Below are positions 1-64,000 of a stretch of DNA of 64,000 bases, in pieces. Both the position numbers and the translations under genes were made by a program. Each line of letters opens with the position of its first letter. Positions within the stretch are counted from its first letter, which is position 1. The DNA lies in NCBI RefSeq assembly GCF_004342605.1, contig NZ_SLZL01000005.1:1-64000 (forward strand). The letters run 5' to 3'. The notes under the pieces were generated by a model. That model searched no databases, was not told the origin of the DNA, and saw nothing but the letters and a program-made list of their open reading frames with translations. This stretch comes from Caulobacter sp. BK020. Lineage in GTDB: Bacteria > Pseudomonadota > Alphaproteobacteria > Caulobacterales > Caulobacteraceae.

Positions 1-127
1 ACCGGCTTCTCGCACTCGGCCGCCACCTCACGCAGAATGTGGATGCTCTCCGCCTCAAGACGCTGCAGATGCGTCAGACGAGCAGGGGAAAGGGCCATCG
101 CGGCGGTGTTGATCGGCGCGTTCATCG

Positions 128-131
<4 letters not shown>
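1..131 (-). CDS. cysD: Sulfate adenylyltransferase subunit 2, N-terminus (partial)
   Basis: Only the first 43 codons are inside the window; the gene continues beyond position 1. After a short leader the protein reads LTHLQRLEAESIHILREV, the conserved start of CysD, the subunit that makes adenosine 5'-phosphosulfate from ATP and sulfate together with the GTPase CysN. The ATG at 131-129 overlaps the stop of cysQ as ATGA, so the two genes are probably translationally coupled, with cysQ first. The PP-loop lies outside the window. The family call rests on this short N-terminal match and on the cysQ neighbour. Confidence 0.8.
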
Positions 132-937
<806 letters not shown>

Positions 938-957
938 CGGGTCGCTCTCCAGCTATT

Positions 958-975
958 TACTAAACTGGTGTAGTA
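958..975. promoter_or_regulatory. Palindromic operator candidate between cysQ and marR
   Basis: TACTAAACTGGTGTAGTA is an 18-bp imperfect inverted repeat (TACTA.AC..GT.TAGTA) in an AT-rich patch of an otherwise GC-rich region. Size and position fit a MarR operator that controls the regulator at 1066 and perhaps cysQ. The overlapping stretch 964-978 resembles sites near 5540 and 7197. Confidence 0.5.
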
Positions 976-1065
976 TTTTTTCCTGGGGTAGGTGAGCCTG
1001 TGCGTCGCCCACGGCGCGGCTCATCGCGTCCGCGATCGCGGCGCCGCAACATGGCGAGGAGATCC

Positions 1066-1632
1066 ATGAACCAGGACATCGCTCCTCCACCACCGCGAAC
1101 CATCGAAGAGGTCCCTGGACACGACGCCCTGGTCGGCGGGCTGGAGGTGTGGCCGCAGCTGGACCCTTTCGCCGCCACCGTGCGCTGGCAGCTGCTGCAG
1201 CTGGGCCAGCTGGTGCAGCGGTCGGTCGACCGGGTGGCGGCCGCCAACGGCCTCAGCCATGCGGAAGTCGCGATCCTGGGCGCGTTGAAGCGGTTCGGCC
1301 CACCGTTCGAGGCCTCGCCCAGCCAGCTCCAGGGCGCCCACTGGGTCACCCTGCCCGGCCTGACCAAGCCGATCGCGCGGCTGGAGGCGCTAGGCTACGT
1401 CACGCGGCGACCCAATCCCGAGGATCGCCGCGGCGTTATCGTGAAGCTGACGCCCGAGGGCAATCGCCGGATGACCGACATCATCGAAAACCAGGCGCCG
1501 CCGGAATATTGGGCGATCGCCAATCTCGACCCTGAACGACGCGCCAGGCTTGAAGCCGTCCTGCCCGACCTGCTCGACCTTCTGCTGGCGTCGGTCCCGT
1601 CCGACGATCAGTCGGGCTTGGAGACCACATAG
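1066..1632 (+). CDS. MarR-family winged-helix transcriptional regulator
   Basis: A protein of 188 residues from the ATG at 1066, chosen because GAGGAG sits a few bases upstream; an in-frame upstream extension to 1000 is arginine-rich and looks untranslated. The core shows the MarR pattern: a dimerisation helix (WQLLQLGQLVQRSVDRVA), a recognition region (AEVAILGALKRFG, then LPGLTKPIARLEALGYV) and the wing RRPNPEDRRGVIVKLTPEG. MarR proteins are dimeric repressors often released by aromatic or fatty ligands. The gene converges on the SDR operon and its end overlaps that operon's last gene by 25 bp. The effector is unknown. Confidence 0.85.
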   Translation: MNQDIAPPPPRTIEEVPGHDALVGGLEVWPQLDPFAATVRWQLLQLGQLVQRSVDRVAAANGLSHAEVAILGALKRFGPPFEASPSQLQGAHWVTLPGLTKPIARLEALGYVTRRPNPEDRRGVIVKLTPEGNRRMTDIIENQAPPEYWAIANLDPERRARLEAVLPDLLDLLLASVPSDDQSGLETT

Positions 1633-2384
1633 TTCAGGGCCAGACGCCCCCCGTCGGCATAGAGGGTCTGGCCGGTGATGTAGGAGGCGTCCTCGCTGGC
1701 CAGGAACGCGGCGACGCCCGCCACCTCGTCGGCGTCGGCGAAGCGGCCCATCGGCGTGCGCGACAGCATCATGTCGATGGCGGGCTGGTCCAGAGCGGCC
1801 TCCGTCATCGGCGACCAGGTCGGTCCCGGGCCGATGGCGTTGACGCGAACGCCGTGCTTGGCCATGGCCAGGGCCATGACCTTGGTCAGCATCGAAAGCC
1901 CGCCCTTGCTGGTGCAATAGGCCGGCGAGGTTTCGACTCCCAGCACCGAGCCGACGGACGAGATGTGGATGATCGCGCCCTTGACGCCGCTGGCGATCAT
2001 TCGCCGCGCCACGGCCTTGCCGACGATGAACGGTCCCACGAGATTGACCGACAGCACCTTGGTGAAGTCCTCCAGGGGCGTGTCGTAGAAGGGCTGGCCG
2101 CCCTTGCTGATCCCCGCCGAGCAGACAACCAGGCCGATCGGACCGACCTCGGCCTCGACCGTCTCGACCAGGGCTTCGACCGCCGCCTCATCGGCGGTGT
2201 CACAGGCGATGAAACGAGCCCAGCCGCCAGCCGACCGGATCGCCAGCGCCTCATGCTCGCCCCGCTCAGCCTGCAGATCGGTCATCACGACGCGAGCCCC
2301 GTCGCGGGCATAGCGTCGCGCGATCGCCAGGCCGATGCCGCCTGCCGCGCCGGTGACGATGGCGACCCTGCCGTCCAGGCTCAT
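1608..2384 (-). CDS. SDR-family NAD(P)-dependent oxidoreductase
   Basis: A classical short-chain dehydrogenase/reductase of 258 residues. The nucleotide-binding motif TGAAGGIG lies near residue 11, SAG takes the place of NAG, and the catalytic Ser (HISSVGS) and Tyr-x3-Lys (YCTSK) are present. Members oxidise or reduce hydroxy/keto groups; the substrate cannot be read from sequence. The start at 2384 overlaps the upstream SDR stop as ATGA. It is the last gene of a four-gene operon (kinase, ACAD, SDR, SDR), which suggests oxidation of a hydroxyacyl-CoA or alcohol intermediate. Confidence 0.88.
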   Translation of the reverse strand: MSLDGRVAIVTGAAGGIGLAIARRYARDGARVVMTDLQAERGEHEALAIRSAGGWARFIACDTADEAAVEALVETVEAEVGPIGLVVCSAGISKGGQPFYDTPLEDFTKVLSVNLVGPFIVGKAVARRMIASGVKGAIIHISSVGSVLGVETSPAYCTSKGGLSMLTKVMALAMAKHGVRVNAIGPGPTWSPMTEAALDQPAIDMMLSRTPMGRFADADEVAGVAAFLASEDASYITGQTLYADGGRLALNYVVSKPD

Positions 2385-3148
2385 TGGTCCGCTCCGGTCT
2401 TGCGGTCCCAGAAGGAGCCGCCGTCGACGCGGATGTTCGCGCCCGTGGTGTAGCTGGAGGCGTCGGACGCCAGATAGAGCGCCGTGCCGACGATCTCGTC
2501 CGGGTCGCCCCAGCGGTTCAGCGCGGTGCTTCGCCGCGCCTCCTCGTCCGTGGCCCATTCGCCGGCGATGTCGGTGAGGAAGCCGCCCGGCGAGATGACG
2601 TTGACGCGCACCTTGGGGGCGAACTCCTGGGCCAGGGCGATCGACATGGCGTTCAGCGCCGCCTTGGCCCCGGCATAGGGCGCGATCCAGGGCGAAGGCT
2701 TCAAGGCGCCGATCGAAGAGACGTTGATGATGCTGCCGCCGCCAGCGGCCGCCATCCTCGCGCCGACCAGGGCGGTTAGCCGGAACGCGCCCTTGAAATT
2801 GACCGCCACCACCTTGTCGAACAGCGCCTCGCTGGTCTCGACGCTGGACGGGGCGACCGGCGACAGGCCGGCGTTGTTGACCAGGACGTCGAGGCGTCCG
2901 AACGCGGCCCAGGCGGCCTCGGCCAGAGCGCCGACCTCGTCCCAGCGTCCGACATTGCACGGCAGAGCCGCCGCGCGACGGCCCAGGCTGACGATCTCGG
3001 CGGCCGTCGCCTCGCAGGCCTCCGGCTTGCGGCTGGAGACGATGACGTCGGCGCCGGCCCGGGCGAAGCCCAGCGCCATGGCGCGGCCCAGGCCCCGTGT
3101 GCCGCCAGTGATTAGGGCGACCTTGCCGGTCAGGTCCAGGGCGCTCAT
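2381..3148 (-). CDS. SDR-family oxidoreductase
   Basis: A 255-residue SDR with TGGTRGLG near the N-terminus, the structural NNAG motif, catalytic Ser in INVSSIGA and the YAGAK active site, ending in the usual DGG motif. It belongs to the glucose/3-oxoacyl-ACP reductase-like branch. Its ATG at 3148 overlaps the ACAD stop (ATGA) and its stop overlaps the next SDR start, so the three genes are tightly coupled. Two different SDRs in a row suggest two successive redox steps or two stereoisomers of one substrate. The exact substrate is unknown. Confidence 0.88.
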   Translation of the reverse strand: MSALDLTGKVALITGGTRGLGRAMALGFARAGADVIVSSRKPEACEATAAEIVSLGRRAAALPCNVGRWDEVGALAEAAWAAFGRLDVLVNNAGLSPVAPSSVETSEALFDKVVAVNFKGAFRLTALVGARMAAAGGGSIINVSSIGALKPSPWIAPYAGAKAALNAMSIALAQEFAPKVRVNVISPGGFLTDIAGEWATDEEARRSTALNRWGDPDEIVGTALYLASDASSYTTGANIRVDGGSFWDRKTGADQ

Positions 3149-4443
3149 GCCGCCGCCTCCAGATAGGGCGCCAGCTTGGCGCGCGCCGCCGCGCGCCGGG
3201 TGGGCAGGTGGTCGCTGGGAAAGAAGCCGGCATGCGGTTCGACGCCGCGCGCCAGGGCCTTGGCCACCGACGCCAGGTGCACCTCGGTCGGGCCGTCGGC
3301 GATGCCGAACATCGCCGCCAGGCCCAGATACTTGCCGAACGCCATCTCGTTCGACGCGCCCAGGGCGCCGTGCAGGTGCATGGCCTTCCAGACGATGTCC
3401 TTGGTGATATCGGCGGTCGCGACCTTGACCATCGCCACGGCCAGGCGGCCCTCGCGGCCGTGGCCCAGGCCGGCGTCGAACATCCAGGCGGCGTGCAGCA
3501 CCTGGAGCCGGAACTGGCGCAGGGCGATGGCGCTGGACGCCAGGTCGTTCTGCACGCTCTGCAGGTCGATCAGCCTGCCGCCGGCCACTTCGCGGCTGAC
3601 CGCGCGTTCGGTCATCATGTCGATCAGCCGCTGGCAAAGACCGATGGCGCGCATGGCATGGTGGATGCGGCCGCCGCCCAACCGCGCCTGGGCCACGGCG
3701 AAGCCCTGTCCTCGCCCGCCCAGCCGGGCGCTGTCCGGCAGGCGAAGGCCGTCGAAGCGGATGTAAGGATGGCCGCCCACGCCCTCGGGTTCGCCGAAGA
3801 AACCGACTTCGCGGACAATCTCCAGGCCCGGCGTACCCTTGGGGACGATGAACAGGGTGTTGCGCTGGTGAGGCTGGGCGTCGGGATCGGTCACCGCCGC
3901 CACGATGATGAAGTCGGCGTACTGGGCGTGGCTGGCGTACCATTTGTCGCCGGTGATCACCCAGTCATTGTCGTCCTGCACTGCTCGGGTCCTCAGCCGG
4001 GTGGGATCGGCGCCGCCGGTCGGCTCGGTCATCGAAAAGCAGGAATAGACCTCGCCCGCCACCAGGGGGTCCAGATAGCGCGCCTTCTGCTCGGGCGTAC
4101 CGAAGGCGGCGAGGATCTCGGAATTGCCGCTGTCGGGACCTTGGCAACCGAACACCACCGGGCCCCAGTCGGTGCGGCCGAGGATCTCGTTCAGATAGAG
4201 CAGGTTGACCTGCCCGATCCCCGCCCCGCCGTCATGAGCTGGCAGGTGCGCCGCCCAGAGGCCCCGCCGTTTGACCTCGACCTGCAGCGGAGCCAGAGCC
4301 GCCCTCGCCGCCTTGTTGTCGCGGTCGTAGGGCGCGCTCATCTGGTCGAACACCAGATCCATCGCCTCGACTTCCTCGGCGACGAAGCGGCGGACCCAGT
4401 CGAGCTTTTCCTCGAACTCAGGCGCGATGCTGAAATCGACCAT
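3145..4443 (-). CDS. Acyl-CoA dehydrogenase, ACAD10/11-like subfamily
   Basis: A 432-residue FAD-dependent acyl-CoA dehydrogenase. Visible motifs are the FAD/substrate segment CFSMTEPTGGADPTRL, the mid-domain WVITGDKWYASHA and the C-terminal DGPTEVHLASVAK that marks the FadE-like branch typical of bacterial ACAD10/11 relatives. It would introduce a double bond, or in this subfamily act on phosphorylated 4-hydroxyacyl-CoA. The kinase gene 11 bp upstream supports the second idea. The start at 4443 gives MVDFSIAPEFEEKL, the usual N-terminus. Electron acceptor ETF is not in the window. Confidence 0.9.
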   Translation of the reverse strand: MVDFSIAPEFEEKLDWVRRFVAEEVEAMDLVFDQMSAPYDRDNKAARAALAPLQVEVKRRGLWAAHLPAHDGGAGIGQVNLLYLNEILGRTDWGPVVFGCQGPDSGNSEILAAFGTPEQKARYLDPLVAGEVYSCFSMTEPTGGADPTRLRTRAVQDDNDWVITGDKWYASHAQYADFIIVAAVTDPDAQPHQRNTLFIVPKGTPGLEIVREVGFFGEPEGVGGHPYIRFDGLRLPDSARLGGRGQGFAVAQARLGGGRIHHAMRAIGLCQRLIDMMTERAVSREVAGGRLIDLQSVQNDLASSAIALRQFRLQVLHAAWMFDAGLGHGREGRLAVAMVKVATADITKDIVWKAMHLHGALGASNEMAFGKYLGLAAMFGIADGPTEVHLASVAKALARGVEPHAGFFPSDHLPTRRAAARAKLAPYLEAAA

Positions 4444-4454
4444 CGAGTCTTCCT

Positions 4455-5483
4455 CTAGGCTTGACCGCGCGCCATCTCGCCAGCCTTGGCGGCCAAGCGC
4501 AGCACGAAGTTTTCGGAGTCGGCGGAGTGGGCCTGACGGCCGGCTTTGAAGCGCGCGTAGTGGCGCTCCATGATCACCGCCAGCTTGTACTGGGCGAGCA
4601 CCATGTAATAGGTCAGGTGCTCGACCGACCGGCCGCTCTTCTCGGCGTAGTAGTCGGCCAGCTCCTCGCGGTAGGGGAAGTCGGCGGCGTCGAAATAGCC
4701 GGCGGGGTTCGGGTCGTTCCGCCCGCGGAAGCCGTAGCAGACCCAGCCCAGGTCGAGCAGCGGATCGCCGACCGTCGCCAGTTCCCAATCGATCATCGCC
4801 GCCACCCGGGCCGGCGTCGTGCGTTCGAACAGGCAGTTGGCGAAGCTGTAATCGCCGTGGATGATCCCAGGGGAAGAGGCCTCGGGCGTATTGGCCGCCA
4901 GCCAGTCGGCGGCGTAGGTCAGGCCCGGAAGATCCCGCCCCGCGTAATTCTCGGTCTCGGCGTAGGAAGCCAGTTGGCTGCGCCAGCGCTCGACCTGTCG
5001 CTCCAGGAACCCTTCGGGCTTGCCGAAACCCTCCAGGCCGACCGCGCGGTAGTCGACATTGGCCAGCCGGGCGATGCCGTCCACCAGCGCGAAGCCCAGA
5101 TCGCGACGGCTCTTGCCCGGCCGGTCGAACGGCGCAGGCGGCGGCTCGCCATGGCCCAGCCAGCCGTCGACCAGAGCCATCAGATAGAAGCGCACGCCGA
5201 TCACTGACGGATCGTCGCAATAGCCGATGAAGCTTGGGTGCGGCACATCCGTCCCGGCGAGGGCCGCCAGCACCCTCGCCTCGCGGCCAATGATCTTTTC
5301 GCTGTCGGGACGCGGCCGTTCAGGCGGTCGGCGCAGAACCGCCTCGGAGCCGCCGCGCCGGATCGCCATGACCAGGTTGCTGGCTCCCCCGCTGAGCACC
5401 CTGACATCCAGCGGCCCTTGCCCCAAATCCGGAGCGTGGACGTCGAGCCAGCCGGTCAATCGCGCTTGTTCATCGCTTGTCAT
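4455..5483 (-). CDS. APH-family phosphotransferase next to ACAD (ACAD10/LvaA-like kinase)
   Basis: A 342-residue aminoglycoside-phosphotransferase fold kinase. It has a Gly-rich loop (VLSGGASNLVMAI), the catalytic Brenner motif HGDYSFANCLF and the metal motif IDWELATVGDPLLDLG. Genes of this type beside an ACAD are not antibiotic-resistance genes. In Pseudomonas putida LvaA phosphorylates 4-hydroxyvaleryl-CoA, and mammalian ACAD10/11 fuse such a kinase to an ACAD. By analogy it probably phosphorylates a 4-hydroxyacyl-CoA for the downstream ACAD. It is the first gene of the operon and is divergent from a TetR regulator. Confidence 0.85.
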   Translation of the reverse strand: MTSDEQARLTGWLDVHAPDLGQGPLDVRVLSGGASNLVMAIRRGGSEAVLRRPPERPRPDSEKIIGREARVLAALAGTDVPHPSFIGYCDDPSVIGVRFYLMALVDGWLGHGEPPPAPFDRPGKSRRDLGFALVDGIARLANVDYRAVGLEGFGKPEGFLERQVERWRSQLASYAETENYAGRDLPGLTYAADWLAANTPEASSPGIIHGDYSFANCLFERTTPARVAAMIDWELATVGDPLLDLGWVCYGFRGRNDPNPAGYFDAADFPYREELADYYAEKSGRSVEHLTYYMVLAQYKLAVIMERHYARFKAGRQAHSADSENFVLRLAAKAGEMARGQA

Positions 5484-5517
5484 GACGGAAGGGTGAGCGC
5501 CTCCCCGCGCCTTAGCA

Positions 5518-5551
5518 AGACTGACAGTCTAGTAAATATATGCCAGTCTAG
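5518..5551. promoter_or_regulatory. Operator/promoter region between kinase operon and TetR gene
   Basis: The divergent intergenic region holds a perfect 13-bp palindrome AGACTGACAGTCT (5518-5530) and two direct copies of CAGTCTAG (5525-5532 and 5544-5551) one helical repeat or so apart, separated by an AT-rich stretch. This is the form expected for an operator of the adjacent TetR regulator that controls both directions. Binding has to be shown. Confidence 0.5.
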
Positions 5552-5600
5552 CATCCATCGAGTGAGCGATGTTCGCATCTCGTCTGCCCCGGATCCGCGC

Positions 5601-6221
5601 GTGAACACCACCACCCCTGCCCCGAAGACGCCGTCCCTTCGCGAGGCCCAGCGCGCCCTAACCCGCGAACGTCTCCGCCAGGGCGCGCGAAATCTGTTTT
5701 CTGAGCGCCCCTACATGGAGGCCACCATCGACGAGATCGCCCTGCGCTCCGGGGTCGCGCGGGCGACCTTCTATCTGCACTACGACAGCAAGCGCGACCT
5801 GCTGCGCGACCTGCTGATCGAGGACATGACCGCCCATCGGCGCCTCTACCATCGCCTCGCCGACCTGGGCGTCGAGCCCGCCCAGGCGGATCTGGAGCAA
5901 TGGATCCGCCGGTACATGAAGGTCTTCAGCGATCGCCGCGCGTCCTTGTCGTTGTTCAATCTGGTGATCGGCTCCGACCCGGACTTCCTCACCGAGATCG
6001 CCCGGGAGCGTGACGCCCTGTTCGACGACGTGGGCGCACGTCACGCGGCCTTCCGCTTCGACACCGATCCCGCCGGGCGCGGCCGGCGGATGGCCGCCCA
6101 TCTGCTGGTGTTCAAGATCGAGCAGTTCTGCCTGCACGCCGCCTTTGTCGACTGGGAGGCGGATCTCGACGCCGGTGTCGCGATCCTGGCCCAGGACCTG
6201 GCGACCTTCCTGCGCGGCTGA
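5601..6221 (+). CDS. TetR-family transcriptional regulator
   Basis: About 206 residues from the GTG at 5601. A second GTG at 5562 is also in frame, and the start is uncertain because neither has a strong ribosome site. The N-terminal helix-turn-helix is clear: a leading ARNLFSERPYMEATIDEIA helix pair, SGVARATFYLHYDSKRDLL recognition helix and tyrosine-containing hinge. The ligand domain is not identifiable. It is divergent from the kinase/ACAD/SDR operon and probably represses it and itself through the palindrome at 5518-5530. Confidence 0.87.
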   Translation: MNTTTPAPKTPSLREAQRALTRERLRQGARNLFSERPYMEATIDEIALRSGVARATFYLHYDSKRDLLRDLLIEDMTAHRRLYHRLADLGVEPAQADLEQWIRRYMKVFSDRRASLSLFNLVIGSDPDFLTEIARERDALFDDVGARHAAFRFDTDPAGRGRRMAAHLLVFKIEQFCLHAAFVDWEADLDAGVAILAQDLATFLRG

Positions 6222-6245
6222 GCCCGCATCGCCGCGGATCGAAGG

Positions 6246-6275
6246 GCGCCTGCTATCCCGCGATATCGCAGGCGC
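6246..6275. terminator. Hairpin after TetR gene
   Basis: GCGCCTGC (6246-6253) pairs with GCAGGCGC (6268-6275), an 8-bp stem with a 14-nt loop, 25 bp after the TetR stop. There is no T-run, so it is a weak terminator candidate. The rest of the 277-bp gap up to 6498 shows nothing recognisable. Confidence 0.3.
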
Positions 6276-6498
6276 GCTATGGGCCCGCCTGACGGAACGG
6301 CGGCTTGCCGAGGCCTGGCTTTGGCCCTTTCCTAAGCCTCGACAGCTTTCCTCCCATTCGCTGTTACCTGGCTCCTCGGTTTGCCAGTCCTGGGGCGCCG
6401 AGACGGCATCGTCGTCCCGGCGCCTGCCTTTTCCAATCCTCGGTCGACAGAGATGAGCCGCGTCATCTGGCTTGGCCCGCGCTGCTGACGCCAAGTGT

Positions 6499-7188
6499 TC
6501 ATTTGTCTCGCCGGGCCGCCGACGGGTCCGCGCGGTTGGCCCAGGCGCCGAAGCCCGCGCAAAAGAAGGCCACTCTCGGGGCCAGGATGTCTCGCGCGGA
6601 GCCGTTCGGAGAAAAGGTCAGCAGGCTGAGCATGCCGGAGGCGATCACCATATCGGTGAACAGCGTCGCCGCCTCCAAGGCGTCGGCTGGCGGCAACAGG
6701 TTGCGACGCATCAGCGCCAGGAAGACAAGCTCGAGTTGCGACAGCAGATGGTCGCGCCCGGCGCGGCCCAGGGGCTCGCCCTCATGCGAGAAATTGACAC
6801 CCTCGGCGATCAGGATGCGCATCAACAGCGGCGCGGACGGCGAACGCACGGTGATGTCCGCGGCGATCTCGAGCAAGGCGGCTTCGGCCGACGTAGCCGT
6901 CTCCAGATCGTAGATCTGAAGCCGCTGGTCGATCACGCCCCTAACCGCGTCGATCAGCAACGCCGCCTTGTCCGGATAGCGGGCATAGAGCGTACGACGG
7001 GTGACGCCAGCGCGCTTGGCGATCTCCACGATTGATGTTCCGCCAAAGCCCTTTAGCGCGAAAAGCTCCAGGGCCGCGTCGCGGATGGCGGCGTTCTTGG
7101 TCTCCACGCCAGCCGCGCTAGGCCGGCCGCGCTGCTTCAGGATCGGACCGGAGGAGCGCGCCGATATCGCATATGCGTTGGCAGCCAT
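6499..7188 (-). CDS. TetR-family transcriptional regulator
   Basis: A 229-residue TetR regulator. The HTH spans about residues 30-75 (AALELFALKGFGGTSIVEIA, then AGVTRRTLYARYPDKAAL), followed by a helical C-terminal domain resembling the AefR-like group. It faces away from the TonB receptor/P450 operon, so it is the likely local regulator of that operon. The ACACCAGTGT palindrome at 7197-7206 lies directly in front of its start codon. The close spacing leaves room for a leaderless transcript. Confidence 0.87.
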   Translation of the reverse strand: MAANAYAISARSSGPILKQRGRPSAAGVETKNAAIRDAALELFALKGFGGTSIVEIAKRAGVTRRTLYARYPDKAALLIDAVRGVIDQRLQIYDLETATSAEAALLEIAADITVRSPSAPLLMRILIAEGVNFSHEGEPLGRAGRDHLLSQLELVFLALMRRNLLPPADALEAATLFTDMVIASGMLSLLTFSPNGSARDILAPRVAFFCAGFGAWANRADPSAARRDK

Positions 7189-7190
7189 CT

Positions 7191-7206
7191 AAATATACAC
7201 CAGTGT
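7191..7206. promoter_or_regulatory. Operator/promoter candidate upstream of TetR gene
   Basis: ACACCAGTGT (7197-7206) is a perfect short palindrome (ACAC-CA-GTGT). The overlapping stretch AAATATACACCAGT (7191-7204) matches 12 of 14 bases of the sequence at 5534-5547. It also equals the reverse complement of 964-978 when one base is left out. On the minus strand it contains TATATT 2-7 bases before the ATG-proximal region, so it may also be a -10 element. Confidence 0.4.
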
Positions 7207-7334
7207 TGCCATTAGCGTCTCGAAGGAAGAGCCTCTCCTTACCAACACACCCGTCAAAGGTGGGCAATAGGCGGCCGATCAAGGTCCAGCCGACAACGCG
7301 ATAGGCCGCGACGACAGCGGCCGGGGGAGGAACC

Positions 7335-9671
7335 ATGGCCGATTTCCGCAAGACGCTTCTGCTCGTCTCGACCGCCGCCATCGCCGTGATGACGGCGGCG
7401 AACGTCTACGCCCAGACGACGCCCGCGTCCGATGCCACGCAACAGAAAGCTGTCGCCCTCGACGAGATCATCGTGGTGGCGCGGCGGCGAGAAGAGAACG
7501 TGCAGAGCGTTCCGGTCGCGGTCACGGCGGTTACCGGAAAGGCCATCGAGCGCGCTGGCGTCACCTCGGTGGCTCTGCTGGGCCAGCAGACGCCCGCCCT
7601 CGTCATCGCTCCGACCACCAGCCGGGCCACCCCCGCCTTCGCCATTCGCGGCCAACGCCAGCAGGACTACCTGCCGACCGTCGACCAGTCCGTCGCCGTC
7701 TATTTCGGCGACCTCTATCTCTCGCGCCAGTTCGGGGTCGACCAGGCGCTGTTCGACGTTCAGTCGGTCGATGTGCTTCGTGGCCCGCAGGGCACGCTAT
7801 TTGGCCGCAATTCCACCGGCGGCGCCATCATCATTCGCCCGGTTGCGCCGACCGATCGCCTGGAGGGCTACGCGGCCGGGACGGTCGGCGACTATGACCG
7901 CCGGCAGTTCGAAGCGGTCGTGAATCTTCCGCTGGCGAAGGACCTGGCGCTTCGCCTGGGCGGCATGACCTTCCGCCGCGATGGCTATGTCACCAACGTC
8001 CTGACCGGCGACGACGTCGACAACGAGAAATATTCGGCGCTGCGGGCGTCGCTGAAATTCAGCCCAACCGGCGGCTTCGAATCCACCACCGTGGCCAACT
8101 ATTTCGACTCCGACGGCGGCGGCACGCCGTTCATCCTCAGTGACGTCAGCCCCTCGAACACCTCGCCCGTGCGCCAGCTGGGCTTGGAGGCGCCCTTGCG
8201 CGCCCTGCTGGCGCAACAGAAGGCCCGCGGGTTTTACGAGACCGCTCAGGACGTAGACGCCAAGACGCGGGTCAAGACCTATGACGTCCAGAATTCGACG
8301 TCCTACGACTTCGGCGACCTCACCCTTCGCAACATCGTCGGCTACCGCAAGACCAAGTTTTCCGATCTCAACGATATCGATGGGTCAGCTGCTCGCATCC
8401 TGGAAATCAACAACCGCTATGACGGCGAACAGTTCTCGAACGAACTGCAGCTCTCAGGCCGCAACAGCATTCTGAACTGGATCACCGGCCTCTATTATTT
8501 CCGGGAGACAGGATCCAACGACACAACCAGCTATACCGGCTCGCCGGTGCTGGACAACTTCATCAACCCGCGCCTGCAGCAGTTCGACGTCAAGAACATA
8601 TCGAAATCCGTCTACGCCCAGGGCACGTTCGACCTGACCAGCCTGACGCCCGGCCTGACGTTCACCGTCGGTGCACGCTATACCTGGGACCAGCGCGACG
8701 CCCACCTTCGGTCGACGCAGGCGGTCGGGGTCGCGCCAGGCACGCCAACCTTGCTTGGCTTCCCCTCGCCTGGCGAGCGCTGCCTGGGCCTCCCGGCCGA
8801 CGGCTTCGGCGCCTATCCCGACTGCTCAGTCTCGCTGAGCACCGACTTCAGCAAGCTGAGCTACAACCTCAGCCTCGAATACAAGCCCGCCAGCGGCGTC
8901 CTGTTCTATCTCGCGACGCGTCAGGGCTATCGCTCGGGCGGCTTCAACGCCCGCGCCCAGCTCGCCTATCAATTGACGCCGTTCCGCCCCGAGGTGGTCC
9001 GCGACGTCGAAGGCGGGATCAAGGCGGACTGGCGGATCGGCGACGCGCCCGTCCGCACCAATCTCAGCCTGTTCTACAGCGACTTCAAGGACGCCCAGCG
9101 GCTGGCGCCGAACCTGATCGGCGGCGTCGTCACCACCGACGTCGTCAACGCCGCCAAGGCGCACGTGCAAGGCGGAGAGCTGGAGTTCTCGATCATCCCG
9201 GTCTCGCCGCTGACGTTAGGCGGCTTCGTTTCCTATACGGACGCAGCCTATGACGACTATGTCGTTCCCGGCCCGGGCGGCGTGGGAACCCGCGACCTCT
9301 CGGCCACCGCCCGCTTCGCCCAGACGCCGAAGCTGACCTACAGCCTCAACGCCCGCCTGAACCTGCCGACGCCGGATCGCTTCGGCGCGCTGTCGGTCTC
9401 AGCGACCTATTACCATCAGAGCGACGTCTATGTGACCGACAACACCGAGCCGGCGGGCCGCGTCAATGGCTGGGGCACGCTGGGCCTGCGGGCCGACCTC
9501 GAGCACATTGGCGGCGCACCGATCGATCTGGGCGTATTCGTCCGCAACGTCACTGACGAAAAATATAATGTCGCCGGCCAGACGCTGAACAACGACATCG
9601 GCTTCGCCTCCCGCATCCCCGGCGCGCCGCGCACCGTGGGGGTTTCTCTCCGCTACAGCTTCGGAGGCTGA
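7335..9671 (+). CDS. TonB-dependent outer-membrane receptor (P450 operon)
   Basis: A 778-residue receptor. A signal peptide ends at about VYAQ (residues 1-27), a TonB-box-like LDEIIVVARRRE follows, then the plug domain with the signatures VDVLRGPQGTLFGRNSTGGA. The remaining roughly 600 residues form a beta barrel that ends in VGVSLRYSF plus two glycines. The start is set by GGGGGAGGA just upstream. Four bases separate it from the P450 gene, so the imported ligand is probably the substrate, or a relative of the substrate, of the P450/GMC/ALDH enzymes. There is no sign of a siderophore system. Confidence 0.92.
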   Translation: MADFRKTLLLVSTAAIAVMTAANVYAQTTPASDATQQKAVALDEIIVVARRREENVQSVPVAVTAVTGKAIERAGVTSVALLGQQTPALVIAPTTSRATPAFAIRGQRQQDYLPTVDQSVAVYFGDLYLSRQFGVDQALFDVQSVDVLRGPQGTLFGRNSTGGAIIIRPVAPTDRLEGYAAGTVGDYDRRQFEAVVNLPLAKDLALRLGGMTFRRDGYVTNVLTGDDVDNEKYSALRASLKFSPTGGFESTTVANYFDSDGGGTPFILSDVSPSNTSPVRQLGLEAPLRALLAQQKARGFYETAQDVDAKTRVKTYDVQNSTSYDFGDLTLRNIVGYRKTKFSDLNDIDGSAARILEINNRYDGEQFSNELQLSGRNSILNWITGLYYFRETGSNDTTSYTGSPVLDNFINPRLQQFDVKNISKSVYAQGTFDLTSLTPGLTFTVGARYTWDQRDAHLRSTQAVGVAPGTPTLLGFPSPGERCLGLPADGFGAYPDCSVSLSTDFSKLSYNLSLEYKPASGVLFYLATRQGYRSGGFNARAQLAYQLTPFRPEVVRDVEGGIKADWRIGDAPVRTNLSLFYSDFKDAQRLAPNLIGGVVTTDVVNAAKAHVQGGELEFSIIPVSPLTLGGFVSYTDAAYDDYVVPGPGGVGTRDLSATARFAQTPKLTYSLNARLNLPTPDRFGALSVSATYYHQSDVYVTDNTEPAGRVNGWGTLGLRADLEHIGGAPIDLGVFVRNVTDEKYNVAGQTLNNDIGFASRIPGAPRTVGVSLRYSFGG

Positions 9672-9675
9672 GACC

Positions 9676-10878
9676 ATGACCGTCTCGGTCGCCCCGTCGC
9701 ACGTTCCGCCCCAACTGGTCGTGCCGTTCGACATCTTCGATGACGAACGGCTGAAACCCGATCCGCAGGCCGGCTATGGAGCTCTGCTCGGGCGCCTCCC
9801 AGACGTCTTCTACACACCGTTGAACGGCGGCCATTGGGTGGCGTTGCGCTACGAGACGATCAGCCGGGTCCTCAAGGATCCGGCGACCTTCTCCAACCGC
9901 AACCTGCAGATCCCCAAGTCGGACACCCCCGCCGTCATGCTGCCCCTGACGCTGGATCCGCCGGAGCACGCGCCCTACCGGCAGATCCTGATGCAGATGT
10001 TTTCCGCCAAGGCCATGCATGCCCTGGAACCGCACATCCGCGACTGGTCGCAACGCCTTCTCCGGGCGGTGTCCCAGCAGGGCCGATGCGACTTCGTAGG
10101 ATCGATTTCCGGGGTCTTGCCCGTTTCGGTGTTCATGCAGCTGATGGGCCTGCCGCTCGAACGGCTTGAGGAGTTCCGGGCCTGGGTCGACGAAAGCTTC
10201 GCGGCCAGCGACACCGACCATCGCAACGCGATCTACGGCCGGATCATGGGTTTCATGGGCGAGGTCATCGGCGAGCGTCGGCAGGCCCCGCGAGACGACC
10301 TCGTCAGCCGTCTGTTGGCGTCCGAGGTCAACGGCCGCCCCCTGAGCATCGACGAAGTCATGGGCATGAGCCTGCTGCTGTTCATCGCCGGCATGGACAC
10401 GGTCGCCAACGCGCTGTCGTTCGGCATGCGTCACCTGGCCCAGCATCCCGACCTGCAGCGCCAGGTCGCCGCCGATCCGGCGCTGATCCCGGGCCTGGTC
10501 GACGAAATCCTGCGACGCTACGCCTTCACCAGCACCCAGCGCATCGTCGCGCGCGACGTCGACCTGGACGGTGCGCCACTGAAGGCGGGCGAGATGCTGT
10601 TCGTCAGTTTCGCCGCGGCTGCGCTCGACGACAGGTTCGGCCCCGACGCCCGGTCGTTCGATCCGAAGCGCGCCGACGCCGACCAGCACCTGACCTTTGG
10701 CGGTGGTCCGCACAAGTGCGCCGGCCGCCACCTGGGCCGGATCGAGATGCGCATCCTGTTCGAGGAAATCTTCAAGCACTGGACCAATATCCGCCTGGCG
10801 CCGGACGCCCATCAGCACATCCGCGCCGGCAATGTCATCGCCATGGATCGGCTCGACATCCTGTTCGACGCGGCCTGA
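9676..10878 (+). CDS. Cytochrome P450, CYP101-like
   Basis: A 400-residue soluble P450. The haem-ligand motif FGGGPHKCAGRHLG places the cysteine at residue 348. The K-helix ExxR is E277-R280, and the I-helix reads FIAGMDTVANALSF with the Asp-Thr pair at 241-242. The GxDTVxNxLSF pattern and the preceding VNGRP resemble P450cam (CYP101), which hydroxylates camphor, and related enzymes that hydroxylate ionones and other terpenoids. This would be the first oxidation step of the operon. No ferredoxin or ferredoxin reductase gene lies beside it, so redox partners must be elsewhere. Substrate not proven. Confidence 0.9.
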   Translation: MTVSVAPSHVPPQLVVPFDIFDDERLKPDPQAGYGALLGRLPDVFYTPLNGGHWVALRYETISRVLKDPATFSNRNLQIPKSDTPAVMLPLTLDPPEHAPYRQILMQMFSAKAMHALEPHIRDWSQRLLRAVSQQGRCDFVGSISGVLPVSVFMQLMGLPLERLEEFRAWVDESFAASDTDHRNAIYGRIMGFMGEVIGERRQAPRDDLVSRLLASEVNGRPLSIDEVMGMSLLLFIAGMDTVANALSFGMRHLAQHPDLQRQVAADPALIPGLVDEILRRYAFTSTQRIVARDVDLDGAPLKAGEMLFVSFAAAALDDRFGPDARSFDPKRADADQHLTFGGGPHKCAGRHLGRIEMRILFEEIFKHWTNIRLAPDAHQHIRAGNVIAMDRLDILFDAA

Positions 10879-10883
10879 CCGCC

Positions 10884-12509
10884 ATGCCACCGCTCGCGAA
10901 CCACTACGACTATCTGATCATCGGGGCCGGATCCGCCGGCTGCGTGCTCGCCGACCGGCTGTCGCGGAGCGGCAAGCATAGCGTCCTGCTGATCGAGGCA
11001 GGACCCGCCGACGCCAGTCCCCTGATCCGGATGCCCAAGGGCTTCGGCAAGCTTCTGCATGATCCCAGGCACGTCTGGCGTTTCGAAGCCGACACCCAGC
11101 CGGGCGGCGCCAACACCCCGGCCACCTGGCATCGCGGCAAGACCCTGGGTGGTTCGAGCTCGGTCAACGGCATGGTCTACACTCGGGGTGATCCCAGCGA
11201 CTACGACGCCTGGGAAGACCTTGGGCTGGCCGGCTGGAACTGGGCCAGCATGGGCCGGGCCTTCAAGGCCATCGAGGACCACGAACTGGGCGAAGCCGAG
11301 ACACGAGGCGTGGGCGGACCGCTGCACGTTTCACCGAGCCGTGAACCCAACGCGACCTGCGACGCCTTCATCGCGGCTGGCGCGGCCATGGGCCTGCCCG
11401 TCAAGACCGACCTTAACGATCCCTCCGGGCAGGACGGCGTCGGCTACGCCATGCGCACCATCAAGAATGGCGCGCGGTTCAGCGCGGCCGAAGCCTTCCT
11501 GAAACCGGCTCGCCGACGCTCCAACCTGACGGTGATCACCGACACCCAGATCGATCGGCTGTTGTTCGAGGACAACCGGGTGAACGGCGCCGCTTGCCGC
11601 GGCCCTGGAGGCCCCTTCGAGGTGCGCTGCGGCCGCGAGGTGATCCTGTCGGCGGGCGCGCTGAACACCCCCCGGATCCTCCAGTTGTCGGGCGTCGGTC
11701 CCGCCGAGGCGCTCAAGGCCGCCGGAGTTCAGCCGCGCCTGGGCCGGGAGGCCGTCGGCCAGCACATGCGCGAGCACCGGGTGCTGTTCATGCAGTTTCG
11801 CCTGAAGGACGCCCGGCTCAGCCAGAACCGCCAATTCAGCGGCCTGCGCCTGGCCGGGGCCGTCCTGCAGTACGCCTTTCTGAAGCGCGGCGTGATGGCC
11901 CAAGCCGCCTACCAGGCCGGCGCCTTTCTGAGGTCGCGCCCCGGCCTGACCCGTCCCGACGTCCAACTTCTGATGGGGCCGTTCTCGCTATCGCTGAAAG
12001 ACGCCGGCGCCGAAGGACCAATCCCCGAGGCGTTGCCCGGTCTGCAGTGCATCACCCTGCCGCTGCGCCCCACCAGCGAGGGCGACGTCGCGATCCGCGC
12101 GCCCGATCCCGACGCGCCGATGACCATTCGGCCCAACTATCTGTCTACCGACGAGGACCGGATCTCCGCCGTCGCCGGCGTCCGTTTCGTTCGCGCCATG
12201 GCGGCCAAGGCGCCGCTCGCCGAGCTGATCGTCGACGAGACCGTGCCGGGCGCCGAGATGGCGACGGATGACGACATCCTGACCGCCTATCGGCTGTTCG
12301 GTTCACCCGGCTATCACGCCGTCGGAACCTGCCGGATGGGCCCCGGCGACGAGGCGATCACCGATAGCCGACTACGCGTGCGGGGCGTCGGCGGCCTGCG
12401 CATCGTCGATTGTTCGGTCATGCCGACCATACCGTCCGGCAACACCAACGGCCCGGTCATGGCCCTGGCCTGGCGGGCCGCCGATCTCATTCTCGAAGAC
12501 GCCGCCTGA
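10884..12509 (+). CDS. GMC-family FAD-dependent alcohol oxidoreductase
   Basis: A 541-residue glucose-methanol-choline oxidoreductase. The FAD fingerprint IIGAGSAGCVLADRLS lies at residues 12-27, the GMC signature segment (GKTLGGSSSVNGMVYTRG) near residue 90, and the C-terminal catalytic His in SPGYHAVGTCRMG with Asn in SGNTNGPVMAL. Such enzymes oxidise primary or secondary alcohols to aldehydes or ketones, like choline or alkane-derived alcohol dehydrogenases. Placed between a P450 and an aldehyde dehydrogenase, it probably takes the hydroxylated product. The start at 10884 follows the P450 stop by 5 bp. Confidence 0.92.
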   Translation: MPPLANHYDYLIIGAGSAGCVLADRLSRSGKHSVLLIEAGPADASPLIRMPKGFGKLLHDPRHVWRFEADTQPGGANTPATWHRGKTLGGSSSVNGMVYTRGDPSDYDAWEDLGLAGWNWASMGRAFKAIEDHELGEAETRGVGGPLHVSPSREPNATCDAFIAAGAAMGLPVKTDLNDPSGQDGVGYAMRTIKNGARFSAAEAFLKPARRRSNLTVITDTQIDRLLFEDNRVNGAACRGPGGPFEVRCGREVILSAGALNTPRILQLSGVGPAEALKAAGVQPRLGREAVGQHMREHRVLFMQFRLKDARLSQNRQFSGLRLAGAVLQYAFLKRGVMAQAAYQAGAFLRSRPGLTRPDVQLLMGPFSLSLKDAGAEGPIPEALPGLQCITLPLRPTSEGDVAIRAPDPDAPMTIRPNYLSTDEDRISAVAGVRFVRAMAAKAPLAELIVDETVPGAEMATDDDILTAYRLFGSPGYHAVGTCRMGPGDEAITDSRLRVRGVGGLRIVDCSVMPTIPSGNTNGPVMALAWRAADLILEDAA

Positions 12510-12538
12510 TGCAGCGGTTCAGACCTGGAGCGTAACCC

Positions 12539-14041
12539 ATGACCGTCATCGTGCCCGTCGATTTCGAGGCGCATCTCGCCGCCCGCTCCGTCTTGCCGAC
12601 CCCGACCCTGGTCATCGGCGGCCAGCAGCGCCGCACGGGCGGAGCCGGCGTGTTCCAGCACGTCAGCGCCACCACGGGCGAGGTGCAGGGCGAGGTTCCG
12701 CTGGGCGACGCCGCCGACATCGACGCCGCCGTCCAGGCCGCGCGTCGGGCCCTGCCGGCCTGGCGCGACATGAAACCTTATGCCCGGCGGCGGCTGATGG
12801 ACCGGTTCTGCGACCTGGTCGAACAGAACATCGGCCGGTTCCAGGCCATCTCCACGCTTGAGAACGCCATTCCATCAATGAACTTTGAGCATGGCATGCT
12901 GCACCGCTGCGTCGGCTGGCTGCGCTATTACGCCGGCTGGACCGACAAGCTCGAAGGCCTGGTGACCGGCCTGCACCCGGGCGAGAACTTCGAATACACC
13001 ATCCCCGAACCCTACGGCGTGATCGGCCACATCATCACCTGGAATGCACCGCTGCTGTCGCTGTGCATGAAGGTCCCGCCATCGCTGGCGGCGGGCAACA
13101 CGGTCGTGATCAAGCCGGCGGAGTTCACCCCCTATACCAGTCAGCTGTTCGCCGAGCTGGCGCAGGAAGCAGGCATTCCGGAGGGCGTCATCAACGTCGT
13201 TCCAGGCGCGGTCGCTGCTGGCGAAGCGCTGGTGCGCCACCCGGGCGTCGACAAGATCTCGTTCACCGGCGGGCCGATCGGCGCCAAGGCGATCATGCGT
13301 TCGGCGGCCGACAGCCTCAAGCCGGTGATCTTCGAACTAGGCGGCAAATCGGCCAACCTGGTGTTTCCCGACGTCGATCTCCAGGACACGGCCCAGTACT
13401 GCGCGGTGTTCGGCGTCTCCAACAGCGGCCAGGGTTGCGCCCTGCCTACCCGGATCCTGGTCCATGAGGCCGTCTATGATCCGTTCGTCGAGATCGTCGC
13501 CGCCACCTTGGATAACCTGCCGACCGGCGACCCGCTCGATCCCAGCGTCTTCATCGGCCCGATGGTCAATACCGCCGCCATCGCGCGGGTCATGGGCTTT
13601 GTGGAAGACGCCAAGACGTCCAACTCAGGTCGCCTGGTCGTCGGCGGCGGTCGGCTGGCGGGCGGGCTGGAGAAGGGTAATTTCGTCGCACCGACCGTGT
13701 TCGCCGATGTCGATCCGATGAGCGCGATCGCCCAGCAGGAGATCTTCGGTCCCGTGCTGTCGATCATCAAGTTCAACACCGAGGACGAGGCGGTCCAGAT
13801 CGCCAACGCCACGGCCTACGGCCTGTCGGCGTATGTCCAGACCAACGACATCAACCGGGCCAACCGCTTGATCCGGCGGCTCGACGCGGGTACCGTCTAT
13901 GTGAACAAGGCCACGCCATCCAATCTCGGCGCCTCGCCGTTCGGCGGAATCGGCCTGTCCGGCTTTGGGCGTGAAGGTGGTCGGGCCGGCCTAGAGGAGT
14001 TCATCAAGGTCAAGGGCGTCGGCGTCAGCGTCGCGGCCTAG
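12539..14041 (+). CDS. NAD-dependent aldehyde dehydrogenase
   Basis: A 500-residue class 1/2-like aldehyde dehydrogenase. Catalytic Glu266 is in FELGGKSANLVF and nucleophile Cys300 in SNSGQGCALPTR. The NAD-binding SFTGGPIGAKAIM and C-terminal FGGIGLSGFGREGG are present. It would convert the aldehyde made by the GMC enzyme to an acid that can enter CoA-dependent breakdown. GGAGCG before the ATG supports the start. It closes the receptor, P450, GMC, ALDH operon. The next 400 bp contain no confident gene. Confidence 0.92.
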   Translation: MTVIVPVDFEAHLAARSVLPTPTLVIGGQQRRTGGAGVFQHVSATTGEVQGEVPLGDAADIDAAVQAARRALPAWRDMKPYARRRLMDRFCDLVEQNIGRFQAISTLENAIPSMNFEHGMLHRCVGWLRYYAGWTDKLEGLVTGLHPGENFEYTIPEPYGVIGHIITWNAPLLSLCMKVPPSLAAGNTVVIKPAEFTPYTSQLFAELAQEAGIPEGVINVVPGAVAAGEALVRHPGVDKISFTGGPIGAKAIMRSAADSLKPVIFELGGKSANLVFPDVDLQDTAQYCAVFGVSNSGQGCALPTRILVHEAVYDPFVEIVAATLDNLPTGDPLDPSVFIGPMVNTAAIARVMGFVEDAKTSNSGRLVVGGGRLAGGLEKGNFVAPTVFADVDPMSAIAQQEIFGPVLSIIKFNTEDEAVQIANATAYGLSAYVQTNDINRANRLIRRLDAGTVYVNKATPSNLGASPFGGIGLSGFGREGGRAGLEEFIKVKGVGVSVAA

Positions 14042-14167
14042 CCGGATCGACCGAGTATCCCCGTTCATCGCGCCGCCGCTGCGAGATCGTTCAATAGCAA
14101 CATCCGCCGCGCGCCTACCCGTCGCCGCATGCCAGCGCTGCCGGCGTTGCTGAACGGGAGAATTCCC

Positions 14168-14467
14168 ATGGTTGGGACACTCAAGACGATCCTGGACCTC
14201 GCAGCGCTCGCGTTGGCGTCGACGGCGGGAGCGGCCCCGAAGACACCGGCCATGGACAAGACAGTCGTGCTCTGGCGCCGCGCGGACCCGGCAGCTGGCC
14301 AATCAGGTCCGCGTCTCCGATTTTGGCTGATCGACGACCGCCAACGTCAATTGCCGCCGTCGGCGGCGCCCCGCTCCGCCTTCCAAACAACGGCGCGATG
14401 CGGACCCTCGATGGCGATCTTCTCTGAGCCAGACGGCCGACACCGGGTTAGAATCCCTGCCGAATAG
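14168..14467 (+). CDS. Possible small exported protein (doubtful)
   Basis: In the 406-bp gap between the aldehyde dehydrogenase and the next receptor, an ATG at 14168 follows GGGAGA. The first 22 residues (VGTLKTILDLAALALASTAG) look like a signal peptide ending in AGA-AP. The remaining 77 residues have no recognised domain, are rich in Arg and Pro, and run over the 3' end of the convergent receptor gene. It may be a gene remnant or chance. I do not recognise any function. Confidence 0.22.
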   Translation: MVGTLKTILDLAALALASTAGAAPKTPAMDKTVVLWRRADPAAGQSGPRLRFWLIDDRQRQLPPSAAPRSAFQTTARCGPSMAIFSEPDGRHRVRIPAE

Positions 14468-17021
14468 CGATCTGCACAAGACGCGGCTCGCCATAGATCA
14501 TTGATGTCGCGGTGATGCCCGGCGTGATGGCCCCTCCTCCCGCGGCGTAGGCCTTGTCGAACAGGTTGTTGATGGTGGCCGAGATCTTCAGGTCATCGCG
14601 GCCGGGCGGCCGGAAGACCAATCCCAGGCTGGCGATCGAATAGGCCCTCTGCAATCCGTTCGTGTCGTGCGCCCGCTCCACGTAGCGGACGGGGCCACTG
14701 CGATAGAGGTCGGCCCAGCTGTCCAGTCGCCCCAGACGAGGGGAGCGGATCACGGGCCATTCCACGGCCGCGCGCAGACTGTACGGCGGCGTGTAGGAAA
14801 ATCGCAGACCGGTGGGATTGGTTGGCGTCAAGCTCGCCAGAACGGCCGGAATGGCGAGAGAGGTGAAACGGGCTCGGGTCAAGGTTCCCGTCAGCGTGAA
14901 GGTCGGCCCGTTCGTCCGGCGCGCGCGCACTTCGGTCTCCAGGCCGCCGATCGTCGCTGCCCCGGCGTTGATGATCAGATAGGGCGGGTCGTTCCTCGAC
15001 TGATTATCAAGGTCGAAATTGGCCGGCGGAAAGACCGCGCGCTGGATGCCGTCCGAGCGACCGACAAAGGCGGCTGCGTCGACGCCGTGGCTCCAGTCGC
15101 CATGCGTCGCGGCCCATTTGAAGCCGAGCTCGACGTCAGTGACACGCTCGGGTGCATAGGCCTGGTAGGACGCCAGCGCCGCGGCGAAGACCGGCGCGTT
15201 GACGCCGCCGGCGCGATAGCCTCGCCGGGTCACGGCGTAGAGGATGGCGTTCGACCAGCCGCGATAGGTCAGGCCCAGGCTCCAGCTCGGCGCCGACGAG
15301 CGCGTAGCGCTGCGCGCGCCGCAGGCCGCCGCCGAAATGTCCGGACTGGGCGCGGCGACGCGCGCAAAGCAGGCGCTGGAACGATCGACCGTGTAGCGGA
15401 AGCCGGCCTCGACCTCCCAATCTCGCGGCAACGCGTGTGTAAGATCGACGAAACCCGCCTGGCTCTCACCCCAGCGGTACTGGAATTCCAGCTGCGACGG
15501 ATTGGCGGACGTCACCGCGCTCCACCACTGGGTCTTCTGCAAGCCGTTCGGACGGCTATCCAGATAGAAGAACCCCGCTTGCCAGCGGGTCTCTCCGCGG
15601 ATCCCGACCACGCGCAATTCCTGGGTGAACTGCTGGGTGTCGATCTGGCGGATGGTCTGATTGAGCGATAGCGGCGAGCCGTCGATATCCTGCGCGCCGT
15701 AGAGAGCGATCCGTCGGAACGCGGTCAACGCGCGGACATCCAGATCACCGCGCCGCCAGTCCAACCGCAGCGTGGCGCCGTCGTTGCGGCGGTTCGAGCG
15801 CGGAGCCAGGTCGACGCGGGTCCTGCGCGGTCCCATGGTGCGCTGGTCCTGCAGCGCCTGGTCGATGTCGCAACCGGCACGGCCGCAGTCGAAATAGGGC
15901 GTGGCGTCTTCGGTGCGGGCCGAACCACCGCCGGTGACGTCCGGAGGATTGGGATAGACGCCGTACAAGATGTTGGCCGTACCGGTCTCCCAGGCCCTGA
16001 AACTGTCCAGGACCAACAGCGCCGACAGCGGCCCCGCCGGCCGGTAGGCCAGGGACAGCCGGGCCGAGACCTGGCGGCGGTCGTCCAGGTCGTCGCCGAC
16101 GCCGAGGTTCTCGACCAGCCCGTCGCGCGTGAGTCCATAGAGCGCCATCCGCCCGGCGAAGACCCCATCCGCGGCTGCGAAATCCCGGGCCAGCTCGACC
16201 TCGCGCAGGTCTCGGCTGCCGGTCGCCAACCGCAGATAGCCGTCCTGTCCTGGCTCGTTGGTGCGGATCAGCAGAGCCCCGCCGGTCGTGTTGCGCCCGA
16301 AGAGCACGCCCTGCGGGCCGCGCAACACCTGCGCCTTGGAGATGTCGAACAGCGGCAGGACCGAGCCGTTGTTGGGCAGCGGCGCCTCGTTCAGATAGGT
16401 GATGACCGATAGGGCCGACTCTCCGGAGGTCGCGCGTCTCTGCCCCCGGATCACCAGGGTCGGCGTGTCGGTGGTGATCTGGCCAGCGGCGGTCAGTCCC
16501 AGAGCGCCCTGACGAAGGGCCAAAACGCCATCCCCGCCAAACCGTTCAAGATCGGCCGACGACACTACGGACACCGACGCGGGCACGTCGATCAGCCGCT
16601 CGTCGCGCCGACGGGCCTGGACGATCACCAGGTCCAGCGTGTCGGGAGGTTCGGTCGGCGGCGCGAACGATGAGGCGGCCCGCGTCCCCGGGACGGCGCC
16701 CTGTCGCCGCGGGGCTGCTCTGGCGACCACGAAGGCCGAGGGCCCGATCCGCCGCACCCGCAGGCCGCTGCCGCGCACCAAACGCCGCAAGGCCCGCTCG
16801 GCGCCCTCCTCGCCCTGGGCGCCGGACGAGCTCAACGCCGCCACCGCTTCCGGCGCGAACAGCACGTCGACGCCGGTTTGTTTGGCATAGGCCTGCAAGG
16901 CTTCGCCCATGGATCCGGCCGGGACGCTGTAGCGGGAGGCGGCGGCGAACGCGGGAGAAATGCTGGCCAGCAGCCCCGCCGCGACCCAGACCGCGGCGAC
17001 GCGGCTAGTCCGCCGTGGCAC
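14448..17021 (-). CDS. TonB-dependent receptor with STN signalling domain (FecA-like)
   Basis: 857 residues from a GTG at 17021, chosen for AGGGA upstream and for a normal signal peptide ending at ISPAFA. Next comes an STN domain (SRYSVPAGSMGEALQAYAKQ to about residue 105), the extension that contacts FecR, then a plug with AQVLRGPQGVLFGRNTTGGA and a barrel ending in IAIRQGF. Its ligand would both be imported and switch on the sigma factor encoded upstream. The start overlaps fecR by 17 bp, so sigma factor, FecR and receptor form one operon. The ligand is not obvious; no iron-siderophore genes are near. Confidence 0.92.
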   Translation of the reverse strand: MPRRTSRVAAVWVAAGLLASISPAFAAASRYSVPAGSMGEALQAYAKQTGVDVLFAPEAVAALSSSGAQGEEGAERALRRLVRGSGLRVRRIGPSAFVVARAAPRRQGAVPGTRAASSFAPPTEPPDTLDLVIVQARRRDERLIDVPASVSVVSSADLERFGGDGVLALRQGALGLTAAGQITTDTPTLVIRGQRRATSGESALSVITYLNEAPLPNNGSVLPLFDISKAQVLRGPQGVLFGRNTTGGALLIRTNEPGQDGYLRLATGSRDLREVELARDFAAADGVFAGRMALYGLTRDGLVENLGVGDDLDDRRQVSARLSLAYRPAGPLSALLVLDSFRAWETGTANILYGVYPNPPDVTGGGSARTEDATPYFDCGRAGCDIDQALQDQRTMGPRRTRVDLAPRSNRRNDGATLRLDWRRGDLDVRALTAFRRIALYGAQDIDGSPLSLNQTIRQIDTQQFTQELRVVGIRGETRWQAGFFYLDSRPNGLQKTQWWSAVTSANPSQLEFQYRWGESQAGFVDLTHALPRDWEVEAGFRYTVDRSSACFARVAAPSPDISAAACGARSATRSSAPSWSLGLTYRGWSNAILYAVTRRGYRAGGVNAPVFAAALASYQAYAPERVTDVELGFKWAATHGDWSHGVDAAAFVGRSDGIQRAVFPPANFDLDNQSRNDPPYLIINAGAATIGGLETEVRARRTNGPTFTLTGTLTRARFTSLAIPAVLASLTPTNPTGLRFSYTPPYSLRAAVEWPVIRSPRLGRLDSWADLYRSGPVRYVERAHDTNGLQRAYSIASLGLVFRPPGRDDLKISATINNLFDKAYAAGGGAITPGITATSMIYGEPRLVQIAIRQGF

Positions 17022-18042
17022 CGGAATCCCTGGCCAAAGAGAGCACGATCGCCCCATCGGCCGCGCGACCGATCGCAAGGTCATGCACCGCCGCGGCCGC
17101 CCGGGCGAAGGCCTCCGGATCGTCGCCGCGGAAGGCGCCGCTGATGTGCAGGTCCCGCGCCGCGCCCGTGACAATGACCTTCCGCCCACCGCGTCGGTTC
17201 AGTTCCGCCGTGGCGGCCTCCAGCGTCTCGCCGCGGAGCACCAGCCGTCCTTCGCGCCAGGCCGTGGCGGCGGCGACGTCCTCCGACGAAACCTGCTCGC
17301 GCCCCTTCGCGTCGGCGACCATGACCTGACCCGGCGACAGCTCGACAGGGCGTCCAGCCCCGGCGGCGTCCCGCACCTGCACCCGCCCTCTCAGCAGCGC
17401 GACCCGCAAGGGCGCCGTCGGCGCGGCCAGATCGACCTCGAACGCCGTGCCCAGGGCTCGGATCACATGACCGCCGCCCGTGACCTCGAAGGGCCGGCTC
17501 GCGTCGTGGGCCACGTCGAAGAACGCCCGCCCACGGGTCAAGGCGACCTCGCGCGTCCGTCGCCCCATCGCCGCCTGAACCTCCGCGCCGCCATCAAGGC
17601 TGACCCGCGAGCCATCGGCCAGCAGGATGTTCGTCGGCCTTCCCGACGCGGCGGCATAGGTCACCGCGGCCGGCGCCTGGCCCATCCGCCACGCCAGGCC
17701 CGCGCCGCCAACCAGGACAGTCGCGCCGACCAGACCGGCGGCGAGCAGGCCGAACGCGCGACGCGGGCGCCGGACCGCGCCGCTGCGCACAGCGTGGCGC
17801 GCCCTGGCCAGTTCCAGGTCGAGCCCGCCCATGGCGGCGGCGGCGTCGACCAGTCCCCCGACCTCGCCCATATCGTCATAGGCCCGGGCGTGCACCGGAT
17901 CGGCCTCCAGCCAGGCTGTCAACGCCCGATCGTCGGCCGCGCTCCAGCCCGGCGCGGCCTTGCGTTCATGCCAGGTCGCAGCCGCGTCGTAGACATCGCT
18001 CCTGTCATGATCGTTGGCGGGCGTCTGGATCGTGGGCGTCAT
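17005..18042 (-). CDS. FecR-family anti-sigma/sigma-regulator
   Basis: A 345-residue FecR protein. The cytoplasmic N-terminal domain (DUF4880, YDAAATWHERKAAPGWSAADD, residues 18-60) should hold the sigma factor. One membrane helix follows at about 96-117 (FGLLAAGLVGATVLVGGAGL). The periplasmic FecR domain (ASGRPTNILLADGSRVSLDG onwards) should sense the STN domain of the receptor. Start overlaps the sigma gene stop as ATGA. This is the standard three-part cell-surface signalling arrangement. Confidence 0.93.
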   Translation of the reverse strand: MTPTIQTPANDHDRSDVYDAAATWHERKAAPGWSAADDRALTAWLEADPVHARAYDDMGEVGGLVDAAAAMGGLDLELARARHAVRSGAVRRPRRAFGLLAAGLVGATVLVGGAGLAWRMGQAPAAVTYAAASGRPTNILLADGSRVSLDGGAEVQAAMGRRTREVALTRGRAFFDVAHDASRPFEVTGGGHVIRALGTAFEVDLAAPTAPLRVALLRGRVQVRDAAGAGRPVELSPGQVMVADAKGREQVSSEDVAAATAWREGRLVLRGETLEAATAELNRRGGRKVIVTGAARDLHISGAFRGDDPEAFARAAAAVHDLAIGRAADGAIVLSLARDSGATAD

Positions 18043-18581
18043 GGCCTGCGGACCCGTCGCGTCAGGTGGGCCATAGCTCGCCGCACATCCTTCTCCACGG
18101 TGCTGACCGACATGTTCAGCGCGCCGGCTATATCCTGATGGCGCATGCCGTCCACCCGATGGAGCAGGAAGACATTGCGGGTCCGCTCAGGCAGATCGGC
18201 CAGGGCTTCGCGCACCAGGGCCAGGGTCTGGCGGTCGATCAGCGCCTGTTCAGGACTGGCCGGCCTCTGAGGCGCGCTGGCGTCCTCGGTTTCGGCCGCC
18301 GCCTCGCGCCGCACCTGCCGGTGGCGAGCCCGATCGCGGATCAGATTGGCGGCGGTCTGGAAAAGATAGGCATCGAGCCGCTCGATCGCCTCGCCCGGGG
18401 TTCTCCGCGCGAAGCGGACGAAGACCTCCTGCACGATGTCGTCCACATCTGCATCCTGTCCGATGCGCGAAGCCACGAACCGGCGCAACGTCCCCTCGTG
18501 TCGCCGCACGACGAGATCGACATCGCCCAGCTGAACTCGACTGAGTGCTGACTGCCCGGACACTCCGCTCTCCCATCGCAC
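18039..18581 (-). CDS. ECF RNA polymerase sigma factor, FecI-like
   Basis: A 180-residue extracytoplasmic-function sigma factor. Region 2 is seen in DVDDIVQEVFVRFARR and the following AYLFQTAANLIRDRARHR, region 4 in LADLPERTRNVFLLHRVDGM and the HTH HQDIAGALNMSVSTVEKDVRRA. It lacks the extra C-terminal domain of other ECF groups, which fits the FecI-like group. It is first in the operon with fecR and the STN receptor, which are its likely targets. The start is uncertain by some codons. Confidence 0.93.
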   Translation of the reverse strand: MRWESGVSGQSALSRVQLGDVDLVVRRHEGTLRRFVASRIGQDADVDDIVQEVFVRFARRTPGEAIERLDAYLFQTAANLIRDRARHRQVRREAAAETEDASAPQRPASPEQALIDRQTLALVREALADLPERTRNVFLLHRVDGMRHQDIAGALNMSVSTVEKDVRRAMAHLTRRVRRP

Positions 18582-18810
18582 GCGTTTCGGCTAGTCGAAC
18601 GGACCGGCGAGCGGATGTCATCGCGACCGCCTTTTCCGACATTCACCCCCGACGCCCACGATTTGATCAGACCACGCCCATTCGGCGCGCACCAGCCGCC
18701 AGCCTGGCGTCAGCACCAGAACAGCAAAAAAAGACTGGAGGGCGATCCCCCCTCGGCCGTCTTGCGCCTGGAACCGGCCTCATGGCCGGACGCAATAGAG
18801 GGGATCGATC

Positions 18811-21102
18811 TTGAACCGTACAGCTTCCGGCGCCTTCCGGCGCGCCGCCCTGGCCACCACCGCTTTCGCCGCCCTGCTGGGCGCCCAGGCCCGCGCCCAG
18901 GACGCTGGCCAGCCCGCCATCGCGCTCGACGAGGTCGTGGTGACGGCCCTCAAGCGCCAGACCAATCTGCAGGACACCCCGCTCAGCATCTCGGCAGTCG
19001 GCGAGACGACGCTGAGCCGACTGGGCGCGACGGGCATCAACGACTATTTCCGCCAGGTTCCGAACCTCAATCTCGACGGCAACACCCCATCGAACCGCCG
19101 CCTGACCCTGCGCGGGGTGCGCAGCGCCGGCGAGGCCACCACCGGCCTCTATTACGACGAGACACCGCTTACCGGCCCAACCGGCACCACCCAGGACGCT
19201 GGCTCGACCACCCCCGACATCAACCTGTTCGACGTCCAGCGCGTCGAGGTGCTGCGCGGCCCGCAAGGCACGCTGTATGGTTCGGGCTCGATGGGCGGCA
19301 CCCTGCGGGTGATCTTCAACAAGGCCGACACCCACGCCTACGCCGGCGCGGTCGAGGGTCAAGCCACGACCACCAAGAGCGGCGACGCCGGCTACTACGC
19401 CAAGGGCATGGTCAACGTGCCGCTGATCCAGGACAAGCTGGGCGCGCGTCTGGTGCTCTACCGCGAGGAACGCGGCGGCTATGTCGACAGCGTCCCGCTG
19501 AAGAAGAACGACATCAACGGCTCGGCCTCCAGCGGCGGCCGCCTGATGCTGACCTTCACCCCGACCGAGGACCTGACGATCCGCGCCACGGCGGCCCAGC
19601 AGAAGGAGTCGATCGACGGCCAGGCAAGCTGGTCCGAGGCCGCCGGCCGCTACAGGTCCGATCGCAAGACCATCGCCCCCAGCAACTCCAAGCTGGCGCT
19701 CTACAACGTCACCGCCGAGTGGGACCTGCACTTCGCGACGCTGACGGCGACGTCCTCGTACTACAAGTGGAAGATGCTGCGGAACAGCGACTGGACCAAC
19801 AACATCGCCAACAACCGCACCAGCAGCGCCGCCTGCGGCCGCTATTTCGGCCTGTCGGGCGCGACCTGCAGCAGCGCGCAGCTCTCGCAGTACACCGCCT
19901 GGGCGGACTCGCGCGGCCCGGCTGTCTCCTGGCAGCCGATGAGCCTGAAGACCTGGACCCATGAGGCCCGCCTTAACGGCGACCTGTTCGAGGGCAAGCT
20001 CGACTGGACCGGTGGTGTCTACTACGAGACCCGCAAGGACCACGTCGACAGCATCCAGACCCACGCCAACGCCGTCACCGGCGAGGCCGTCCGGCCTTTC
20101 GACCCGCTCGGCGCGCGCTACATCGACAACGACGTCAAGCAGACCGCCCTGTTCGGAGAGCTGGCCTACCACCTCACCGACGCCCTGACCGTCACCGGCG
20201 GCGCCCGCCGCTTCGACTACAGCAAGACCGTGGCTGGCGCGGTGACGATCGGCAACGTCATCTCCAATTCGCCGGTGACGGCGCCCAGCCAGGTTGACGC
20301 CAGCGCCAAGGGCTGGGTCGAACGGATCAACGTCTCCTATGAGTTTGACAAGAATCTGATGGTCTACGCCCAGGCCTCGAAGGGCTTCCGCCCCGGCGGC
20401 GCCAACAACATCCCGGGCCTGACCAGCGGTCTCGTGCCGTTCCAGCCCGACAGCCTGTGGAACTACGAAGCCGGCGTGAAGAGCGACTGGTTCGACCGCC
20501 GCCTGACGGTGAACCTGTCGGCCTACCAGATCGACTGGAGCAATATCCAGGTCCAGGCCCAGGCCAATGTCGGGGCCAACTTCTTCATCATCACCAACGC
20601 CGGCGCGGCCCGCATTCGCGGCATCGAGTTGGAGACGACCTTGCGCCCGATCACCGGCCTGACGATCACCGGCGCCCTGGGCGTCTCCGACGCCAAGCTG
20701 ACCGAAGACCAGACCAACTCGTCGGTGACGGTGTCGGGCTCGACCGGCCTGCGGGGCGACCGCCTGCCGTTCGTACCCAAGGTCAGCGGCTCGTTGGGGG
20801 CCGACTATCTGTGGCAGATCGGCGACGGCCTGAACGGCCTTATCCACCTCGACGCCAGCTACACCTGCAAGACCGCCTCGCAGTTCCGCCCGACCTACGT
20901 CTACTACGAGAAAATTCCGGCCTATTCGGTTTTGGGCGCCCGCGTGGGCGTCGAAGGCGACGGCTGGGGCGCCTACGCCTTCGCCCAGAACCTAACCAAT
21001 TCGGTCGGCCCGGTGTCGATCACCTCGGCCGCTGGCGCGCTCGACCAGGTCGTCAGTCTCACGCCGCGCGTACTGGGCGTAATGGTCCGCCGCAGCTTCT
21101 GA
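18811..21102 (+). CDS. TonB-dependent outer-membrane receptor
   Basis: 763 residues starting at TTG 18811, which is 7 bp after GAGGGG; no ATG in frame gives a signal peptide. The leader ends at AQARAQ, followed by LDEVVVTALKRQ, the plug signature VEVLRGPQGTLYGSGSMGG, and a barrel that ends in MVRRSF. The plug has GSGSMGGT instead of the common GRNxxGG, as in receptors of the sphingomonad/caulobacter expanded group. It is followed 34 bp later by an M20 peptidase, so the ligand may be a peptide or an amide. Divergent from the sigma factor operon across a 229-bp gap without other features. Confidence 0.9.
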   Translation: MNRTASGAFRRAALATTAFAALLGAQARAQDAGQPAIALDEVVVTALKRQTNLQDTPLSISAVGETTLSRLGATGINDYFRQVPNLNLDGNTPSNRRLTLRGVRSAGEATTGLYYDETPLTGPTGTTQDAGSTTPDINLFDVQRVEVLRGPQGTLYGSGSMGGTLRVIFNKADTHAYAGAVEGQATTTKSGDAGYYAKGMVNVPLIQDKLGARLVLYREERGGYVDSVPLKKNDINGSASSGGRLMLTFTPTEDLTIRATAAQQKESIDGQASWSEAAGRYRSDRKTIAPSNSKLALYNVTAEWDLHFATLTATSSYYKWKMLRNSDWTNNIANNRTSSAACGRYFGLSGATCSSAQLSQYTAWADSRGPAVSWQPMSLKTWTHEARLNGDLFEGKLDWTGGVYYETRKDHVDSIQTHANAVTGEAVRPFDPLGARYIDNDVKQTALFGELAYHLTDALTVTGGARRFDYSKTVAGAVTIGNVISNSPVTAPSQVDASAKGWVERINVSYEFDKNLMVYAQASKGFRPGGANNIPGLTSGLVPFQPDSLWNYEAGVKSDWFDRRLTVNLSAYQIDWSNIQVQAQANVGANFFIITNAGAARIRGIELETTLRPITGLTITGALGVSDAKLTEDQTNSSVTVSGSTGLRGDRLPFVPKVSGSLGADYLWQIGDGLNGLIHLDASYTCKTASQFRPTYVYYEKIPAYSVLGARVGVEGDGWGAYAFAQNLTNSVGPVSITSAAGALDQVVSLTPRVLGVMVRRSF

Positions 21103-21136
21103 GCCCGTTCATTCGTACACACAGAAAGATCGCTCC

Positions 21137-22477
21137 ATGAGTAAACGCATGACCTCGGCGGCCCTGATCGCCCTCCTTTGCGCCGTCGCCGCCCCGGCCC
21201 TCGCCCAGACCAAGCCAGCCCCGCCCCCAGGGGAGTTTGGCAATATCCGCCCGCCCGCGCCGACCTCCCCCTTCGCCAAGCAGGCCAAGTCCCTCCTCGC
21301 CAGCAAGAGCTTCAAGGTCGCCAAGGACGCCCTGGCCGCCGGCTACGACCAGACCGTGGCCGACATCGTCACCCTGACCGAAATCCCGGCCCCGCCGTTC
21401 GGCGAGGCCGAGAAAGGCAAGGCCTACTTAGCTATGCTGGCCAAGGAAGGCCTGACCGATCTGGAGACCGACGCGGCCGGCAATGTGATGGGCTTGCGCA
21501 AAGGAACCGGCGGCGGCGGCTTGCTGGTGGTGGCCGCCCACCTCGACACCGTGTTCCCAGCCGGCACGGACGTGAAGGTCCGCCGCGACGGCGACAAGCT
21601 CTACGCGCCCGGTGTCGGCGACGACACGGTGGGCCTGGCCTCGATCCTGGCCATCCTGCGCGCCATCAACGCCGCCGGGATCCAGACCAGGAGCGACATC
21701 CTTTTTGTCGGCGACGTGGGCGAGGAAGGCCCCGGCGACCTGCGCGGAATGAAGGAGCTGTTCCTCAAGGGGCGCTACAAGGACCGGATCGACGCCTTCA
21801 TCTCGCTGGAGCCCAGCGGCCCGACCGTCATCGTCAACGGCGGCGTCGGCTCCAAGCGCTACAAGACCACCTTCAAGGGTCCCGGCGGCCACAGCATGGG
21901 CGACTTCGGCACGGTCAATCCGGCCTTCGCCCTGGCCGATGCGGCCAAGCAGTTCGGCGAACTGAAAGTCCCGAGCGATCCACGGACGGTCTACAACATC
22001 GGCCTGCTGGAGGGCGGCACCTCGGTCAACTCGATCCCCTTCTCGGTGGCGATGACCGTCGACATGCGCTCGTCCGGCGCGGCCGAACTGAAGGCGGTCG
22101 AGGACGCCTACCTGGCCATCCTGCCCAAGGCCGTGGAGGCCGAGAACGCCGCCCGCTCGACGAAGCGCGGCCCGATCGTCCTCGACAACAGGATGGTCGG
22201 CGATCGGCCCGTGGGCGAAACGCCGATCTCCGCCCCGTTCGTGCAGCGGATCGCGGCCGTCGGCGACGCCCTGGGCAAGCCGATGGGCTATGTGGCCGGT
22301 TCGACCGACGCCAACATCCCGATGAGCCTAGGCAAGCCCGCCGTCACCCTCGGCGCGGGTTTCGTCACCTTCCGCGCTCACTCCCTGGAGGAAGGCATGG
22401 AGGTCAACAAGGCGCGGGACGTCGAGAGCATCGCCACGACCATGGCGCAGATCCTGATGGCCGCGACCCCAAACTAG
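21137..22477 (+). CDS. Exported M20-family metallopeptidase
   Basis: 446 residues with a signal peptide ending at APALAQ, so it acts in the periplasm. The M20 core is clear: metal ligand and catalytic Asp in AAHLDTVFP, bridging Asp in GVGDDTVG, catalytic Glu pair in GDVGEEGPGDLRG, a lid domain (RYKTTFKGPGGHSMG) and a late metal-binding His in FRAHSLEEG. It belongs to the PepT-like/M20 T branch of di- and tripeptidases or amidohydrolases. As it follows the receptor gene directly, it may trim a peptide-like ligand on import. Substrate unknown. Confidence 0.88.
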   Translation: MSKRMTSAALIALLCAVAAPALAQTKPAPPPGEFGNIRPPAPTSPFAKQAKSLLASKSFKVAKDALAAGYDQTVADIVTLTEIPAPPFGEAEKGKAYLAMLAKEGLTDLETDAAGNVMGLRKGTGGGGLLVVAAHLDTVFPAGTDVKVRRDGDKLYAPGVGDDTVGLASILAILRAINAAGIQTRSDILFVGDVGEEGPGDLRGMKELFLKGRYKDRIDAFISLEPSGPTVIVNGGVGSKRYKTTFKGPGGHSMGDFGTVNPAFALADAAKQFGELKVPSDPRTVYNIGLLEGGTSVNSIPFSVAMTVDMRSSGAAELKAVEDAYLAILPKAVEAENAARSTKRGPIVLDNRMVGDRPVGETPISAPFVQRIAAVGDALGKPMGYVAGSTDANIPMSLGKPAVTLGAGFVTFRAHSLEEGMEVNKARDVESIATTMAQILMAATPN

Positions 22478-22486
22478 CGACCACCT

Positions 22487-22516
22487 GAGCGGGCCCGATC
22501 GCGTTCGGGCCCGCTC
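22487..22516. terminator. Strong GC hairpin after the peptidase gene
   Basis: A perfect 12-bp stem, GAGCGGGCCCGA (22487-22498) with its complement at 22505-22516 and a 6-nt loop, begins 10 bp after the M20 stop. It lacks a T-tract. It lies between this gene and the convergent remnant on the minus strand and could stop transcription from either side. Confidence 0.55.
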
Positions 22517-22571
22517 GCACCTCGACAGCGATCGCCGCACAAACCGCGCGGGGCGCTTTGGCTAAACAGCG

Positions 22572-22850
22572 CTACCCGAGATCGCGCACGAAGCGTTCGC
22601 TCGCCGGCAAATCGCCGAGGACTCAGCCGCCGCCGTGGAAGAACATGAATCCCGACAGAACGCCCTTGGCGCCTGCTGGACGCAAGACGGTGAGCTTCAG
22701 CGGCTTGCCGTCTGCAATAATCGTCGTCTCGCTGATATCAACGGGCGTCAGCTTTGCGACGGCTTGCGCGATCGCCCGCGCATCGGCGCGCGAAAGCGCC
22801 TCGAGGGGCGGGCCGCCAGCTTCCAGGAGATGACAACTGATGAGTTGCCC
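22572..22850 (-). pseudogene. Broken alpha/beta-hydrolase (acetyl-esterase type)
   Basis: The frame reads LLEAGGPPLEALSRADARAI, continues through VDISETTIIADGKPLKL and TVLRPAGAKG to FMFFHGGG, the oxyanion-hole motif of HSL-type esterases. It then meets a TGA at 22625-22623 exactly where the family has Trp (TGG). The same frame goes on with VLGDLPASERFVRDLG, the normal continuation, before a TAG at 22574-22572. The whole catalytic part with the Ser, Asp and His is missing. It lies just downstream of the sulfatase/FGE operon and was probably its third gene. This is a recent nonsense change on top of a deletion. Confidence 0.8.
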
Positions 22851-22878
22851 AGTAAGGCCGTGGTCGGCCAAGGGCCGG

Positions 22879-23781
22879 TCATGCAGCCTGCGCGTAGGCG
22901 ACCCGGAATCCGACGTGGGAGGTCCCAAGATCCATTTCCTGCGCCTGCCAGGCCGCTGGCCGGAAATTGGCGCAGTAGTTGAAGGCGCAGAGGAACGAGC
23001 CGCCCTTGATCAGCCGCTCGTCCGCGCGATTGGCTGCGGCGCTGGAGGTCCATTCCCAGACATTGCCGATCATGTCCCGAAGACCGAAGGCGTTGGCGGG
23101 AAAGCAGCCGACCGGAGCCAAGCCCGTGAAATGATCCTCACCGCTCTGGCTGAGCGGGAACTCGCCTTGCCAGGTGTTGGCGATCGGAAGGCCCTTCGAG
23201 TCGTAGGCCCAAGCGCTGGGCGTTCGCGGACCGTCCTGGTCGCCGCGCGCGGCGCGCTCCCACTGGGCCTCGGAGGGCAGGACACCGCCCGCCCAGCGCG
23301 CATAGGCCGCCGCATCCTCGTAGGCGACGTGGACCACCGGCTCGTCCGCCCTGGCCAGGTCGTCGGCCGCGCCGCCGTGGGGGTGGCGCCAGGACGCGCC
23401 GCGCACGAACCGCCACCATTGGCCCGCATCATCGCCCGAAAGCCCCTCGGGCTGGACGAAGACCGCCGAACCTCCCTCCCGCTCAGCCTGAGTGACGTAG
23501 CCGGTCGCGGCCACGAAGGCGGCGAACTGACGATTGGTCACCTCATGCCGGTCGATCCAGAAACCCTCGACACGCACGGAGCGGCCTGGCCGGCTGGGCC
23601 CGTCCTCGCCGAGATCGGTCGATCCGGCGGGCACGAAGGCGCGGCCGTCCTGGACGTGACATCCGCCCGGCGGATCGGTGCGAATCGCGGCCAGATCGGT
23701 TCTCACCGGGTCGAGCGGCGCGAAGCCCGCCACTCCCGCGCCACCGATCAGCGCGACGACCGCGAGCGCCAGGCGACCCAT
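22879..23781 (-). CDS. Formylglycine-generating enzyme (sulfatase-modifying factor)
   Basis: 300 residues with an N-terminal signal or membrane segment (GRLALAVVALIGGAGVAGF) and the FGE-sulfatase domain. Marks are GFWIDRHEVTNRQFAAFV, LPSEAQWERAARG, DMIGNVWEWT and GGSFLCAFNYCANFRPAAW. The last holds the two copper-binding/active-site cysteines C265 and C270 in the right spacing. The enzyme converts the sulfatase Cys to formylglycine. The start overlaps the sulfatase stop as TGATG. The leader suggests export, which differs from cytoplasmic bacterial FGEs and would mean modification outside the cytoplasm. Confidence 0.9.
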   Translation of the reverse strand: MGRLALAVVALIGGAGVAGFAPLDPVRTDLAAIRTDPPGGCHVQDGRAFVPAGSTDLGEDGPSRPGRSVRVEGFWIDRHEVTNRQFAAFVAATGYVTQAEREGGSAVFVQPEGLSGDDAGQWWRFVRGASWRHPHGGAADDLARADEPVVHVAYEDAAAYARWAGGVLPSEAQWERAARGDQDGPRTPSAWAYDSKGLPIANTWQGEFPLSQSGEDHFTGLAPVGCFPANAFGLRDMIGNVWEWTSSAAANRADERLIKGGSFLCAFNYCANFRPAAWQAQEMDLGTSHVGFRVAYAQAA

Positions 23782-25550
23782 CACCGCCCAGCCGCCTTGG
23801 CCGCTCCGCCAGTGTCGGCCGGCCCGACCGGCGGCAGGACGACGCCGTTGTCGGCGGCGTACTGGTTCCAGGCCTCGATCAGTTCCTTGAGCTTTGCGGG
23901 CTGGTGCTGGGCCAGATCCGTCGTCTCGCCCGGATCGGCCTTGAGGTCGAAGAGTTCCCAGTTGGCCGGCAGCACCGCGTCGCGCGAATAGGCCGCCCCG
24001 CCCGGTGCGCTGGGCAGGTAGACGGCCTTCCAGTCGCCGCGTCGCACGGCTCGCCGGAAGAACAGTTCCCACGAGGTGGTGTCGCTTGCGGTCCGCACCG
24101 CCGTGGCCTGGGCCGTCAGCACCGGAACCCACGAACGGCCGATAGTCGGGGCCACGGCTCGGCCGCGATAGGTCTGCGGACGCGACACGCCCGCCAGCTC
24201 CAGCACGGTGGCCTCGACATCGGAAACATGCGTCAGGGCGTCGATGATGCGTCCGCTGTGGGCCACGCCGGGTCCTTCGACAATGGCCGGAGTGTGGATG
24301 CCGCCTTCGGTGGTGTAGCCCTTGACCTGCCGGCTCGGAGCGGTCGCCGCCTGAGCCCAACCGGGGCCGTAGCCGAAATGGGAATTGGCCTTGCCCAGGT
24401 TGTCGAAGCTGTTGTCGACATCGAGCTTGGCCAGCTTGGCCGGATCGGTGACGCCGCGCACGGTGTCGATGCGCGTACCCTCGGCCCCGTTGTCGGACAG
24501 GAAGACGATGACGGTGTTGTCGTACTGGCCATTGGCCTTGAGGGCGGCGACCACCTTGCCGACATTCTGGTCGAGCCGGTCGACCATGGCCGCGTAGACC
24601 TCCATCTTTCGCGCCTCGGTCTTCTTCTGTTCGGGCGTGAGCGAGGCCCAGGCCGGCGTGTCGACCAGGGCGTGCGGCTTGACCTCCTTAGCCACCAGCC
24701 CCAGCGCCTTGAGCCGGGCCAGGCGTTGGTCGCGCAACGCCTCGTAGCCGGCGTCGTAACGCCCCTTGTACTTGGCGATGGTCTCGGGCGGCGCCTGCAG
24801 CGGCCAGTGCGGTTCGGTAAAGGTCAGATAGGCGAAGAACGGGCGGCTGTCGCTCCTGGACTCGTTCAGGAAATCCACCATCCGGTCGCCGTAGAAGTCG
24901 GCCGAATAGACGCCCTTGGGATAGGTGACGACCTTACCGTCGGCACGGAAGGTCGAGGCCGCGCCGGCGGCCTTGTAGGTCTCGTCCTGGTCGGCGCCGA
25001 AGTGGTTTTGCAGGCCCTGCAGCAGCGCCCAGGACCGCTCGAACCCGCGGGCGGCTGGCGACTGGTCGTCGGCCAGACCCAAATGCCACTTGCCCGCCTG
25101 CAGAGTGCGATAGCCGGCGTCGCGCAGCAGCTCCGCGACCGTCACCGAGCGGTCGTTGAGATAGCCTTCGTAGCCGGGCTTGCCCTGCTGGGCGGGCGTC
25201 AGAACCTCGGCCATCGAGCCCAGGCCCACCTGGTGATTGTCCGAGCCCGTCAGCAGCATCGAGCGGGTCGGCGAGCAGGTCGGGGCCGTGTGGAAACCGG
25301 ACAGGCGCACTCCGGCCTTGGCCAGGGCGTCGAGGTTTGGCGTTTCTATCTCGCCACCGAACGCGCCAAGGTCAGAATAGCCCAAGTCATCGGCCACGAT
25401 GATCAAGAAATTCGGCCGCCTCGCCACCGACGCGGCACTCGTCGCCGGCGCGGTTTCCGCGGCCAGGGCCGCAGCGCCCGTCAGGCCGAAGACGGCCGTC
25501 ATCGCGCCAGCCAGGAGCCGGCCGCGCAGCTTCGATCGATGGTTGATCAT
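23781..25550 (-). CDS. Exported arylsulfatase
   Basis: 589 residues from ATG 25550, preferred because GAGGG lies 8 bp upstream; an ATG at 25565 is also in frame. A signal peptide ends near AALAAE. The metal motif IIVADDLGYSDLGAFGG and the sulfatase signature TCSPTRSMLLTG follow, with Cys92 as the CxPxR formylglycine site. GKWHLG and FLSDNGAEGTR are further family motifs. It removes sulfate esters from an unknown substrate in the periplasm. The FGE downstream would activate it. cysD/cysQ and metY in the same window could use the released sulfate, but this link is only contextual. Confidence 0.93.
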   Translation of the reverse strand: MINHRSKLRGRLLAGAMTAVFGLTGAAALAAETAPATSAASVARRPNFLIIVADDLGYSDLGAFGGEIETPNLDALAKAGVRLSGFHTAPTCSPTRSMLLTGSDNHQVGLGSMAEVLTPAQQGKPGYEGYLNDRSVTVAELLRDAGYRTLQAGKWHLGLADDQSPAARGFERSWALLQGLQNHFGADQDETYKAAGAASTFRADGKVVTYPKGVYSADFYGDRMVDFLNESRSDSRPFFAYLTFTEPHWPLQAPPETIAKYKGRYDAGYEALRDQRLARLKALGLVAKEVKPHALVDTPAWASLTPEQKKTEARKMEVYAAMVDRLDQNVGKVVAALKANGQYDNTVIVFLSDNGAEGTRIDTVRGVTDPAKLAKLDVDNSFDNLGKANSHFGYGPGWAQAATAPSRQVKGYTTEGGIHTPAIVEGPGVAHSGRIIDALTHVSDVEATVLELAGVSRPQTYRGRAVAPTIGRSWVPVLTAQATAVRTASDTTSWELFFRRAVRRGDWKAVYLPSAPGGAAYSRDAVLPANWELFDLKADPGETTDLAQHQPAKLKELIEAWNQYAADNGVVLPPVGPADTGGAAKAAGR

Positions 25551-25777
25551 CGCCAATACCCTCATGTTTGCTCGGTTCCTAAGCTCCTGGCCCCTGGAAC
25601 GTCGCCGCAAAAATTGCCGGCCCGGCCCGCAGAATTTCTCTAAAGCCGATGGAATTGGTTGGATTTAGGAGGGACATCGATCGCGAGGGGGATGCATCTG
25701 CGAGGGGCCCGCCGACAGCGTTATCCGTTCTTGAGCGGACTTTGCGATCTCTTTGGCGTTACAAGGGGATCAATCCG

Positions 25778-28222
25778 ATGTCGTTACAAGAATATATCGA
25801 CCGCCAGTCCAATACTGGCGGCATGAGCACTCATGTAGGTTCGGCTTCACGCCGCCTGCTGCTCGCGGCTTCATGCCTGGCGCTCACGCTGGGCGCGGGC
25901 CAGGCCTTGGCCGAAGCGCCGACCGCAACGACCATCGCCGCCGAGACGGCCGAGGCTAGCACCGGCCTCGAAGCCGTGGTCGTCACCGCCCGTCGGCGCG
26001 ACGAAGACGCCCAGACCGTGCCGATCGCCGTGTCGGCCTTCGGCGCAGCGCAATTGGAAGCCACCCGCACCTACAATGTGCGCGACCTTCAGCAGTTGTC
26101 GCCGAGCCTGAGCGTCAGCGTGACCAACCCGCGCAACACCAGCATCAACATCCGGGGCCTTGGCAACAACGTCTCGGTTTACAACGACGGGCTGCAGGCC
26201 GCCGTCGGCGTCTATCTCGACCAGATCTATCTGGGTCGCCCGGGACAGGCTGTGTTCGACCTAGCTGACATCGACTCGATCCAGGTGCTGCGCGGTCCGC
26301 AGGGCACCCTCTTTGGCAAGAACACTTCGGCCGGAGCGTTGGTGGTGTCGACTAAGATCCCGACCTTCACGCCCGAGTACGCCGGCGACGTCTCGGTCGG
26401 AAACTTCGGCTACGTCCAGGCCCACGCCGTGGCTTCGGGACCGCTGATCGCCGACAAGCTGGCCTTCCGCGTCGCCCTGGCCGACACCCAGCGCGACGGC
26501 TACATGACCAATGTCCATGACGGCTCCAGGACCCAGGACTATCACGACTTCGGCGGTCGCCTGCAGTTGCTGGCCAAGCCGAACGAGCGACTGACCGCGC
26601 GTCTGAGCGTCGACTATGGCCAGCAGATCTCCAACACCAGCGCCACGGTGCTGACCGGCCTGCTGACCAACTACGCCGACTCCGGCGCGGCCTATCCGAA
26701 CGGATACTACGCCAGAGCCGCGCGCATCGGCTTCACGCCGCTGGCCATCGATCCCGGCGCGCGCAAAGTCTCGACCGACACCAAGAACAGCTATTTCGAA
26801 ACGCATGGCGGCGCCTCGGCCATCGTCGATTACGCCCTGCCCAGCGCGACGATCACCTCGGTCACCGGCTGGCGCGCCTGGCATTGGCGGCCGCACAACG
26901 ACGCCGACGGCACCACCCTGCCCGCGGCGATCGACTTCCACCAGGACAACGACCAGCAGCAGTGGAGCCAGGAACTGCGCATTCGCTCCGAGGGCGACCG
27001 GACCGTCGACTATGTCGCCGGCGGCTACCTCTTCTGGCAGAAGGTCAAGGCCCTGGCCGTCAACCAGTATGGCTCCTATGGCGCCGACTGGTTCCTGGCC
27101 CCGGCCGCCGGCTCGGCCACGGTGCGGGCCGCGGCGCTCAACAATTACCGCTTCGAAAGCCGCTCGAGCCCGCTGACCAAGAGCGCGGCTGTGTTCGCCC
27201 AGGCCACCTGGCACGTCACCGACCGCTTCGACGTCACCGGCGGCCTGCGCTACACCGACGAGAGCATGACCGGCTACTTCCGGCAGACGGCCAAGGGCTC
27301 GGACATCAGCGCGCTCAGCGCCGCCGACCAGGCCGCCGTCCGGGCGCTGCGGGCTCGGTTCGGCGCGGCCAACAGCTTCTCGGCCAAGACCTCGGGGGAC
27401 AGCCTCACCGGCAGCCTCAACCTGGCCTACACATTCGACGACGGCGTCCTGGCCTACGCCAGCTACGCCAGGGGCTACAAGGCCGGCGGCCTCAACCTCT
27501 CCAACATCAACACCGCCGGGGCCAACGCCGTCGATCCGGTGATCGCTCCGGAAACGATCGACAGCTACGAGGCCGGCCTCAAGAGCATCTGGTTCGATCG
27601 TCGCCTGACAGCGAACCTGGCGCTGTTCTGGACCAACGACGACCAGTACCAGACCACCCAGGTCAATCTGATCAACAACGCAAGCTTCCTGACAAACGCC
27701 GGCAGCGTGCGCAGCCGCGGCGTCGAACTGGACCTGCGCGCCGCGCCGGCCGAGGGCCTGACGCTCTACGGCTCGGCCACCTATGACGACGCCAGCTATA
27801 CCCGCTACAGGCAGGCGGCCTGCCCGATCGAGATCCAGTTGACCACCTACTGTGATCTCACCGGTCGCCGACTGCCCGGCGTATCGCTCTGGGCCGCTTC
27901 GGGCGGCGGCGAGTATCGTCGCCCGGCAGGGGCCTGGAAGGACAAGGCGCTGGAGGCCTATGGCGGTTTCGACGTCAACTATCGCTCGGCCTACTACACC
28001 ACCGCGGCGGACTCCGAATATTCGAAGATCCCCGGCTATGCTCTCGTCAATCTGCGGCTGGGCATCACGGCCGAAGATGGGTCCTGGGACCTTCAGGTCT
28101 GGGGCCGCAACGTCTTCGACAAGCTCTATTACCTGTCTTTGGCGGCGGCCAATACGGGGGCGGTCAGCGGCACGCTGGGTGATCCGCGGACCTTTGGTCT
28201 GACGCTCCGGGCCCGATACTGA
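25778..28222 (+). CDS. TonB-dependent receptor, divergent from sulfatase operon
   Basis: 814 residues from the ATG at 25778, preceded by AAGGGGAT; an ATG at 25823 closer to the signal peptide is possible. The leader ends at GAGQALA, then LEAVVVTARRRDE, the plug motif IQVLRGPQGTLFGKNTSAGA and a barrel ending in LTLRARY. It shares a 227-bp divergent intergenic region with the sulfatase, so a sulfated compound is the likely ligand. The aromatic last residue is right for an outer-membrane protein. Confidence 0.9.
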   Translation: MSLQEYIDRQSNTGGMSTHVGSASRRLLLAASCLALTLGAGQALAEAPTATTIAAETAEASTGLEAVVVTARRRDEDAQTVPIAVSAFGAAQLEATRTYNVRDLQQLSPSLSVSVTNPRNTSINIRGLGNNVSVYNDGLQAAVGVYLDQIYLGRPGQAVFDLADIDSIQVLRGPQGTLFGKNTSAGALVVSTKIPTFTPEYAGDVSVGNFGYVQAHAVASGPLIADKLAFRVALADTQRDGYMTNVHDGSRTQDYHDFGGRLQLLAKPNERLTARLSVDYGQQISNTSATVLTGLLTNYADSGAAYPNGYYARAARIGFTPLAIDPGARKVSTDTKNSYFETHGGASAIVDYALPSATITSVTGWRAWHWRPHNDADGTTLPAAIDFHQDNDQQQWSQELRIRSEGDRTVDYVAGGYLFWQKVKALAVNQYGSYGADWFLAPAAGSATVRAAALNNYRFESRSSPLTKSAAVFAQATWHVTDRFDVTGGLRYTDESMTGYFRQTAKGSDISALSAADQAAVRALRARFGAANSFSAKTSGDSLTGSLNLAYTFDDGVLAYASYARGYKAGGLNLSNINTAGANAVDPVIAPETIDSYEAGLKSIWFDRRLTANLALFWTNDDQYQTTQVNLINNASFLTNAGSVRSRGVELDLRAAPAEGLTLYGSATYDDASYTRYRQAACPIEIQLTTYCDLTGRRLPGVSLWAASGGGEYRRPAGAWKDKALEAYGGFDVNYRSAYYTTAADSEYSKIPGYALVNLRLGITAEDGSWDLQVWGRNVFDKLYYLSLAAANTGAVSGTLGDPRTFGLTLRARY

Positions 28223-28229
28223 AACTGGG

Positions 28230-28259
28230 GCGCCGCAGTCGATCCGCCGGCTGCGGCGC
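28230..28259. terminator. Hairpin between convergent receptor and RES genes
   Basis: GCGCCGCAG (28230-28238) pairs with CTGCGGCGC (28251-28259), a 9-bp stem with a 12-nt loop, starting 8 bp after the receptor stop and followed by TTG. It may end transcription from both sides. Confidence 0.45.
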
Positions 28260-28323
28260 TTGCCTTGCGTCCTATCCGCCCCGGATCCGGATGTTCGGTC
28301 GGCCTCGCAATCGCCAACCTCAA

Positions 28324-28818
28324 TCAATCGATCGCGGGCAGGTCCGTCACCGCGACCGTCGGCCCTCCCGAGCCGTTCCAACGAAACAGGACGAGATGCC
28401 AGCGCTCCCGGGCCGAACGCGCCGTGTAGATCATCCCGTCGGCGTCGCTCGCCCGAACGACCTCGGCCAGTTTCCAGCTGTCCGCCCGATCGCCGCGCGA
28501 CCTCTGGGGCCGCCATGGGATGGCTGCATCCTCGGCGTTGATCGACAGGGCTGCGCAATGGCTCGCCTTGCGCAGATCGACGATTTTGGCGCGGTCAACC
28601 TTGAGAGGGACCGTCGAGCGCGGCGGGTCGCCAGCACGGCGATAAACATCAATCGCCCTGGCCGCCCATTCCGCGCTCGGCGACAGATACAGCGCCGGCT
28701 GGCCATCGTGGTGGAAGCGCCCTTCCGGACTCTTCGCACCATCGAGCACAACGGACCGGTCCGCTTCGAACAGGACGCGATAGAACCTCCCGCTGATCTC
28801 GTCCCACACCTTCGCCAT
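28324..28818 (-). CDS. RES-domain protein (toxin-like fold)
   Basis: 164 residues. The RES pattern is visible: Arg in FYRVLFEADRSVVLDG, the GRFHHDGQPALYLSPSAEWA core and a late ERWHLVLFRWNG. RES proteins are NAD+-phosphorylase or ADP-ribosyltransferase-like toxins, normally paired with an Xre/DUF2384 antitoxin. Here no antitoxin gene is adjacent; the gene follows the sulfhydrylase by 16 bp on the same strand. The helix after YLSPS, where the catalytic Glu usually lies, reads AARAIDVY without Glu. It may therefore be inactive or belong to a non-toxin branch. Confidence 0.68.
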   Translation of the reverse strand: MAKVWDEISGRFYRVLFEADRSVVLDGAKSPEGRFHHDGQPALYLSPSAEWAARAIDVYRRAGDPPRSTVPLKVDRAKIVDLRKASHCAALSINAEDAAIPWRPQRSRGDRADSWKLAEVVRASDADGMIYTARSARERWHLVLFRWNGSGGPTVAVTDLPAID

Positions 28819-28834
28819 CGGCTCGCCCCAGACG

Positions 28835-30151
28835 CTACTCCGCTGCGGCCAACAGACCTTCCGACGCCGACAGCGCCTGATCGAGGTCGGATATGATGTC
28901 GTCGATGTGCTCCAGCCCGATCGACAGGCGCACGTAGCCATCGGAGACGCCGGTCGCCAGCTGGTCCTCCGCGCTGAGCTGCGAGTGCGTCGTCGAGGCC
29001 GGGTGGATCGCCAGGCTGCGCGCGTCGCCGATATTGGCCACGTGGTAGAACAGCTTGAGGCTGTCGATGAACCGCCGCCCGGCCTCGCGCCCGCCGACCA
29101 GCTCGAAGCCGACCAGACCGCCGTAGCCGCTGGAAAGGTAGCGGTCGGCGCGCTCGCGCCGCAAACCGTTCTGGGTCGATGGATGGATGACCCTCACCAC
29201 CTCGGGACGGCTGGCCAGGAAGTCGGCAACGGCCTGGGCGTTCTGCGAGTGACGGGCGATCCGCAGCGGCAAGGTCTCCAGCCCCTGCAGGATCTGAAAG
29301 GCGTTGAACGGCGACAGCGCCGCGCCCAGGTCGCGCAGCAACACTGTGCGGGCGCGTAGGATGTAGGCGATGGGCCCGAGCGGCTTGGCCGCCTGGGCCC
29401 AAACCGCGCCATGGTAGCTGGGGTCGGGCGTGTTCAGCAGCGGCTGGCGTTCCGGATGGGCCTCCCAGTCGAAATTGCCGCCGTCGATGATGACCCCGCC
29501 GATCGAGGTGCCGTGGCCGCCGATGTACTTGGTGGTCGAATAGACCACGATCGCCGCGCCGTGCTCGAACGGCCGGGCCAGCAGCGGGGCGGCGGTGTTG
29601 TCGACGATCAGCGGCACGCCCAGCTTGCGGCCGATCGCGGCGACCTCGGCGATCGGGAACACCGTAAGCTTCGGGTTGGGCAGGGTCTCGGCGTAATAGG
29701 CGCGGGTGCGTGCGTCGGTGGCGCGAGCGAAGGCCTCCGGATCTTCCGGATCGACGAAGCGGACCTCGATCCCCTGGTCGCGCAAGGTGTTGGCGAACAG
29801 GTTCCAGGTGCCGCCATAGAGGTCGGTCGAGCTGACGACGTTGTCGCCCGTTCGCGCCAGATTCTGCAGGGCGAAGGCCGAGGCGGCCTGGCCCGACGCC
29901 ACCGCCAGGGCCGCCGCGCCGCCCTCCAGCGCGGCCAGGCGCTGCTCCAGGATGTCGATCGTCGGATTGCCGATGCGCGTATAGATGTTGCCCAGCTGGC
30001 GCAGCGCGAACAGGTCCGAGGCGTGTTCGGTGCTTTGGAACTGGTACGAGGTCGTCTGGTAGATCGGCGGGGCCACCGCGCCCGTGGTCGGATCGGCCCG
30101 CCAGCCCGCGTGCAGGGCCAGCGTCTCGGGATGCAGCTTGCGATCGGACAT
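28835..30151 (-). CDS. metY: O-acetylhomoserine sulfhydrylase (aminocarboxypropyltransferase)
   Basis: 438 residues of the Cys/Met-metabolism PLP enzyme family, a length typical of MetY rather than of the shorter MetB/MetC. Motifs include TLALHAGWRADPTTGAVAPP at the start, NIYTRIGNPT, and the PLP lysine in VVYSTTKYIGGHGTSIGG. It makes homocysteine from O-acetylhomoserine and sulfide, linking sulfate assimilation to methionine. The ATG at 30151 follows AGGAGA; an upstream in-frame extension lacks family similarity. I looked for a SAM-II riboswitch upstream and did not find the consensus. Confidence 0.92.
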   Translation of the reverse strand: MSDRKLHPETLALHAGWRADPTTGAVAPPIYQTTSYQFQSTEHASDLFALRQLGNIYTRIGNPTIDILEQRLAALEGGAAALAVASGQAASAFALQNLARTGDNVVSSTDLYGGTWNLFANTLRDQGIEVRFVDPEDPEAFARATDARTRAYYAETLPNPKLTVFPIAEVAAIGRKLGVPLIVDNTAAPLLARPFEHGAAIVVYSTTKYIGGHGTSIGGVIIDGGNFDWEAHPERQPLLNTPDPSYHGAVWAQAAKPLGPIAYILRARTVLLRDLGAALSPFNAFQILQGLETLPLRIARHSQNAQAVADFLASRPEVVRVIHPSTQNGLRRERADRYLSSGYGGLVGFELVGGREAGRRFIDSLKLFYHVANIGDARSLAIHPASTTHSQLSAEDQLATGVSDGYVRLSIGLEHIDDIISDLDQALSASEGLLAAAE

Positions 30152-30329
30152 CGAGGGTCTCCTGCTTTCGACAGAGCCTTGAGCGTAGCGCCGCCAATAC
30201 CCTACTTGCGCGATCGATATTCTCGACATGCAGGTAGAAAACCTATGTTCGCACCAAGCCGATTAGCGCCAACAACTGACGTTGGCCGACATCGTCCATC
30301 GTCAATCGTTCAAGGTTGATCAGGCCTTG

Positions 30330-30640
30330 GTGGGCACGAGCGTGGATCGACCGCTCAGAGCGCCCCAGCCCCAACGGCAGGCGGACGAACCACGGCAGAG
30401 CCAGCAGCAACAGCCGACCCGCCGCGAAGAAGCTGATCGAGATGTCCTGCGCCGTGGGCTGGCCCCGCGCCGCAGCGCCAACAGGCTTTGCGACATCACC
30501 GCCGCCAGCGCCGCGCCCAGGCTTGGGGCCAGCTGAACCCTGCTCGCCAGGGCGCCGGCGCCGCCCAGGTCGCGGTCGGGCGCCTCAGCGGAGCAGAGCG
30601 ATCCGCCCGCCCCGACGATCAAGCCTGCGGGCCGACGGGT
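30330..30640 (-). pseudogene. Remnant of an MFS transporter C-terminus
   Basis: On the minus strand GLIVGAGGSLCSAEAPD, LASRVQLAPSLGAALAAVM and SQSLLALRRG match the last third of drug/proton MFS transporters. Near 30468-30480 the reading moves by one base to ARGQPTAQDISISFFAAGRL, LLLALPWFVRLPLG, the last helix. No start and no N-terminal half are present. This is a frameshifted fragment. It fills most of the 780-bp space between metY and the next receptor; the rest holds only the operators at 30772 and 30870. Confidence 0.45.
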
Positions 30641-30771
30641 TCGCCCCACCTCATTCCAAATCGGTGATCACGCCGCCGCCCGACAGCGCCAGCCCCCGGA
30701 GACACAAGACGAGCGAGGCCGAACGGCTTGTCCGCGCGGATCTGGGCATTTCGTTTGGAATGACGCCAATA

Positions 30772-30783
30772 TGAAACGATTCA
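30772..30783. promoter_or_regulatory. LacI-type operator, upstream copy
   Basis: TGAAACGATTCA differs by one base from the perfect palindrome TGAAACGTTTCA 98 bp downstream. With that copy it could allow DNA looping by a LacI-family tetramer. It is an auxiliary site of the receptor at 30931. Confidence 0.55.
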
Positions 30784-30869
30784 TCACCTTATCGCCAATT
30801 TCACAGGCACTCGCCTGAGCCATGGCGAAATCGTCAACAAATTCCGACTTCTTGGATTGAAGTTATTAT

Positions 30870-30881
30870 TGAAACGTTTCA
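30870..30881. promoter_or_regulatory. LacI-type operator of nucleoside receptor
   Basis: Perfect palindrome TGAAACGTTTCA, 49 bp before the receptor ATG. The central CG and the AAACGTTT core are typical of LacI-family sites. The same sequence occurs at 39725 and 42292. Confidence 0.8.
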
Positions 30882-30930
30882 CTTTCGTTGGGTCGGGCGC
30901 CGCGTGGCGGCCCGGATTTGGGGAGAGACC

Positions 30931-33180
30931 ATGAGACGTTCAGCCCTTCCAGTATCGCTTCTGGCGATGATCGCGGCGTCGAGCGCCCACGCGCAGGCGA
31001 TGCCCGACCAAGCTTCGTCGGGCGTCCAAGCGCTCGACGAAATCGTCGTCACCGCTCAAAAGCGCAGCCAGAACCTTCGCGACGTGCCGCTGTCGGTGAG
31101 CGCCACGAGCGGCGAGGCGCTACGCGCCGTTACCGCATCGGGTGATGACATTCGGGTGCTGTCGGGCCGCATTCCCAACCTGAACGCCGAATCCACGTTC
31201 GGCCGCGTCTATCCGCGCTTCTATATCCGCGGCCTGGGCAATTCGGACTTCACGCTTAACGCGTCCCAGCCGGTGGCGATGTACTACGACGAAGTCGTGC
31301 TGGAGAATTCCGTCCTCAAGGGCATGCCCGCCTTCGATCTGGAGCGCATCGAGGTGCTGCGCGGACCGCAAGGATCGCTCTGGGGCAAGAACGCCACGGC
31401 CGGCGCTATTCATCTGGTGTCCCGCAAGCCGACGCAGGAGACCGAAGGCTATGGCCGCGTCAGCTATGGACGCTTCAACAGCTACAACCTGGAAGCCGCC
31501 CTCGGCGGGGCGGTGGCGCAGGACACGCTGAGCGCTCGCGTCTCCGTGCTCTATCAGCACCGCGATCCGTGGGTGAAAAACATCGTCACCGGCAACAAGC
31601 TGGACGGCTACGACGACCTGGCGTTTCGCGCCCAGCTCCTGTGGACGCCGATGGCGAAGTTCGACGCCCTGTTCCAGGTCTATGGTCGTTCGCTGGATGG
31701 CAGCTCGACGCTGTTCAACGGCCGGGGCGTCGACGCCCAGTACGGCGTACTGCCCTTCAACAAGTACAACATCGCCCTGGAGAGCGATCACCAGAGCGAC
31801 CAGAAGGTCCACGAGCGCGGCGTCACGCTGAACGCCACCTACGATCTGGGCGGCGCCAAGCTGACCAGCATCAGCGCCTATGTGGACGGCGACATGTTCT
31901 CGGTAGGCGATATCGACGGGTCTCCGCGGCCAGCCCTGATCAACACCACCAAGGTCGACAAGCTGCAGCAGTTCACGCAGGAGGTTCGCTTGGCTTCCGA
32001 CAGCGGCGGACCCCTGTCCTGGCAGGTCGGCGGCCACTATTTCGAGGAATGGCTGCGCTATGCCAACCTCACCGCCAACAACACCTTCCAGACCGCCGAC
32101 GGCCAGCCAGGCTTCGGCGCCTATCAGAAGGCGCGGCAACAGAGCCGCAGCGCGGCCGTATTCGGCCAGATCACCTATAGCCTCACCGACAGCCTGAAGG
32201 TGACGGGCGGGCTGCGCTACACCGCCGACAAGGTCGACTTCAGCCAGGATTCGTCGTCGTTCACGCCCAAGGCGAGCGACCTGACCGCCGTCCCGAACTT
32301 CACCACCGATCCGTTCTACCGGGCGGGCGAGCGCGGCCCGGGGCCATGGTTCCTGCCTCGCTATTCGGCCGAGGGCGGCAAATGGCGCAAGCTGACCTGG
32401 GACGGCAGCCTGGCCTATCGGCTCAACGACGCGGTCAATCTCTATGGCCGTGTCGCACGCGGTTACCACGCGGGCGTGATCACCGGCCAGGCGATGTTCG
32501 ACCCGCTGCAGAAGGCCGGCCCCGAGACGGTGACGTCCTATGAGGCCGGCGCAAAGATCCAGGGGTTCGACCGGCGGCTGACGGCCAACCTGTCGGTGTT
32601 CAAGTACATCTACGACGACATGCAGCTGGTCGCCTACAACCGCACGGGAAACGGCGTCGATCGCATCAGCCTGATCAACGCCAAGGGCGGCAAGGGTCAC
32701 GGGTTCGAGTTCGAAGGCACGCTGATCGTCACCTCGGAGCTGAAGGTCTCGGCCAATCTGGGCTATGTCGACACCAAGATCAGTGGCCCGACTCTGATCG
32801 CCGATCCGCGCGCCGCCGGCGCCCAGCTCGACATCACCGGCCAGCCGTTCCCGTTCGCGTCCAAGTGGACGGGCTCGGTTTCGGCCGAGTACGCCCATGC
32901 CCTGGACGATGACGCCACCGTCTTCCTGGCGACCGACTGGTCCTATCGCGGCGACGAGAACTTCTCGCTGACCAGCGGCGTCCAACCAGACCTGCGCGGC
33001 GAAGGCTATTGGGAAGGCGGCGCGCGGGCTGGGTATCGCTTCAAGCAGAGCGAAATCTCGGTGTGGGCCCGCAACATCACCGATGTCTCGCGCCTGACCA
33101 GCGCCGTCACCGTCAACGGCTATGCGGGGGTCTTCACCAATCCGCGAACCTACGGCGTCCAGCTGTCGACCCGGTTCTGA
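30931..33180 (+). CDS. TonB-dependent receptor, LacI-regulated (nucleoside uptake)
   Basis: 749 residues from ATG 30931, after GGGGAGAG. The signal peptide ends at ASSAHAQ, then LDEIVVTAQKRSQ, the plug with IEVLRGPQGSLWGKNATAGA and a barrel ending in QLSTRF. Two TGAAACG-type operators precede it. Since every other gene carrying this operator is concerned with nucleosides, the receptor probably imports nucleosides, nucleotides or oligonucleotides across the outer membrane. The specificity is inferred from regulation only. Confidence 0.9.
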   Translation: MRRSALPVSLLAMIAASSAHAQAMPDQASSGVQALDEIVVTAQKRSQNLRDVPLSVSATSGEALRAVTASGDDIRVLSGRIPNLNAESTFGRVYPRFYIRGLGNSDFTLNASQPVAMYYDEVVLENSVLKGMPAFDLERIEVLRGPQGSLWGKNATAGAIHLVSRKPTQETEGYGRVSYGRFNSYNLEAALGGAVAQDTLSARVSVLYQHRDPWVKNIVTGNKLDGYDDLAFRAQLLWTPMAKFDALFQVYGRSLDGSSTLFNGRGVDAQYGVLPFNKYNIALESDHQSDQKVHERGVTLNATYDLGGAKLTSISAYVDGDMFSVGDIDGSPRPALINTTKVDKLQQFTQEVRLASDSGGPLSWQVGGHYFEEWLRYANLTANNTFQTADGQPGFGAYQKARQQSRSAAVFGQITYSLTDSLKVTGGLRYTADKVDFSQDSSSFTPKASDLTAVPNFTTDPFYRAGERGPGPWFLPRYSAEGGKWRKLTWDGSLAYRLNDAVNLYGRVARGYHAGVITGQAMFDPLQKAGPETVTSYEAGAKIQGFDRRLTANLSVFKYIYDDMQLVAYNRTGNGVDRISLINAKGGKGHGFEFEGTLIVTSELKVSANLGYVDTKISGPTLIADPRAAGAQLDITGQPFPFASKWTGSVSAEYAHALDDDATVFLATDWSYRGDENFSLTSGVQPDLRGEGYWEGGARAGYRFKQSEISVWARNITDVSRLTSAVTVNGYAGVFTNPRTYGVQLSTRF

Positions 33181-33209
33181 GGGGCAAGCCGCGTCTTAGC
33201 GTTGACCAT

Positions 33210-33237
33210 GGAGCCCGCCGCGCCCGCGGCGGGCTCC
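33210..33237. terminator. Bidirectional terminator hairpin
   Basis: A perfect 12-bp stem GGAGCCCGCCGC (33210-33221) with its complement at 33226-33237 and a 4-nt loop lies in the 62 bp between the convergent receptor and adenine deaminase genes. It is followed by TTCATT. It is well placed to stop both transcripts. Confidence 0.7.
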
Positions 33238-33242
33238 TTCAT

Positions 33243-34268
33243 TCAGGGGTGGTCGACGACCCTGCTCTGGCCGAGCCACGCGGCCTTGTCGTCGAGCGAC
33301 ATGAACGATGCGGCCAGGCTGTTGCGGGCCAGCTGCGCCAGATCGGCGCGGGAAAGGCCAAGCGCCCGGGCGACCCGCACGTAGTTGTCGACGAGATAGC
33401 CGCCGAAATAGGCCGGATCGTCCGAGTTGATGGTGACCACCAAGCCGGCGTCGATCATCCGCCGCAGGGGATGCTCCTCCAGCCTGTCGACGACGCACAG
33501 CTTGAGATTGGACAGCGGACAGACGGTCAGAGGCACGTGATCGCGCGCCAGCCGCGCGATCAGAGCGGGATCCTCCAAGGCCCGATTGCCGTGATCGATC
33601 CGATCGACCCGCAGGATGTCGAGCGCCTGCCAGACATAGGCCGGCGGCCCCTCCTCCCCGGCATGGGCGACGACCTTCAGCCCCAGTTCGCGCGCCGCGG
33701 TGAAAACGCGCGCGAACTTCTCGGGCGGATGGCCCAGCTCCGAGGAGTCCAGGCCGACACCGTCGATGTGCGCCAGGAACGGCATGGCCGCTTCCAGGGT
33801 CGCGAAGGCGGCGGCCTCGTCGAGATGGCGCAGGAAGCAGAGGATGAGCTTGGAGGTCACGCCCAGTCGCGTGCGGGCTTCGTCCATGCCCGTGACCAAG
33901 CCCTGTACGACCTCGGCCATGGGAACGCCGCGGACAATGTGGGTCTGGGGATCGAAGAAGAGTTCGGCGTGGACGCCGCCATCGGCGGCCAGACGCTCGA
34001 AATAGGCGATGGCGAGGTCGGTGAAGTCCCGTGCGGTCCGCAATGAGCCGGCGCCCTCGTAATAGATGTCCAGGAAGGCTTGCAGGTTCGAGAAGCCATA
34101 GGCCGCTCGCACCGCCTCAGCGCTGCCGAAGCGGATCGGCGTGCGGTTGCGCTCCGCCAGCTGGAACATCAGTTCCGGCTCCAGCGTGCCCTCGATGTGC
34201 ACGTGAAGCTCGGCCTTGGGGAGGCCGCGAACAAAGGCCTCCAGACCGTCGTCATGGGCTTGGGTCAT
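33243..34268 (-). CDS. Adenine deaminase (adenosine-deaminase family)
   Basis: 341 residues. The metal-binding His22 and His24 sit in ELHVHIEGTLEPELMF, a form typical of the adenine deaminase branch rather than of adenosine deaminase. GLDSSELGHPPEKF, VVAHAGEEGPP, the catalytic RIDHGNR and the INSDDPAYFGGYL metal motif support that branch. It would turn adenine, released by the nucleoside hydrolase at 43158, into hypoxanthine and ammonia in the cytoplasm. It follows the transaldolase gene by 8 bp and shares its operator at 34998. Adenosine deaminase activity remains possible. Confidence 0.85.
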   Translation of the reverse strand: MTQAHDDGLEAFVRGLPKAELHVHIEGTLEPELMFQLAERNRTPIRFGSAEAVRAAYGFSNLQAFLDIYYEGAGSLRTARDFTDLAIAYFERLAADGGVHAELFFDPQTHIVRGVPMAEVVQGLVTGMDEARTRLGVTSKLILCFLRHLDEAAAFATLEAAMPFLAHIDGVGLDSSELGHPPEKFARVFTAARELGLKVVAHAGEEGPPAYVWQALDILRVDRIDHGNRALEDPALIARLARDHVPLTVCPLSNLKLCVVDRLEEHPLRRMIDAGLVVTINSDDPAYFGGYLVDNYVRVARALGLSRADLAQLARNSLAASFMSLDDKAAWLGQSRVVDHP

Positions 34269-34276
34269 CGCGCGCC

Positions 34277-34927
34277 TCAGATCGTCTGGCCGCTGGCCGC
34301 CCAGTCGACCATGAACTGCTTGAGGCCGCTGGCGGTCAGGGGATGATTGAAGAGCTCAGTGAACAAGGCCACCGGCAGGGTGGCGCAATCGGCTCCAGCG
34401 AGGGCGGCGGCCTTGACGTGCGCCACGCTCCGGGCGGAGGCCGCCAGGATCTTGGTTTCGAATGCATAGTTGTCGTAGACGGTCCTGATCTCGCCGATCA
34501 GGCTTGAGCCGTCGAAGCCATAGTCATCCAGCCGTCCGATGAAGGGCGAAACGTAGGTCGCCCCCGCCTTGGCGGCCAGCAAGGCCTGACCGACGGAGAA
34601 GCACAGCGTCACATTGGTCGAGAGGCCTTCGGCGGCGAGCGCGGAGCACGCGATCAGGCCGTCACGAGTCAGCGGCAGCTTGACGACCACGTTCGAGGCC
34701 AGGGCGGCCAGTTTGCGCCCCTCGGCGATCATGGCGTCGGCCTCGGCGGCCACCACCTCGGCGCTGACCGGGCCGCCGACCGCCTCGCAAATCTCCACGA
34801 TCACGTCGATCATCGAGCGATTGGCCTTGGCGACCAGGGTAGGGTTGGTGGTCACCCCGTCGACCAGTCCCGTAGCGGCGAGGTGGCGGATCAGTTCGGC
34901 GTCCGTACTGTCGAGGAAAATCTGCAT
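34277..34927 (-). CDS. Transaldolase / fructose-6-phosphate aldolase family
   Basis: 216 residues, the short TalC/FSA type. It begins [13 protein letters not shown], has TTNPTLVAK, and the Schiff-base lysine K83 in NVVVKLPLT. It moves a dihydroxyacetone unit between sugar phosphates and would connect pentose phosphate from nucleosides to central metabolism. The start at 34927 fits the family, but the clearest ribosome site (AAGGTG) is in front of an in-frame ATG at 34975, so a longer N-terminus is possible. It is first in the operon with adenine deaminase. Confidence 0.88.
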
Positions 34928-34997
34928 GGAGAAGCTCGGCGGAAGGGCGATCCCAAGCGCGGGAACAAACATCACCTTGACACCGTGACCGCAATAA

Positions 34998-35009
34998 TGA
35001 AACGTTTAA
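34998..35009. promoter_or_regulatory. LacI-type operator between talC-like and nupC-like genes
   Basis: TGAAACGTTTAA, one base off the palindrome seen at 30870, 39725 and 42292. It lies in the divergent region between the transaldolase operon and the nucleoside transporter and could control both. Confidence 0.7.
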
Positions 35010-35035
35010 GTTAGCTTTTCATCCAGGGGGTCTCC

Positions 35036-36289
35036 GTGTTGAACGAAGAGTTTGGACGCGGCCTCCTGGGGGTGGCGGCATTCTTGGGCTTGGCCTGGGT
35101 CTTCTGCGAGAACCGCGCCGGCTTCAGGCTTCGAACCTTGCTGATCGGGCTCGCGATCCAGGCTCTCCTGGCCTTCGTCCTGACGCGGGCGCCGGTCGCC
35201 CTGACTTTTTTCAAGGGGGTCACCCACGTCGTCGACAGCGTCCAGTCCGCCGCCACCGCGGGAACAAGCTTCATGTTCGGCTATCTCGGCGGCGCGCCGC
35301 CTCCCTATGTGCGCGGCCAGACCGGCTCGACCTTCATCTTCGCCTTTCAAGCCCTGCCCGCGATCCTGATGGTCGGGGGGCTTTCGGCCCTGCTCTGGCA
35401 TTGGAAGATCCTGATCTGGATCGTTCGTGGCGCGGCGTGGCTGTTCAGTCGCGCCTTCCAGGTCAGCGGACCGGTCGCCGTCTCGACCTCGGCCTGCATT
35501 TTCCTGGGCATGGTCGAGGCGCCGCTTCTGGTCCGCCCCCTTTTGCCCAAGCTCACCCGCGGCGAGCTCTTCATCATCATGGTCGACGGCCTGTCGGTCG
35601 TGGCCGGCTCGACCATGCTGCTGCTGGGCGCGATGATGGCGACCCGCATCCCCGACGCGTTCACCCATTTGCTGACCGGCTCGATCGTCACCACGCCGAT
35701 GGCGATCGCCCTGGCCAAGGCCATGGTTCCAAGTCCGCCCAGCCCCTTGCAGGCCATGGAGCTGAGCTCGCCCTACCGCAGCAGCCTGGAAGCCATGACC
35801 TTCGGCACGCTCGACGCCGTCAAGATGGTCATCAATATCGCGGGCCTGCTGATCGTCTTCGTCTCGGCGATCGCCCTGGTCGACAAGGGCCTGACGCTGA
35901 TCCCCCACAGCGGCGCGCCGATCAGTCTCAACCTGGTGTTCGGCAAGCTGCTGGCCCCGGTCGCCTGGCTGATGGGCGCGCCGATGAAGGATCTTGAGCA
36001 GATCGGGGCCCTGCTGGGCCTGAAGGTCATGGCCAATGAGGTGGTCGCCTATAGCCACCTGATCGAGCTCCCGGCCGGTGCGATGGCCCCCAAGTCCGAA
36101 CTGATCGCCACCTACGCCCTTTGCAGCTTCGGCAACCTCGGCAGCGTGGCGATCATGATCGGTTCGCTGTCGACCATGGTCCCTGAGAAGGTCGCCGAGG
36201 TGGTTGATCTGGGCTTCCGCGCCCTGTTCGCGGCCTTCCTGGCCACCTGCCTGACCGGCACGATCATGGGCCTGCTCTCGGCCTTCTAG
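35036..36289 (+). CDS. Concentrative nucleoside transporter, NupC/CNT family
   Basis: 417 residues, highly hydrophobic with about ten membrane segments. CNT motifs include GTSFMFGYLGG near residue 78, the Na+/substrate region STSACIFLGMVEAPLLVRP, and the C-terminal GLKVMANEVVAYSHL and ALCSFGNLGSVAIMIG. It imports nucleosides by ion symport across the inner membrane. The start is a GTG at 35036, 5 bp after AGGGGG and 27 bp after the operator at 34998. Together with the outer-membrane receptors it completes the uptake path. Confidence 0.93.
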   Translation: MLNEEFGRGLLGVAAFLGLAWVFCENRAGFRLRTLLIGLAIQALLAFVLTRAPVALTFFKGVTHVVDSVQSAATAGTSFMFGYLGGAPPPYVRGQTGSTFIFAFQALPAILMVGGLSALLWHWKILIWIVRGAAWLFSRAFQVSGPVAVSTSACIFLGMVEAPLLVRPLLPKLTRGELFIIMVDGLSVVAGSTMLLLGAMMATRIPDAFTHLLTGSIVTTPMAIALAKAMVPSPPSPLQAMELSSPYRSSLEAMTFGTLDAVKMVINIAGLLIVFVSAIALVDKGLTLIPHSGAPISLNLVFGKLLAPVAWLMGAPMKDLEQIGALLGLKVMANEVVAYSHLIELPAGAMAPKSELIATYALCSFGNLGSVAIMIGSLSTMVPEKVAEVVDLGFRALFAAFLATCLTGTIMGLLSAF

Positions 36290-36351
36290 GCAGAAAAGGG
36301 GCGCGCTCGCCTTGAGACGAGCGCCCAGTCGAGGGGTTCATGCGACGGGCT

Positions 36352-37212
36352 TTAGGCCGGACGGGCGCGGGCGCGTCCGGCGAGCATGGCGTAGGCCGCC
36401 TCGGAACCGGCGGCGGCCGCGGCAACCGGATCCTCGCCCTTCAACACCGCCGCCAGGGTCGCTCCGGCGAACACATCGCCCGCTCCGGTGGCGTCATAGA
36501 CCTTGAGCCGTCGTGTGGGGACCGTACGGACGTAGCCGCCGTGGTCGACCAAGACGCCCTCCTCGCCGCGCGTTTCGAAGATCGCCCTCGGCGCGGCGGC
36601 GCCGCCGCCGCTCCCCAGCAGCCCATCGATCCACGGACGCTCCGCGCCGTTGCAGAAGACATAGTCGGCGCGAGCCAGCAGCTGCTTCACCAGTCCGTCG
36701 GGAAAGCAGGCCGGATCGTTCTTGGCGATCCACGCCACCCGCGCCTGGGGGCGAACTTCTCCCAGCAGCCGGGTGGCGACTTCGGGATCGCCGGCGGCGA
36801 TCACTACCACATCGGCCCTGGCGACGAGGTCGCGCTGGACTTCCGTCTCCGCGCCGCTCAGCGAGCGCAGCACGCAACCATAGGCGCCGTTGGCGCTGTA
36901 GATCAGCAGGCACTGAGCCGTTCGGGCCCCGGAGATCTTTGAGACGCCGGACACATCCAAACCCGCCGCGCGGCAGCCGGACAGGAAGATCAGCCGCTCC
37001 TCGTCATCGCCGACCCAGGTGACGGGACTCACCTCGAAGCCCCCGGCCGCCAAGGCGGCGCTGGTATAGAGCGCGGCGGCGCCGGCGCGTGGCCTCAAGG
37101 ACTCCGGATCGCCGCGCATCGGCAAGGTGCCGCGCCCTCGAAAGTCGCCGTCGACCTCGACCACATAGTCGATCGTCGCAAATCCGCAGACGACGATCCT
37201 GGGGTTGTTCAT
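36352..37212 (-). CDS. PfkB-family carbohydrate/nucleoside kinase
   Basis: 286 residues. The N-terminus (RIVVCGFATIDYVVEVDG) and the ATP/anion-hole signature DATGAGDVFAGATLA place it in the PfkB/ribokinase family. It is shorter than the usual 300-310 residues, and the first signature is weak. It is downstream of the LacI-regulated receptor by about 100 bp and likely co-transcribed. It may phosphorylate ribose set free by the nucleoside hydrolase and replace the dead ribokinase at 42053, or phosphorylate nucleosides directly. Confidence 0.85.
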   Translation of the reverse strand: MNNPRIVVCGFATIDYVVEVDGDFRGRGTLPMRGDPESLRPRAGAAALYTSAALAAGGFEVSPVTWVGDDEERLIFLSGCRAAGLDVSGVSKISGARTAQCLLIYSANGAYGCVLRSLSGAETEVQRDLVARADVVVIAAGDPEVATRLLGEVRPQARVAWIAKNDPACFPDGLVKQLLARADYVFCNGAERPWIDGLLGSGGGAAAPRAIFETRGEEGVLVDHGGYVRTVPTRRLKVYDATGAGDVFAGATLAAVLKGEDPVAAAAAGSEAAYAMLAGRARARPA

Positions 37213-37313
37213 CTCGTTCTCCCAAAGCCTCGAACAGGACGAGGCGTTTCTTGGCAGGATCGATCGGAGAAAGGCCGGAGCAACGGCAGGCGCGCCGCTC
37301 CGGCAGGTCGCCG

Positions 37314-39683
37314 CTAGAACCGTACGCGCAGGGACGCGGTGTAGGTGCGCGGCGCGCCGAGGAAGTAGCGGTCAAGCGTGCGGACGGTCGGCCCGGTCTG
37401 CAGGCCGAACTCCGGCTGCGTCGCGGTCGAGCCCGACACTGCGCCGATGTAGGTCTCGTCGAAAAGATTATCGACGTTGAACTGCAGTTGCATCTCCGGC
37501 AGCCCTTGGCGACGGATGTCATAGGCGGCCGACAGGCCTACGACGGTGTAGCCGTCGATGGTCTCGACCTCGATTTCGTCGAAGGTCACCGGGCGAATGA
37601 TATGGCCGCCCACGCGGTCGCCGACATGGCGTCCGGTGACATCGAGCTTGAGGTTCGAGGTGGCCTGCCAGCCGACCTGGGCGAAGAACGAGGTCTTGGG
37701 AATGTCGCGCACGCGCGCGCCGCCGATGATGCCGATCGCGGCCAGGTTCCTTCGGGCCGTGCTGCCGACCGGCGGGTCGTCATGCTTGGCGTCCTGCAGC
37801 GACAGCGATCCGTAGACGTCGATCGCTCCGAAGTCATAGAAGCCGGTGAATTCCACGCCGCGCGACTTCTGACCGGCAGTGTTGGCCGCGCGCGTGGCGA
37901 CGTTGCCCCGCACGACCTCTTCGGGATCCAGGGCCGAGGTCGGGTCGCGCGGCACGATGCCGACATTGTTCTTCAGGTGGACATCGTAGCCTTGAACCGA
38001 GAAGGCGGCGTTGTCGCGGACCCAGCGCAGACCAAGGTCGAGGTTGCGGGTCTCGACAGGCTTGAGGTCGTCCGGATTGATCACCGCCGTCGAGCCCAGG
38101 AAGGCGTCCTCGGGAATGCCCGAGAAGCCAGTCGCGTAGCCGCCGAACATCTCCCAGGCGCCCGTGAGTCTGTAGGACGCGCCCAGTTTCGGATTGACCT
38201 TGGAGTCCTGCGAGAACTTGACGTTGGCCTTGTATTCCAACGGCGACTTGGCGTCGTACTTGAGGTGGAAGAAGGTCAGGCCCAGATCAACCTTCAGGCG
38301 ATCGTCCAGAGCCCGAATCTCGTCCTGGGCGTAGAACATCAGGGTCTCGACCGAGGCCGTCCGTTCGTACTCGACATAGTTCAGCCTGGATCGATCGTAC
38401 GCGATGCTCTGGGCCGAGTTTATGATCGGATAGAAGTTCCGCTTCTCGGTCGACTCCCCGCCTTCCCACCAGCCGCCGATGCGGACGCTATGGCCGGCGA
38501 AAAGATTGTCGGCCTTGACTTCGGCCGTCAGGCCGTAGCGATCGCGGTCGCGCGGCGTGACGCGCATATCGGCAGGACCGCCGACGGCGTTGCTGTTGCG
38601 AAGAGTCGTCAGGCTCGGGCGCACGGCGCCGCCGGACGTGTTGTAGCTGGTGACCGCGCGCGGGTCACCGCCGGTCAGGATCCGCCGGCGGTCCTGGTAG
38701 CGATACGACTCGCCCTTGAGCGTCTGGTAGTAGGGATTGACGCCCAGGGTCACATTGTCGGCCAGCTTGAAGCGGCCGTTGACATAGGCCAGCAGGTCCT
38801 TGCGCCTGCCGCCCAGAGCGCCGCCAAAGTCGATGTCGCGGGCCGGAACGCCCGTGAGGTCGTCGAGCGCGCGGTCGCTGTGGGGATTGGCGAGGAATTC
38901 CCCCCTGGTGACGATGTTGAAGTCGTTGTCCGTCTGGTCGTTGTAGGACAGCCGCCCGGTAAGGCTTGAGCCGTCCTCGAACGCCTTGACGATCTTGGCC
39001 TCGTAGTGCGCGCGCTTGGAATGGCGCGAGCGCTGACCGGCCCAGATGTCGTTTTCCTGCTTGGAGGCGGTCGCATAGGCGGTCAGGCCCTTGGCGATCT
39101 CGCCGGTGTCGACACGTGCATAGCCTCGCCAGAAGTCGAACGACCCTGCGCCGCCTTCGAGGGTGACGCCGAAGTCCTGCTTGGGCTTGTCGGTCACGAA
39201 GTCGATGAAGCCGCCCAGGGCGAAGCGCGACGGCGCGCCGATGTCGCCCGAGCTTTGCGACACGGTGATCTTGCCGATGTTGCTGGATTCAATGAAGCGC
39301 TGCGGCGGCGAACCGCCATTGAACCGGGAATCGCCGGTCGGGACGCCGTCGAGCGTCAGGCCGATCTGTTCGTCGGAGAGGCCCCGGAGATAGATCTCGA
39401 ACGAGAAGCTGCCCCCACGGCTGTCGCCGGTCGAAACCTGGACCCCGGGCACCTTGACTAGGCTCTGGGTGATGTCGGCTCCGGCCGGGCGCTGCAGGAT
39501 ATCCTCGGCGCCCACCGTGAACGTGGCCCGCGCGAGTCCCGAACCAAAGCGTTCGCTGGTGACGACCACTTCCTCCAAGGTGTTGGCGTCACTCTGCGGC
39601 GCGACCGTCGCCTGGGCGCTGGCATTGGCCGCCCCCATCAGAACCGCGATCGTCGAAACACCCCAAACCAGATAGCCCCGCAT
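37314..39683 (-). CDS. TonB-dependent receptor, LacI-regulated (nucleoside uptake)
   Basis: 789 residues from ATG 39683, placed by AGGGGAAGTG upstream. The signal peptide ends at ANASAQ, followed by LEEVVVTSERFG. The plug is of a different type from the other receptors here, with GLSDEQIGLTLDGVPTGDSR and SRFALGGFIDFVTDKP instead of VLRGPQGTLFG. The barrel ends in ASLRVRF. The perfect operator at 39725 precedes it. Linked with pfkB and opposite lacI, it is probably a second nucleoside or nucleotide receptor with another specificity. Confidence 0.9.
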   Translation of the reverse strand: MRGYLVWGVSTIAVLMGAANASAQATVAPQSDANTLEEVVVTSERFGSGLARATFTVGAEDILQRPAGADITQSLVKVPGVQVSTGDSRGGSFSFEIYLRGLSDEQIGLTLDGVPTGDSRFNGGSPPQRFIESSNIGKITVSQSSGDIGAPSRFALGGFIDFVTDKPKQDFGVTLEGGAGSFDFWRGYARVDTGEIAKGLTAYATASKQENDIWAGQRSRHSKRAHYEAKIVKAFEDGSSLTGRLSYNDQTDNDFNIVTRGEFLANPHSDRALDDLTGVPARDIDFGGALGGRRKDLLAYVNGRFKLADNVTLGVNPYYQTLKGESYRYQDRRRILTGGDPRAVTSYNTSGGAVRPSLTTLRNSNAVGGPADMRVTPRDRDRYGLTAEVKADNLFAGHSVRIGGWWEGGESTEKRNFYPIINSAQSIAYDRSRLNYVEYERTASVETLMFYAQDEIRALDDRLKVDLGLTFFHLKYDAKSPLEYKANVKFSQDSKVNPKLGASYRLTGAWEMFGGYATGFSGIPEDAFLGSTAVINPDDLKPVETRNLDLGLRWVRDNAAFSVQGYDVHLKNNVGIVPRDPTSALDPEEVVRGNVATRAANTAGQKSRGVEFTGFYDFGAIDVYGSLSLQDAKHDDPPVGSTARRNLAAIGIIGGARVRDIPKTSFFAQVGWQATSNLKLDVTGRHVGDRVGGHIIRPVTFDEIEVETIDGYTVVGLSAAYDIRRQGLPEMQLQFNVDNLFDETYIGAVSGSTATQPEFGLQTGPTVRTLDRYFLGAPRTYTASLRVRF

Positions 39684-39724
39684 GTCACTTCCCCTGTCAG
39701 CGTCGGCGCATACAAGGCATAAAT

Positions 39725-39736
39725 TGAAACGTTTCA
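39725..39736. promoter_or_regulatory. LacI-type operator between receptor and lacI-type gene
   Basis: Perfect TGAAACGTTTCA, 42 bp before the receptor start and about 200 bp before the regulator start. It would mediate repression of receptor/pfkB and possibly autoregulation. Confidence 0.8.
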
Positions 39737-39938
39737 CTAGTAGATTTTTGCAAGAATCCGGTCTAGGCAGGCTTGACGGCATGAAATTGCCTTCACGTCA
39801 TGCCTTTTGCTACCGACACCCTCGGGCTTCACCCCCTAATGGCGCGTCGGGAATGACGGTTTTCTGAATGCATTAAGTTGCTCGTTCAGAACGATGCCCC
39901 TAAGAAGGGTCAGGACCAATCGAGCCCGAGGCGAATTC

Positions 39939-40937
39939 GTGAGCGAGACCAGCGGACGTCGGCCAACGCTCAAGGAGGTCGCCCGCGCGGCGGGCGTTTC
40001 GGTGGCCAGCGCATCGTATGCGATCAATGGAACGGGCTCGGTAGGGGAACAGACCCGCGAGCACATCCTGGCGGTCGCCGCCCAACTGGGCTATCGGCCC
40101 AATCTCAGCGCCAAGGCGATGAAGACGGGCCGGACGGGAACCATTGGCCTGGTCGTTCCCGACCTGACCAACCCGTTCTTCCCGAGCTTGGCCCAGGTAA
40201 TCATCCAGACCGCGCGCCAGCGCGGCTACAGCGTGCTCCTCACCGACACCGAGGGCTCGCCCGACGCCGAGCGGCAATCTCTCCAGCTGCTGTCGGAGCG
40301 CGGCGTCGACGGGGTGATCTGGTTTCCCGTTTCCGACGACAGCGCCGTTGGCGAAGCCATCGGCGGAACGCCCACCGTCGTCCTCGACCGCAATCTGGCC
40401 GGCTACGACGTGATCCACGCCGACTACGCCCAGGGGGGCGAACTGGCTGCGCGACGCCTGATCGCTGCGGGCCACACGCGCATCGGCGTCATCTCCGGTC
40501 CGGTCGCCGCCTCCAGCGCCCGCCAGCGGGCCCAAGCCGCCGCGGAGGTGATCAGGACTGAAGCGCAGTTGGCCTGGCAGGTCAGCAACGCTTTCTCGCT
40601 GGATCTCGAGCCGGCCGTGCTCGCCGCGATCGACAGCCGGGACGCCACCGCGATCGTCGTCGGGGCCGACCTGATCGCCATCGGCGCGATCCGCCATCTC
40701 CATGCGTCCGGCCTCAAGGTGCCCGAGGACGTCTCGATCATCGGATTCGACGATATCCCGTGGGCGCCGCTCAACACCCCCCCCTTGTCGACCATCGAAA
40801 TGCCCAGCGAGGAGATGGCGCTCGAGGCGGTCGAGCTGCTGCTTCGCCGTATCGCCCAGCCTGACGAGCCGCGCCGGCGGGTGGTTTTCAATGTCGGGCT
40901 GATCGAGCGCGCCTCGGTGGGCCCGCCGCCACGATAG
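39939..40937 (+). CDS. LacI-family regulator of the nucleoside regulon
   Basis: 332 residues from a GTG at 39939, which follows GAGGCG by 5 bp; an upstream ATG at 39894 has no ribosome site. The HTH is TLKEVARAAGVSVASASYAI with the hinge helix AKAMKTGRTGTIGLV, then a periplasmic-binding-type effector domain (VPDLTNPFFPSLAQ, VDGVIWFPVS, VPEDVSIIGFDDIPWAP). It is the only LacI protein in the window and sits among five matching operators, so it almost certainly controls them. The inducer is probably a nucleoside or a breakdown product. Confidence 0.92.
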   Translation: MSETSGRRPTLKEVARAAGVSVASASYAINGTGSVGEQTREHILAVAAQLGYRPNLSAKAMKTGRTGTIGLVVPDLTNPFFPSLAQVIIQTARQRGYSVLLTDTEGSPDAERQSLQLLSERGVDGVIWFPVSDDSAVGEAIGGTPTVVLDRNLAGYDVIHADYAQGGELAARRLIAAGHTRIGVISGPVAASSARQRAQAAAEVIRTEAQLAWQVSNAFSLDLEPAVLAAIDSRDATAIVVGADLIAIGAIRHLHASGLKVPEDVSIIGFDDIPWAPLNTPPLSTIEMPSEEMALEAVELLLRRIAQPDEPRRRVVFNVGLIERASVGPPPR

Positions 40938-42056
40938 ATGGCGTTGCTCCTGGGATCGGCGCTCCTGACGCTCGCCCTTGGCGGGGCGGCTTCACCGCGC
41001 CCGAACTGCGCGCTTCCCGCGCCGGTCGCACACTTGAGCGGCGTCCATGACGTCGCTTCGACGGCTGGCGGCCCCACCCGCGACTTCGGCGGCATTTCGG
41101 GCATGGACCAGCGCCACGGCCGATGGCTGCTGATCAGCGACGATCGGTCCGAACGCGCCCCGGCGCGGCTCTACCAAGCCCGGATCGCTTTCCGGGGCGG
41201 GACGATCGGCGATGTTCGACTTTTCGCGCCACGGCCCCTGCGGGATCAAGCCGGCCAGCCCTTCCCCAGACCTGGCCTGGGACGCGAGGCCGTGGACGCC
41301 GAGGCGGTGCGCTTCGATCCGAAGGACGGTGCGATCATCTGGAGCAGCGAAGGCGACGCGCGGGACGGATTTGCGCCGGGCCTGAGGCGGCAGAGCCGCC
41401 CAGGAAGCCTCAGCCGTCCCATCACCCTGCCGCCCGGCCTGATCGAGACGCCAAACCAGGGCCCTCGGCCCAATCTCGCCTTCGAAGGCCTGACCTTCGG
41501 GGTCGACGGCGAGGCGCTTTGGATCGGCCTTGAGGCGCCGCTGAAGCAGGACGGCCCGCTGGCTTCGCGCGCCGCTGGCGTCCTGGTGCGGCTCAGCCGA
41601 CTAGGGCGCCAGGGCCAACTGGTCCAGTTCGCCTATCGAACCGATCCGATCTCGGCCGCCTCAACAGGCCTGCGCGCCGACAACGGCGTCAGCGAGATCC
41701 TCGCCCTGGACGCCGAGCGCCTGCTGGTTCTCGAACGATCCGGCGTCGAGGTGTCGCCCGGCCGCTTCTCCTATGACGTGCGGCTCTATGTCGCCGACCT
41801 GCGCGGCGCGACCGATGTCGCCGACCTGGCCTCGCTGGACGGCGCGGCGGTGACGACCGCCGCCAAGACCCTGGTCTTCGATTTCCACGCCGCGGGCCAG
41901 GACCGGAATTTCGAGGCCATGGCCTGGGGGCCGCGGCTGGGCGGACGCGCGCGAACCCTGGTGCTGGCCGAGGACAACAACTTCGAGGGCGACAAGACCC
42001 GGTTCGTCACCCTGCGCCTGAACATGCCGGCGCGGCCGGCCTGTCCCGCCGGCTAG
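40938..42056 (+). CDS. Phytase-like esterase domain protein
   Basis: 372 residues with a cleavable leader (ALLLGSALLTLALGGAASP). The body matches the phytase-like esterase beta-propeller family: DFGGISGMDQRHGRWLLISD, REAVDAEAVRFDP, NLAFEGLTFGVDGEALWIG, ILALDAERLLVLERSG and DRNFEAMAWGP. The ATG follows the lacI-type stop with no gap, so it is translated with the regulator. A periplasmic phosphatase or esterase would suit release of nucleosides from nucleotides. That role is inferred from context, and biochemical data for the family are thin. Confidence 0.78.
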   Translation: MALLLGSALLTLALGGAASPRPNCALPAPVAHLSGVHDVASTAGGPTRDFGGISGMDQRHGRWLLISDDRSERAPARLYQARIAFRGGTIGDVRLFAPRPLRDQAGQPFPRPGLGREAVDAEAVRFDPKDGAIIWSSEGDARDGFAPGLRRQSRPGSLSRPITLPPGLIETPNQGPRPNLAFEGLTFGVDGEALWIGLEAPLKQDGPLASRAAGVLVRLSRLGRQGQLVQFAYRTDPISAASTGLRADNGVSEILALDAERLLVLERSGVEVSPGRFSYDVRLYVADLRGATDVADLASLDGAAVTTAAKTLVFDFHAAGQDRNFEAMAWGPRLGGRARTLVLAEDNNFEGDKTRFVTLRLNMPARPACPAG

Positions 42057-42230
42057 CTCGCGAGCGCGGCGACCTCATCGAGACTGGGCATGGCGCTCGT
42101 CGCGCCCGGACACTCCACGCCGAGCCCTTCGGCGGCCTGGTCCGCCAGCACCGTCTCGCCGACGTGTGCAAAGCTTTCCACGCGCGTGGACAGGTCGCTG
42201 TTGGATGCTGCCGAAGATCAAGACTTCCAC
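42053..42230 (-). pseudogene. Ribokinase remnant with internal deletion and frameshift
   Basis: A GTG at 42230, after GGAGGGACC, opens VEVLIFGSIQ. The next codons continue in another frame as NSDLSTRVESFAHVGETVLA then DQAAEGLG, the ribokinase N-terminus. The frame runs straight on to VECPGATSAMPSLDEVAALAS, a ribokinase C-terminus, and stops at 42055-42053. About 250 central codons are missing. The ribosome site is still intact. It sits beside the strongest operator of the nucleoside regulon, so it was probably the original ribose kinase of the pathway. Confidence 0.75.
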
Positions 42231-42286
42231 TCGGTCCCTCCTATTTTGCCTCGGCCCCAGCGATGCGCCCATTGACACGGCAAATG

Positions 42287-42308
42287 TTAAGTGAAACGTT
42301 TCACTTAA
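42287..42308. promoter_or_regulatory. Strongest LacI-type operator (22-bp perfect palindrome)
   Basis: TGAAACGTTTCA at 42292-42303 extends by TTAAG/CTTAA on both sides into a 22-bp perfect inverted repeat. A TTGACA at 42273-42278 lies just upstream and may be a -35 element, with the operator over the -10. It precedes the barrel protein/nucleoside hydrolase genes by about 175 bp. Nothing else was seen in 42309-42481. Confidence 0.82.
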
Positions 42309-42481
42309 GCTATCAACGCGAGGGGGAGCGCCATGGAAGGCAATCCATCGGCCCCATCATCGACCGACCCCCGACAATGGGGCTCGCTGACCCCGGCCAC
42401 GAAGCCGTCACCCGGTCCTGACACGCGCGTCCGATCTCTTCTCCACCACATTGCAAACCCCCACGGCCTGACAAGGAAGCC

Positions 42482-43150
42482 ATGCCCTCGTTCTCGCAAC
42501 CGCCAGTCTTCATCGCGTTCACCGGCGTGGATCGCGCCGACCTCATTCCCGAGATGCAGACGCTTTCGAGCGCCTATCCGATCGAATGGGGCCTTCTGAT
42601 TGATCCCGACAGACCCGCAGACCACCTCTTCGCCGACGAGCGGTTGGTCGACGCCTCGCGCACGGCCGGCGGCCTGCGCCTGGCGGCCCATGTCTGCGGC
42701 GCCCTGGCCCGGGAAATCGTCGCCGATCCCTTGACCGCACGGTTCGATCCGACCGGCTTCCAGCGGGTCCAGGTCAATCACAGCTTCGAGGGCAGCTCGC
42801 CGGCCGCGATCGCGGCGACCCGGCTTTACGGTCGCCGTGTCGGCGTGCGCGCGGTGTTGCAGACCAAGGACGTCTTCCCCGCCGAGGAGGGGGTCGATTG
42901 GCTGTATGACGTCTCCTTCGGCGTGGGGGTGCGCCCGTCGACCTGGCCGGCCTTACCCGACAGCGGACCGTTCTGCGGCTTTTCCGGAGGCTTGGGCCCG
43001 GCGACCGTCGAAGGGGCGTTGACGGCGATCGCCGCGCCGGTTGGCGCGATCTACTGGATCGACATGGAGTCGCAGATCCGCACCGACGGCCTGCTCGATC
43101 TCGACAAGTGCCGTGCGGTCTGCCGCGCCGTCTATGGCGAGCGGGGCTAA
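42482..43150 (+). CDS. TrpF-like TIM-barrel protein of unknown function
   Basis: 222 residues; AAGGAAG precedes the ATG. I recognise only a resemblance to phosphoribosylanthranilate-isomerase-type barrels: a first strand FIAFTGVDRADLI, alternating strands (IEWGLLID, LRLAAHVCG, FQRVQVNH, GVRAVLQTKD, VDWLYDVSFG), a glycine-rich phosphate-site-like FCGFSGGLGP and a late YWIDMESQIRTDGLLDLDK. No tryptophan genes are near. It is the first gene after the strongest LacI-type operator and 7 bp before the nucleoside hydrolase. A role in handling ribose phosphate or another sugar is possible but unproven. Confidence 0.7.
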   Translation: MPSFSQPPVFIAFTGVDRADLIPEMQTLSSAYPIEWGLLIDPDRPADHLFADERLVDASRTAGGLRLAAHVCGALAREIVADPLTARFDPTGFQRVQVNHSFEGSSPAAIAATRLYGRRVGVRAVLQTKDVFPAEEGVDWLYDVSFGVGVRPSTWPALPDSGPFCGFSGGLGPATVEGALTAIAAPVGAIYWIDMESQIRTDGLLDLDKCRAVCRAVYGERG

Positions 43151-43157
43151 GGTCGGG

Positions 43158-44126
43158 ATGTCGCTCCAGTCCCCTCTGAAGGTCGTCTTTGACACTGATC
43201 CCGGCGTCGACGATGCGCTGGCGCTGGCGTTCCTCCATGCTCATCCAGGCTTGGACCTGCTGGCCGTGACCACGGTGTTCGGCAATGCCGACATCGAGAC
43301 CACGACCCGAAACGCGCGCTACCTCTGCCAGCGCTTCGGGATTTCCGCGCCGATCGCTCAGGGCGCCGCCAAGCCGCTGCATCGGGCGCGAAACCCTTCG
43401 CCCGTCGCCATCCATGGCGGCAACGGGCTGGGAGACTATCCGGTCCCCGACCTTCGCCTGCCGCCGCTCCAGCCTCGCGACGCCGCCGACGAGATCATCG
43501 CTCGGATCAGGGCCGCGCCCGGCGCGGTGACGATCATCGCAGTGGGCCCGCTGACCAATCTGGCCCTGGCTTGCACGCGCGATCCCGAGATCGCCATCCT
43601 GGCGAGGGAAGTGATCCTGATGGGCGGCGCCTTCGGCGTCGGAAAACACGCCGGGAACGTCACCCCTCACGCCGAAGCCAACATCTTCAACGACCCCGAG
43701 GCGGCCGCCATCGTCCTGGCCGCGCCCTGGCCGATCAGCATCGTGGGCCTAGACGTGACGCTCGACTGTCTGCTGACCAACGAGGCGGCCGAGGCCCTGA
43801 CAGAGCGGGCGGGATGGCTGGGGCGCTTCATCTTCGATGTCACGCGCCACTACGTCGAAGCCTACCGGGCCGATGGCGTCGATGGGTGCTGCCTGCACGA
43901 TGTCGCCGCCGTCGCCTATGCCATAGACCGCGGCCTCTTCCGGATCCGCCACGGCGCGGTCGGCGTCGACACCATCGGTCCGCAGACCGGCCGCACCCGT
44001 TGGCTTCCCGACGAGCCGCCCCCAGCCCCGCGGAATGTCTGCGTGGGCGTTGACCGTGACGGCCTGGTCGACCTCTTCTGCGAATCCATCGTTCGACAAT
44101 CCGCCCTGACCGAGGCCGAGACGTGA
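43158..44126 (+). CDS. Inosine/uridine-preferring nucleoside hydrolase
   Basis: 322 residues. The Ca2+-binding aspartate cluster VVFDTDPGVDDALALAF (D12-D19) is the hallmark of the family. Further motifs are AVGPLTNLALA, EVILMGGAFGV and LHDVAAVAYA with the late metal-ligand Asp. The enzyme splits the N-glycosidic bond of nucleosides to base and ribose. The start at 43158 follows TAAGG. No signal peptide is seen, so it acts in the cytoplasm after import. It is co-regulated with the uptake genes by the operator at 42287. Confidence 0.93.
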   Translation: MSLQSPLKVVFDTDPGVDDALALAFLHAHPGLDLLAVTTVFGNADIETTTRNARYLCQRFGISAPIAQGAAKPLHRARNPSPVAIHGGNGLGDYPVPDLRLPPLQPRDAADEIIARIRAAPGAVTIIAVGPLTNLALACTRDPEIAILAREVILMGGAFGVGKHAGNVTPHAEANIFNDPEAAAIVLAAPWPISIVGLDVTLDCLLTNEAAEALTERAGWLGRFIFDVTRHYVEAYRADGVDGCCLHDVAAVAYAIDRGLFRIRHGAVGVDTIGPQTGRTRWLPDEPPPAPRNVCVGVDRDGLVDLFCESIVRQSALTEAET

Positions 44127-44314
44127 CACGCTCGCTTCTGTCGCCCCTGCTTCTGGCGCTCTTGGCTGGATTGGTCGTTCCCTTCCAGGCTGCGCCAACG
44201 CCCATCTCGCCAAGGCCCTGGGCCATCCGTCCTGGGCCGCGACGGCGGCCCGGAGCCTGGCGGCCCTCACGATTTGGCCGCCCTTTCCCCTTTCCCGCGC
44301 GCTCTCGGGCCTGA
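44123..44314 (+). pseudogene. Truncated gene with signal peptide
   Basis: A GTG overlapping the nucleoside hydrolase stop (GTGA) opens a frame whose first residues, TRSLLSPLLLALLAGLVVPF and QAAPTP, look like a signal peptide. After about 30 codons the sequence turns into Arg/Pro-rich text opposite the IS3 scrap and stops at 44314. The likely reading is a third gene of the operon, for an exported protein, cut off by insertion and later decay. What the protein was cannot be told. Confidence 0.4.
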
Positions 44315-44390
44315 CGCGCCAGGCATGGTAGCCGTTGGCCGACAGGCCCAGAACCCGACACATCATGCGAACGGCCTGGCGTCGCGGCGC
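44280..44390 (-). mobile_element. IS3-family transposase orfB fragment
   Basis: On the minus strand MKFGFVDERRDA, then after a one-base shift VRMMCRVLGLSANGYHAWRV and RPESARERG, match the first 40 residues of IS3-group OrfB transposases. The DDE catalytic core is absent and no terminal repeats were seen. It is a decayed scrap, too small to move, but it marks an old insertion at the end of the nucleoside operon. The rest of 44127-44487 shows no gene. Confidence 0.7.
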
Positions 44391-44487
44391 TCATCGACGA
44401 ACCCGAACTTCATCGGGAGGCCGCCCCGAAGATGAGCACGGCGATTTTTCCGCTCGTCCCCGACATCAGTCGCCACCTTTCAAGAAC

Positions 44488-45366
44488 CTAGCGAAAAGGA
44501 CGCAGATCTTGGCTACGCGCCGCGGCCAGGTCCTGTAGCCAATTGCGCACGGCCCGCACCCGGGCGCTCGCGGCAACCTCTCGCAAGGTGCTGACCCAGA
44601 AGCGACGCTGCAACAGCACACGCGGCGTCACCCTAATTAGACCCTCCGCCAGGAAGCAGGGCAGAATCCCGACCCCGCCCCCAGCCAGGATGATCTCGCG
44701 CTGCGCCCGGATCGAGGAGCTCGACAATGCCGCCTCAAGCCCAGGCGCCGCCTCATCGAGATAGCGCAGTTCCGGCGAATAGAGCAGGTCATCGACATAG
44801 CCGACGATCTGGCATCGCCGCAGATCCTCGGCCTCATCCAGCGAACCAATCTCCGCGAGATACTGCGGCGTCGTGTAGACGGCCAGCTGATAATCCGTCA
44901 GCGGCTCGACCAGCAGTCGGCTGTCGGTGGGCGCGCTCAGGGTGACAGCCAGGTCCACCTCGCGCCGCGCCGGCGACAGGAACCCGGCATTAGCCGCCAG
45001 CTCGATCCGCAGCGTCGGACGAGCGCGACGGAAGGCCGGCAAGGCGGGGGCCAGGACGTGCGCCCCGAAGCCTTCGGCGACACTGATGCGCACCGCGCCA
45101 CCGGCGGCCTCCGGATCGCCGGACCGGACAGCGGCGTGCATGGCGGTCTCGGCTTGCAACCCCGCCTCGAGCAGCCGTGAGCCGGCGCTAGTCAACCGCA
45201 GCCCCGCCGCCGAACGGACAAACAGCGTCGCCTTCAGAACGGTCTCCAGCCTCGCCACGCGCCGACTGACGGTGGCGGTGTCGACACCCGTCCTCTGAGC
45301 GGCAGCGTTGAACGAGCCGGCCCGCGCAGCGGCCAGGAAGTAGCGAAGATCGTCCCAGTCGAACAT
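44488..45366 (-). CDS. LysR-family regulator of the valine operon
   Basis: 292 residues. The N-terminal winged HTH is FDWDDLRYFLAAARAGSFNA, then TGVDTATVSRRVARLE, followed by a substrate-binding domain starting at GAVRISVAEG. The start at 45366 is the standard family N-terminus. It is divergent from mmsA across 91 bp and should control it. The subgroup is close to regulators of mmsA in other alphaproteobacteria by arrangement; I cannot name the inducer. Confidence 0.9.
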   Translation of the reverse strand: MFDWDDLRYFLAAARAGSFNAAAQRTGVDTATVSRRVARLETVLKATLFVRSAAGLRLTSAGSRLLEAGLQAETAMHAAVRSGDPEAAGGAVRISVAEGFGAHVLAPALPAFRRARPTLRIELAANAGFLSPARREVDLAVTLSAPTDSRLLVEPLTDYQLAVYTTPQYLAEIGSLDEAEDLRRCQIVGYVDDLLYSPELRYLDEAAPGLEAALSSSSIRAQREIILAGGGVGILPCFLAEGLIRVTPRVLLQRRFWVSTLREVAASARVRAVRNWLQDLAAARSQDLRPFR

Positions 45367-45391
45367 GGCTGTGAAAATTTGCCGAAACTCT

Positions 45392-45420
45392 TTGCATAAT
45401 CGCAATAGCCATCTTGCATA
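45392..45420. promoter_or_regulatory. LysR-type operator candidate between lysR and mmsA
   Basis: TTGC-N6-GCAA at 45392-45405 is an inverted repeat, and TTGCATA recurs at 45414-45420. Both are in the AT-rich divergent region, in the form usual for LysR sites. This would activate or repress mmsA. Confidence 0.45.
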
Positions 45421-45457
45421 TATCGAAGATAGTGCGTCCCAACAATGGGAGAGCACT

Positions 45458-46954
45458 GTGCGGGCGATCAGTCATTTCGTGAACGGACAAGCCCTCGAAG
45501 GACAGTCCGGCCGCTTCGGCGATGTGTTCAACCCGAACACCGGCGAGGTCCAGGCCCGTGCGCCCCTAGCGACCGAGGCCGAGCTGGACGCCGCGGTCCA
45601 GGCCGCCGCCGCCGCCCAGGTCGGCTGGGCCGCCACAAATCCCCAGCGCCGCGCCCGGGTGATGTTCGAGTTCAAGCGCCTGGTCGAGCGCGACATGAAC
45701 GCCCTGGCCGAGATCCTGTCGTCCGAGCACGGCAAGGTCATCGCCGACTCCAAGGGCGACATCCAGCGTGGCCTGGAAGTCATAGAGTTCGCCTGCGGGA
45801 TCCCCCACGTGCTGAAGGGCGAGTACACCGAGGGCGCGGGTCCCGGCATCGATGTCTATTCGATGCGCCAGCCGCTGGGCGTCTGCGCGGGCATCACGCC
45901 ATTCAACTTCCCGGCCATGATCCCGATGTGGATGTTCGGCATCGCCATCGCGGTGGGCAACAGCTTCATCCTCAAGCCGTCGGAGAAGGATCCGACGGTA
46001 CCGGTCAAGCTGGCCGAGCTGATGATGGAGGCCGGCGCCCCCGCCGGGGTGCTGAACGTGGTGCACGGCGACAAGACCGCCGTCGACGCCATCCTGACCC
46101 ATCCGCTGATCCGCGCGGTCAGCTTCGTCGGCAGCTCCGACATCGCCCACTACGTCTACCAGACGGGCGCGGCGCATGGGAAGCGCGTCCAGGCCATGGG
46201 CGGGGCCAAGAACCACGGGATCGTCATGCCCGACGCCGACCTGGACCAGGTGGTCAAGGACCTGTCCGGCGCGGCCTTCGGTTCGGCCGGCGAGCGCTGC
46301 ATGGCCCTGCCGGTGGTCGTGCCGGTTGGCCGCAAGACCGGTGACGAGCTGCGCGAGCGGATGGTCGCCGAGATCGAGACCCTGAAGGTCGGTATCTCCA
46401 CCGATCCCGCCGCCCACTACGGCCCGGTGGTCGGCGCCGCGCATCGGGCCAAGATCGCCGACTACATCCAGCTGGGCGTCGCCGAGGGCGCCGAGCTGGT
46501 GGTCGATGGCCGCGACTTCGCCCTGCAGGGCTTCGAGAATGGCTTCTTCATCGGCCCCTCGCTGTTCGACGGCGTCACCAAGGGCATGAAGACCTACCAG
46601 GAGGAGATCTTCGGACCCGTCCTGCAGATCGTCCGGGCCGAGAGCTTCGAGGAGGCGCTCAGCCTGCCGTCCGAGCACCAGTACGGCAACGGCGTGGCGA
46701 TCTTCACCCGCAACGGCCGGGCGGCCCGCGAGTTCGCCAGCCGAGTCAATGTCGGCATGGTCGGCATCAACGTGCCGATCCCGGTGCCGGTCGCCTACCA
46801 CACCTTCGGCGGCTGGAAGCGCAGCGCGTTCGGCGACACCAACCAGCACGGCGTCGAAGGCGTGAAGTTCTACACCAAGGTCAAGACGATCACGGCGCGG
46901 TGGCCGGAGGGCGACCACGAGGGCGACGCCTTCGTCATCCCGACGATGAAATAG
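45458..46954 (+). CDS. mmsA: CoA-acylating methylmalonate-semialdehyde dehydrogenase
   Basis: 498 residues from a GTG at 45458, after GGGAGAG. It is an aldehyde dehydrogenase of the MmsA type: ITPFNFPAMIPMWMFGIAI, FVGSSDIAHYVY, MGGAKNHGIVMPD and the nucleophile in SAGERCMALP; the Glu of classical ALDHs is replaced by the AKNH segment. It converts methylmalonate semialdehyde to propionyl-CoA at the end of valine breakdown. It leads the operon and is divergent from the LysR regulator. Confidence 0.95.
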   Translation: MRAISHFVNGQALEGQSGRFGDVFNPNTGEVQARAPLATEAELDAAVQAAAAAQVGWAATNPQRRARVMFEFKRLVERDMNALAEILSSEHGKVIADSKGDIQRGLEVIEFACGIPHVLKGEYTEGAGPGIDVYSMRQPLGVCAGITPFNFPAMIPMWMFGIAIAVGNSFILKPSEKDPTVPVKLAELMMEAGAPAGVLNVVHGDKTAVDAILTHPLIRAVSFVGSSDIAHYVYQTGAAHGKRVQAMGGAKNHGIVMPDADLDQVVKDLSGAAFGSAGERCMALPVVVPVGRKTGDELRERMVAEIETLKVGISTDPAAHYGPVVGAAHRAKIADYIQLGVAEGAELVVDGRDFALQGFENGFFIGPSLFDGVTKGMKTYQEEIFGPVLQIVRAESFEEALSLPSEHQYGNGVAIFTRNGRAAREFASRVNVGMVGINVPIPVPVAYHTFGGWKRSAFGDTNQHGVEGVKFYTKVKTITARWPEGDHEGDAFVIPTMK

Positions 46955-46994
46955 GCTCGGTGCGCCGCCCACCTCCCGGTGACGGCGCGCGACT

Positions 46995-47024
46995 GGCGGT
47001 TCGGGATTTTGATCCCGAACCGCC
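46995..47024 (+). terminator. Strong hairpin between mmsA and isobutyryl-CoA dehydrogenase
   Basis: A perfect 13-bp stem (46995-47007 with 47012-47024) and a TTTG loop, followed by CTTTTA. This has the form of an intrinsic terminator, 40 bp after mmsA and only 17 bp before the next ATG. It may end the mmsA transcript, lower downstream expression, or protect a processed 3' end. Confidence 0.72.
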
Positions 47025-47041
47025 CTTTTACGGATCTCACA

Positions 47042-48178
47042 ATGTCTTTCGCCCTGACCGAAGACCAGCGCGCGATCCAGGCCATGGCCGGCGACTTCGC
47101 CGCCGACCGCCTGGCCCCGCATTCGGCCCATTGGGACGAGATCCGCCACTTCCCGATCGACGTCCTACGCGAGGCCGCGGCGCTGGGCTTGGCTGGCATT
47201 TACGTGGCCGAAGAGGTCGGCGGCAGCGGCCTGACGCGCCTGGACGCCTCGCTGGTGTTCGAGGCGCTCAGCTACGGCGATGTGTCGACGGCTGCCTTTC
47301 TGTCGATCCACAACATGGCCTCGTGGATGATCGACCGGTTCGGATCCGACGAACTGCGCCGGCGCTACCTGCCACGCCTGACGACGATGGAGTCGATCGC
47401 CAGCTACTGTCTGACCGAACCGGGCGCGGGCTCCGACGCCGCCAATCTGCGCACCAGCGCCCGTTTGGACGGCGACGCCTATGTCGTCAATGGATCCAAG
47501 GCCTTCATCTCGGGGGCCGGCGCATCAGACGTCTATGTCGTGATGGTCCGCACCGGAGGACCCGGCGCTAAGGGCGTCTCGGCCCTGGTGGTCGAGAAGT
47601 CGATGGCCGGCCTGTCGTTCGGGGCTAATGAAAAGAAGATGGGCTGGAACAGCCAGCCGACCGCCCAGGTCAATTTCGACAATGTCCGCGTGCCGGCCGC
47701 CAACCGTATCGGGGACGAAGGCGAGGGCTTCCGCTTCGCCATGATGGGGCTGGACGGCGGGCGGCTGAACATCGCCTCCTGCTCGCTGGGCGGTGCGAAG
47801 TTCGCCCTCGACACGGCCAAGGCCTATCTGGAGACCCGCAATCAGTTCGGCCGTCCGCTGAAGGATTTTCAGGCCCTGCAGTTCAAGCTGGCCGACATGG
47901 CCACCGAGCTGGAGGCCGCCCGGCTGATGGTTCGCCGCGCCGCCGCCGCCCTGGACAACCGCGACCCGGAGGCCACCAAGCTGTGCGCCATGGCCAAGCG
48001 CTTCGCCACCGACGCCGGTTTCCAGGTGGCCAACGACGCCCTGCAGCTGCACGGCGGCTACGGCTACCTGCAGGACTATCCGCTGGAACGCATCGTCCGC
48101 GACCTGCGCGTCCACCAGATCCTGGAAGGGACCAACGAGATCATGCGGGTGATCATCGCCCGCGAGATGTTCCGTTAG
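47042..48178 (+). CDS. Isobutyryl-CoA dehydrogenase (ACAD)
   Basis: 378 residues. ACAD motifs are YCLTEPGAGSDAANLRTSA, YVVNGSKAFISGAG, QFGRPLKDFQALQFKLADM and LHGGYGYLQDYPLERIVRD, with catalytic Glu in ILEGTNEIMR. This last pattern and the operon of valine genes make isobutyryl-CoA to methacrylyl-CoA oxidation the best role; short-branched acyl-CoA dehydrogenase is the alternative. ETF passes the electrons on. The ribosome site is weak and overlaps the base of the hairpin region. Confidence 0.9.
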   Translation: MSFALTEDQRAIQAMAGDFAADRLAPHSAHWDEIRHFPIDVLREAAALGLAGIYVAEEVGGSGLTRLDASLVFEALSYGDVSTAAFLSIHNMASWMIDRFGSDELRRRYLPRLTTMESIASYCLTEPGAGSDAANLRTSARLDGDAYVVNGSKAFISGAGASDVYVVMVRTGGPGAKGVSALVVEKSMAGLSFGANEKKMGWNSQPTAQVNFDNVRVPAANRIGDEGEGFRFAMMGLDGGRLNIASCSLGGAKFALDTAKAYLETRNQFGRPLKDFQALQFKLADMATELEAARLMVRRAAAALDNRDPEATKLCAMAKRFATDAGFQVANDALQLHGGYGYLQDYPLERIVRDLRVHQILEGTNEIMRVIIAREMFR

Positions 48179-48229
48179 CCGCCCCGTCCCTTGGCCCGAA
48201 CAACGTCCACTCCCTCTTCGCAGGACCTC

Positions 48230-48976
48230 ATGAACATCCACGACAATGTCTTCCTCGTCACCGGTGCGGCTTCGGGCCTGGGCGCGGCGACCGCGGACAT
48301 GCTCGCCCTCGCCGGCGGGCATGTGGTCGCGGCCGATCTCAAGCCCGGCGATGACCCACGCTTCACGTGGGTGGCCTGCGACGTCGCCGACGAGGCCAGC
48401 GCCCACGCCGCCGTGGCGACGGCGACGGCGACCGGGTTGGGTCGCTTTTCGGGTCTGGTCAATTGTGCGGGCGTCGCGCCCGGCGCCAAGACCGCCAGCA
48501 GCAAGGGGCCCCATCCGCTGGCGCTGTTCGAGACTGTCATCCGGGTCAACCTGATCGGCACCTTCAACATGACCAGGCTGGCCGCCCAGGCCATGCTTGA
48601 CAACGCGCCCGACGCCGAGGGCGAGCGTGGCGCGATCGTCAACACCGCCTCGGTCGCCGCTTTCGAAGGCCAGGTAGGCCAAGTCGCCTACGCCGCCTCC
48701 AAGGCCGGCGTGGCCGGCATGACCCTCAACATCGCCCGTGATCTGGCCCCTTCGGGCGTCCGCTGCTGCACGATCGCGCCGGGCCTGTTCGAAACGCCAA
48801 TGCTGCGGGGCCTGCCGCAGGCGGTTCAGGAGTCCCTGGGCGGTACGGCGCCGTTCCCCAACCGGCTGGGTCGGGGCCCCGAGTACGCCAAGCTGGTCAA
48901 GGCGATCCTCGAAAACCCCATGCTCAACGGCGAGACCATCCGCCTGGACGGCGCCTTGCGGATGGCCCCGCGATGA
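48230..48976 (+). CDS. SDR, type II 3-hydroxyacyl-CoA dehydrogenase-like
   Basis: 248 residues from the ATG at 48230, after AGGA. The motifs TGAASGLG, CAGVAPG, IVNTASVAAFEGQVGQ and YAASK are those of the HSD17B10-like branch of SDRs, which oxidises 2-methyl-3-hydroxyacyl-CoA in isoleucine breakdown. So the operon may serve isoleucine as well as valine. Its stop overlaps the next start as ATGA. Confidence 0.87.
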   Translation: MNIHDNVFLVTGAASGLGAATADMLALAGGHVVAADLKPGDDPRFTWVACDVADEASAHAAVATATATGLGRFSGLVNCAGVAPGAKTASSKGPHPLALFETVIRVNLIGTFNMTRLAAQAMLDNAPDAEGERGAIVNTASVAAFEGQVGQVAYAASKAGVAGMTLNIARDLAPSGVRCCTIAPGLFETPMLRGLPQAVQESLGGTAPFPNRLGRGPEYAKLVKAILENPMLNGETIRLDGALRMAPR

Positions 48977-50043
48977 CCGTCGCCGGCCAGGACGAGGTTC
49001 TCGTCAGCCAGGACGGCCGGGTCGCCCGGCTCACCCTCAATCGGCCCAAGGCGCTGCACGCTCTGACCGAGGCCATGTGCGCGACCATGACGCGCGCCCT
49101 GCTGACCTGGCGCGACGATCCCGCCATCACCCTGGTGATGATCGACCACGCGGGCGAGCGCGGCTTCTGCGCCGGCGGCGATATCCGCATGCTGGCCCGG
49201 AGCGGTCAGGGCGATGGCGAGGCGGCGCGATCGTTCTTCAAGACCGAGTACCGGTTGAACCATCTGCTGTTCACCTATCCTAAGCCGGTCGCGGCCTTCA
49301 TGGACGGCGTGGTGATGGGCGGCGGCGCGGGCGTCGCCCTGCCCTGCCGCTACCGCGTGGCCACCGAGAACACCATCTTCGCCATGCCCGAGACCGGCAT
49401 CGGCCTATTCCCCGACGTCGGCGGCGGCTGGCACTTGCCGCGCCTGCCGGGCGAGACCGGTCTCTGGCTGGCCTTGACGGGGGCGCGCCTGAAGACCGCC
49501 GATTGCCTAGCCTTGGGCCTCGCCAGCCACGCGATCGCCGCCGCCAGTCTTCCGGTCGTTAAGACAGCGATCCTGGCCAATCCAGAAGCGATCGGCACGA
49601 TCCTCGTCGAGGCCGCCCTCGATGTCGGCCCCGCCCCGCTCAGGGCCTGCCGGACGGCCATCGACACGGCCTTCTCCGGTTCCAGCGTCGAGGAGATCGT
49701 CTCCGCCCTGGAGACCGGCGACGCCTGGTCGCGCGGTCAGGCCGAAATTCTCGCTGGCAAATCGCCCCAGGCCCTGAAGGTCGCCTTCCGGCAACTCACC
49801 CATGGCCGCGAGCACGACGACTTCACCCAGACCTTGGCCATGGAATACCGGGTCGGCGCGCGGCTGGTGCATCGCCACGACTTCCAGCAAGGCGTGCGCG
49901 CCGTGATCGTGGTCAAGGACAACGATCCGCGCTGGGCCCCGTCGTCCCTGGCCGACGTGCCCGACGCCCTGCTAGACCAGATCTTCGCCCCCCTCCCCGC
50001 CGACCAGGAATGGACCCCACTGGTCCAAGGAGCCCTCACATGA
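48973..50043 (+). CDS. 3-hydroxyisobutyryl-CoA hydrolase
   Basis: 356 residues of the crotonase superfamily. Length and motifs ([52 protein letters not shown], and the long C-terminal extension with [10 protein letters not shown]) are those of HIBCH rather than of an enoyl-CoA hydratase of 260 residues. It frees 3-hydroxyisobutyrate from its CoA ester and so removes the toxic methacrylyl-CoA branch. ATGA overlaps link it with the genes before and after. Confidence 0.92.
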
Positions 50044-50936
50044 CCCGCATCGCCTTCATCGGCCTGGGCAACATGGGCGGCGGCATGGCCGCCAACCAGG
50101 CCAAGGCCCAGCATCAGGTGAGCGCCTTCGATCTGTCGGCGGCGGCGCTGGAGAAGGCCGTGGCGGCCGGCTGCCACGCGGCGGGCTCGGTGGCCGAGGC
50201 GGTCAGGGACGCGGAGGTGGTGATCACCATGCTGCCGGCTGGCCCGCACGTGCGCTCGGTGTATGGCGAACACGTGCTGGCCCATGCGCCGAAATCGGCC
50301 CTGCTGATCGACTGCTCCACGATCGACCTCGACAGCGCCCGGGCCGTGGCCAAACAGGCGGCCGAAGCCGGCTTCCGCTTCGCCGACGCGCCGGTGTCGG
50401 GCGGGATCATGGCCGCCGAGGCCGGGACCCTGGCCTTCATGGTCGGCTGCGACACGGCCGACTTCCCGGCGGTCGAGGCGGCTTTGGCCCCGATGTCGCG
50501 CGCGACGATCCACGCCGGCGACCACGGGGCGGGACAGGCGGCCAAGATCTGCAACAACATGCTGCTGGGCGTGTCGATGCTGGGGACCTGCGAGGCCTTC
50601 GCCCTGGCCGAGAAGCTGGGCCTGGCCGCCGACCGGTTCTTCGAGATCGCCAGCAAGTCGTCGGGCCAGTGCTGGTCGGTGTCGACCTATTGCCCGGTCC
50701 CGGGCGTGGGGCCCGCCACCCCGGCCGATCGCGGCTACGAAGGCGGGTTCGCCACGGCGATGATGCTCAAGGACCTCAAGCTGGCCCAGGAGGCCGCCGC
50801 CCGGGCCGGCGCCTCCACCCCGATGGGCGCCCAGGCGGAGGCCCTCTATGCGCTGTTCGACGCCAACGGCTTTGGCGGCAAGGACTTCTCGGCCGTCCTG
50901 CAGATGCTGCGCGGGCGGCTGGCGGACCTGAACTGA
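50040..50936 (+). CDS. mmsB: 3-hydroxyisobutyrate dehydrogenase
   Basis: 298 residues of the beta-hydroxyacid dehydrogenase family. The dinucleotide motif [12 protein letters not shown] starts at residue 6, the substrate loop is [16 protein letters not shown], and the catalytic lysine is in [13 protein letters not shown]. It oxidises 3-hydroxyisobutyrate to methylmalonate semialdehyde, the substrate of MmsA. The start overlaps the hydrolase stop by 4 bp. Confidence 0.95.
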
Positions 50937-50974
50937 ACTTTCCCATGCCTTCGACGAGCTTAGGAGCCGACCAG

Positions 50975-51763
50975 ATGTCCTACGAAACCCTGCTCGTCGA
51001 GCGCGCTCCGGACGGCGCCGAAGGCGTGTTGCGCATCCGCCTGAACCGACCCGAAGCGCTCAACGCCCTGAACGCGAGGCTGTTGGTCGAGATGGCCGAC
51101 GCCTTGAGGGCGGCCGACGCCGACGAGACCGTGCGCTGCATCGTAATCACCGGCTCGCCCAAGGCCTTCGCGGCCGGGGCCGACATCAAGGAGATGGCGA
51201 CCAAGACCTACGCCCAGGCCTTCAAGGAAGATTTCTTCACCGCCGGCGCGCGGGCGGTCGAGCAATGCCGCAAGCCGATCATCGCGGCGGTGGCCGGATA
51301 CGCCCTGGGCGGTGGCTGCGAGCTGGCCATGGCCTGCGACTTCATCGTCGCCGCCGACACCGCCAAGTTCGGCCAGCCCGAGATCAACCTCGGCGTGGCG
51401 CCAGGGATCGGCGGCAGCCAGCGCCTGACGCGGCTGGTCGGCAAGTCCAAGGCCATGGACATGATCCTGACCGGCCGAATGATGGACGCGTCCGAGGCCG
51501 AGCGCAGCGGCCTGGTGTCCCGCGTCTTCCCGGCGGCCACGCTCGACGGCGAGGTCCTGGCCATCGCGGGCAAGATCGCGGCCCAGTCGCCCCTGGCGGC
51601 GATGGCCAACAAGGAAATGGTCGACGCCGCGCTGGAGACGACGCTCGCCGCGGGTCTGAAGTTCGAGCGGCGCCTGTTCCACTCCCTGTTTGCGTTCGAG
51701 GACCAGAAGGAGGGAATGGCGGCCTTCGTCGAGAAGCGCCCGCCTCGGTTCGCGGGCCAGTAG
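50975..51763 (+). CDS. Enoyl-CoA hydratase (likely methacrylyl-CoA hydratase)
   Basis: 262 residues; TAGGAG precedes the ATG. Crotonase motifs are [28 protein letters not shown], with the two catalytic Glu residues expected in GGGCELA and [14 protein letters not shown]. This is the common short-chain enoyl-CoA hydratase type (EchA8/ECHS1-like). In the operon it would hydrate methacrylyl-CoA to 3-hydroxyisobutyryl-CoA. It is the last gene and converges on the next operon with only 13 bp between stops. Confidence 0.92.
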
Positions 51764-51776
51764 TCGACACTGAAGG

Positions 51777-52577
51777 TCAGGCGACCGGCGCGCCGGGAAA
51801 GGCCGGCCGACGCTTGTCCATGAAGGCCGCAACCCCTTCGCGCCCCTCGTCGGATCCGCTGGCGGCGGCGATGGACGCCGCTTCGGCGTCCAGTTGATCG
51901 GCCAGTCCGACGATCGCGCCGCCGTGCAGCAATCGACGACAGGCCGCCAGCGCGCCGACGGCCCCCAGGGCCAACGCTTCGGCGGTTTCGCGAGCGGTGG
52001 CGACGAGGTCGTCATCGGTCACCGTGCGGGTGACCAAGCCCATGGCGGCGGCCTCCTCGGCCCCGACGCGGCGGTTGGTCAGCATCATCTCCTGGGCTCG
52101 CCTCAGGCCGACCAGCCGAGGCAGCAACCAGCTGGCCCCGCCATCCGGGGTCAGGCCGATCGCCGAATAAGCGACCGTGAACTGGGCCGACCGGGCGGCG
52201 ATAGCGATGTCGCCCAGAATGGCCAGGCTCAGCCCTGCGCCTGCGGCGGGACCATTGATGGCCGTGACCAGCGGTTTGGCCATCGTCGCCAGGCGCAGGA
52301 CGCCGGCGTGAAAGGTCCTCGCCAGGGCGCCCACCGTCTCCTCGGCCTTGTCGCCGATCCGGGCGAAGAGGTCGACATCGCCGCCAACGCAGAAGAACGG
52401 TCCCGCCCCCGTCAGGACCACGCACCGTATGTCGCCATCATCGGCGCAACGGATGGCGGCCTCGTGCAGGGCCCGCGCCATCTCCGGCCCGACGGCGTTG
52501 CGGCGCTCAGGCCGGTTCAGCGTCAGCCAGGCCACGCCCCTTGCGATCTCGACGGCGACGGCCGGGGTGTCGGTCAT
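51777..52577 (-). CDS. Enoyl-CoA hydratase/isomerase family protein
   Basis: 266 residues of the crotonase fold: FFCVGGDVDLFARIG for the oxyanion loop, INGPAAGAGLSLAILGD and YSAIGLTPDGGASWLLPR. At the first catalytic position the family Glu is missing (AGAGLSL), and the second position carries Thr-Pro-Asp. So it may be an isomerase or a variant hydratase such as PaaG-like enzymes. The start overlaps the kinase gene stop as ATGA. Last gene of the SDR, ACAD, kinase operon. Confidence 0.87.
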   Translation of the reverse strand: MTDTPAVAVEIARGVAWLTLNRPERRNAVGPEMARALHEAAIRCADDGDIRCVVLTGAGPFFCVGGDVDLFARIGDKAEETVGALARTFHAGVLRLATMAKPLVTAINGPAAGAGLSLAILGDIAIAARSAQFTVAYSAIGLTPDGGASWLLPRLVGLRRAQEMMLTNRRVGAEEAAAMGLVTRTVTDDDLVATARETAEALALGAVGALAACRRLLHGGAIVGLADQLDAEAASIAAASGSDEGREGVAAFMDKRRPAFPGAPVA

Positions 52578-53647
52578 GCACTCGCCCCCATCGCCTGGAC
52601 CCAGGCCAACCGCGCCAATTCCGGAAACGCCTCCGCGCGCTCGGCCGCCTGGGCCGAGGCCGCCGCGCCGCGCAGCACGCGGCCCTTGATGCCGTGGAAG
52701 ATGGCGGCCAGACGAAAGAAGTTGAAGGCGAGATAGAAACCGTAGCCCGGCATTCCGGACCGCCCTGTGCGGCGACAATAGGCGGCCAGGTAGTCGGCCT
52801 CGGTCGGCAGGTTCAGCCCGGCGAGATCCGCGCCGCCAAGCCCAGCGACGATGTGCGGCGGCATCCGGTACATCATGGCGTTGTAGGTGAAGTCGGCCAA
52901 CGGATGGCCGAGTGTTGAAAGCTCCCAATCCAGCACGGCCAGGATGCGCGGCTCGGTCGGATGGAAGATCATGTTGTCGATGCGGAAGTCGCCATGGACG
53001 ATCGCGGTCTCGTCGCCGTCGTCGGGAACGTGCTCGGGCAGCCAGGCCACCAGCCAGTCCATGTGCGGGTTACGACCCGCCGCCTCGTCCTCAAGATACT
53101 GCCTGGACCAGCGCGCGATCTGTCGGGCGAAGTAGTTCCCCGGCCGGCCGTAGTCGCCCAGGCCGACGGCGGCGTAATCGACCTGATGCAAGGCGGCCAT
53201 CGTCGCGTTCATGGCCTCGAAATAGGCCGGGCGCGACGCGCGATCGACCTCGGGAAGGGTGGCGTCCCAGAAGATCCGGCCTTCGACCATCTCCATCACG
53301 TAGAACCACGACCCGATCACCGTCTCGTCGGTGCAGACGCCATACACGTGGGCGACGGGGAAGTTCGCCTTCTCCAGCCCGACAAGGACCCGCGCCTCGC
53401 GGTCGACGGCGTGGGCCCCCTGGAGCAATTGGCCGCCCGGCTTGCGCCTTAGGACGTAGGTCCGCTCCGCCGTGGCCAGCTTGTAGGTCGGGTTCGACTG
53501 GCCGCCGCGGAACTGCTCGACGCGGATCGGGCCGGCGAAGCCTTCGACATGGTCGGCCATCCAGCGCTCCAGCGCCATGACGTCGAAGGCGAAACCTTCC
53601 CGCACCGGCGTGACGCCGAGGTTGGCCTCTGCAGCGGCCGCGGACAT
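52574..53647 (-). CDS. APH-family phosphotransferase (ACAD10/LvaA-like), second copy
   Basis: 357 residues. ATP-binding FRGGQSNPTYKLATAERTYV, catalytic HGDFRIDNMIFHP and metal motif LDWELSTLGHPLADFTYN are all present. It lies directly downstream of an ACAD with a 1-bp TGATG stop/start overlap. It is of the same family as the kinase at 4455 but clearly diverged in sequence. Probable role is phosphorylation of a hydroxyacyl-CoA for elimination by the ACAD, as shown for LvaA/ACAD10-11. An unknown substrate is likely. Confidence 0.86.
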   Translation of the reverse strand: MSAAAAEANLGVTPVREGFAFDVMALERWMADHVEGFAGPIRVEQFRGGQSNPTYKLATAERTYVLRRKPGGQLLQGAHAVDREARVLVGLEKANFPVAHVYGVCTDETVIGSWFYVMEMVEGRIFWDATLPEVDRASRPAYFEAMNATMAALHQVDYAAVGLGDYGRPGNYFARQIARWSRQYLEDEAAGRNPHMDWLVAWLPEHVPDDGDETAIVHGDFRIDNMIFHPTEPRILAVLDWELSTLGHPLADFTYNAMMYRMPPHIVAGLGGADLAGLNLPTEADYLAAYCRRTGRSGMPGYGFYLAFNFFRLAAIFHGIKGRVLRGAAASAQAAERAEAFPELARLAWVQAMGASA

Positions 53648-54837
53648 CAGTCCCCTCCTGCGCGATGGTCGCGCTTGATCTTCTTGGCCAGGGACCATTT
53701 GTGGACCTCGGTCGGGCCGTCATAGATGCGGAAGGCCCGGATTTCGCGGAACACCTGCTCGACGATGGTGTCGCCACTGACGCCCGTGCCGCCCATGACC
53801 TGGACGCAGCGATCCGCCACTCGCATCAGCGCCTCGGACACCGCCACCTTGGCCATCGAGCTCTCGGCCGTTCCTAGCGAGCCCGCGTCCAACACGCCGG
53901 CGCACCAGTCGGTCATCAATTCGGCCTGCTTCAGGTCGATCAGGTTCTCGGCCAGCATGAAGCCGACGCCCTCGTGGTCGATCAGCGGCTTGCCGAAAGC
54001 CTGGCGCCGGCAGGCGTAGTCGACGGCGATCTCGTGCGCCCGGATCGCCGCCCCGGTCCAGCGCATGCAGTGCGACAGCCGGGCCGGAGACAGCCGGATC
54101 TGGGCGTATTTGAACCCCTCGCCGCTCTCCCCCAGCATCTGGTCGGCGGCGATGCGGAGGTCGTCCATGGCGACGATGGCATGCCCCCCGGGCATCGCGC
54201 TGTCGATCGTGTCCAGCACCCGCTCGATCCGGATCGCGGGATCGGGCAGGTCGACCAGGAACAGGCACGCCCCCTCGTCGCCCTTGGCCATGATGATCCC
54301 GACCTGGGCTCCATCCGCTCCGGTGATGAAGGCCTTGCGGCCGTTGATTATCCAGTGACGGCCGTCCCGCCGACAGGTCGTCTTCATCATCGACGGATCG
54401 GAACCGGCTCCACCTTCCAAGGCCGGCTCGGTCATGAAGAAGGCCGATCGCGCCCGCCCCTCGATCAACGGCACGAGGAACCGCTCCTTGATCGCGGGCG
54501 AGCCGACCTTGCCGATCAGGTACATGTTGCCTTCGTCGGGGGCGGCGGTGTTCACCGCCACCGGCCCCAGCGGCGACAGCCCGGACTTGCGCAGCACCCA
54601 GGCCGTCTCGCGCTGAGTAAGATGCTCTCCGCCGGCCAGGATATGCGGGGTCAGCACGCCCGCCGCCCGGGCCCTTTCCTTGAGCTCAGAGGCCAGCGCG
54701 TCTGACGGGCCATGGCCCGTGCGACGAGGGTCCTGCTCGTAAGGAATGACCACCTCGCGCACGAAGGCCTCGACCCGCGCGCCGATCTCTCGCGCCCGGC
54801 CTGTGGGTGCGGACAGCTCTTGGATCACAGGCGTCAT
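53647..54837 (-). CDS. Acyl-CoA dehydrogenase, ACAD11-like
   Basis: 396 residues. FFMTEPALEGGAGSDPSMMK, HWIINGRKAFITGADGA, RQAFGKPLIDHEGVGFMLAE, QVMGGTGVSGDTIVEQVFRE and the DGPTEVHKWSLAKKI ending are typical of the FadE-like ACAD11 branch. Start at 54837 overlaps the SDR stop (ATGA). The pair with the following kinase mirrors the pair at 3145-5483, in reverse gene order. Confidence 0.9.
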   Translation of the reverse strand: MTPVIQELSAPTGRAREIGARVEAFVREVVIPYEQDPRRTGHGPSDALASELKERARAAGVLTPHILAGGEHLTQRETAWVLRKSGLSPLGPVAVNTAAPDEGNMYLIGKVGSPAIKERFLVPLIEGRARSAFFMTEPALEGGAGSDPSMMKTTCRRDGRHWIINGRKAFITGADGAQVGIIMAKGDEGACLFLVDLPDPAIRIERVLDTIDSAMPGGHAIVAMDDLRIAADQMLGESGEGFKYAQIRLSPARLSHCMRWTGAAIRAHEIAVDYACRRQAFGKPLIDHEGVGFMLAENLIDLKQAELMTDWCAGVLDAGSLGTAESSMAKVAVSEALMRVADRCVQVMGGTGVSGDTIVEQVFREIRAFRIYDGPTEVHKWSLAKKIKRDHRAGGD

Positions 54838-55586
54838 GTCGCGGTGGTCCCGCCGTCCACCACCAGTTCGGCGCCGGTCATGTAGCGGGACTCTTCGCTC
54901 GCCAGGAACAGGATGGCGTCGGCGATGTCCTCGGGAGCCCCGACGCGGCGCATGGGGATGTTGGCCAGGATCTTGTCCGAGTTCGCGGGGTCCTGGTGAA
55001 ACCGCGCCGTCAGCGGCGTGGCGATGTGGCCGGGATGGATCGAGTTGGCCCGCACGCCGTTGCCCAACGCCGCGCACTCCATCGCCGTAGCCTTGGTGAA
55101 CAGCCGCACCCCGCCCTTGGCGGCGCTGTAGGAGGCGGTGTTCGGCGCGCCCGTCAGTCCCCGAACCGACGACATATTGATGATCGAACCCCGCCCCGAC
55201 GCCGCCAGGGCCGGGAGAAGGTGCTTGGTGCCTAGGAAGACGCTGTCGAGATTGACCGCGATGATCGACCGCCAGCTCTCCAGCGTGGTCTCGGCGATGG
55301 ACTTGAACGCGCCAAAGCCGGCGTTGTTGACCAGGACGTCGAGCCGTCCGTGCCGGTCCTGCACGCGGTCGGCGAGCGCGACCCAGTCCGCCTCCTCGGT
55401 GACGTCCATCGTGACGGCCTCGTGGCCTTCGCCCGAAAGTTCGTCGATCGCCTCAGCCAAACGTGCCTCGTCCCGGTCCAGCAGAACCACCCGCGCGCCC
55501 TCCCTGGCGAAGGCCCGCACGGTGGCCAGGCCGATGCCGGACGCGGCGCCCGACACTACCGCGACCTTGTCCTCCAATCGGCCCAT
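54834..55586 (-). CDS. SDR-family oxidoreductase
   Basis: 250 residues: SGAASGIG cofactor motif, NNAGFGAF, INMSSVRG, YSAAK active site and the late DGGTTAT end. First gene of the minus-strand operon. Divergent from a carboxymuconolactone decarboxylase-like gene across a 121-bp region with the palindrome at 55639. It could oxidise the alcohol made by hydration or by the kinase/ACAD route. Substrate unknown. Confidence 0.88.
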   Translation of the reverse strand: MGRLEDKVAVVSGAASGIGLATVRAFAREGARVVLLDRDEARLAEAIDELSGEGHEAVTMDVTEEADWVALADRVQDRHGRLDVLVNNAGFGAFKSIAETTLESWRSIIAVNLDSVFLGTKHLLPALAASGRGSIINMSSVRGLTGAPNTASYSAAKGGVRLFTKATAMECAALGNGVRANSIHPGHIATPLTARFHQDPANSDKILANIPMRRVGAPEDIADAILFLASEESRYMTGAELVVDGGTTAT

Positions 55587-55638
55587 TTCGCACCTCCTCG
55601 ACAGATCGGCGCACCGAGCCGATATCCATCTTGCTACC

Positions 55639-55652
55639 CGACCGTCCGGTCG
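55639..55652. promoter_or_regulatory. TetR-type operator, copy 1
   Basis: CGACCG-TC-CGGTCG, with a further matching base on each side (55638-55653). It lies in the divergent region between the SDR operon and the gene at 55708. The arms and spacing are identical to the site at 57208. The TetR protein at 58005 is the candidate binder. Confidence 0.75.
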
Positions 55653-55707
55653 GTAGTCAAATGAGCAAGCCCACCGAGAACGACAATTTCGACTCCGAGG
55701 AACCCTG

Positions 55708-56397
55708 ATGGACGTATCTCACAACCCGCTGCTGGCGATCGGCTCTCTGCGGAAATCGGCCCCAAAGACGGTGGCGGGGTATCGTCGTTTTCGCGCCGTG
55801 ATCGACACCGACGGCGCCTTGCCCGCGCCGATCAAGGCTCTGTTCGTAGCCTGCGCCGCCTGCGTGAAGGGCTACGAGGAAATGGCGTTGAGAGAGCTGC
55901 GGCGCGGCCGCGACCTGGGCTTGACCGAAACCCAGGCGCGCTCGGCGTTGGCCATCCTGTCCAGCGTGCGGGGCGAAGGCGCGGCGCTGCGGTTCAATGC
56001 CATCTTCGCCGTCGCCTATCCCGAAGCCCGGGATGAGGCGTTCGAGGCCGCGGACCTGGAGGTGGCGTCCGGCGAGGCGGCGGCCAACTTCCTGGCCTAT
56101 TTCACGACGATGCCGCCAACCTTGGGCAAGCTGCTGGACCTCATTCCGACCGCGGCGGACGCCTACTACCTGATGCGTGAAGGCACCCTCTCGGGAACCG
56201 CCCTTGAGCCGCGCCACGCCGAACTGTTGCTGGTCACCGTGCTGGTCGCCGATTACAGCCCCTGGTCCTCGGTGCACATGCAAGGCGCGCGCAAGGCGGG
56301 CGCCAGCGAGCACGAGGTGGCCGAGGCGGTGCTTTGCGCAGTCCCGACCAGCGGGTTGTCGGCCTGGGTGGTGGGCGCGACGGCGATGGACGCCTGA
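55708..56397 (+). CDS. Carboxymuconolactone decarboxylase/AhpD-like protein
   Basis: 229 residues with two CMD-like repeats. The first has a CAAC pair (FVACAACVKGYEEMALRELR), the second has SPWSSVHMQGARKAGASEHE without cysteines. AhpD-like proteins are peroxidase partners or decarboxylases; the mix of a cysteine and a cysteine-free repeat leaves the role open. It shares the operator region with the SDR/ACAD/kinase operon, so it is part of the same response. It converges on the next SDR with 6 bp between stops. Confidence 0.78.
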   Translation: MDVSHNPLLAIGSLRKSAPKTVAGYRRFRAVIDTDGALPAPIKALFVACAACVKGYEEMALRELRRGRDLGLTETQARSALAILSSVRGEGAALRFNAIFAVAYPEARDEAFEAADLEVASGEAAANFLAYFTTMPPTLGKLLDLIPTAADAYYLMREGTLSGTALEPRHAELLLVTVLVADYSPWSSVHMQGARKAGASEHEVAEAVLCAVPTSGLSAWVVGATAMDA

Positions 56398-56403
56398 CGC
56401 CTG

Positions 56404-57159
56404 TCAGAGGCTGCTGACCAGATGCCCGCCGTCGACCGCGATCACTGACCCGGTCATGTAGTGCGAGGCATCCGAGCACAGCAGGAGCAGCGGCCCGTCG
56501 AGATCCGACATCTGGCCCAGGCGCCCCTGCGGAATGCGCGCGATCAGCCGGGCGCCGGCCTCGGTGGCGAAGAAGGCGCGGTTGAGGTCGGTCTCCACAT
56601 AGCCCGGGGCCAGGGCGTTGACGCGGACGCCCAGCGGCGCCCATTCCAGGGCCAGGGCCTTGGTCAACTGGATCAGGCCGGCCTTGCTGGCGGCATAGGC
56701 GGCCAGACCCTTGGACACCCGCTCGCCCAGGATCGAGGCCACGTTGACGATCGTCCCGCCGCCGCGCTCGCGCATCGCGCGCGCTCCGGCCTGGGCAACC
56801 AGGAAGGCCCCGGTCAGGTTGGGCTCGAGCGTATCGCGCCAGTCGGCCGGCGACAGGTCGATGGCGGGACGGGTCTGGGCCACGCCAGCGTTGTTGACCA
56901 CGATGTCCAGCCCCCCGACCAAGTCCAGCGCCTGGGCGAACCCCGCCGCGACCGACGGGGCGTCGGTGACGTCCATGACCACCGGATGGCACCGTCCGCC
57001 CGAGCCGGCGATCTCGTCGGTCAAGGTCTCCAGGGCCGCCCGCCGCCGCGCGGTCGCCACCACGGTCGCTCCCCTGGCGGCCAGGATCCGCGCGAAATGA
57101 CGGCCCAAGCCGGAGCTCGCGCCCGTGACCAGGGCCACGCGATGGGTGAGATCGGTCAT
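56404..57159 (-). CDS. SDR-family oxidoreductase
   Basis: 251 residues with TGASSGLG, NNAGVAQ, IVNVASILG, YAASK and the closing DGGHLVSSL. A 3-oxoacyl-ACP-reductase-like SDR. It stands alone on the minus strand, divergent from the next SDR with the 57208 operator between them. One of four SDRs in 51.7-58 kb, so several stereo- or position-specific oxidations are likely in the pathway. Substrate unknown. Confidence 0.87.
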   Translation of the reverse strand: MTDLTHRVALVTGASSGLGRHFARILAARGATVVATARRRAALETLTDEIAGSGGRCHPVVMDVTDAPSVAAGFAQALDLVGGLDIVVNNAGVAQTRPAIDLSPADWRDTLEPNLTGAFLVAQAGARAMRERGGGTIVNVASILGERVSKGLAAYAASKAGLIQLTKALALEWAPLGVRVNALAPGYVETDLNRAFFATEAGARLIARIPQGRLGQMSDLDGPLLLLCSDASHYMTGSVIAVDGGHLVSSL

Positions 57160-57207
57160 TTCGAATTTCCTCCCGCGGACAAATCGGTTATGCCGTCTAA
57201 CGTCATT

Positions 57208-57221
57208 CGACCGGTCGGTCG
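57208..57221. promoter_or_regulatory. TetR-type operator, copy 2
   Basis: CGACCG-GT-CGGTCG between two divergent SDR genes, 18 bp before the + strand start. Same 6-bp arms and 2-bp spacer as copy 1. The closeness to the start suggests repression of the 57240 operon, which contains the tetR gene itself. Confidence 0.75.
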
Positions 57222-57239
57222 AGTATTTGAAAGCGAGTG

Positions 57240-57995
57240 ATGCCCAACGGTCGTCTGGAGGGAAAGCGGGCGCTGGTGACCGGCGCGGCGGGAGGCCTGG
57301 GCGCGGCGATCGCAGCGCGCTTCGTCGCCGACGGGGCGCGCGTGTTGCTGGGTGACGTTGACCGGGCCCGGGGCGAACAACTGGCCCGCGACCTTGGCGA
57401 CAGGACGGTCTTCGTCACCCTGGACGTCGCCGCGCCGCCGGCCTGGAACAAGGCGATGGAAATCGCCGCAACCGCCTGGGGCGGTCTGGACGTGCTGGTC
57501 AACAACGCCGCCCTCGCCTCGCCGATCGTGCCGATCGAGCAGAGGGATCCGGCCGACTGGGACCGGATGATGGCGATCAATCTGGGCGGCCCGTTCCTGG
57601 GCGCCCGGGCGGCTCTGCCGGTATTCCGCGCGGGCGGCGGCGGTGTCATCGTCAATGTCTCGTCGGTGGCCGGCCTTGGCCAGTCGGGAATCATGGATCC
57701 GGCCTATGCCTGCAGCAAGGCGGGCTTGACCATGCTGACCCGGATCATCGCCGCCCAGCACGCCCGAGACGGCGTGCGCTGCAACTCGGTGCACCCGGGT
57801 CCCATCGACACGCCCCTGGCCCGCGCGACCTATGCCGATACCGAGACCCTGGCGCAGAGACTGTCGCGCATTCCGGCCGGACGCTTCGCCCAGGTCGAGG
57901 AGGTCGTCGCCGCCATCGTTTATCTGGCCTCGGAGGAATCCGCCTACGTCACCGGCGTCGCTCTGGGCGTGGACGGCGGCGCCCTGGTGCAATAA
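57240..57995 (+). CDS. SDR-family oxidoreductase
   Basis: 251 residues from ATG 57240; a GTG directly before it (57237) is also usable. Motifs are TGAAGGLG, NNAALAS, IVNVSSVAG, YACSK and GGALVQ at the end. First gene of an operon that continues with the TetR gene 9 bp later. Substrate unknown; context suggests a hydroxy-steroid-like or hydroxyacyl substrate. Confidence 0.88.
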   Translation: MPNGRLEGKRALVTGAAGGLGAAIAARFVADGARVLLGDVDRARGEQLARDLGDRTVFVTLDVAAPPAWNKAMEIAATAWGGLDVLVNNAALASPIVPIEQRDPADWDRMMAINLGGPFLGARAALPVFRAGGGGVIVNVSSVAGLGQSGIMDPAYACSKAGLTMLTRIIAAQHARDGVRCNSVHPGPIDTPLARATYADTETLAQRLSRIPAGRFAQVEEVVAAIVYLASEESAYVTGVALGVDGGALVQ

Positions 57996-58004
57996 GGAGG
58001 CCTC

Positions 58005-58685
58005 ATGGATCGTCCGCGTCGGACAACCCCGCCGAGCAGGAAATTGGCGACAGAAAGAGAACACGTGGCTGCGAAGAGAACGGTGAAGCGGCGGCAAACC
58101 ACCGAGGCGCATGACGGCAAGCGCCTGGAAATCATCGAGCATTGCGCGACCCTGTTCGACAAGGTCGGCTATCACAAGGCCTCGATGCAGATGCTGGCCG
58201 ACGAGGTCGGGCTCGGCAAGCCGACCCTTTACCACTACTTCCCCAGCAAGCTGTCGATCCTCTACGCGATCCACGAAACGCACATCCGGGCCCTGCTGGA
58301 CGGCCTGGAGATCCATGACGGCGAGACCCGCGACCCGATCGTCCTGCTGAGATCGGCCTGCGTCGACATTCTGCGCCAGATCGCCGACCACCCCGGCTAT
58401 GTGCGCGCCTTCATGGACCACTACGGCGATCTTGAGGGCAAGATGCGCGCCGCGATCCGGGCCCGTCGCATCGAATACTTCGACCGGGTGGTGGGCATCA
58501 TCACCGAAGGCATTGAAAGCGGCCGGCTGCGTCGCTGCGATCCGACGGTGACCGCCTACGGCTTCCTGGGCATGTGCAACTGGGCCTACAAGTGGTACCC
58601 GCCGATGGCGGCTGAACGCACGCCCGAGGAGATGGCCGACGCCCTTTGCCAGCCCTTCTTCGAGGGCCTGGCGATCCCGGGCTGA
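58005..58685 (+). CDS. TetR-family regulator of the CoA-ester catabolic island
   Basis: 226 residues; AAGGAGG precedes the ATG. After a basic N-terminal arm the HTH reads IIEHCATLFDKVGYHKASMQ and MLADEVGLGKPTLYHYFPSK, followed by a KstR2-like helical domain (YVRAFMDHYGDLEGKM). KstR2-type regulators respond to CoA esters of steroid ring fragments. The two CGACCG-N2-CGGTCG sites at 55639 and 57208 are its probable targets. It lies within the operon it should control. Confidence 0.88.
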   Translation: MDRPRRTTPPSRKLATEREHVAAKRTVKRRQTTEAHDGKRLEIIEHCATLFDKVGYHKASMQMLADEVGLGKPTLYHYFPSKLSILYAIHETHIRALLDGLEIHDGETRDPIVLLRSACVDILRQIADHPGYVRAFMDHYGDLEGKMRAAIRARRIEYFDRVVGIITEGIESGRLRRCDPTVTAYGFLGMCNWAYKWYPPMAAERTPEEMADALCQPFFEGLAIPG

Positions 58686-58696
58686 CGGAGACGCGC

Positions 58697-59470
58697 GTGA
58701 TCCCCGCCAAGACGCTCGGGGCCGTGAGGGTCGGAAGCGTCGACCGGATCCGGCCGGCGGCCGAGGCGCTGCGCGACATCGTCGCCGACCTGACCGGGCT
58801 GCGCTGCGCGGTGACCGACAACATCGCGGTCCAGGAACCGATGAAGGACGGGGCGGGCGAGATCCTGGCCAGCGCCGTGTTCGGCTTCGCCACCGGCGAC
58901 GACGCGCGCTGGTGGCGGTTTCCGCAGCTGGCCCTGACTTCCCCCCTGCCGATGGCCTGCCGGTTCGAGAGCGAACCATTCTGGTGCAACGCCCAGGGCA
59001 TTCACACCCCGACGCCCAACCTGCTGCTGTCGGCGCTGGACCTGTCGAACTTCCGGGAAAGGGCGCTGACCAGCGCGGCGATCGTGGCGCCCGTCCACCT
59101 GCCCTTCGGCCAGATCGCCGCCGCCAGCTTCCTGTCGCCGGATCCCGAGGTCGATGATCTCTCGGCGCCGTTCGAGCAGCACGGCGAGGCGCTGGCCCTG
59201 CTGGCCCGGACCTTCGTGGCCAGCTACGTCAAGGTGACCGAGCGGCGGCGGCCCAGCGTCGCCACGGCGCTGCTGAGCAAGCGGGAGGTCGAGTGCCTGC
59301 GCTGGGCGGCCGCGGGCAAGACCAATGACGAGATCGGGACGATCCTGGGCCTGCAGCGCACGACCGTGCGGTTCCACATCCGCAGCGCCTCGGTGAAGCT
59401 GGACGCGGTCAACCGCGACCAGACGCTGTTCAAGGCCGCGCAGCTGGGCTTCCTGGCCATGATCCGCTGA
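58697..59470 (+). CDS. LuxR-type regulator (solo)
   Basis: 257 residues from a GTG at 58697 after GGAG. The C-terminal GerE-type HTH is clear: LSKREVECLRWAAAGKTNDE and LGLQRTTVRFHIRSASVKLD. The first 170 residues resemble an autoinducer-binding domain in layout but the diagnostic Trp/Tyr/Asp set is not obvious. No LuxI synthase is in the window. It may respond to a pathway intermediate in place of a homoserine lactone. 11 bp after tetR. Confidence 0.8.
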   Translation: MIPAKTLGAVRVGSVDRIRPAAEALRDIVADLTGLRCAVTDNIAVQEPMKDGAGEILASAVFGFATGDDARWWRFPQLALTSPLPMACRFESEPFWCNAQGIHTPTPNLLLSALDLSNFRERALTSAAIVAPVHLPFGQIAAASFLSPDPEVDDLSAPFEQHGEALALLARTFVASYVKVTERRRPSVATALLSKREVECLRWAAAGKTNDEIGTILGLQRTTVRFHIRSASVKLDAVNRDQTLFKAAQLGFLAMIR

Positions 59471-59528
59471 CCCTTTGGTCAGCAGCCCGACGGCCCGAAG
59501 ACGGGGTAGTGAATCGGCAGGAGCCGCC

Positions 59529-59945
59529 ATGTCACTCACCCTCGCCCCGCCGATCGCCGACCGCCTGATGGACTTCGACGCCGCGGGCGCGCCGGTCCTG
59601 CTGGCCGGCCGCGACCGGCTCACCGGCCGGCTGGTGTTTCCCCTGCCCGCCGACGCCGATCGCTTCGAGCGGGTCGAGCTTCCCAAGCATGGCCGGCTGT
59701 GGTCCTGGACCATCCAGCGGTTTCGCCCCAAGTCGCCCCCCTATGCGGGACCCGAGGCGTTCGCGCCCTACGCGGTGGGCTATGTCGCCCTGGACGAGGC
59801 GATCATCGTCGAAAGCCGGCTGATCGGCGTGGCGTTCGGGGACCTGCGGATCGGCCTGCCGCTGCGGCTGACGACGGAGCCCTTCACCCTTGAGAGCGGC
59901 GAAACGCGGCTGACATTCGCCTTCACGCCGAAGGAGTCCGCATGA
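59529..59945 (+). CDS. DUF35/OB-fold protein without zinc-ribbon cysteines
   Basis: 138 residues; AGGAG precedes the ATG. The OB-fold half (LWSWTIQRFRPKSPPYAG, FAPYAVGYVALDEAIIVESR, then FGDLRIGLPLRL) matches DUF35 proteins. The N-terminal rubredoxin-like part (DRLTGRLVFPLPADADRFE) keeps the layout but has no cysteine, so it cannot bind zinc. Such proteins partner a thiolase-like subunit, as ChsH2 with Ltp2 in steroid side-chain cleavage. ATGA overlap with the thiolase-like gene supports a complex. Confidence 0.8.
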   Translation: MSLTLAPPIADRLMDFDAAGAPVLLAGRDRLTGRLVFPLPADADRFERVELPKHGRLWSWTIQRFRPKSPPYAGPEAFAPYAVGYVALDEAIIVESRLIGVAFGDLRIGLPLRLTTEPFTLESGETRLTFAFTPKESA

Positions 59946-61087
59946 GCGACGTCCGCATCATCGCCGCCGGCGTCCACCCGTTCGGCCGCACGCCGGGCCT
60001 GACCGGGCTGCAGCAGGGCGTCTTCGCCGTTCGCCAGGCGCTCGCTGTGGCGGGGCTGGACTGGAGCGACGTCCAGTTCGCCTATGGCGGCTCGGACTCG
60101 GCCGGCAACGCCGACACCATGGTCTCGGAACTTGGCCTGACCGGCCTGCAGTTCATCAATGTCGCCAACGGCTGCGCCACCGGCGGCTCGGCCATGTTCG
60201 GCGCCTACAGCACGATCAAGGCCGGCGAGTTCGATCTCGGCATCGCCGTCGGCTTCGACAAGCATCCGCGCGGCGCCTTCGATCCCAAACCGGCCGACTG
60301 GGGTCTTCCCGAATGGTACGGCGAAACCGGCCTGATGCTGACCACCCAGTTCTTCGCCATGAAGACCCAGCGCTATATGGCCGAGCACGGCATATCGATC
60401 GAAACCCTGGGCCGGGTCGCCGAAAAGGCCTTCGCCAACGGCGTACTGGCCCCGCACGCCTGGCGGCGCGAGGCCGTTGACCTGGAGACCATCCTCACGG
60501 CGCCGTTGGTCAGCGATCCGTTCACGAAGTTCATGTTCTGCTCGCCTGGCGAGGGGGCCGTGGCCTTGGTCTTCGCCAGCGCCGCGCGGGCGCGGCGGCT
60601 GGGACTGGACGGTGTCCGTCTCCGCGCCGCGGCCGTTCGCAGCCGGCCGCCGGGATCGTTCGAAGTCTTCTCGCCCGCCCTGGACTTCGTCCGAGGTCCC
60701 TCGCCCACGACGCTCGCCTCGCGCGCCGCGTTCGAGATGGCGGGCGTCGCGCCCGGCGACATCGACATCGCACAGCTCCAGGACACCGAGACCGGCGCCG
60801 AGATCATGCACATGGCCGAAAACGGCTTCTGCGCCGACGGCGACCAGGAGGCCTGGATCGCAGAGGGCAAGACCCGCATTGATGGCGCCCTGCCAATCAA
60901 CACGGACGGCGGCTGCCTGGCCTGCGGCGAGCCGATCGGCGCGTCCGGCCTGAGGCAGGTCTACGAGAACTTCATCCAGCTGACGGGCCAAGCCGGCGCC
61001 AGGCAGGTCAGCGGCGATCCGCGTCTCGGCTACAGCCACGTCTATGGCGCGCCCGGCGTCTCCGCCGTCGCCATCGTGGAGCGCTGA
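59942..61087 (+). CDS. SCP-x/Ltp2-like thiolase-fold protein
   Basis: 381 residues. The nucleophile region is VANGCATGGSAMFGAYSTIK. The usual late catalytic GHP-G motif is changed to CGEPIGASGLRQ, and the C-terminal Cys motif is replaced by YSHVYGAPGVSAV with two tyrosines. Loss of the thiolase His/Cys and presence of Tyr residues resemble the lipid-transfer protein Ltp2, which with a DUF35 partner is a retro-aldolase. It is therefore a candidate aldolase for a beta-hydroxy- CoA side chain. Confidence 0.83.
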   Translation: MSDVRIIAAGVHPFGRTPGLTGLQQGVFAVRQALAVAGLDWSDVQFAYGGSDSAGNADTMVSELGLTGLQFINVANGCATGGSAMFGAYSTIKAGEFDLGIAVGFDKHPRGAFDPKPADWGLPEWYGETGLMLTTQFFAMKTQRYMAEHGISIETLGRVAEKAFANGVLAPHAWRREAVDLETILTAPLVSDPFTKFMFCSPGEGAVALVFASAARARRLGLDGVRLRAAAVRSRPPGSFEVFSPALDFVRGPSPTTLASRAAFEMAGVAPGDIDIAQLQDTETGAEIMHMAENGFCADGDQEAWIAEGKTRIDGALPINTDGGCLACGEPIGASGLRQVYENFIQLTGQAGARQVSGDPRLGYSHVYGAPGVSAVAIVER

Positions 61088-61089
61088 AC

Positions 61090-62268
61090 ATGTCCCTGGC
61101 GCTGCCGCCCGAAGCGCTTCGCTTTCGCGACGAGGTGCGGGCCTTCCTGGACGAGCATCTGTCCGCTGACCTGCGGCGCGGCGCGGCCCTGACGTCGGGA
61201 GTGTTCGCCGAACCCGACATCGCTCGTCCCTGGCAGGCGATCCTCGAAACGCGGGGCTGGCTGGTCTATCACTGGCCCGTCGCGGCCGGCGGCCCTGGCT
61301 GGTCCAGGGTCCAGCGCTGGATCTTCGAGAAGGAATGCGCCGAAGCCGGCGCTCCGGCCCTGCCCGGCATGGGCCTGAAGCTGGTCGGGCCGGTTCTCTA
61401 CAGCTTCGGGGATGACGCGCAGAAGGCGGACTATCTGCCCAGGCTGCGCTCGGGCGAGGACTTCTGGGCCCAGGGCTTCTCGGAACCAGGATCGGGCTCG
61501 GACCTCGCCTCCCTGCGGACCAGGGCCGTGCGGGATGGCGACGACTACCTGGTCACGGGCCAGAAAATCTGGACCACCCAGGCCCATCACGCCAACCGAT
61601 TGTTCGCCCTGGTGCGCACAAATCCCGAGGCCAAGCCTCAGGCGGGCATCAGCTTCCTGTTGATCGACATGGCCTCGCCGGGCGTCACGGTGCGGCCCAT
61701 CCTCAGCGCCTCGGGCGACCACGAACTGAACGAGGTCTTCCTTGACGCCGTCAGGGTTCCGGTCGCCAACCGGATCGGCGAGGAAGGCCAGGGCTGGACG
61801 ATCGCCAAGTTCCTGCTTGAGAACGAACGGGGCGGCTCGTCCTTCGGTCCAGGCCTGGTGGCCGATCTGCGTCGGCTGCTCGATGCCACGGGCCCGCTCA
61901 AGGGCGAACTGGCCACCCGCGCGATCCGCCTCTCGCTGGACGCCCGCGCGCTGGAAACGACCGAACTGCGCACCGCGATCGAACTGGACGCTGGCGCGCC
62001 GCCCACACCGCGCAGCCTGATCACCAAGCTGGTCGCGTCGGAAATCCGCCAGGGGATCGACGAACTGGCGGTGGACGCCTTCGGTCCCGCCGGCCTGCAG
62101 CTCCCCGCCGAGCGTCCTTTCTACGGTCCCGGCATGCCCGCGCCGATCGGCCCACAAGCCGCGCAACCGGCGGCGGCTCGTTACCTCAACAGCCGCGCCT
62201 GGACGATTTTCGGCGGGACCAGCGAGATCCAGTTGACCCTCATCGCCAAGGCCGCCGTCGGCCTCTGA
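61090..62268 (+). CDS. Acyl-CoA dehydrogenase (FadE-type, possible heteromer subunit)
   Basis: 392 residues. QGFSEPGSGSDLASLRTRAV, YLVTGQKIWTTQAHHANR, and WTIFGGTSEIQLTLIAK are seen. At the medium-chain catalytic position the usual EGT is GGT. It is the type found in steroid and bile-acid catabolism, where two unlike ACADs form a heterotetramer. The second ACAD at 63460 in the same operon could be its partner. 2 bp after the thiolase-like gene. Confidence 0.88.
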   Translation: MSLALPPEALRFRDEVRAFLDEHLSADLRRGAALTSGVFAEPDIARPWQAILETRGWLVYHWPVAAGGPGWSRVQRWIFEKECAEAGAPALPGMGLKLVGPVLYSFGDDAQKADYLPRLRSGEDFWAQGFSEPGSGSDLASLRTRAVRDGDDYLVTGQKIWTTQAHHANRLFALVRTNPEAKPQAGISFLLIDMASPGVTVRPILSASGDHELNEVFLDAVRVPVANRIGEEGQGWTIAKFLLENERGGSSFGPGLVADLRRLLDATGPLKGELATRAIRLSLDARALETTELRTAIELDAGAPPTPRSLITKLVASEIRQGIDELAVDAFGPAGLQLPAERPFYGPGMPAPIGPQAAQPAAARYLNSRAWTIFGGTSEIQLTLIAKAAVGL

Positions 62269-62283
62269 CACCAAGGACCACTC

Positions 62284-63456
62284 ATGCCCGAAGCCTATAT
62301 CGTCTCCGCTCGCCGCACCGCCGCCGGCCGCCGCAACGGCCGCCTGGCCGGCTGGCATCCGGCGGACCTGGGCGCGGTCGTCCTGAACGCACTCATAGCC
62401 GAGAGCGGGGTCGATCCAGCCGCGATCGACGACGTGATCATCGGTTGCGTCAGCCAGGTGGGCGAGCAGACCTTCGCGCTGGGCCGCAATGTCGTGCTGG
62501 CGTCGCACCTGCCCGACAGCGTCCCGGCCGTGACGATCGACCGCCAGTGCGGCTCGTCCCAGCAGGCGCTGCATTTCGCCGCCCAGGCGGTTATGTCCGG
62601 CACGCAGGACCTGGTCATCGCCGGTGGGGTCGAGAGCATGACCCGCGTGCCGATGGGCTCTCCCCTGATGCTGGCCAGGGCGGCCGGCGTGGGCGAGGGT
62701 CCTTTCGCCAAGAGCATTCAGGATCGCTACGGCGTGCCGGAATTCAGCCAGTTCGTCGGCGCTCAGATGATCGCCGACAAGTATGAGTTCACGCGCGAAG
62801 CGATGGATCGGTTCGCGCTGGAGAGCCATCTCAAGGCCGCGGCCGCCACGGAGGCCGGCGCCTTCGCCGACGAGATTGTGCCGCTGGAAGTCGTCACGCC
62901 GGACGGCCCGATAATTCACGATCGCGACGAGGGCGTGCGCGCCAATTCGACCATCGAGTCGATCAGTGCGGTCAAGCTGCTGACCGAGACAGGCACGCTC
63001 AGCGCCGCGACGGCCAGCCAGATCGCCGACGGAGCCTCCGGCGTCCTGGTCGCCTCGGAACGGGCGGTCACGGATCACGGCCTGACGCCGATCGCGCGGA
63101 TCGTCAATCTGACGGTCACGGCCGGCGATCCGGTCATCATGCTGGAGGAGCCGATCCCCGCGACCCGCAGGGCCCTGGCGCGCTCGGGCCTGAAACTGGA
63201 CGATATCGACCTGTTCGAGGTCAACGAGGCCTTCGCCTCCATCCCCATGGCCTGGCAAAAGGCGCTCGGAGCCGATCCGGGCAAGCTGAACGTCAACGGC
63301 GGCGCCATCGCGCTGGGCCACCCTCTGGGGGCTACGGGGACCAAGCTGATGGCGACCCTGATCCATGCGCTGCATGCGCGCGGCCAGCGTTATGGTCTGC
63401 AGACCATGTGCGAGGGCGGCGGGATTTCCAACGCCACGATCGTCGAACGGCTCTGA
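62284..63456 (+). CDS. Acetyl-CoA acyltransferase (FadA-type thiolase)
   Basis: 390 residues. A true thiolase with all catalytic parts: DRQCGSSQQALHFAAQ (first Cys), VNGGAIALGHPLGATG (His) and LQTMCEGGGISNATIVERL (second Cys). Closest by pattern to FadA5-like thiolases. It would cut a 3-oxoacyl-CoA to acetyl- or propionyl-CoA and a shortened acyl-CoA. It lies between two ACADs, completing a beta-oxidation module with the SDRs and hydratase nearby. Confidence 0.93.
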   Translation: MPEAYIVSARRTAAGRRNGRLAGWHPADLGAVVLNALIAESGVDPAAIDDVIIGCVSQVGEQTFALGRNVVLASHLPDSVPAVTIDRQCGSSQQALHFAAQAVMSGTQDLVIAGGVESMTRVPMGSPLMLARAAGVGEGPFAKSIQDRYGVPEFSQFVGAQMIADKYEFTREAMDRFALESHLKAAAATEAGAFADEIVPLEVVTPDGPIIHDRDEGVRANSTIESISAVKLLTETGTLSAATASQIADGASGVLVASERAVTDHGLTPIARIVNLTVTAGDPVIMLEEPIPATRRALARSGLKLDDIDLFEVNEAFASIPMAWQKALGADPGKLNVNGGAIALGHPLGATGTKLMATLIHALHARGQRYGLQTMCEGGGISNATIVERL

Positions 63457-63459
63457 CCC

Positions 63460-64000
63460 ATGATGCTTGAGCCGACCGAGGAACAGGCGCTGCTGCGCGA
63501 CATGGTCAGCCGCTTCCTGGCCGACCACGTGCCGACGGACGTCGCCGGCCGGGGCTCCCTGCCCTTGGCGGACTGGCGTGCACTGGGCGACCTGGGCGTT
63601 CTCGCCCTGGCCGTGCCTGAGGCGGCGGGCGGTCTGGGCGGCGGTCCCGGGGAGATCGCGATCGTCGCCGAGGCGTTCGGCCGGGCGGCGGCGATGGGTC
63701 CGCTGGCGGAATGCGCGGTGCTCTGCGCCTGCCTGATCGCCGACGGCGGCGATCAGGCGTCTGCCTCGAAGTGGATCGGAGCCATCACCTCGGGTCAGGC
63801 GATCGTCGCCTATGGCGGTCCTGGCGAAGGTCTGGGCGATCTGACCGTCCAGCGCGCGGGCGAAGGCTGGATCCTGAACGGTGAGCGCCGCCTGGTTCGC
63901 CATGGCGCTGGCGCCGGCGCCTTCATCGTCGCCCTCGACGACGCGCCGCACCTGCTGTTGATCGAGGCGGCGACGCCGGGCGTCGCCATCCTGCCCTACG
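63460..64000 (+). CDS. Acyl-CoA dehydrogenase, N-terminal part (partial)
   Basis: 180 codons before the window ends. Reads MMLEPTEEQALLRDMVSRFL at the start, then LGVLALAVPEAAGGLGGGPG and the mid-domain start GEGWILNGERRLVRHGAGA. The AGGLGGG and GEGWxLNG patterns fit the divergent, often non-catalytic ACAD subunits of heteromeric enzymes. It starts 3 bp after the thiolase stop. ATG 63460 and 63463 are both possible starts. Confidence 0.85.
   Translation, partial: MMLEPTEEQALLRDMVSRFLADHVPTDVAGRGSLPLADWRALGDLGVLALAVPEAAGGLGGGPGEIAIVAEAFGRAAAMGPLAECAVLCACLIADGGDQASASKWIGAITSGQAIVAYGGPGEGLGDLTVQRAGEGWILNGERRLVRHGAGAGAFIVALDDAPHLLLIEAATPGVAILPY

Follow-up and report, generated by a model that had tools for sequence, protein, structure and literature searches.

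The locus lies in a window of 64,000 nucleotides, the whole stretch of DNA that was analyzed, from Caulobacter sp. BK020. An open reading frame at 42482..43150 on the plus strand, with an ATG start and a TAA stop, encodes a protein of 222 residues, which we name TrpFL (TrpF-like protein) on the basis of its reading frame, fold and family alignment. It is followed on the same strand by a gene for a nucleoside hydrolase (NH) of 322 residues (43158..44126; PF01156, E 4e-81), which starts at 43158, 7 bp past the TrpFL stop at 43150. A search for a terminator-like site between the two genes found none. The narrow gap and the lack of such a site speak for the co-transcription of the two genes that the first-pass annotation of this DNA had proposed. 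Just behind NH, positions 44360-44480 on the minus strand look by eye like the disrupted beginning of an IS3-type transposase. Beyond the window, the genome contains four more NH homologues, on contigs C8, C2, C16 and C23 of the assembly (G000).

The surrounding genes form a nucleoside regulon, as claimed before. Upstream of TrpFL lie a LacI-family regulator (39894..40937, plus strand; assigned by Pfam, with RbsR and UriR as the closest NCBIfam models, both below cut-off) and a phytase-like esterase (40938..42056, plus strand; PF13449 by Pfam), a recurrent neighbor that may be a nucleotide phosphatase. Farther upstream, a TonB-dependent receptor (37314..39782, minus strand; Pfam) and a PfkB-family sugar kinase (36352..37212, minus strand; PF00294, E 5e-23) are encoded. 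The latter is a candidate ribokinase, for which NCBIfam models of both ribose-1-phosphate kinase and ribokinase match below cut-off. They are joined by a NupC-type nucleoside transporter (35036..36289, plus strand; PF07662/PF01773), a member of the transaldolase / F6P-aldolase family (TAL_FSA; 34277..34975, minus strand; PF00923, E 3e-58), an adenosine deaminase (33243..34268, minus strand; PF00962, E 1.5e-89) and a second TonB-dependent receptor (30904..33180, plus strand; Pfam).

A putative LacI-type operator, read from the DNA as the perfect 22-bp palindrome TTAAGTGAAACGTTTCACTTAA, precedes the TrpFL-NH pair at 42287..42308 (no strand assigned), and TrpFL starts 173 bp downstream of it. When the 16-bp core of this very site was used as the search pattern, four sites with at most three mismatches were found in the window (at 30868, 34996, 39723 and 42290), compared with 0.07 expected. 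Apart from the site itself, these are a copy at the start of the open reading frame of the first TonB receptor (39723..39738, one mismatch), one between the transaldolase gene and nupC (34996..35011, three mismatches) and one before the second TonB receptor (30868..30883, one mismatch), all without assigned strand. The site before TrpFL had been called the strongest operator. Judged by its perfect palindrome it deserves the name, but the mismatch count carries no weight in this respect, because the pattern was derived from that site's own sequence.

By itself, the TrpFL sequence says little about its origin. The window protein has no match above cut-off in Pfam, NCBIfam or PHROGs, and a search of the PDB with the single sequence returned no relative. 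The best-fitting family, PF00697 (PRAI, the TrpF family), reaches only E 0.1 and 12.8 bits against a cut-off of 22.7, whereas one distant relative (L102) passes this cut-off with 27.9 bits. The picture changes when the family is considered as a whole, using an alignment of 102 members (the window protein and 101 of 160 loci). At E<=1 in Pfam, PRAI is matched by 89 of the 102 (best E 2.4e-7), whereas the other 17 families are matched by one member each, and in NCBIfam no name but PRAI recurs at E<=0.01, a single PRAI model matching at most 26/102 members. A profile-profile comparison with 21 proteobacterial TrpF sequences gave a probability of 94.9 and an E-value of 4e-8. Against PDB sequences, the family profile found TrpF in five of six rows, with a best E of only 0.08. 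PHROGs had no match for any of the 102 members at E<=0.001. No family model dedicated to TrpFL was found in Pfam, NCBIfam or PHROG, and searches of the open-access PMC literature showed no paper on the family.

The AlphaFold2 model, built from the 102-sequence alignment, is a TIM barrel with a mean pLDDT of 95.1 and a pTM of 0.92. Plain Foldseek ranked mixed barrels first, with no TrpF among the best 50 rows, and a viral structure library gave only weak and mixed matches. In a second-look structural alignment against the PDB, the best nine rows were all TrpF or TrpF-containing (two of them TrpC-TrpF fusions or bifunctional entries), with Z scores of 16.0-18.6. The TrpF structure 1nsj came first (Z 18.6, rmsd 2.5 A over 185 residues, 14% identity), PdxJ was the next family with Z up to 15.9, and barrels other than these two stayed at or below 14.3. 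On the predicted fold and the profile evidence taken together, TrpFL is a remote relative of TrpF. The description as a TrpF-like barrel in the first-pass annotation thus holds for fold and profile, but not for the single-sequence match, which is not significant.

Among 61 genomes, the own one and those of relatives, TrpFL occurs in six, all in the genus of the window, and in all five of the others NH, PfkB, NupC, LacI, phytase-like esterase and TonB receptor genes lie within the same 20 kb. A class-level search matched 7 of 385 genomes, again counting the own genome; one of the seven (G064) is partial with an internal stop and looks spurious. With the alignment as query, a phylum-level search matched 4 of 398. 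NH homologues are found in 45 of the same 61 genomes, most of which have no TrpFL, so NH is used widely in the genus without it. TrpFL is therefore not required for NH use as such, and its substrate may be a compound peculiar to the loci that have it. Wider scans found 82 relatives among genomes sampled at one per species (the best 80 of the 82 were analyzed) and 122 on IMG/VR viral contigs (the best 80 of the 122 were analyzed). Relatives are present on 16 of 72,556 plasmid records, 14 annotated as hypothetical protein and two unannotated, and in 4 of 50,697 phage records, which include Microcystis phage Mwe-JY13 (complete genome) and uncultured phages with records 635 and 735 kb long. Some replicons carry several copies. 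A 0.9-Mb alphaproteobacterial genome has three, two of them in direct tandem (L021 and L022; G128:C1 43597-46668), and one contig of Achromobacter anxifer has two genes from different branches about 28 kb apart (L093 and L111).

The neighborhoods of these relatives fall into two groups. Among the matches listed, 36 of 37 chromosomal loci from Proteobacteria with 47-75% identity have a nucleoside gene within 8 kb, defined as NH, PfkB kinase, adenosine deaminase, NupC or an AzgA-like purine permease, compared with 0 of 123 loci below 46% identity (80 viral and 43 bacterial contigs). In a 75% non-redundant set the figures are 23/24 and 0/83. The 46% boundary was set after the neighborhoods were known, and is supported by a gap in identity between 44 and 47 and by the tree described below. 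The first group, hereafter the nucleoside clade, comprises loci from Caulobacter, Sphingomonadales, Rhizobium, Pleomorphomonas, Steroidobacter, Xylophilus, Duganella, Collimonas, Pseudomonas and others. Within 8 kb of its 37 loci we counted PfkB 31 times, NH 27, NupC 14, the AzgA-like permease 12 and adenosine deaminase 9, as well as TonB receptors 21 times, GntR 19, the phytase-like esterase 16, LacI 13 and transaldolase once. These counts are lower bounds because 12 of the 37 loci end at contig ends. None of the ten scanned neighbor families, whose profiles were built from the neighbors of TrpFL in the window and in one relative, was found within 8 kb of the 123 outside loci among the matches listed. 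The single exception in the clade (L072) is a 6.3-kb contig that carries a LacI gene. NH lies within 100 nt downstream of TrpFL in 20/37 loci. The partners vary by lineage while TrpFL stays: NupC comes with LacI, and AzgA or a PnrA-type ABC system with GntR. At one locus (L010 7416-8653, G003), the nupC match beside TrpFL is in two overlapping pieces, possibly due to a frameshift or a sequencing error.

The link between TrpFL and nucleoside genes is thus conserved in many proteobacterial lineages. The contrary outcome named in the first-pass annotation, no conserved link, therefore did not occur, and its view of TrpFL as an enzyme candidate without assigned function in a nucleoside pathway is borne out by a TrpF-related barrel that keeps this company.

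In TrpF, a strand-1 cysteine (in the motif KICG) and a strand-6 aspartate are catalytic, and the arginine of an SPR motif contacts the substrate. The KICG cysteine is invariant in 21/21 TrpF sequences. At its place, the 102 aligned TrpFL members have T (96), S (4), A (1) or N (1) and never Cys; strand 1 lies ahead of the start of the profile alignment and was therefore assigned by its motif and its position among the strands. The aspartate, by comparison, is kept: D143 is present in 102/102 members, in a segment that aligns with the invariant Asp of TrpF strand 6. Other TrpF invariants that align are the GxG motif, GG169-170 and D194..S-x-V. The phosphate-site-like FSGGLGP of the first-pass annotation corresponds to residues 167-173, and both of its glycines are conserved in 102/102 members. 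In the second phosphate-site segment, S/T and V/I/L are each conserved in 102/102, and the middle Gly only in 79/102 (Q in the window protein), so the SGV half of a TrpF-type phosphate site is present only in part. In all, H70, C72, R95, Q97, D143, G149, G166, GG169-170, W192, D194, M195 and E196 are invariant in the 102 members; of these, H70, C72, R95, Q97, D143, GG169-170, W192, D194, M195 and E196 were located within or just past strands of the model. Several have no TrpF counterpart, the additional ones being H70, C72 and E196. The proposal that TrpFL acts on a ribosyl-phosphate compound gains indirect backing from the retained GG, S-x-V and aligned catalytic Asp, which would fit such a substrate.

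The branches differ on one side of this site. Residue 49, which aligns with the invariant Arg of the TrpF SPR motif, is Arg in 73/73 rows outside the nucleoside clade, whereas within the clade 26 of 29 rows have Leu, two Arg and one Pro; the window protein has Leu. At residue 146, Phe occupies 29/29 nucleoside rows and Gly 58/73 outside rows. A shared core with a changed side suggests that the branches carry out the same chemistry on a different substituent, and residue 49, with its Leu or Arg, offers a ready contrast between them.

Can TrpFL simply be a second, ordinary TrpF? The shared fold and remote homology would allow it, but the KICG cysteine is missing, the protein is below the Pfam cut-off, and nucleoside genes accompany it at 36/37 clade loci. 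Above all, normal trpF genes are present elsewhere. The first-pass annotation had noted the absence of tryptophan genes nearby; for trpF, the gene that we examined, this is correct, as the canonical full-length copy of the genome (168 bits) lies on another contig. Canonical trpF was also found in 26/26 other nucleoside-clade genomes tested, a check that covered 26 of the 37 clade loci. TrpFL is therefore not the genome's TrpF, and we consider this explanation hardly credible. A role as stand-in for ribose-5-phosphate isomerase was likewise rejected: rpiA is present in the own genome and in 23 of the same 26 others, and rpiB in the three without rpiA (rpiB was checked in 4 of the 26 genomes), so that all 26 have one or the other. 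A Pfam scan of TrpFL at E<=5, inspected for RpiA/RpiB family membership, matched PRAI only.

The relatives outside the clade point to a mobile history. A tree of 96 rows (the 75% non-redundant set plus six rows from genome-search loci, omitting ten loci with partial or odd reading frames and the odd-numbered viral loci below 32% identity) places the nucleoside group as one clade on one side of a single branch (SH-aLRT 99). Outside it are rows from viral contigs and from contigs of Pseudomonadota, Bacteroidota and Bacillota. With midpoint rooting, the clade is placed among proteobacterial rows, mostly from viral contigs. This suggests that the nucleoside clade may have been captured from mobile elements, on a rooting that is not firm. 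The 122 IMG/VR relatives, together with the phage and plasmid records, could also mean that TrpFL first served phages, for instance in counter-defence or by controlling host nucleotide pools, and that the nucleoside clade keeps this activity as protection. Among the phage-branch neighbors, a dATP/dGTP pyrophosphohydrolase and a PARG domain (one each), and also DNA methylases, would suit this idea. However, no consistent phage partner emerged, the commonest Pfam families matching only 2 of 112 scanned neighbors (of 114 chosen; two of L169 were omitted), and we give this origin little credence as an account of TrpFL.

Two further features of these branches were recorded. In 22 of 160 loci, TrpFL has a cluster of ASCH-like genes no more than 5 kb away, directly downstream in 10 of the 22; phage-branch loci such as L085, L094, L166 and L207 are examples of this neighborhood, and the one representative that was scanned matched ASCH with E 9e-4, just below cut-off. 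The plasmid-borne TrpFL proteins of Azospira (L039) and Azonexus (L041) have C-terminal extensions of about 120-200 residues. That of Azonexus has a weak PRA-PH/MazG-like match below cut-off. For that of Azospira, suspected by eye to be a nucleoside deoxyribosyltransferase, neither Pfam nor PDB sequences gave support.

Together, our data suggest a model in which TrpFL is a phage-related TrpF-type isomerase that was recruited for derivatives of ribose or ribose 5-phosphate from nucleosides, its more distant relatives residing largely in phages and plasmids and its own branch being a standing part of bacterial nucleoside catabolism. We put the probability of this reading, taken as a whole, at roughly 0.4. 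Nucleosides would enter through the TonB receptors and NupC, or in relatives through the purine permease or the PnrA-type ABC system. Adenosine deaminase and NH would then set free base and ribose, and the PfkB kinase would phosphorylate the ribose. TrpFL would bind a derivative of ribofuranose 5-phosphate (or of ribose), open the ring with Asp143 as acid, as in TrpF, and shift the carbonyl or imine from C1 to C2, in an aldose-ketose or Amadori-type isomerization. The carbon would finally reach the pentose phosphate pathway, and the regulon also has a transaldolase. For TrpFL, the fold, the kinship with TrpF, the loss of the TrpF cysteine, the conserved active-site residues, the nucleoside link and the regulon rest on observation, whereas catalysis, phosphate binding and isomerization are inferred. 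The exact substrate is the least certain point: plain ribose 5-phosphate is an unlikely one, and a ribosylamine or other N-glycoside of ribose 5-phosphate is unlikely to a similar degree. As a normal ribose-5-phosphate isomerase is present, the proposed isomerization would duplicate an existing step. Moreover, since the TrpF cysteine is absent and H70, C72 and E196 are additional invariants, the chemistry may differ from isomerization.

A distant fusion bears on this last point. In L016 / L032 (G367:C6, 9335-11395 of L032), a TrpFL domain is fused behind a GTP cyclohydrolase II-like domain (GTP_CH_N, E 4e-34; PDB 7ej3, E 3.5e-65), and the genes that follow encode a protein with a Lysine_decarbox (LOG-like) C-terminus and a cytidine-deaminase-like protein, both slightly below Pfam cut-offs. 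It is possible that these genes form a nucleotide-degrading operon. Another distant TrpFL member is followed by a PfkB kinase gene. Single cases as they are, the fusion and the kinase neighbor suggest that other branches, too, handle nucleotides or ribosyl compounds. The product of GTP cyclohydrolase II-class enzymes is an N-phosphoribosylamine. TrpFL might cleave or clear N-glycosides, that is ring-opened, damaged or unusual ribosyl compounds, with no isomerization: Asp143 would protonate the ring, and E196, H70 or C72 would carry out the hydrolysis. In nucleoside catabolism this would be by-product handling; in phages, the removal of a toxic or signalling ribosyl compound. Such an activity would make sense of an invariant acid, His and Cys beyond those of TrpF, of the company of LOG-like and cytidine-deaminase-like proteins, and of TrpFL in phages without nearby nucleoside genes. 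However, the fusion was seen only once and in a distant branch, and the nucleoside clade often has NH adjacent (the 20 of 37 loci given above), so that we regard this alternative as somewhat unlikely.

It is also conceivable that TrpFL acts on unphosphorylated ribose, either as an RbsD-like helper in ring opening or anomer conversion or by isomerizing ribose to ribulose; its phosphate motif would then be an inherited relic. NH releases free ribose, two full-length loci with TrpFL (L082 and L078) have no PfkB within 8 kb, and the nucleoside clade has replaced the residue aligned with the invariant Arg of TrpF. All this would fit such an enzyme. The phosphate-site segments nevertheless speak against a relic, as GG is invariant and S/T-x-V/I/L kept in 102/102 members, those of phages included, and we consider this alternative decidedly unlikely. 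The reading of TrpFL as a recruited TrpF-type isomerase also has its bounds, since the 123 outside loci, being without nucleoside genes, lend no direct support to a ribose role there.

More broadly, TrpFL may stand for a new TrpF-descended family, present in phages, plasmids and several phyla, that performs an undescribed opening of a (phospho)ribosyl ring, and of which one branch, taken up by Proteobacteria, gave up the Arg that corresponds to the invariant one of TrpF and turned into a dedicated step in nucleoside catabolism. We hold this wider statement to be evenly balanced between right and wrong. If it is true, the well-studied route from nucleosides to pentose phosphates would have an unassigned enzyme in many Proteobacteria. 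The same enzyme family would be carried by many phages, where it has no PHROG, and the nucleoside branch would offer this phage family a testable substrate class.

Several known systems invite comparison. The GTP_CH_N/GTP cyclohydrolase II-like domain of the distant fusion is presumably the kind of domain found in Urc1, which would connect TrpFL with the URC route of uracil catabolism, although no URC gene was identified in the window. The steps of the URC pathway from uracil to ribosylurea are described as uncharacterized (PMC7530994). The regulon of the window shares LacI-family control with those of UriR, AdeR and HpxR, which govern nucleoside use in the account accessible to us; that part of the source mentions no TrpF-like gene (PMC4052901). 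PdxJ (pyridoxine 5'-phosphate synthase) is also a TIM barrel and the next best structural family, but its Z scores are lower than those of TrpF and it was not matched in the family-profile search of PDB sequences. HisA / PriA (ProFAR isomerase) resembles TrpF in the class of its reaction, TrpF and HisA both performing Amadori rearrangements of 5'-phosphoribosyl amines (PMC7591586), and is absent among the best 50 structural rows and from the Pfam profile matches, which excludes nothing. TrpF itself (PF00697, PRAI) matches over the whole barrel with Z 18.6 and with the Asp, GxG, GG and D..S-x-V aligned. TrpFL differs from it by a Thr or Ser at the Cys position in 100/102 members, by an additional invariant His, Cys and Glu, and by its place among nucleoside genes and in phages.
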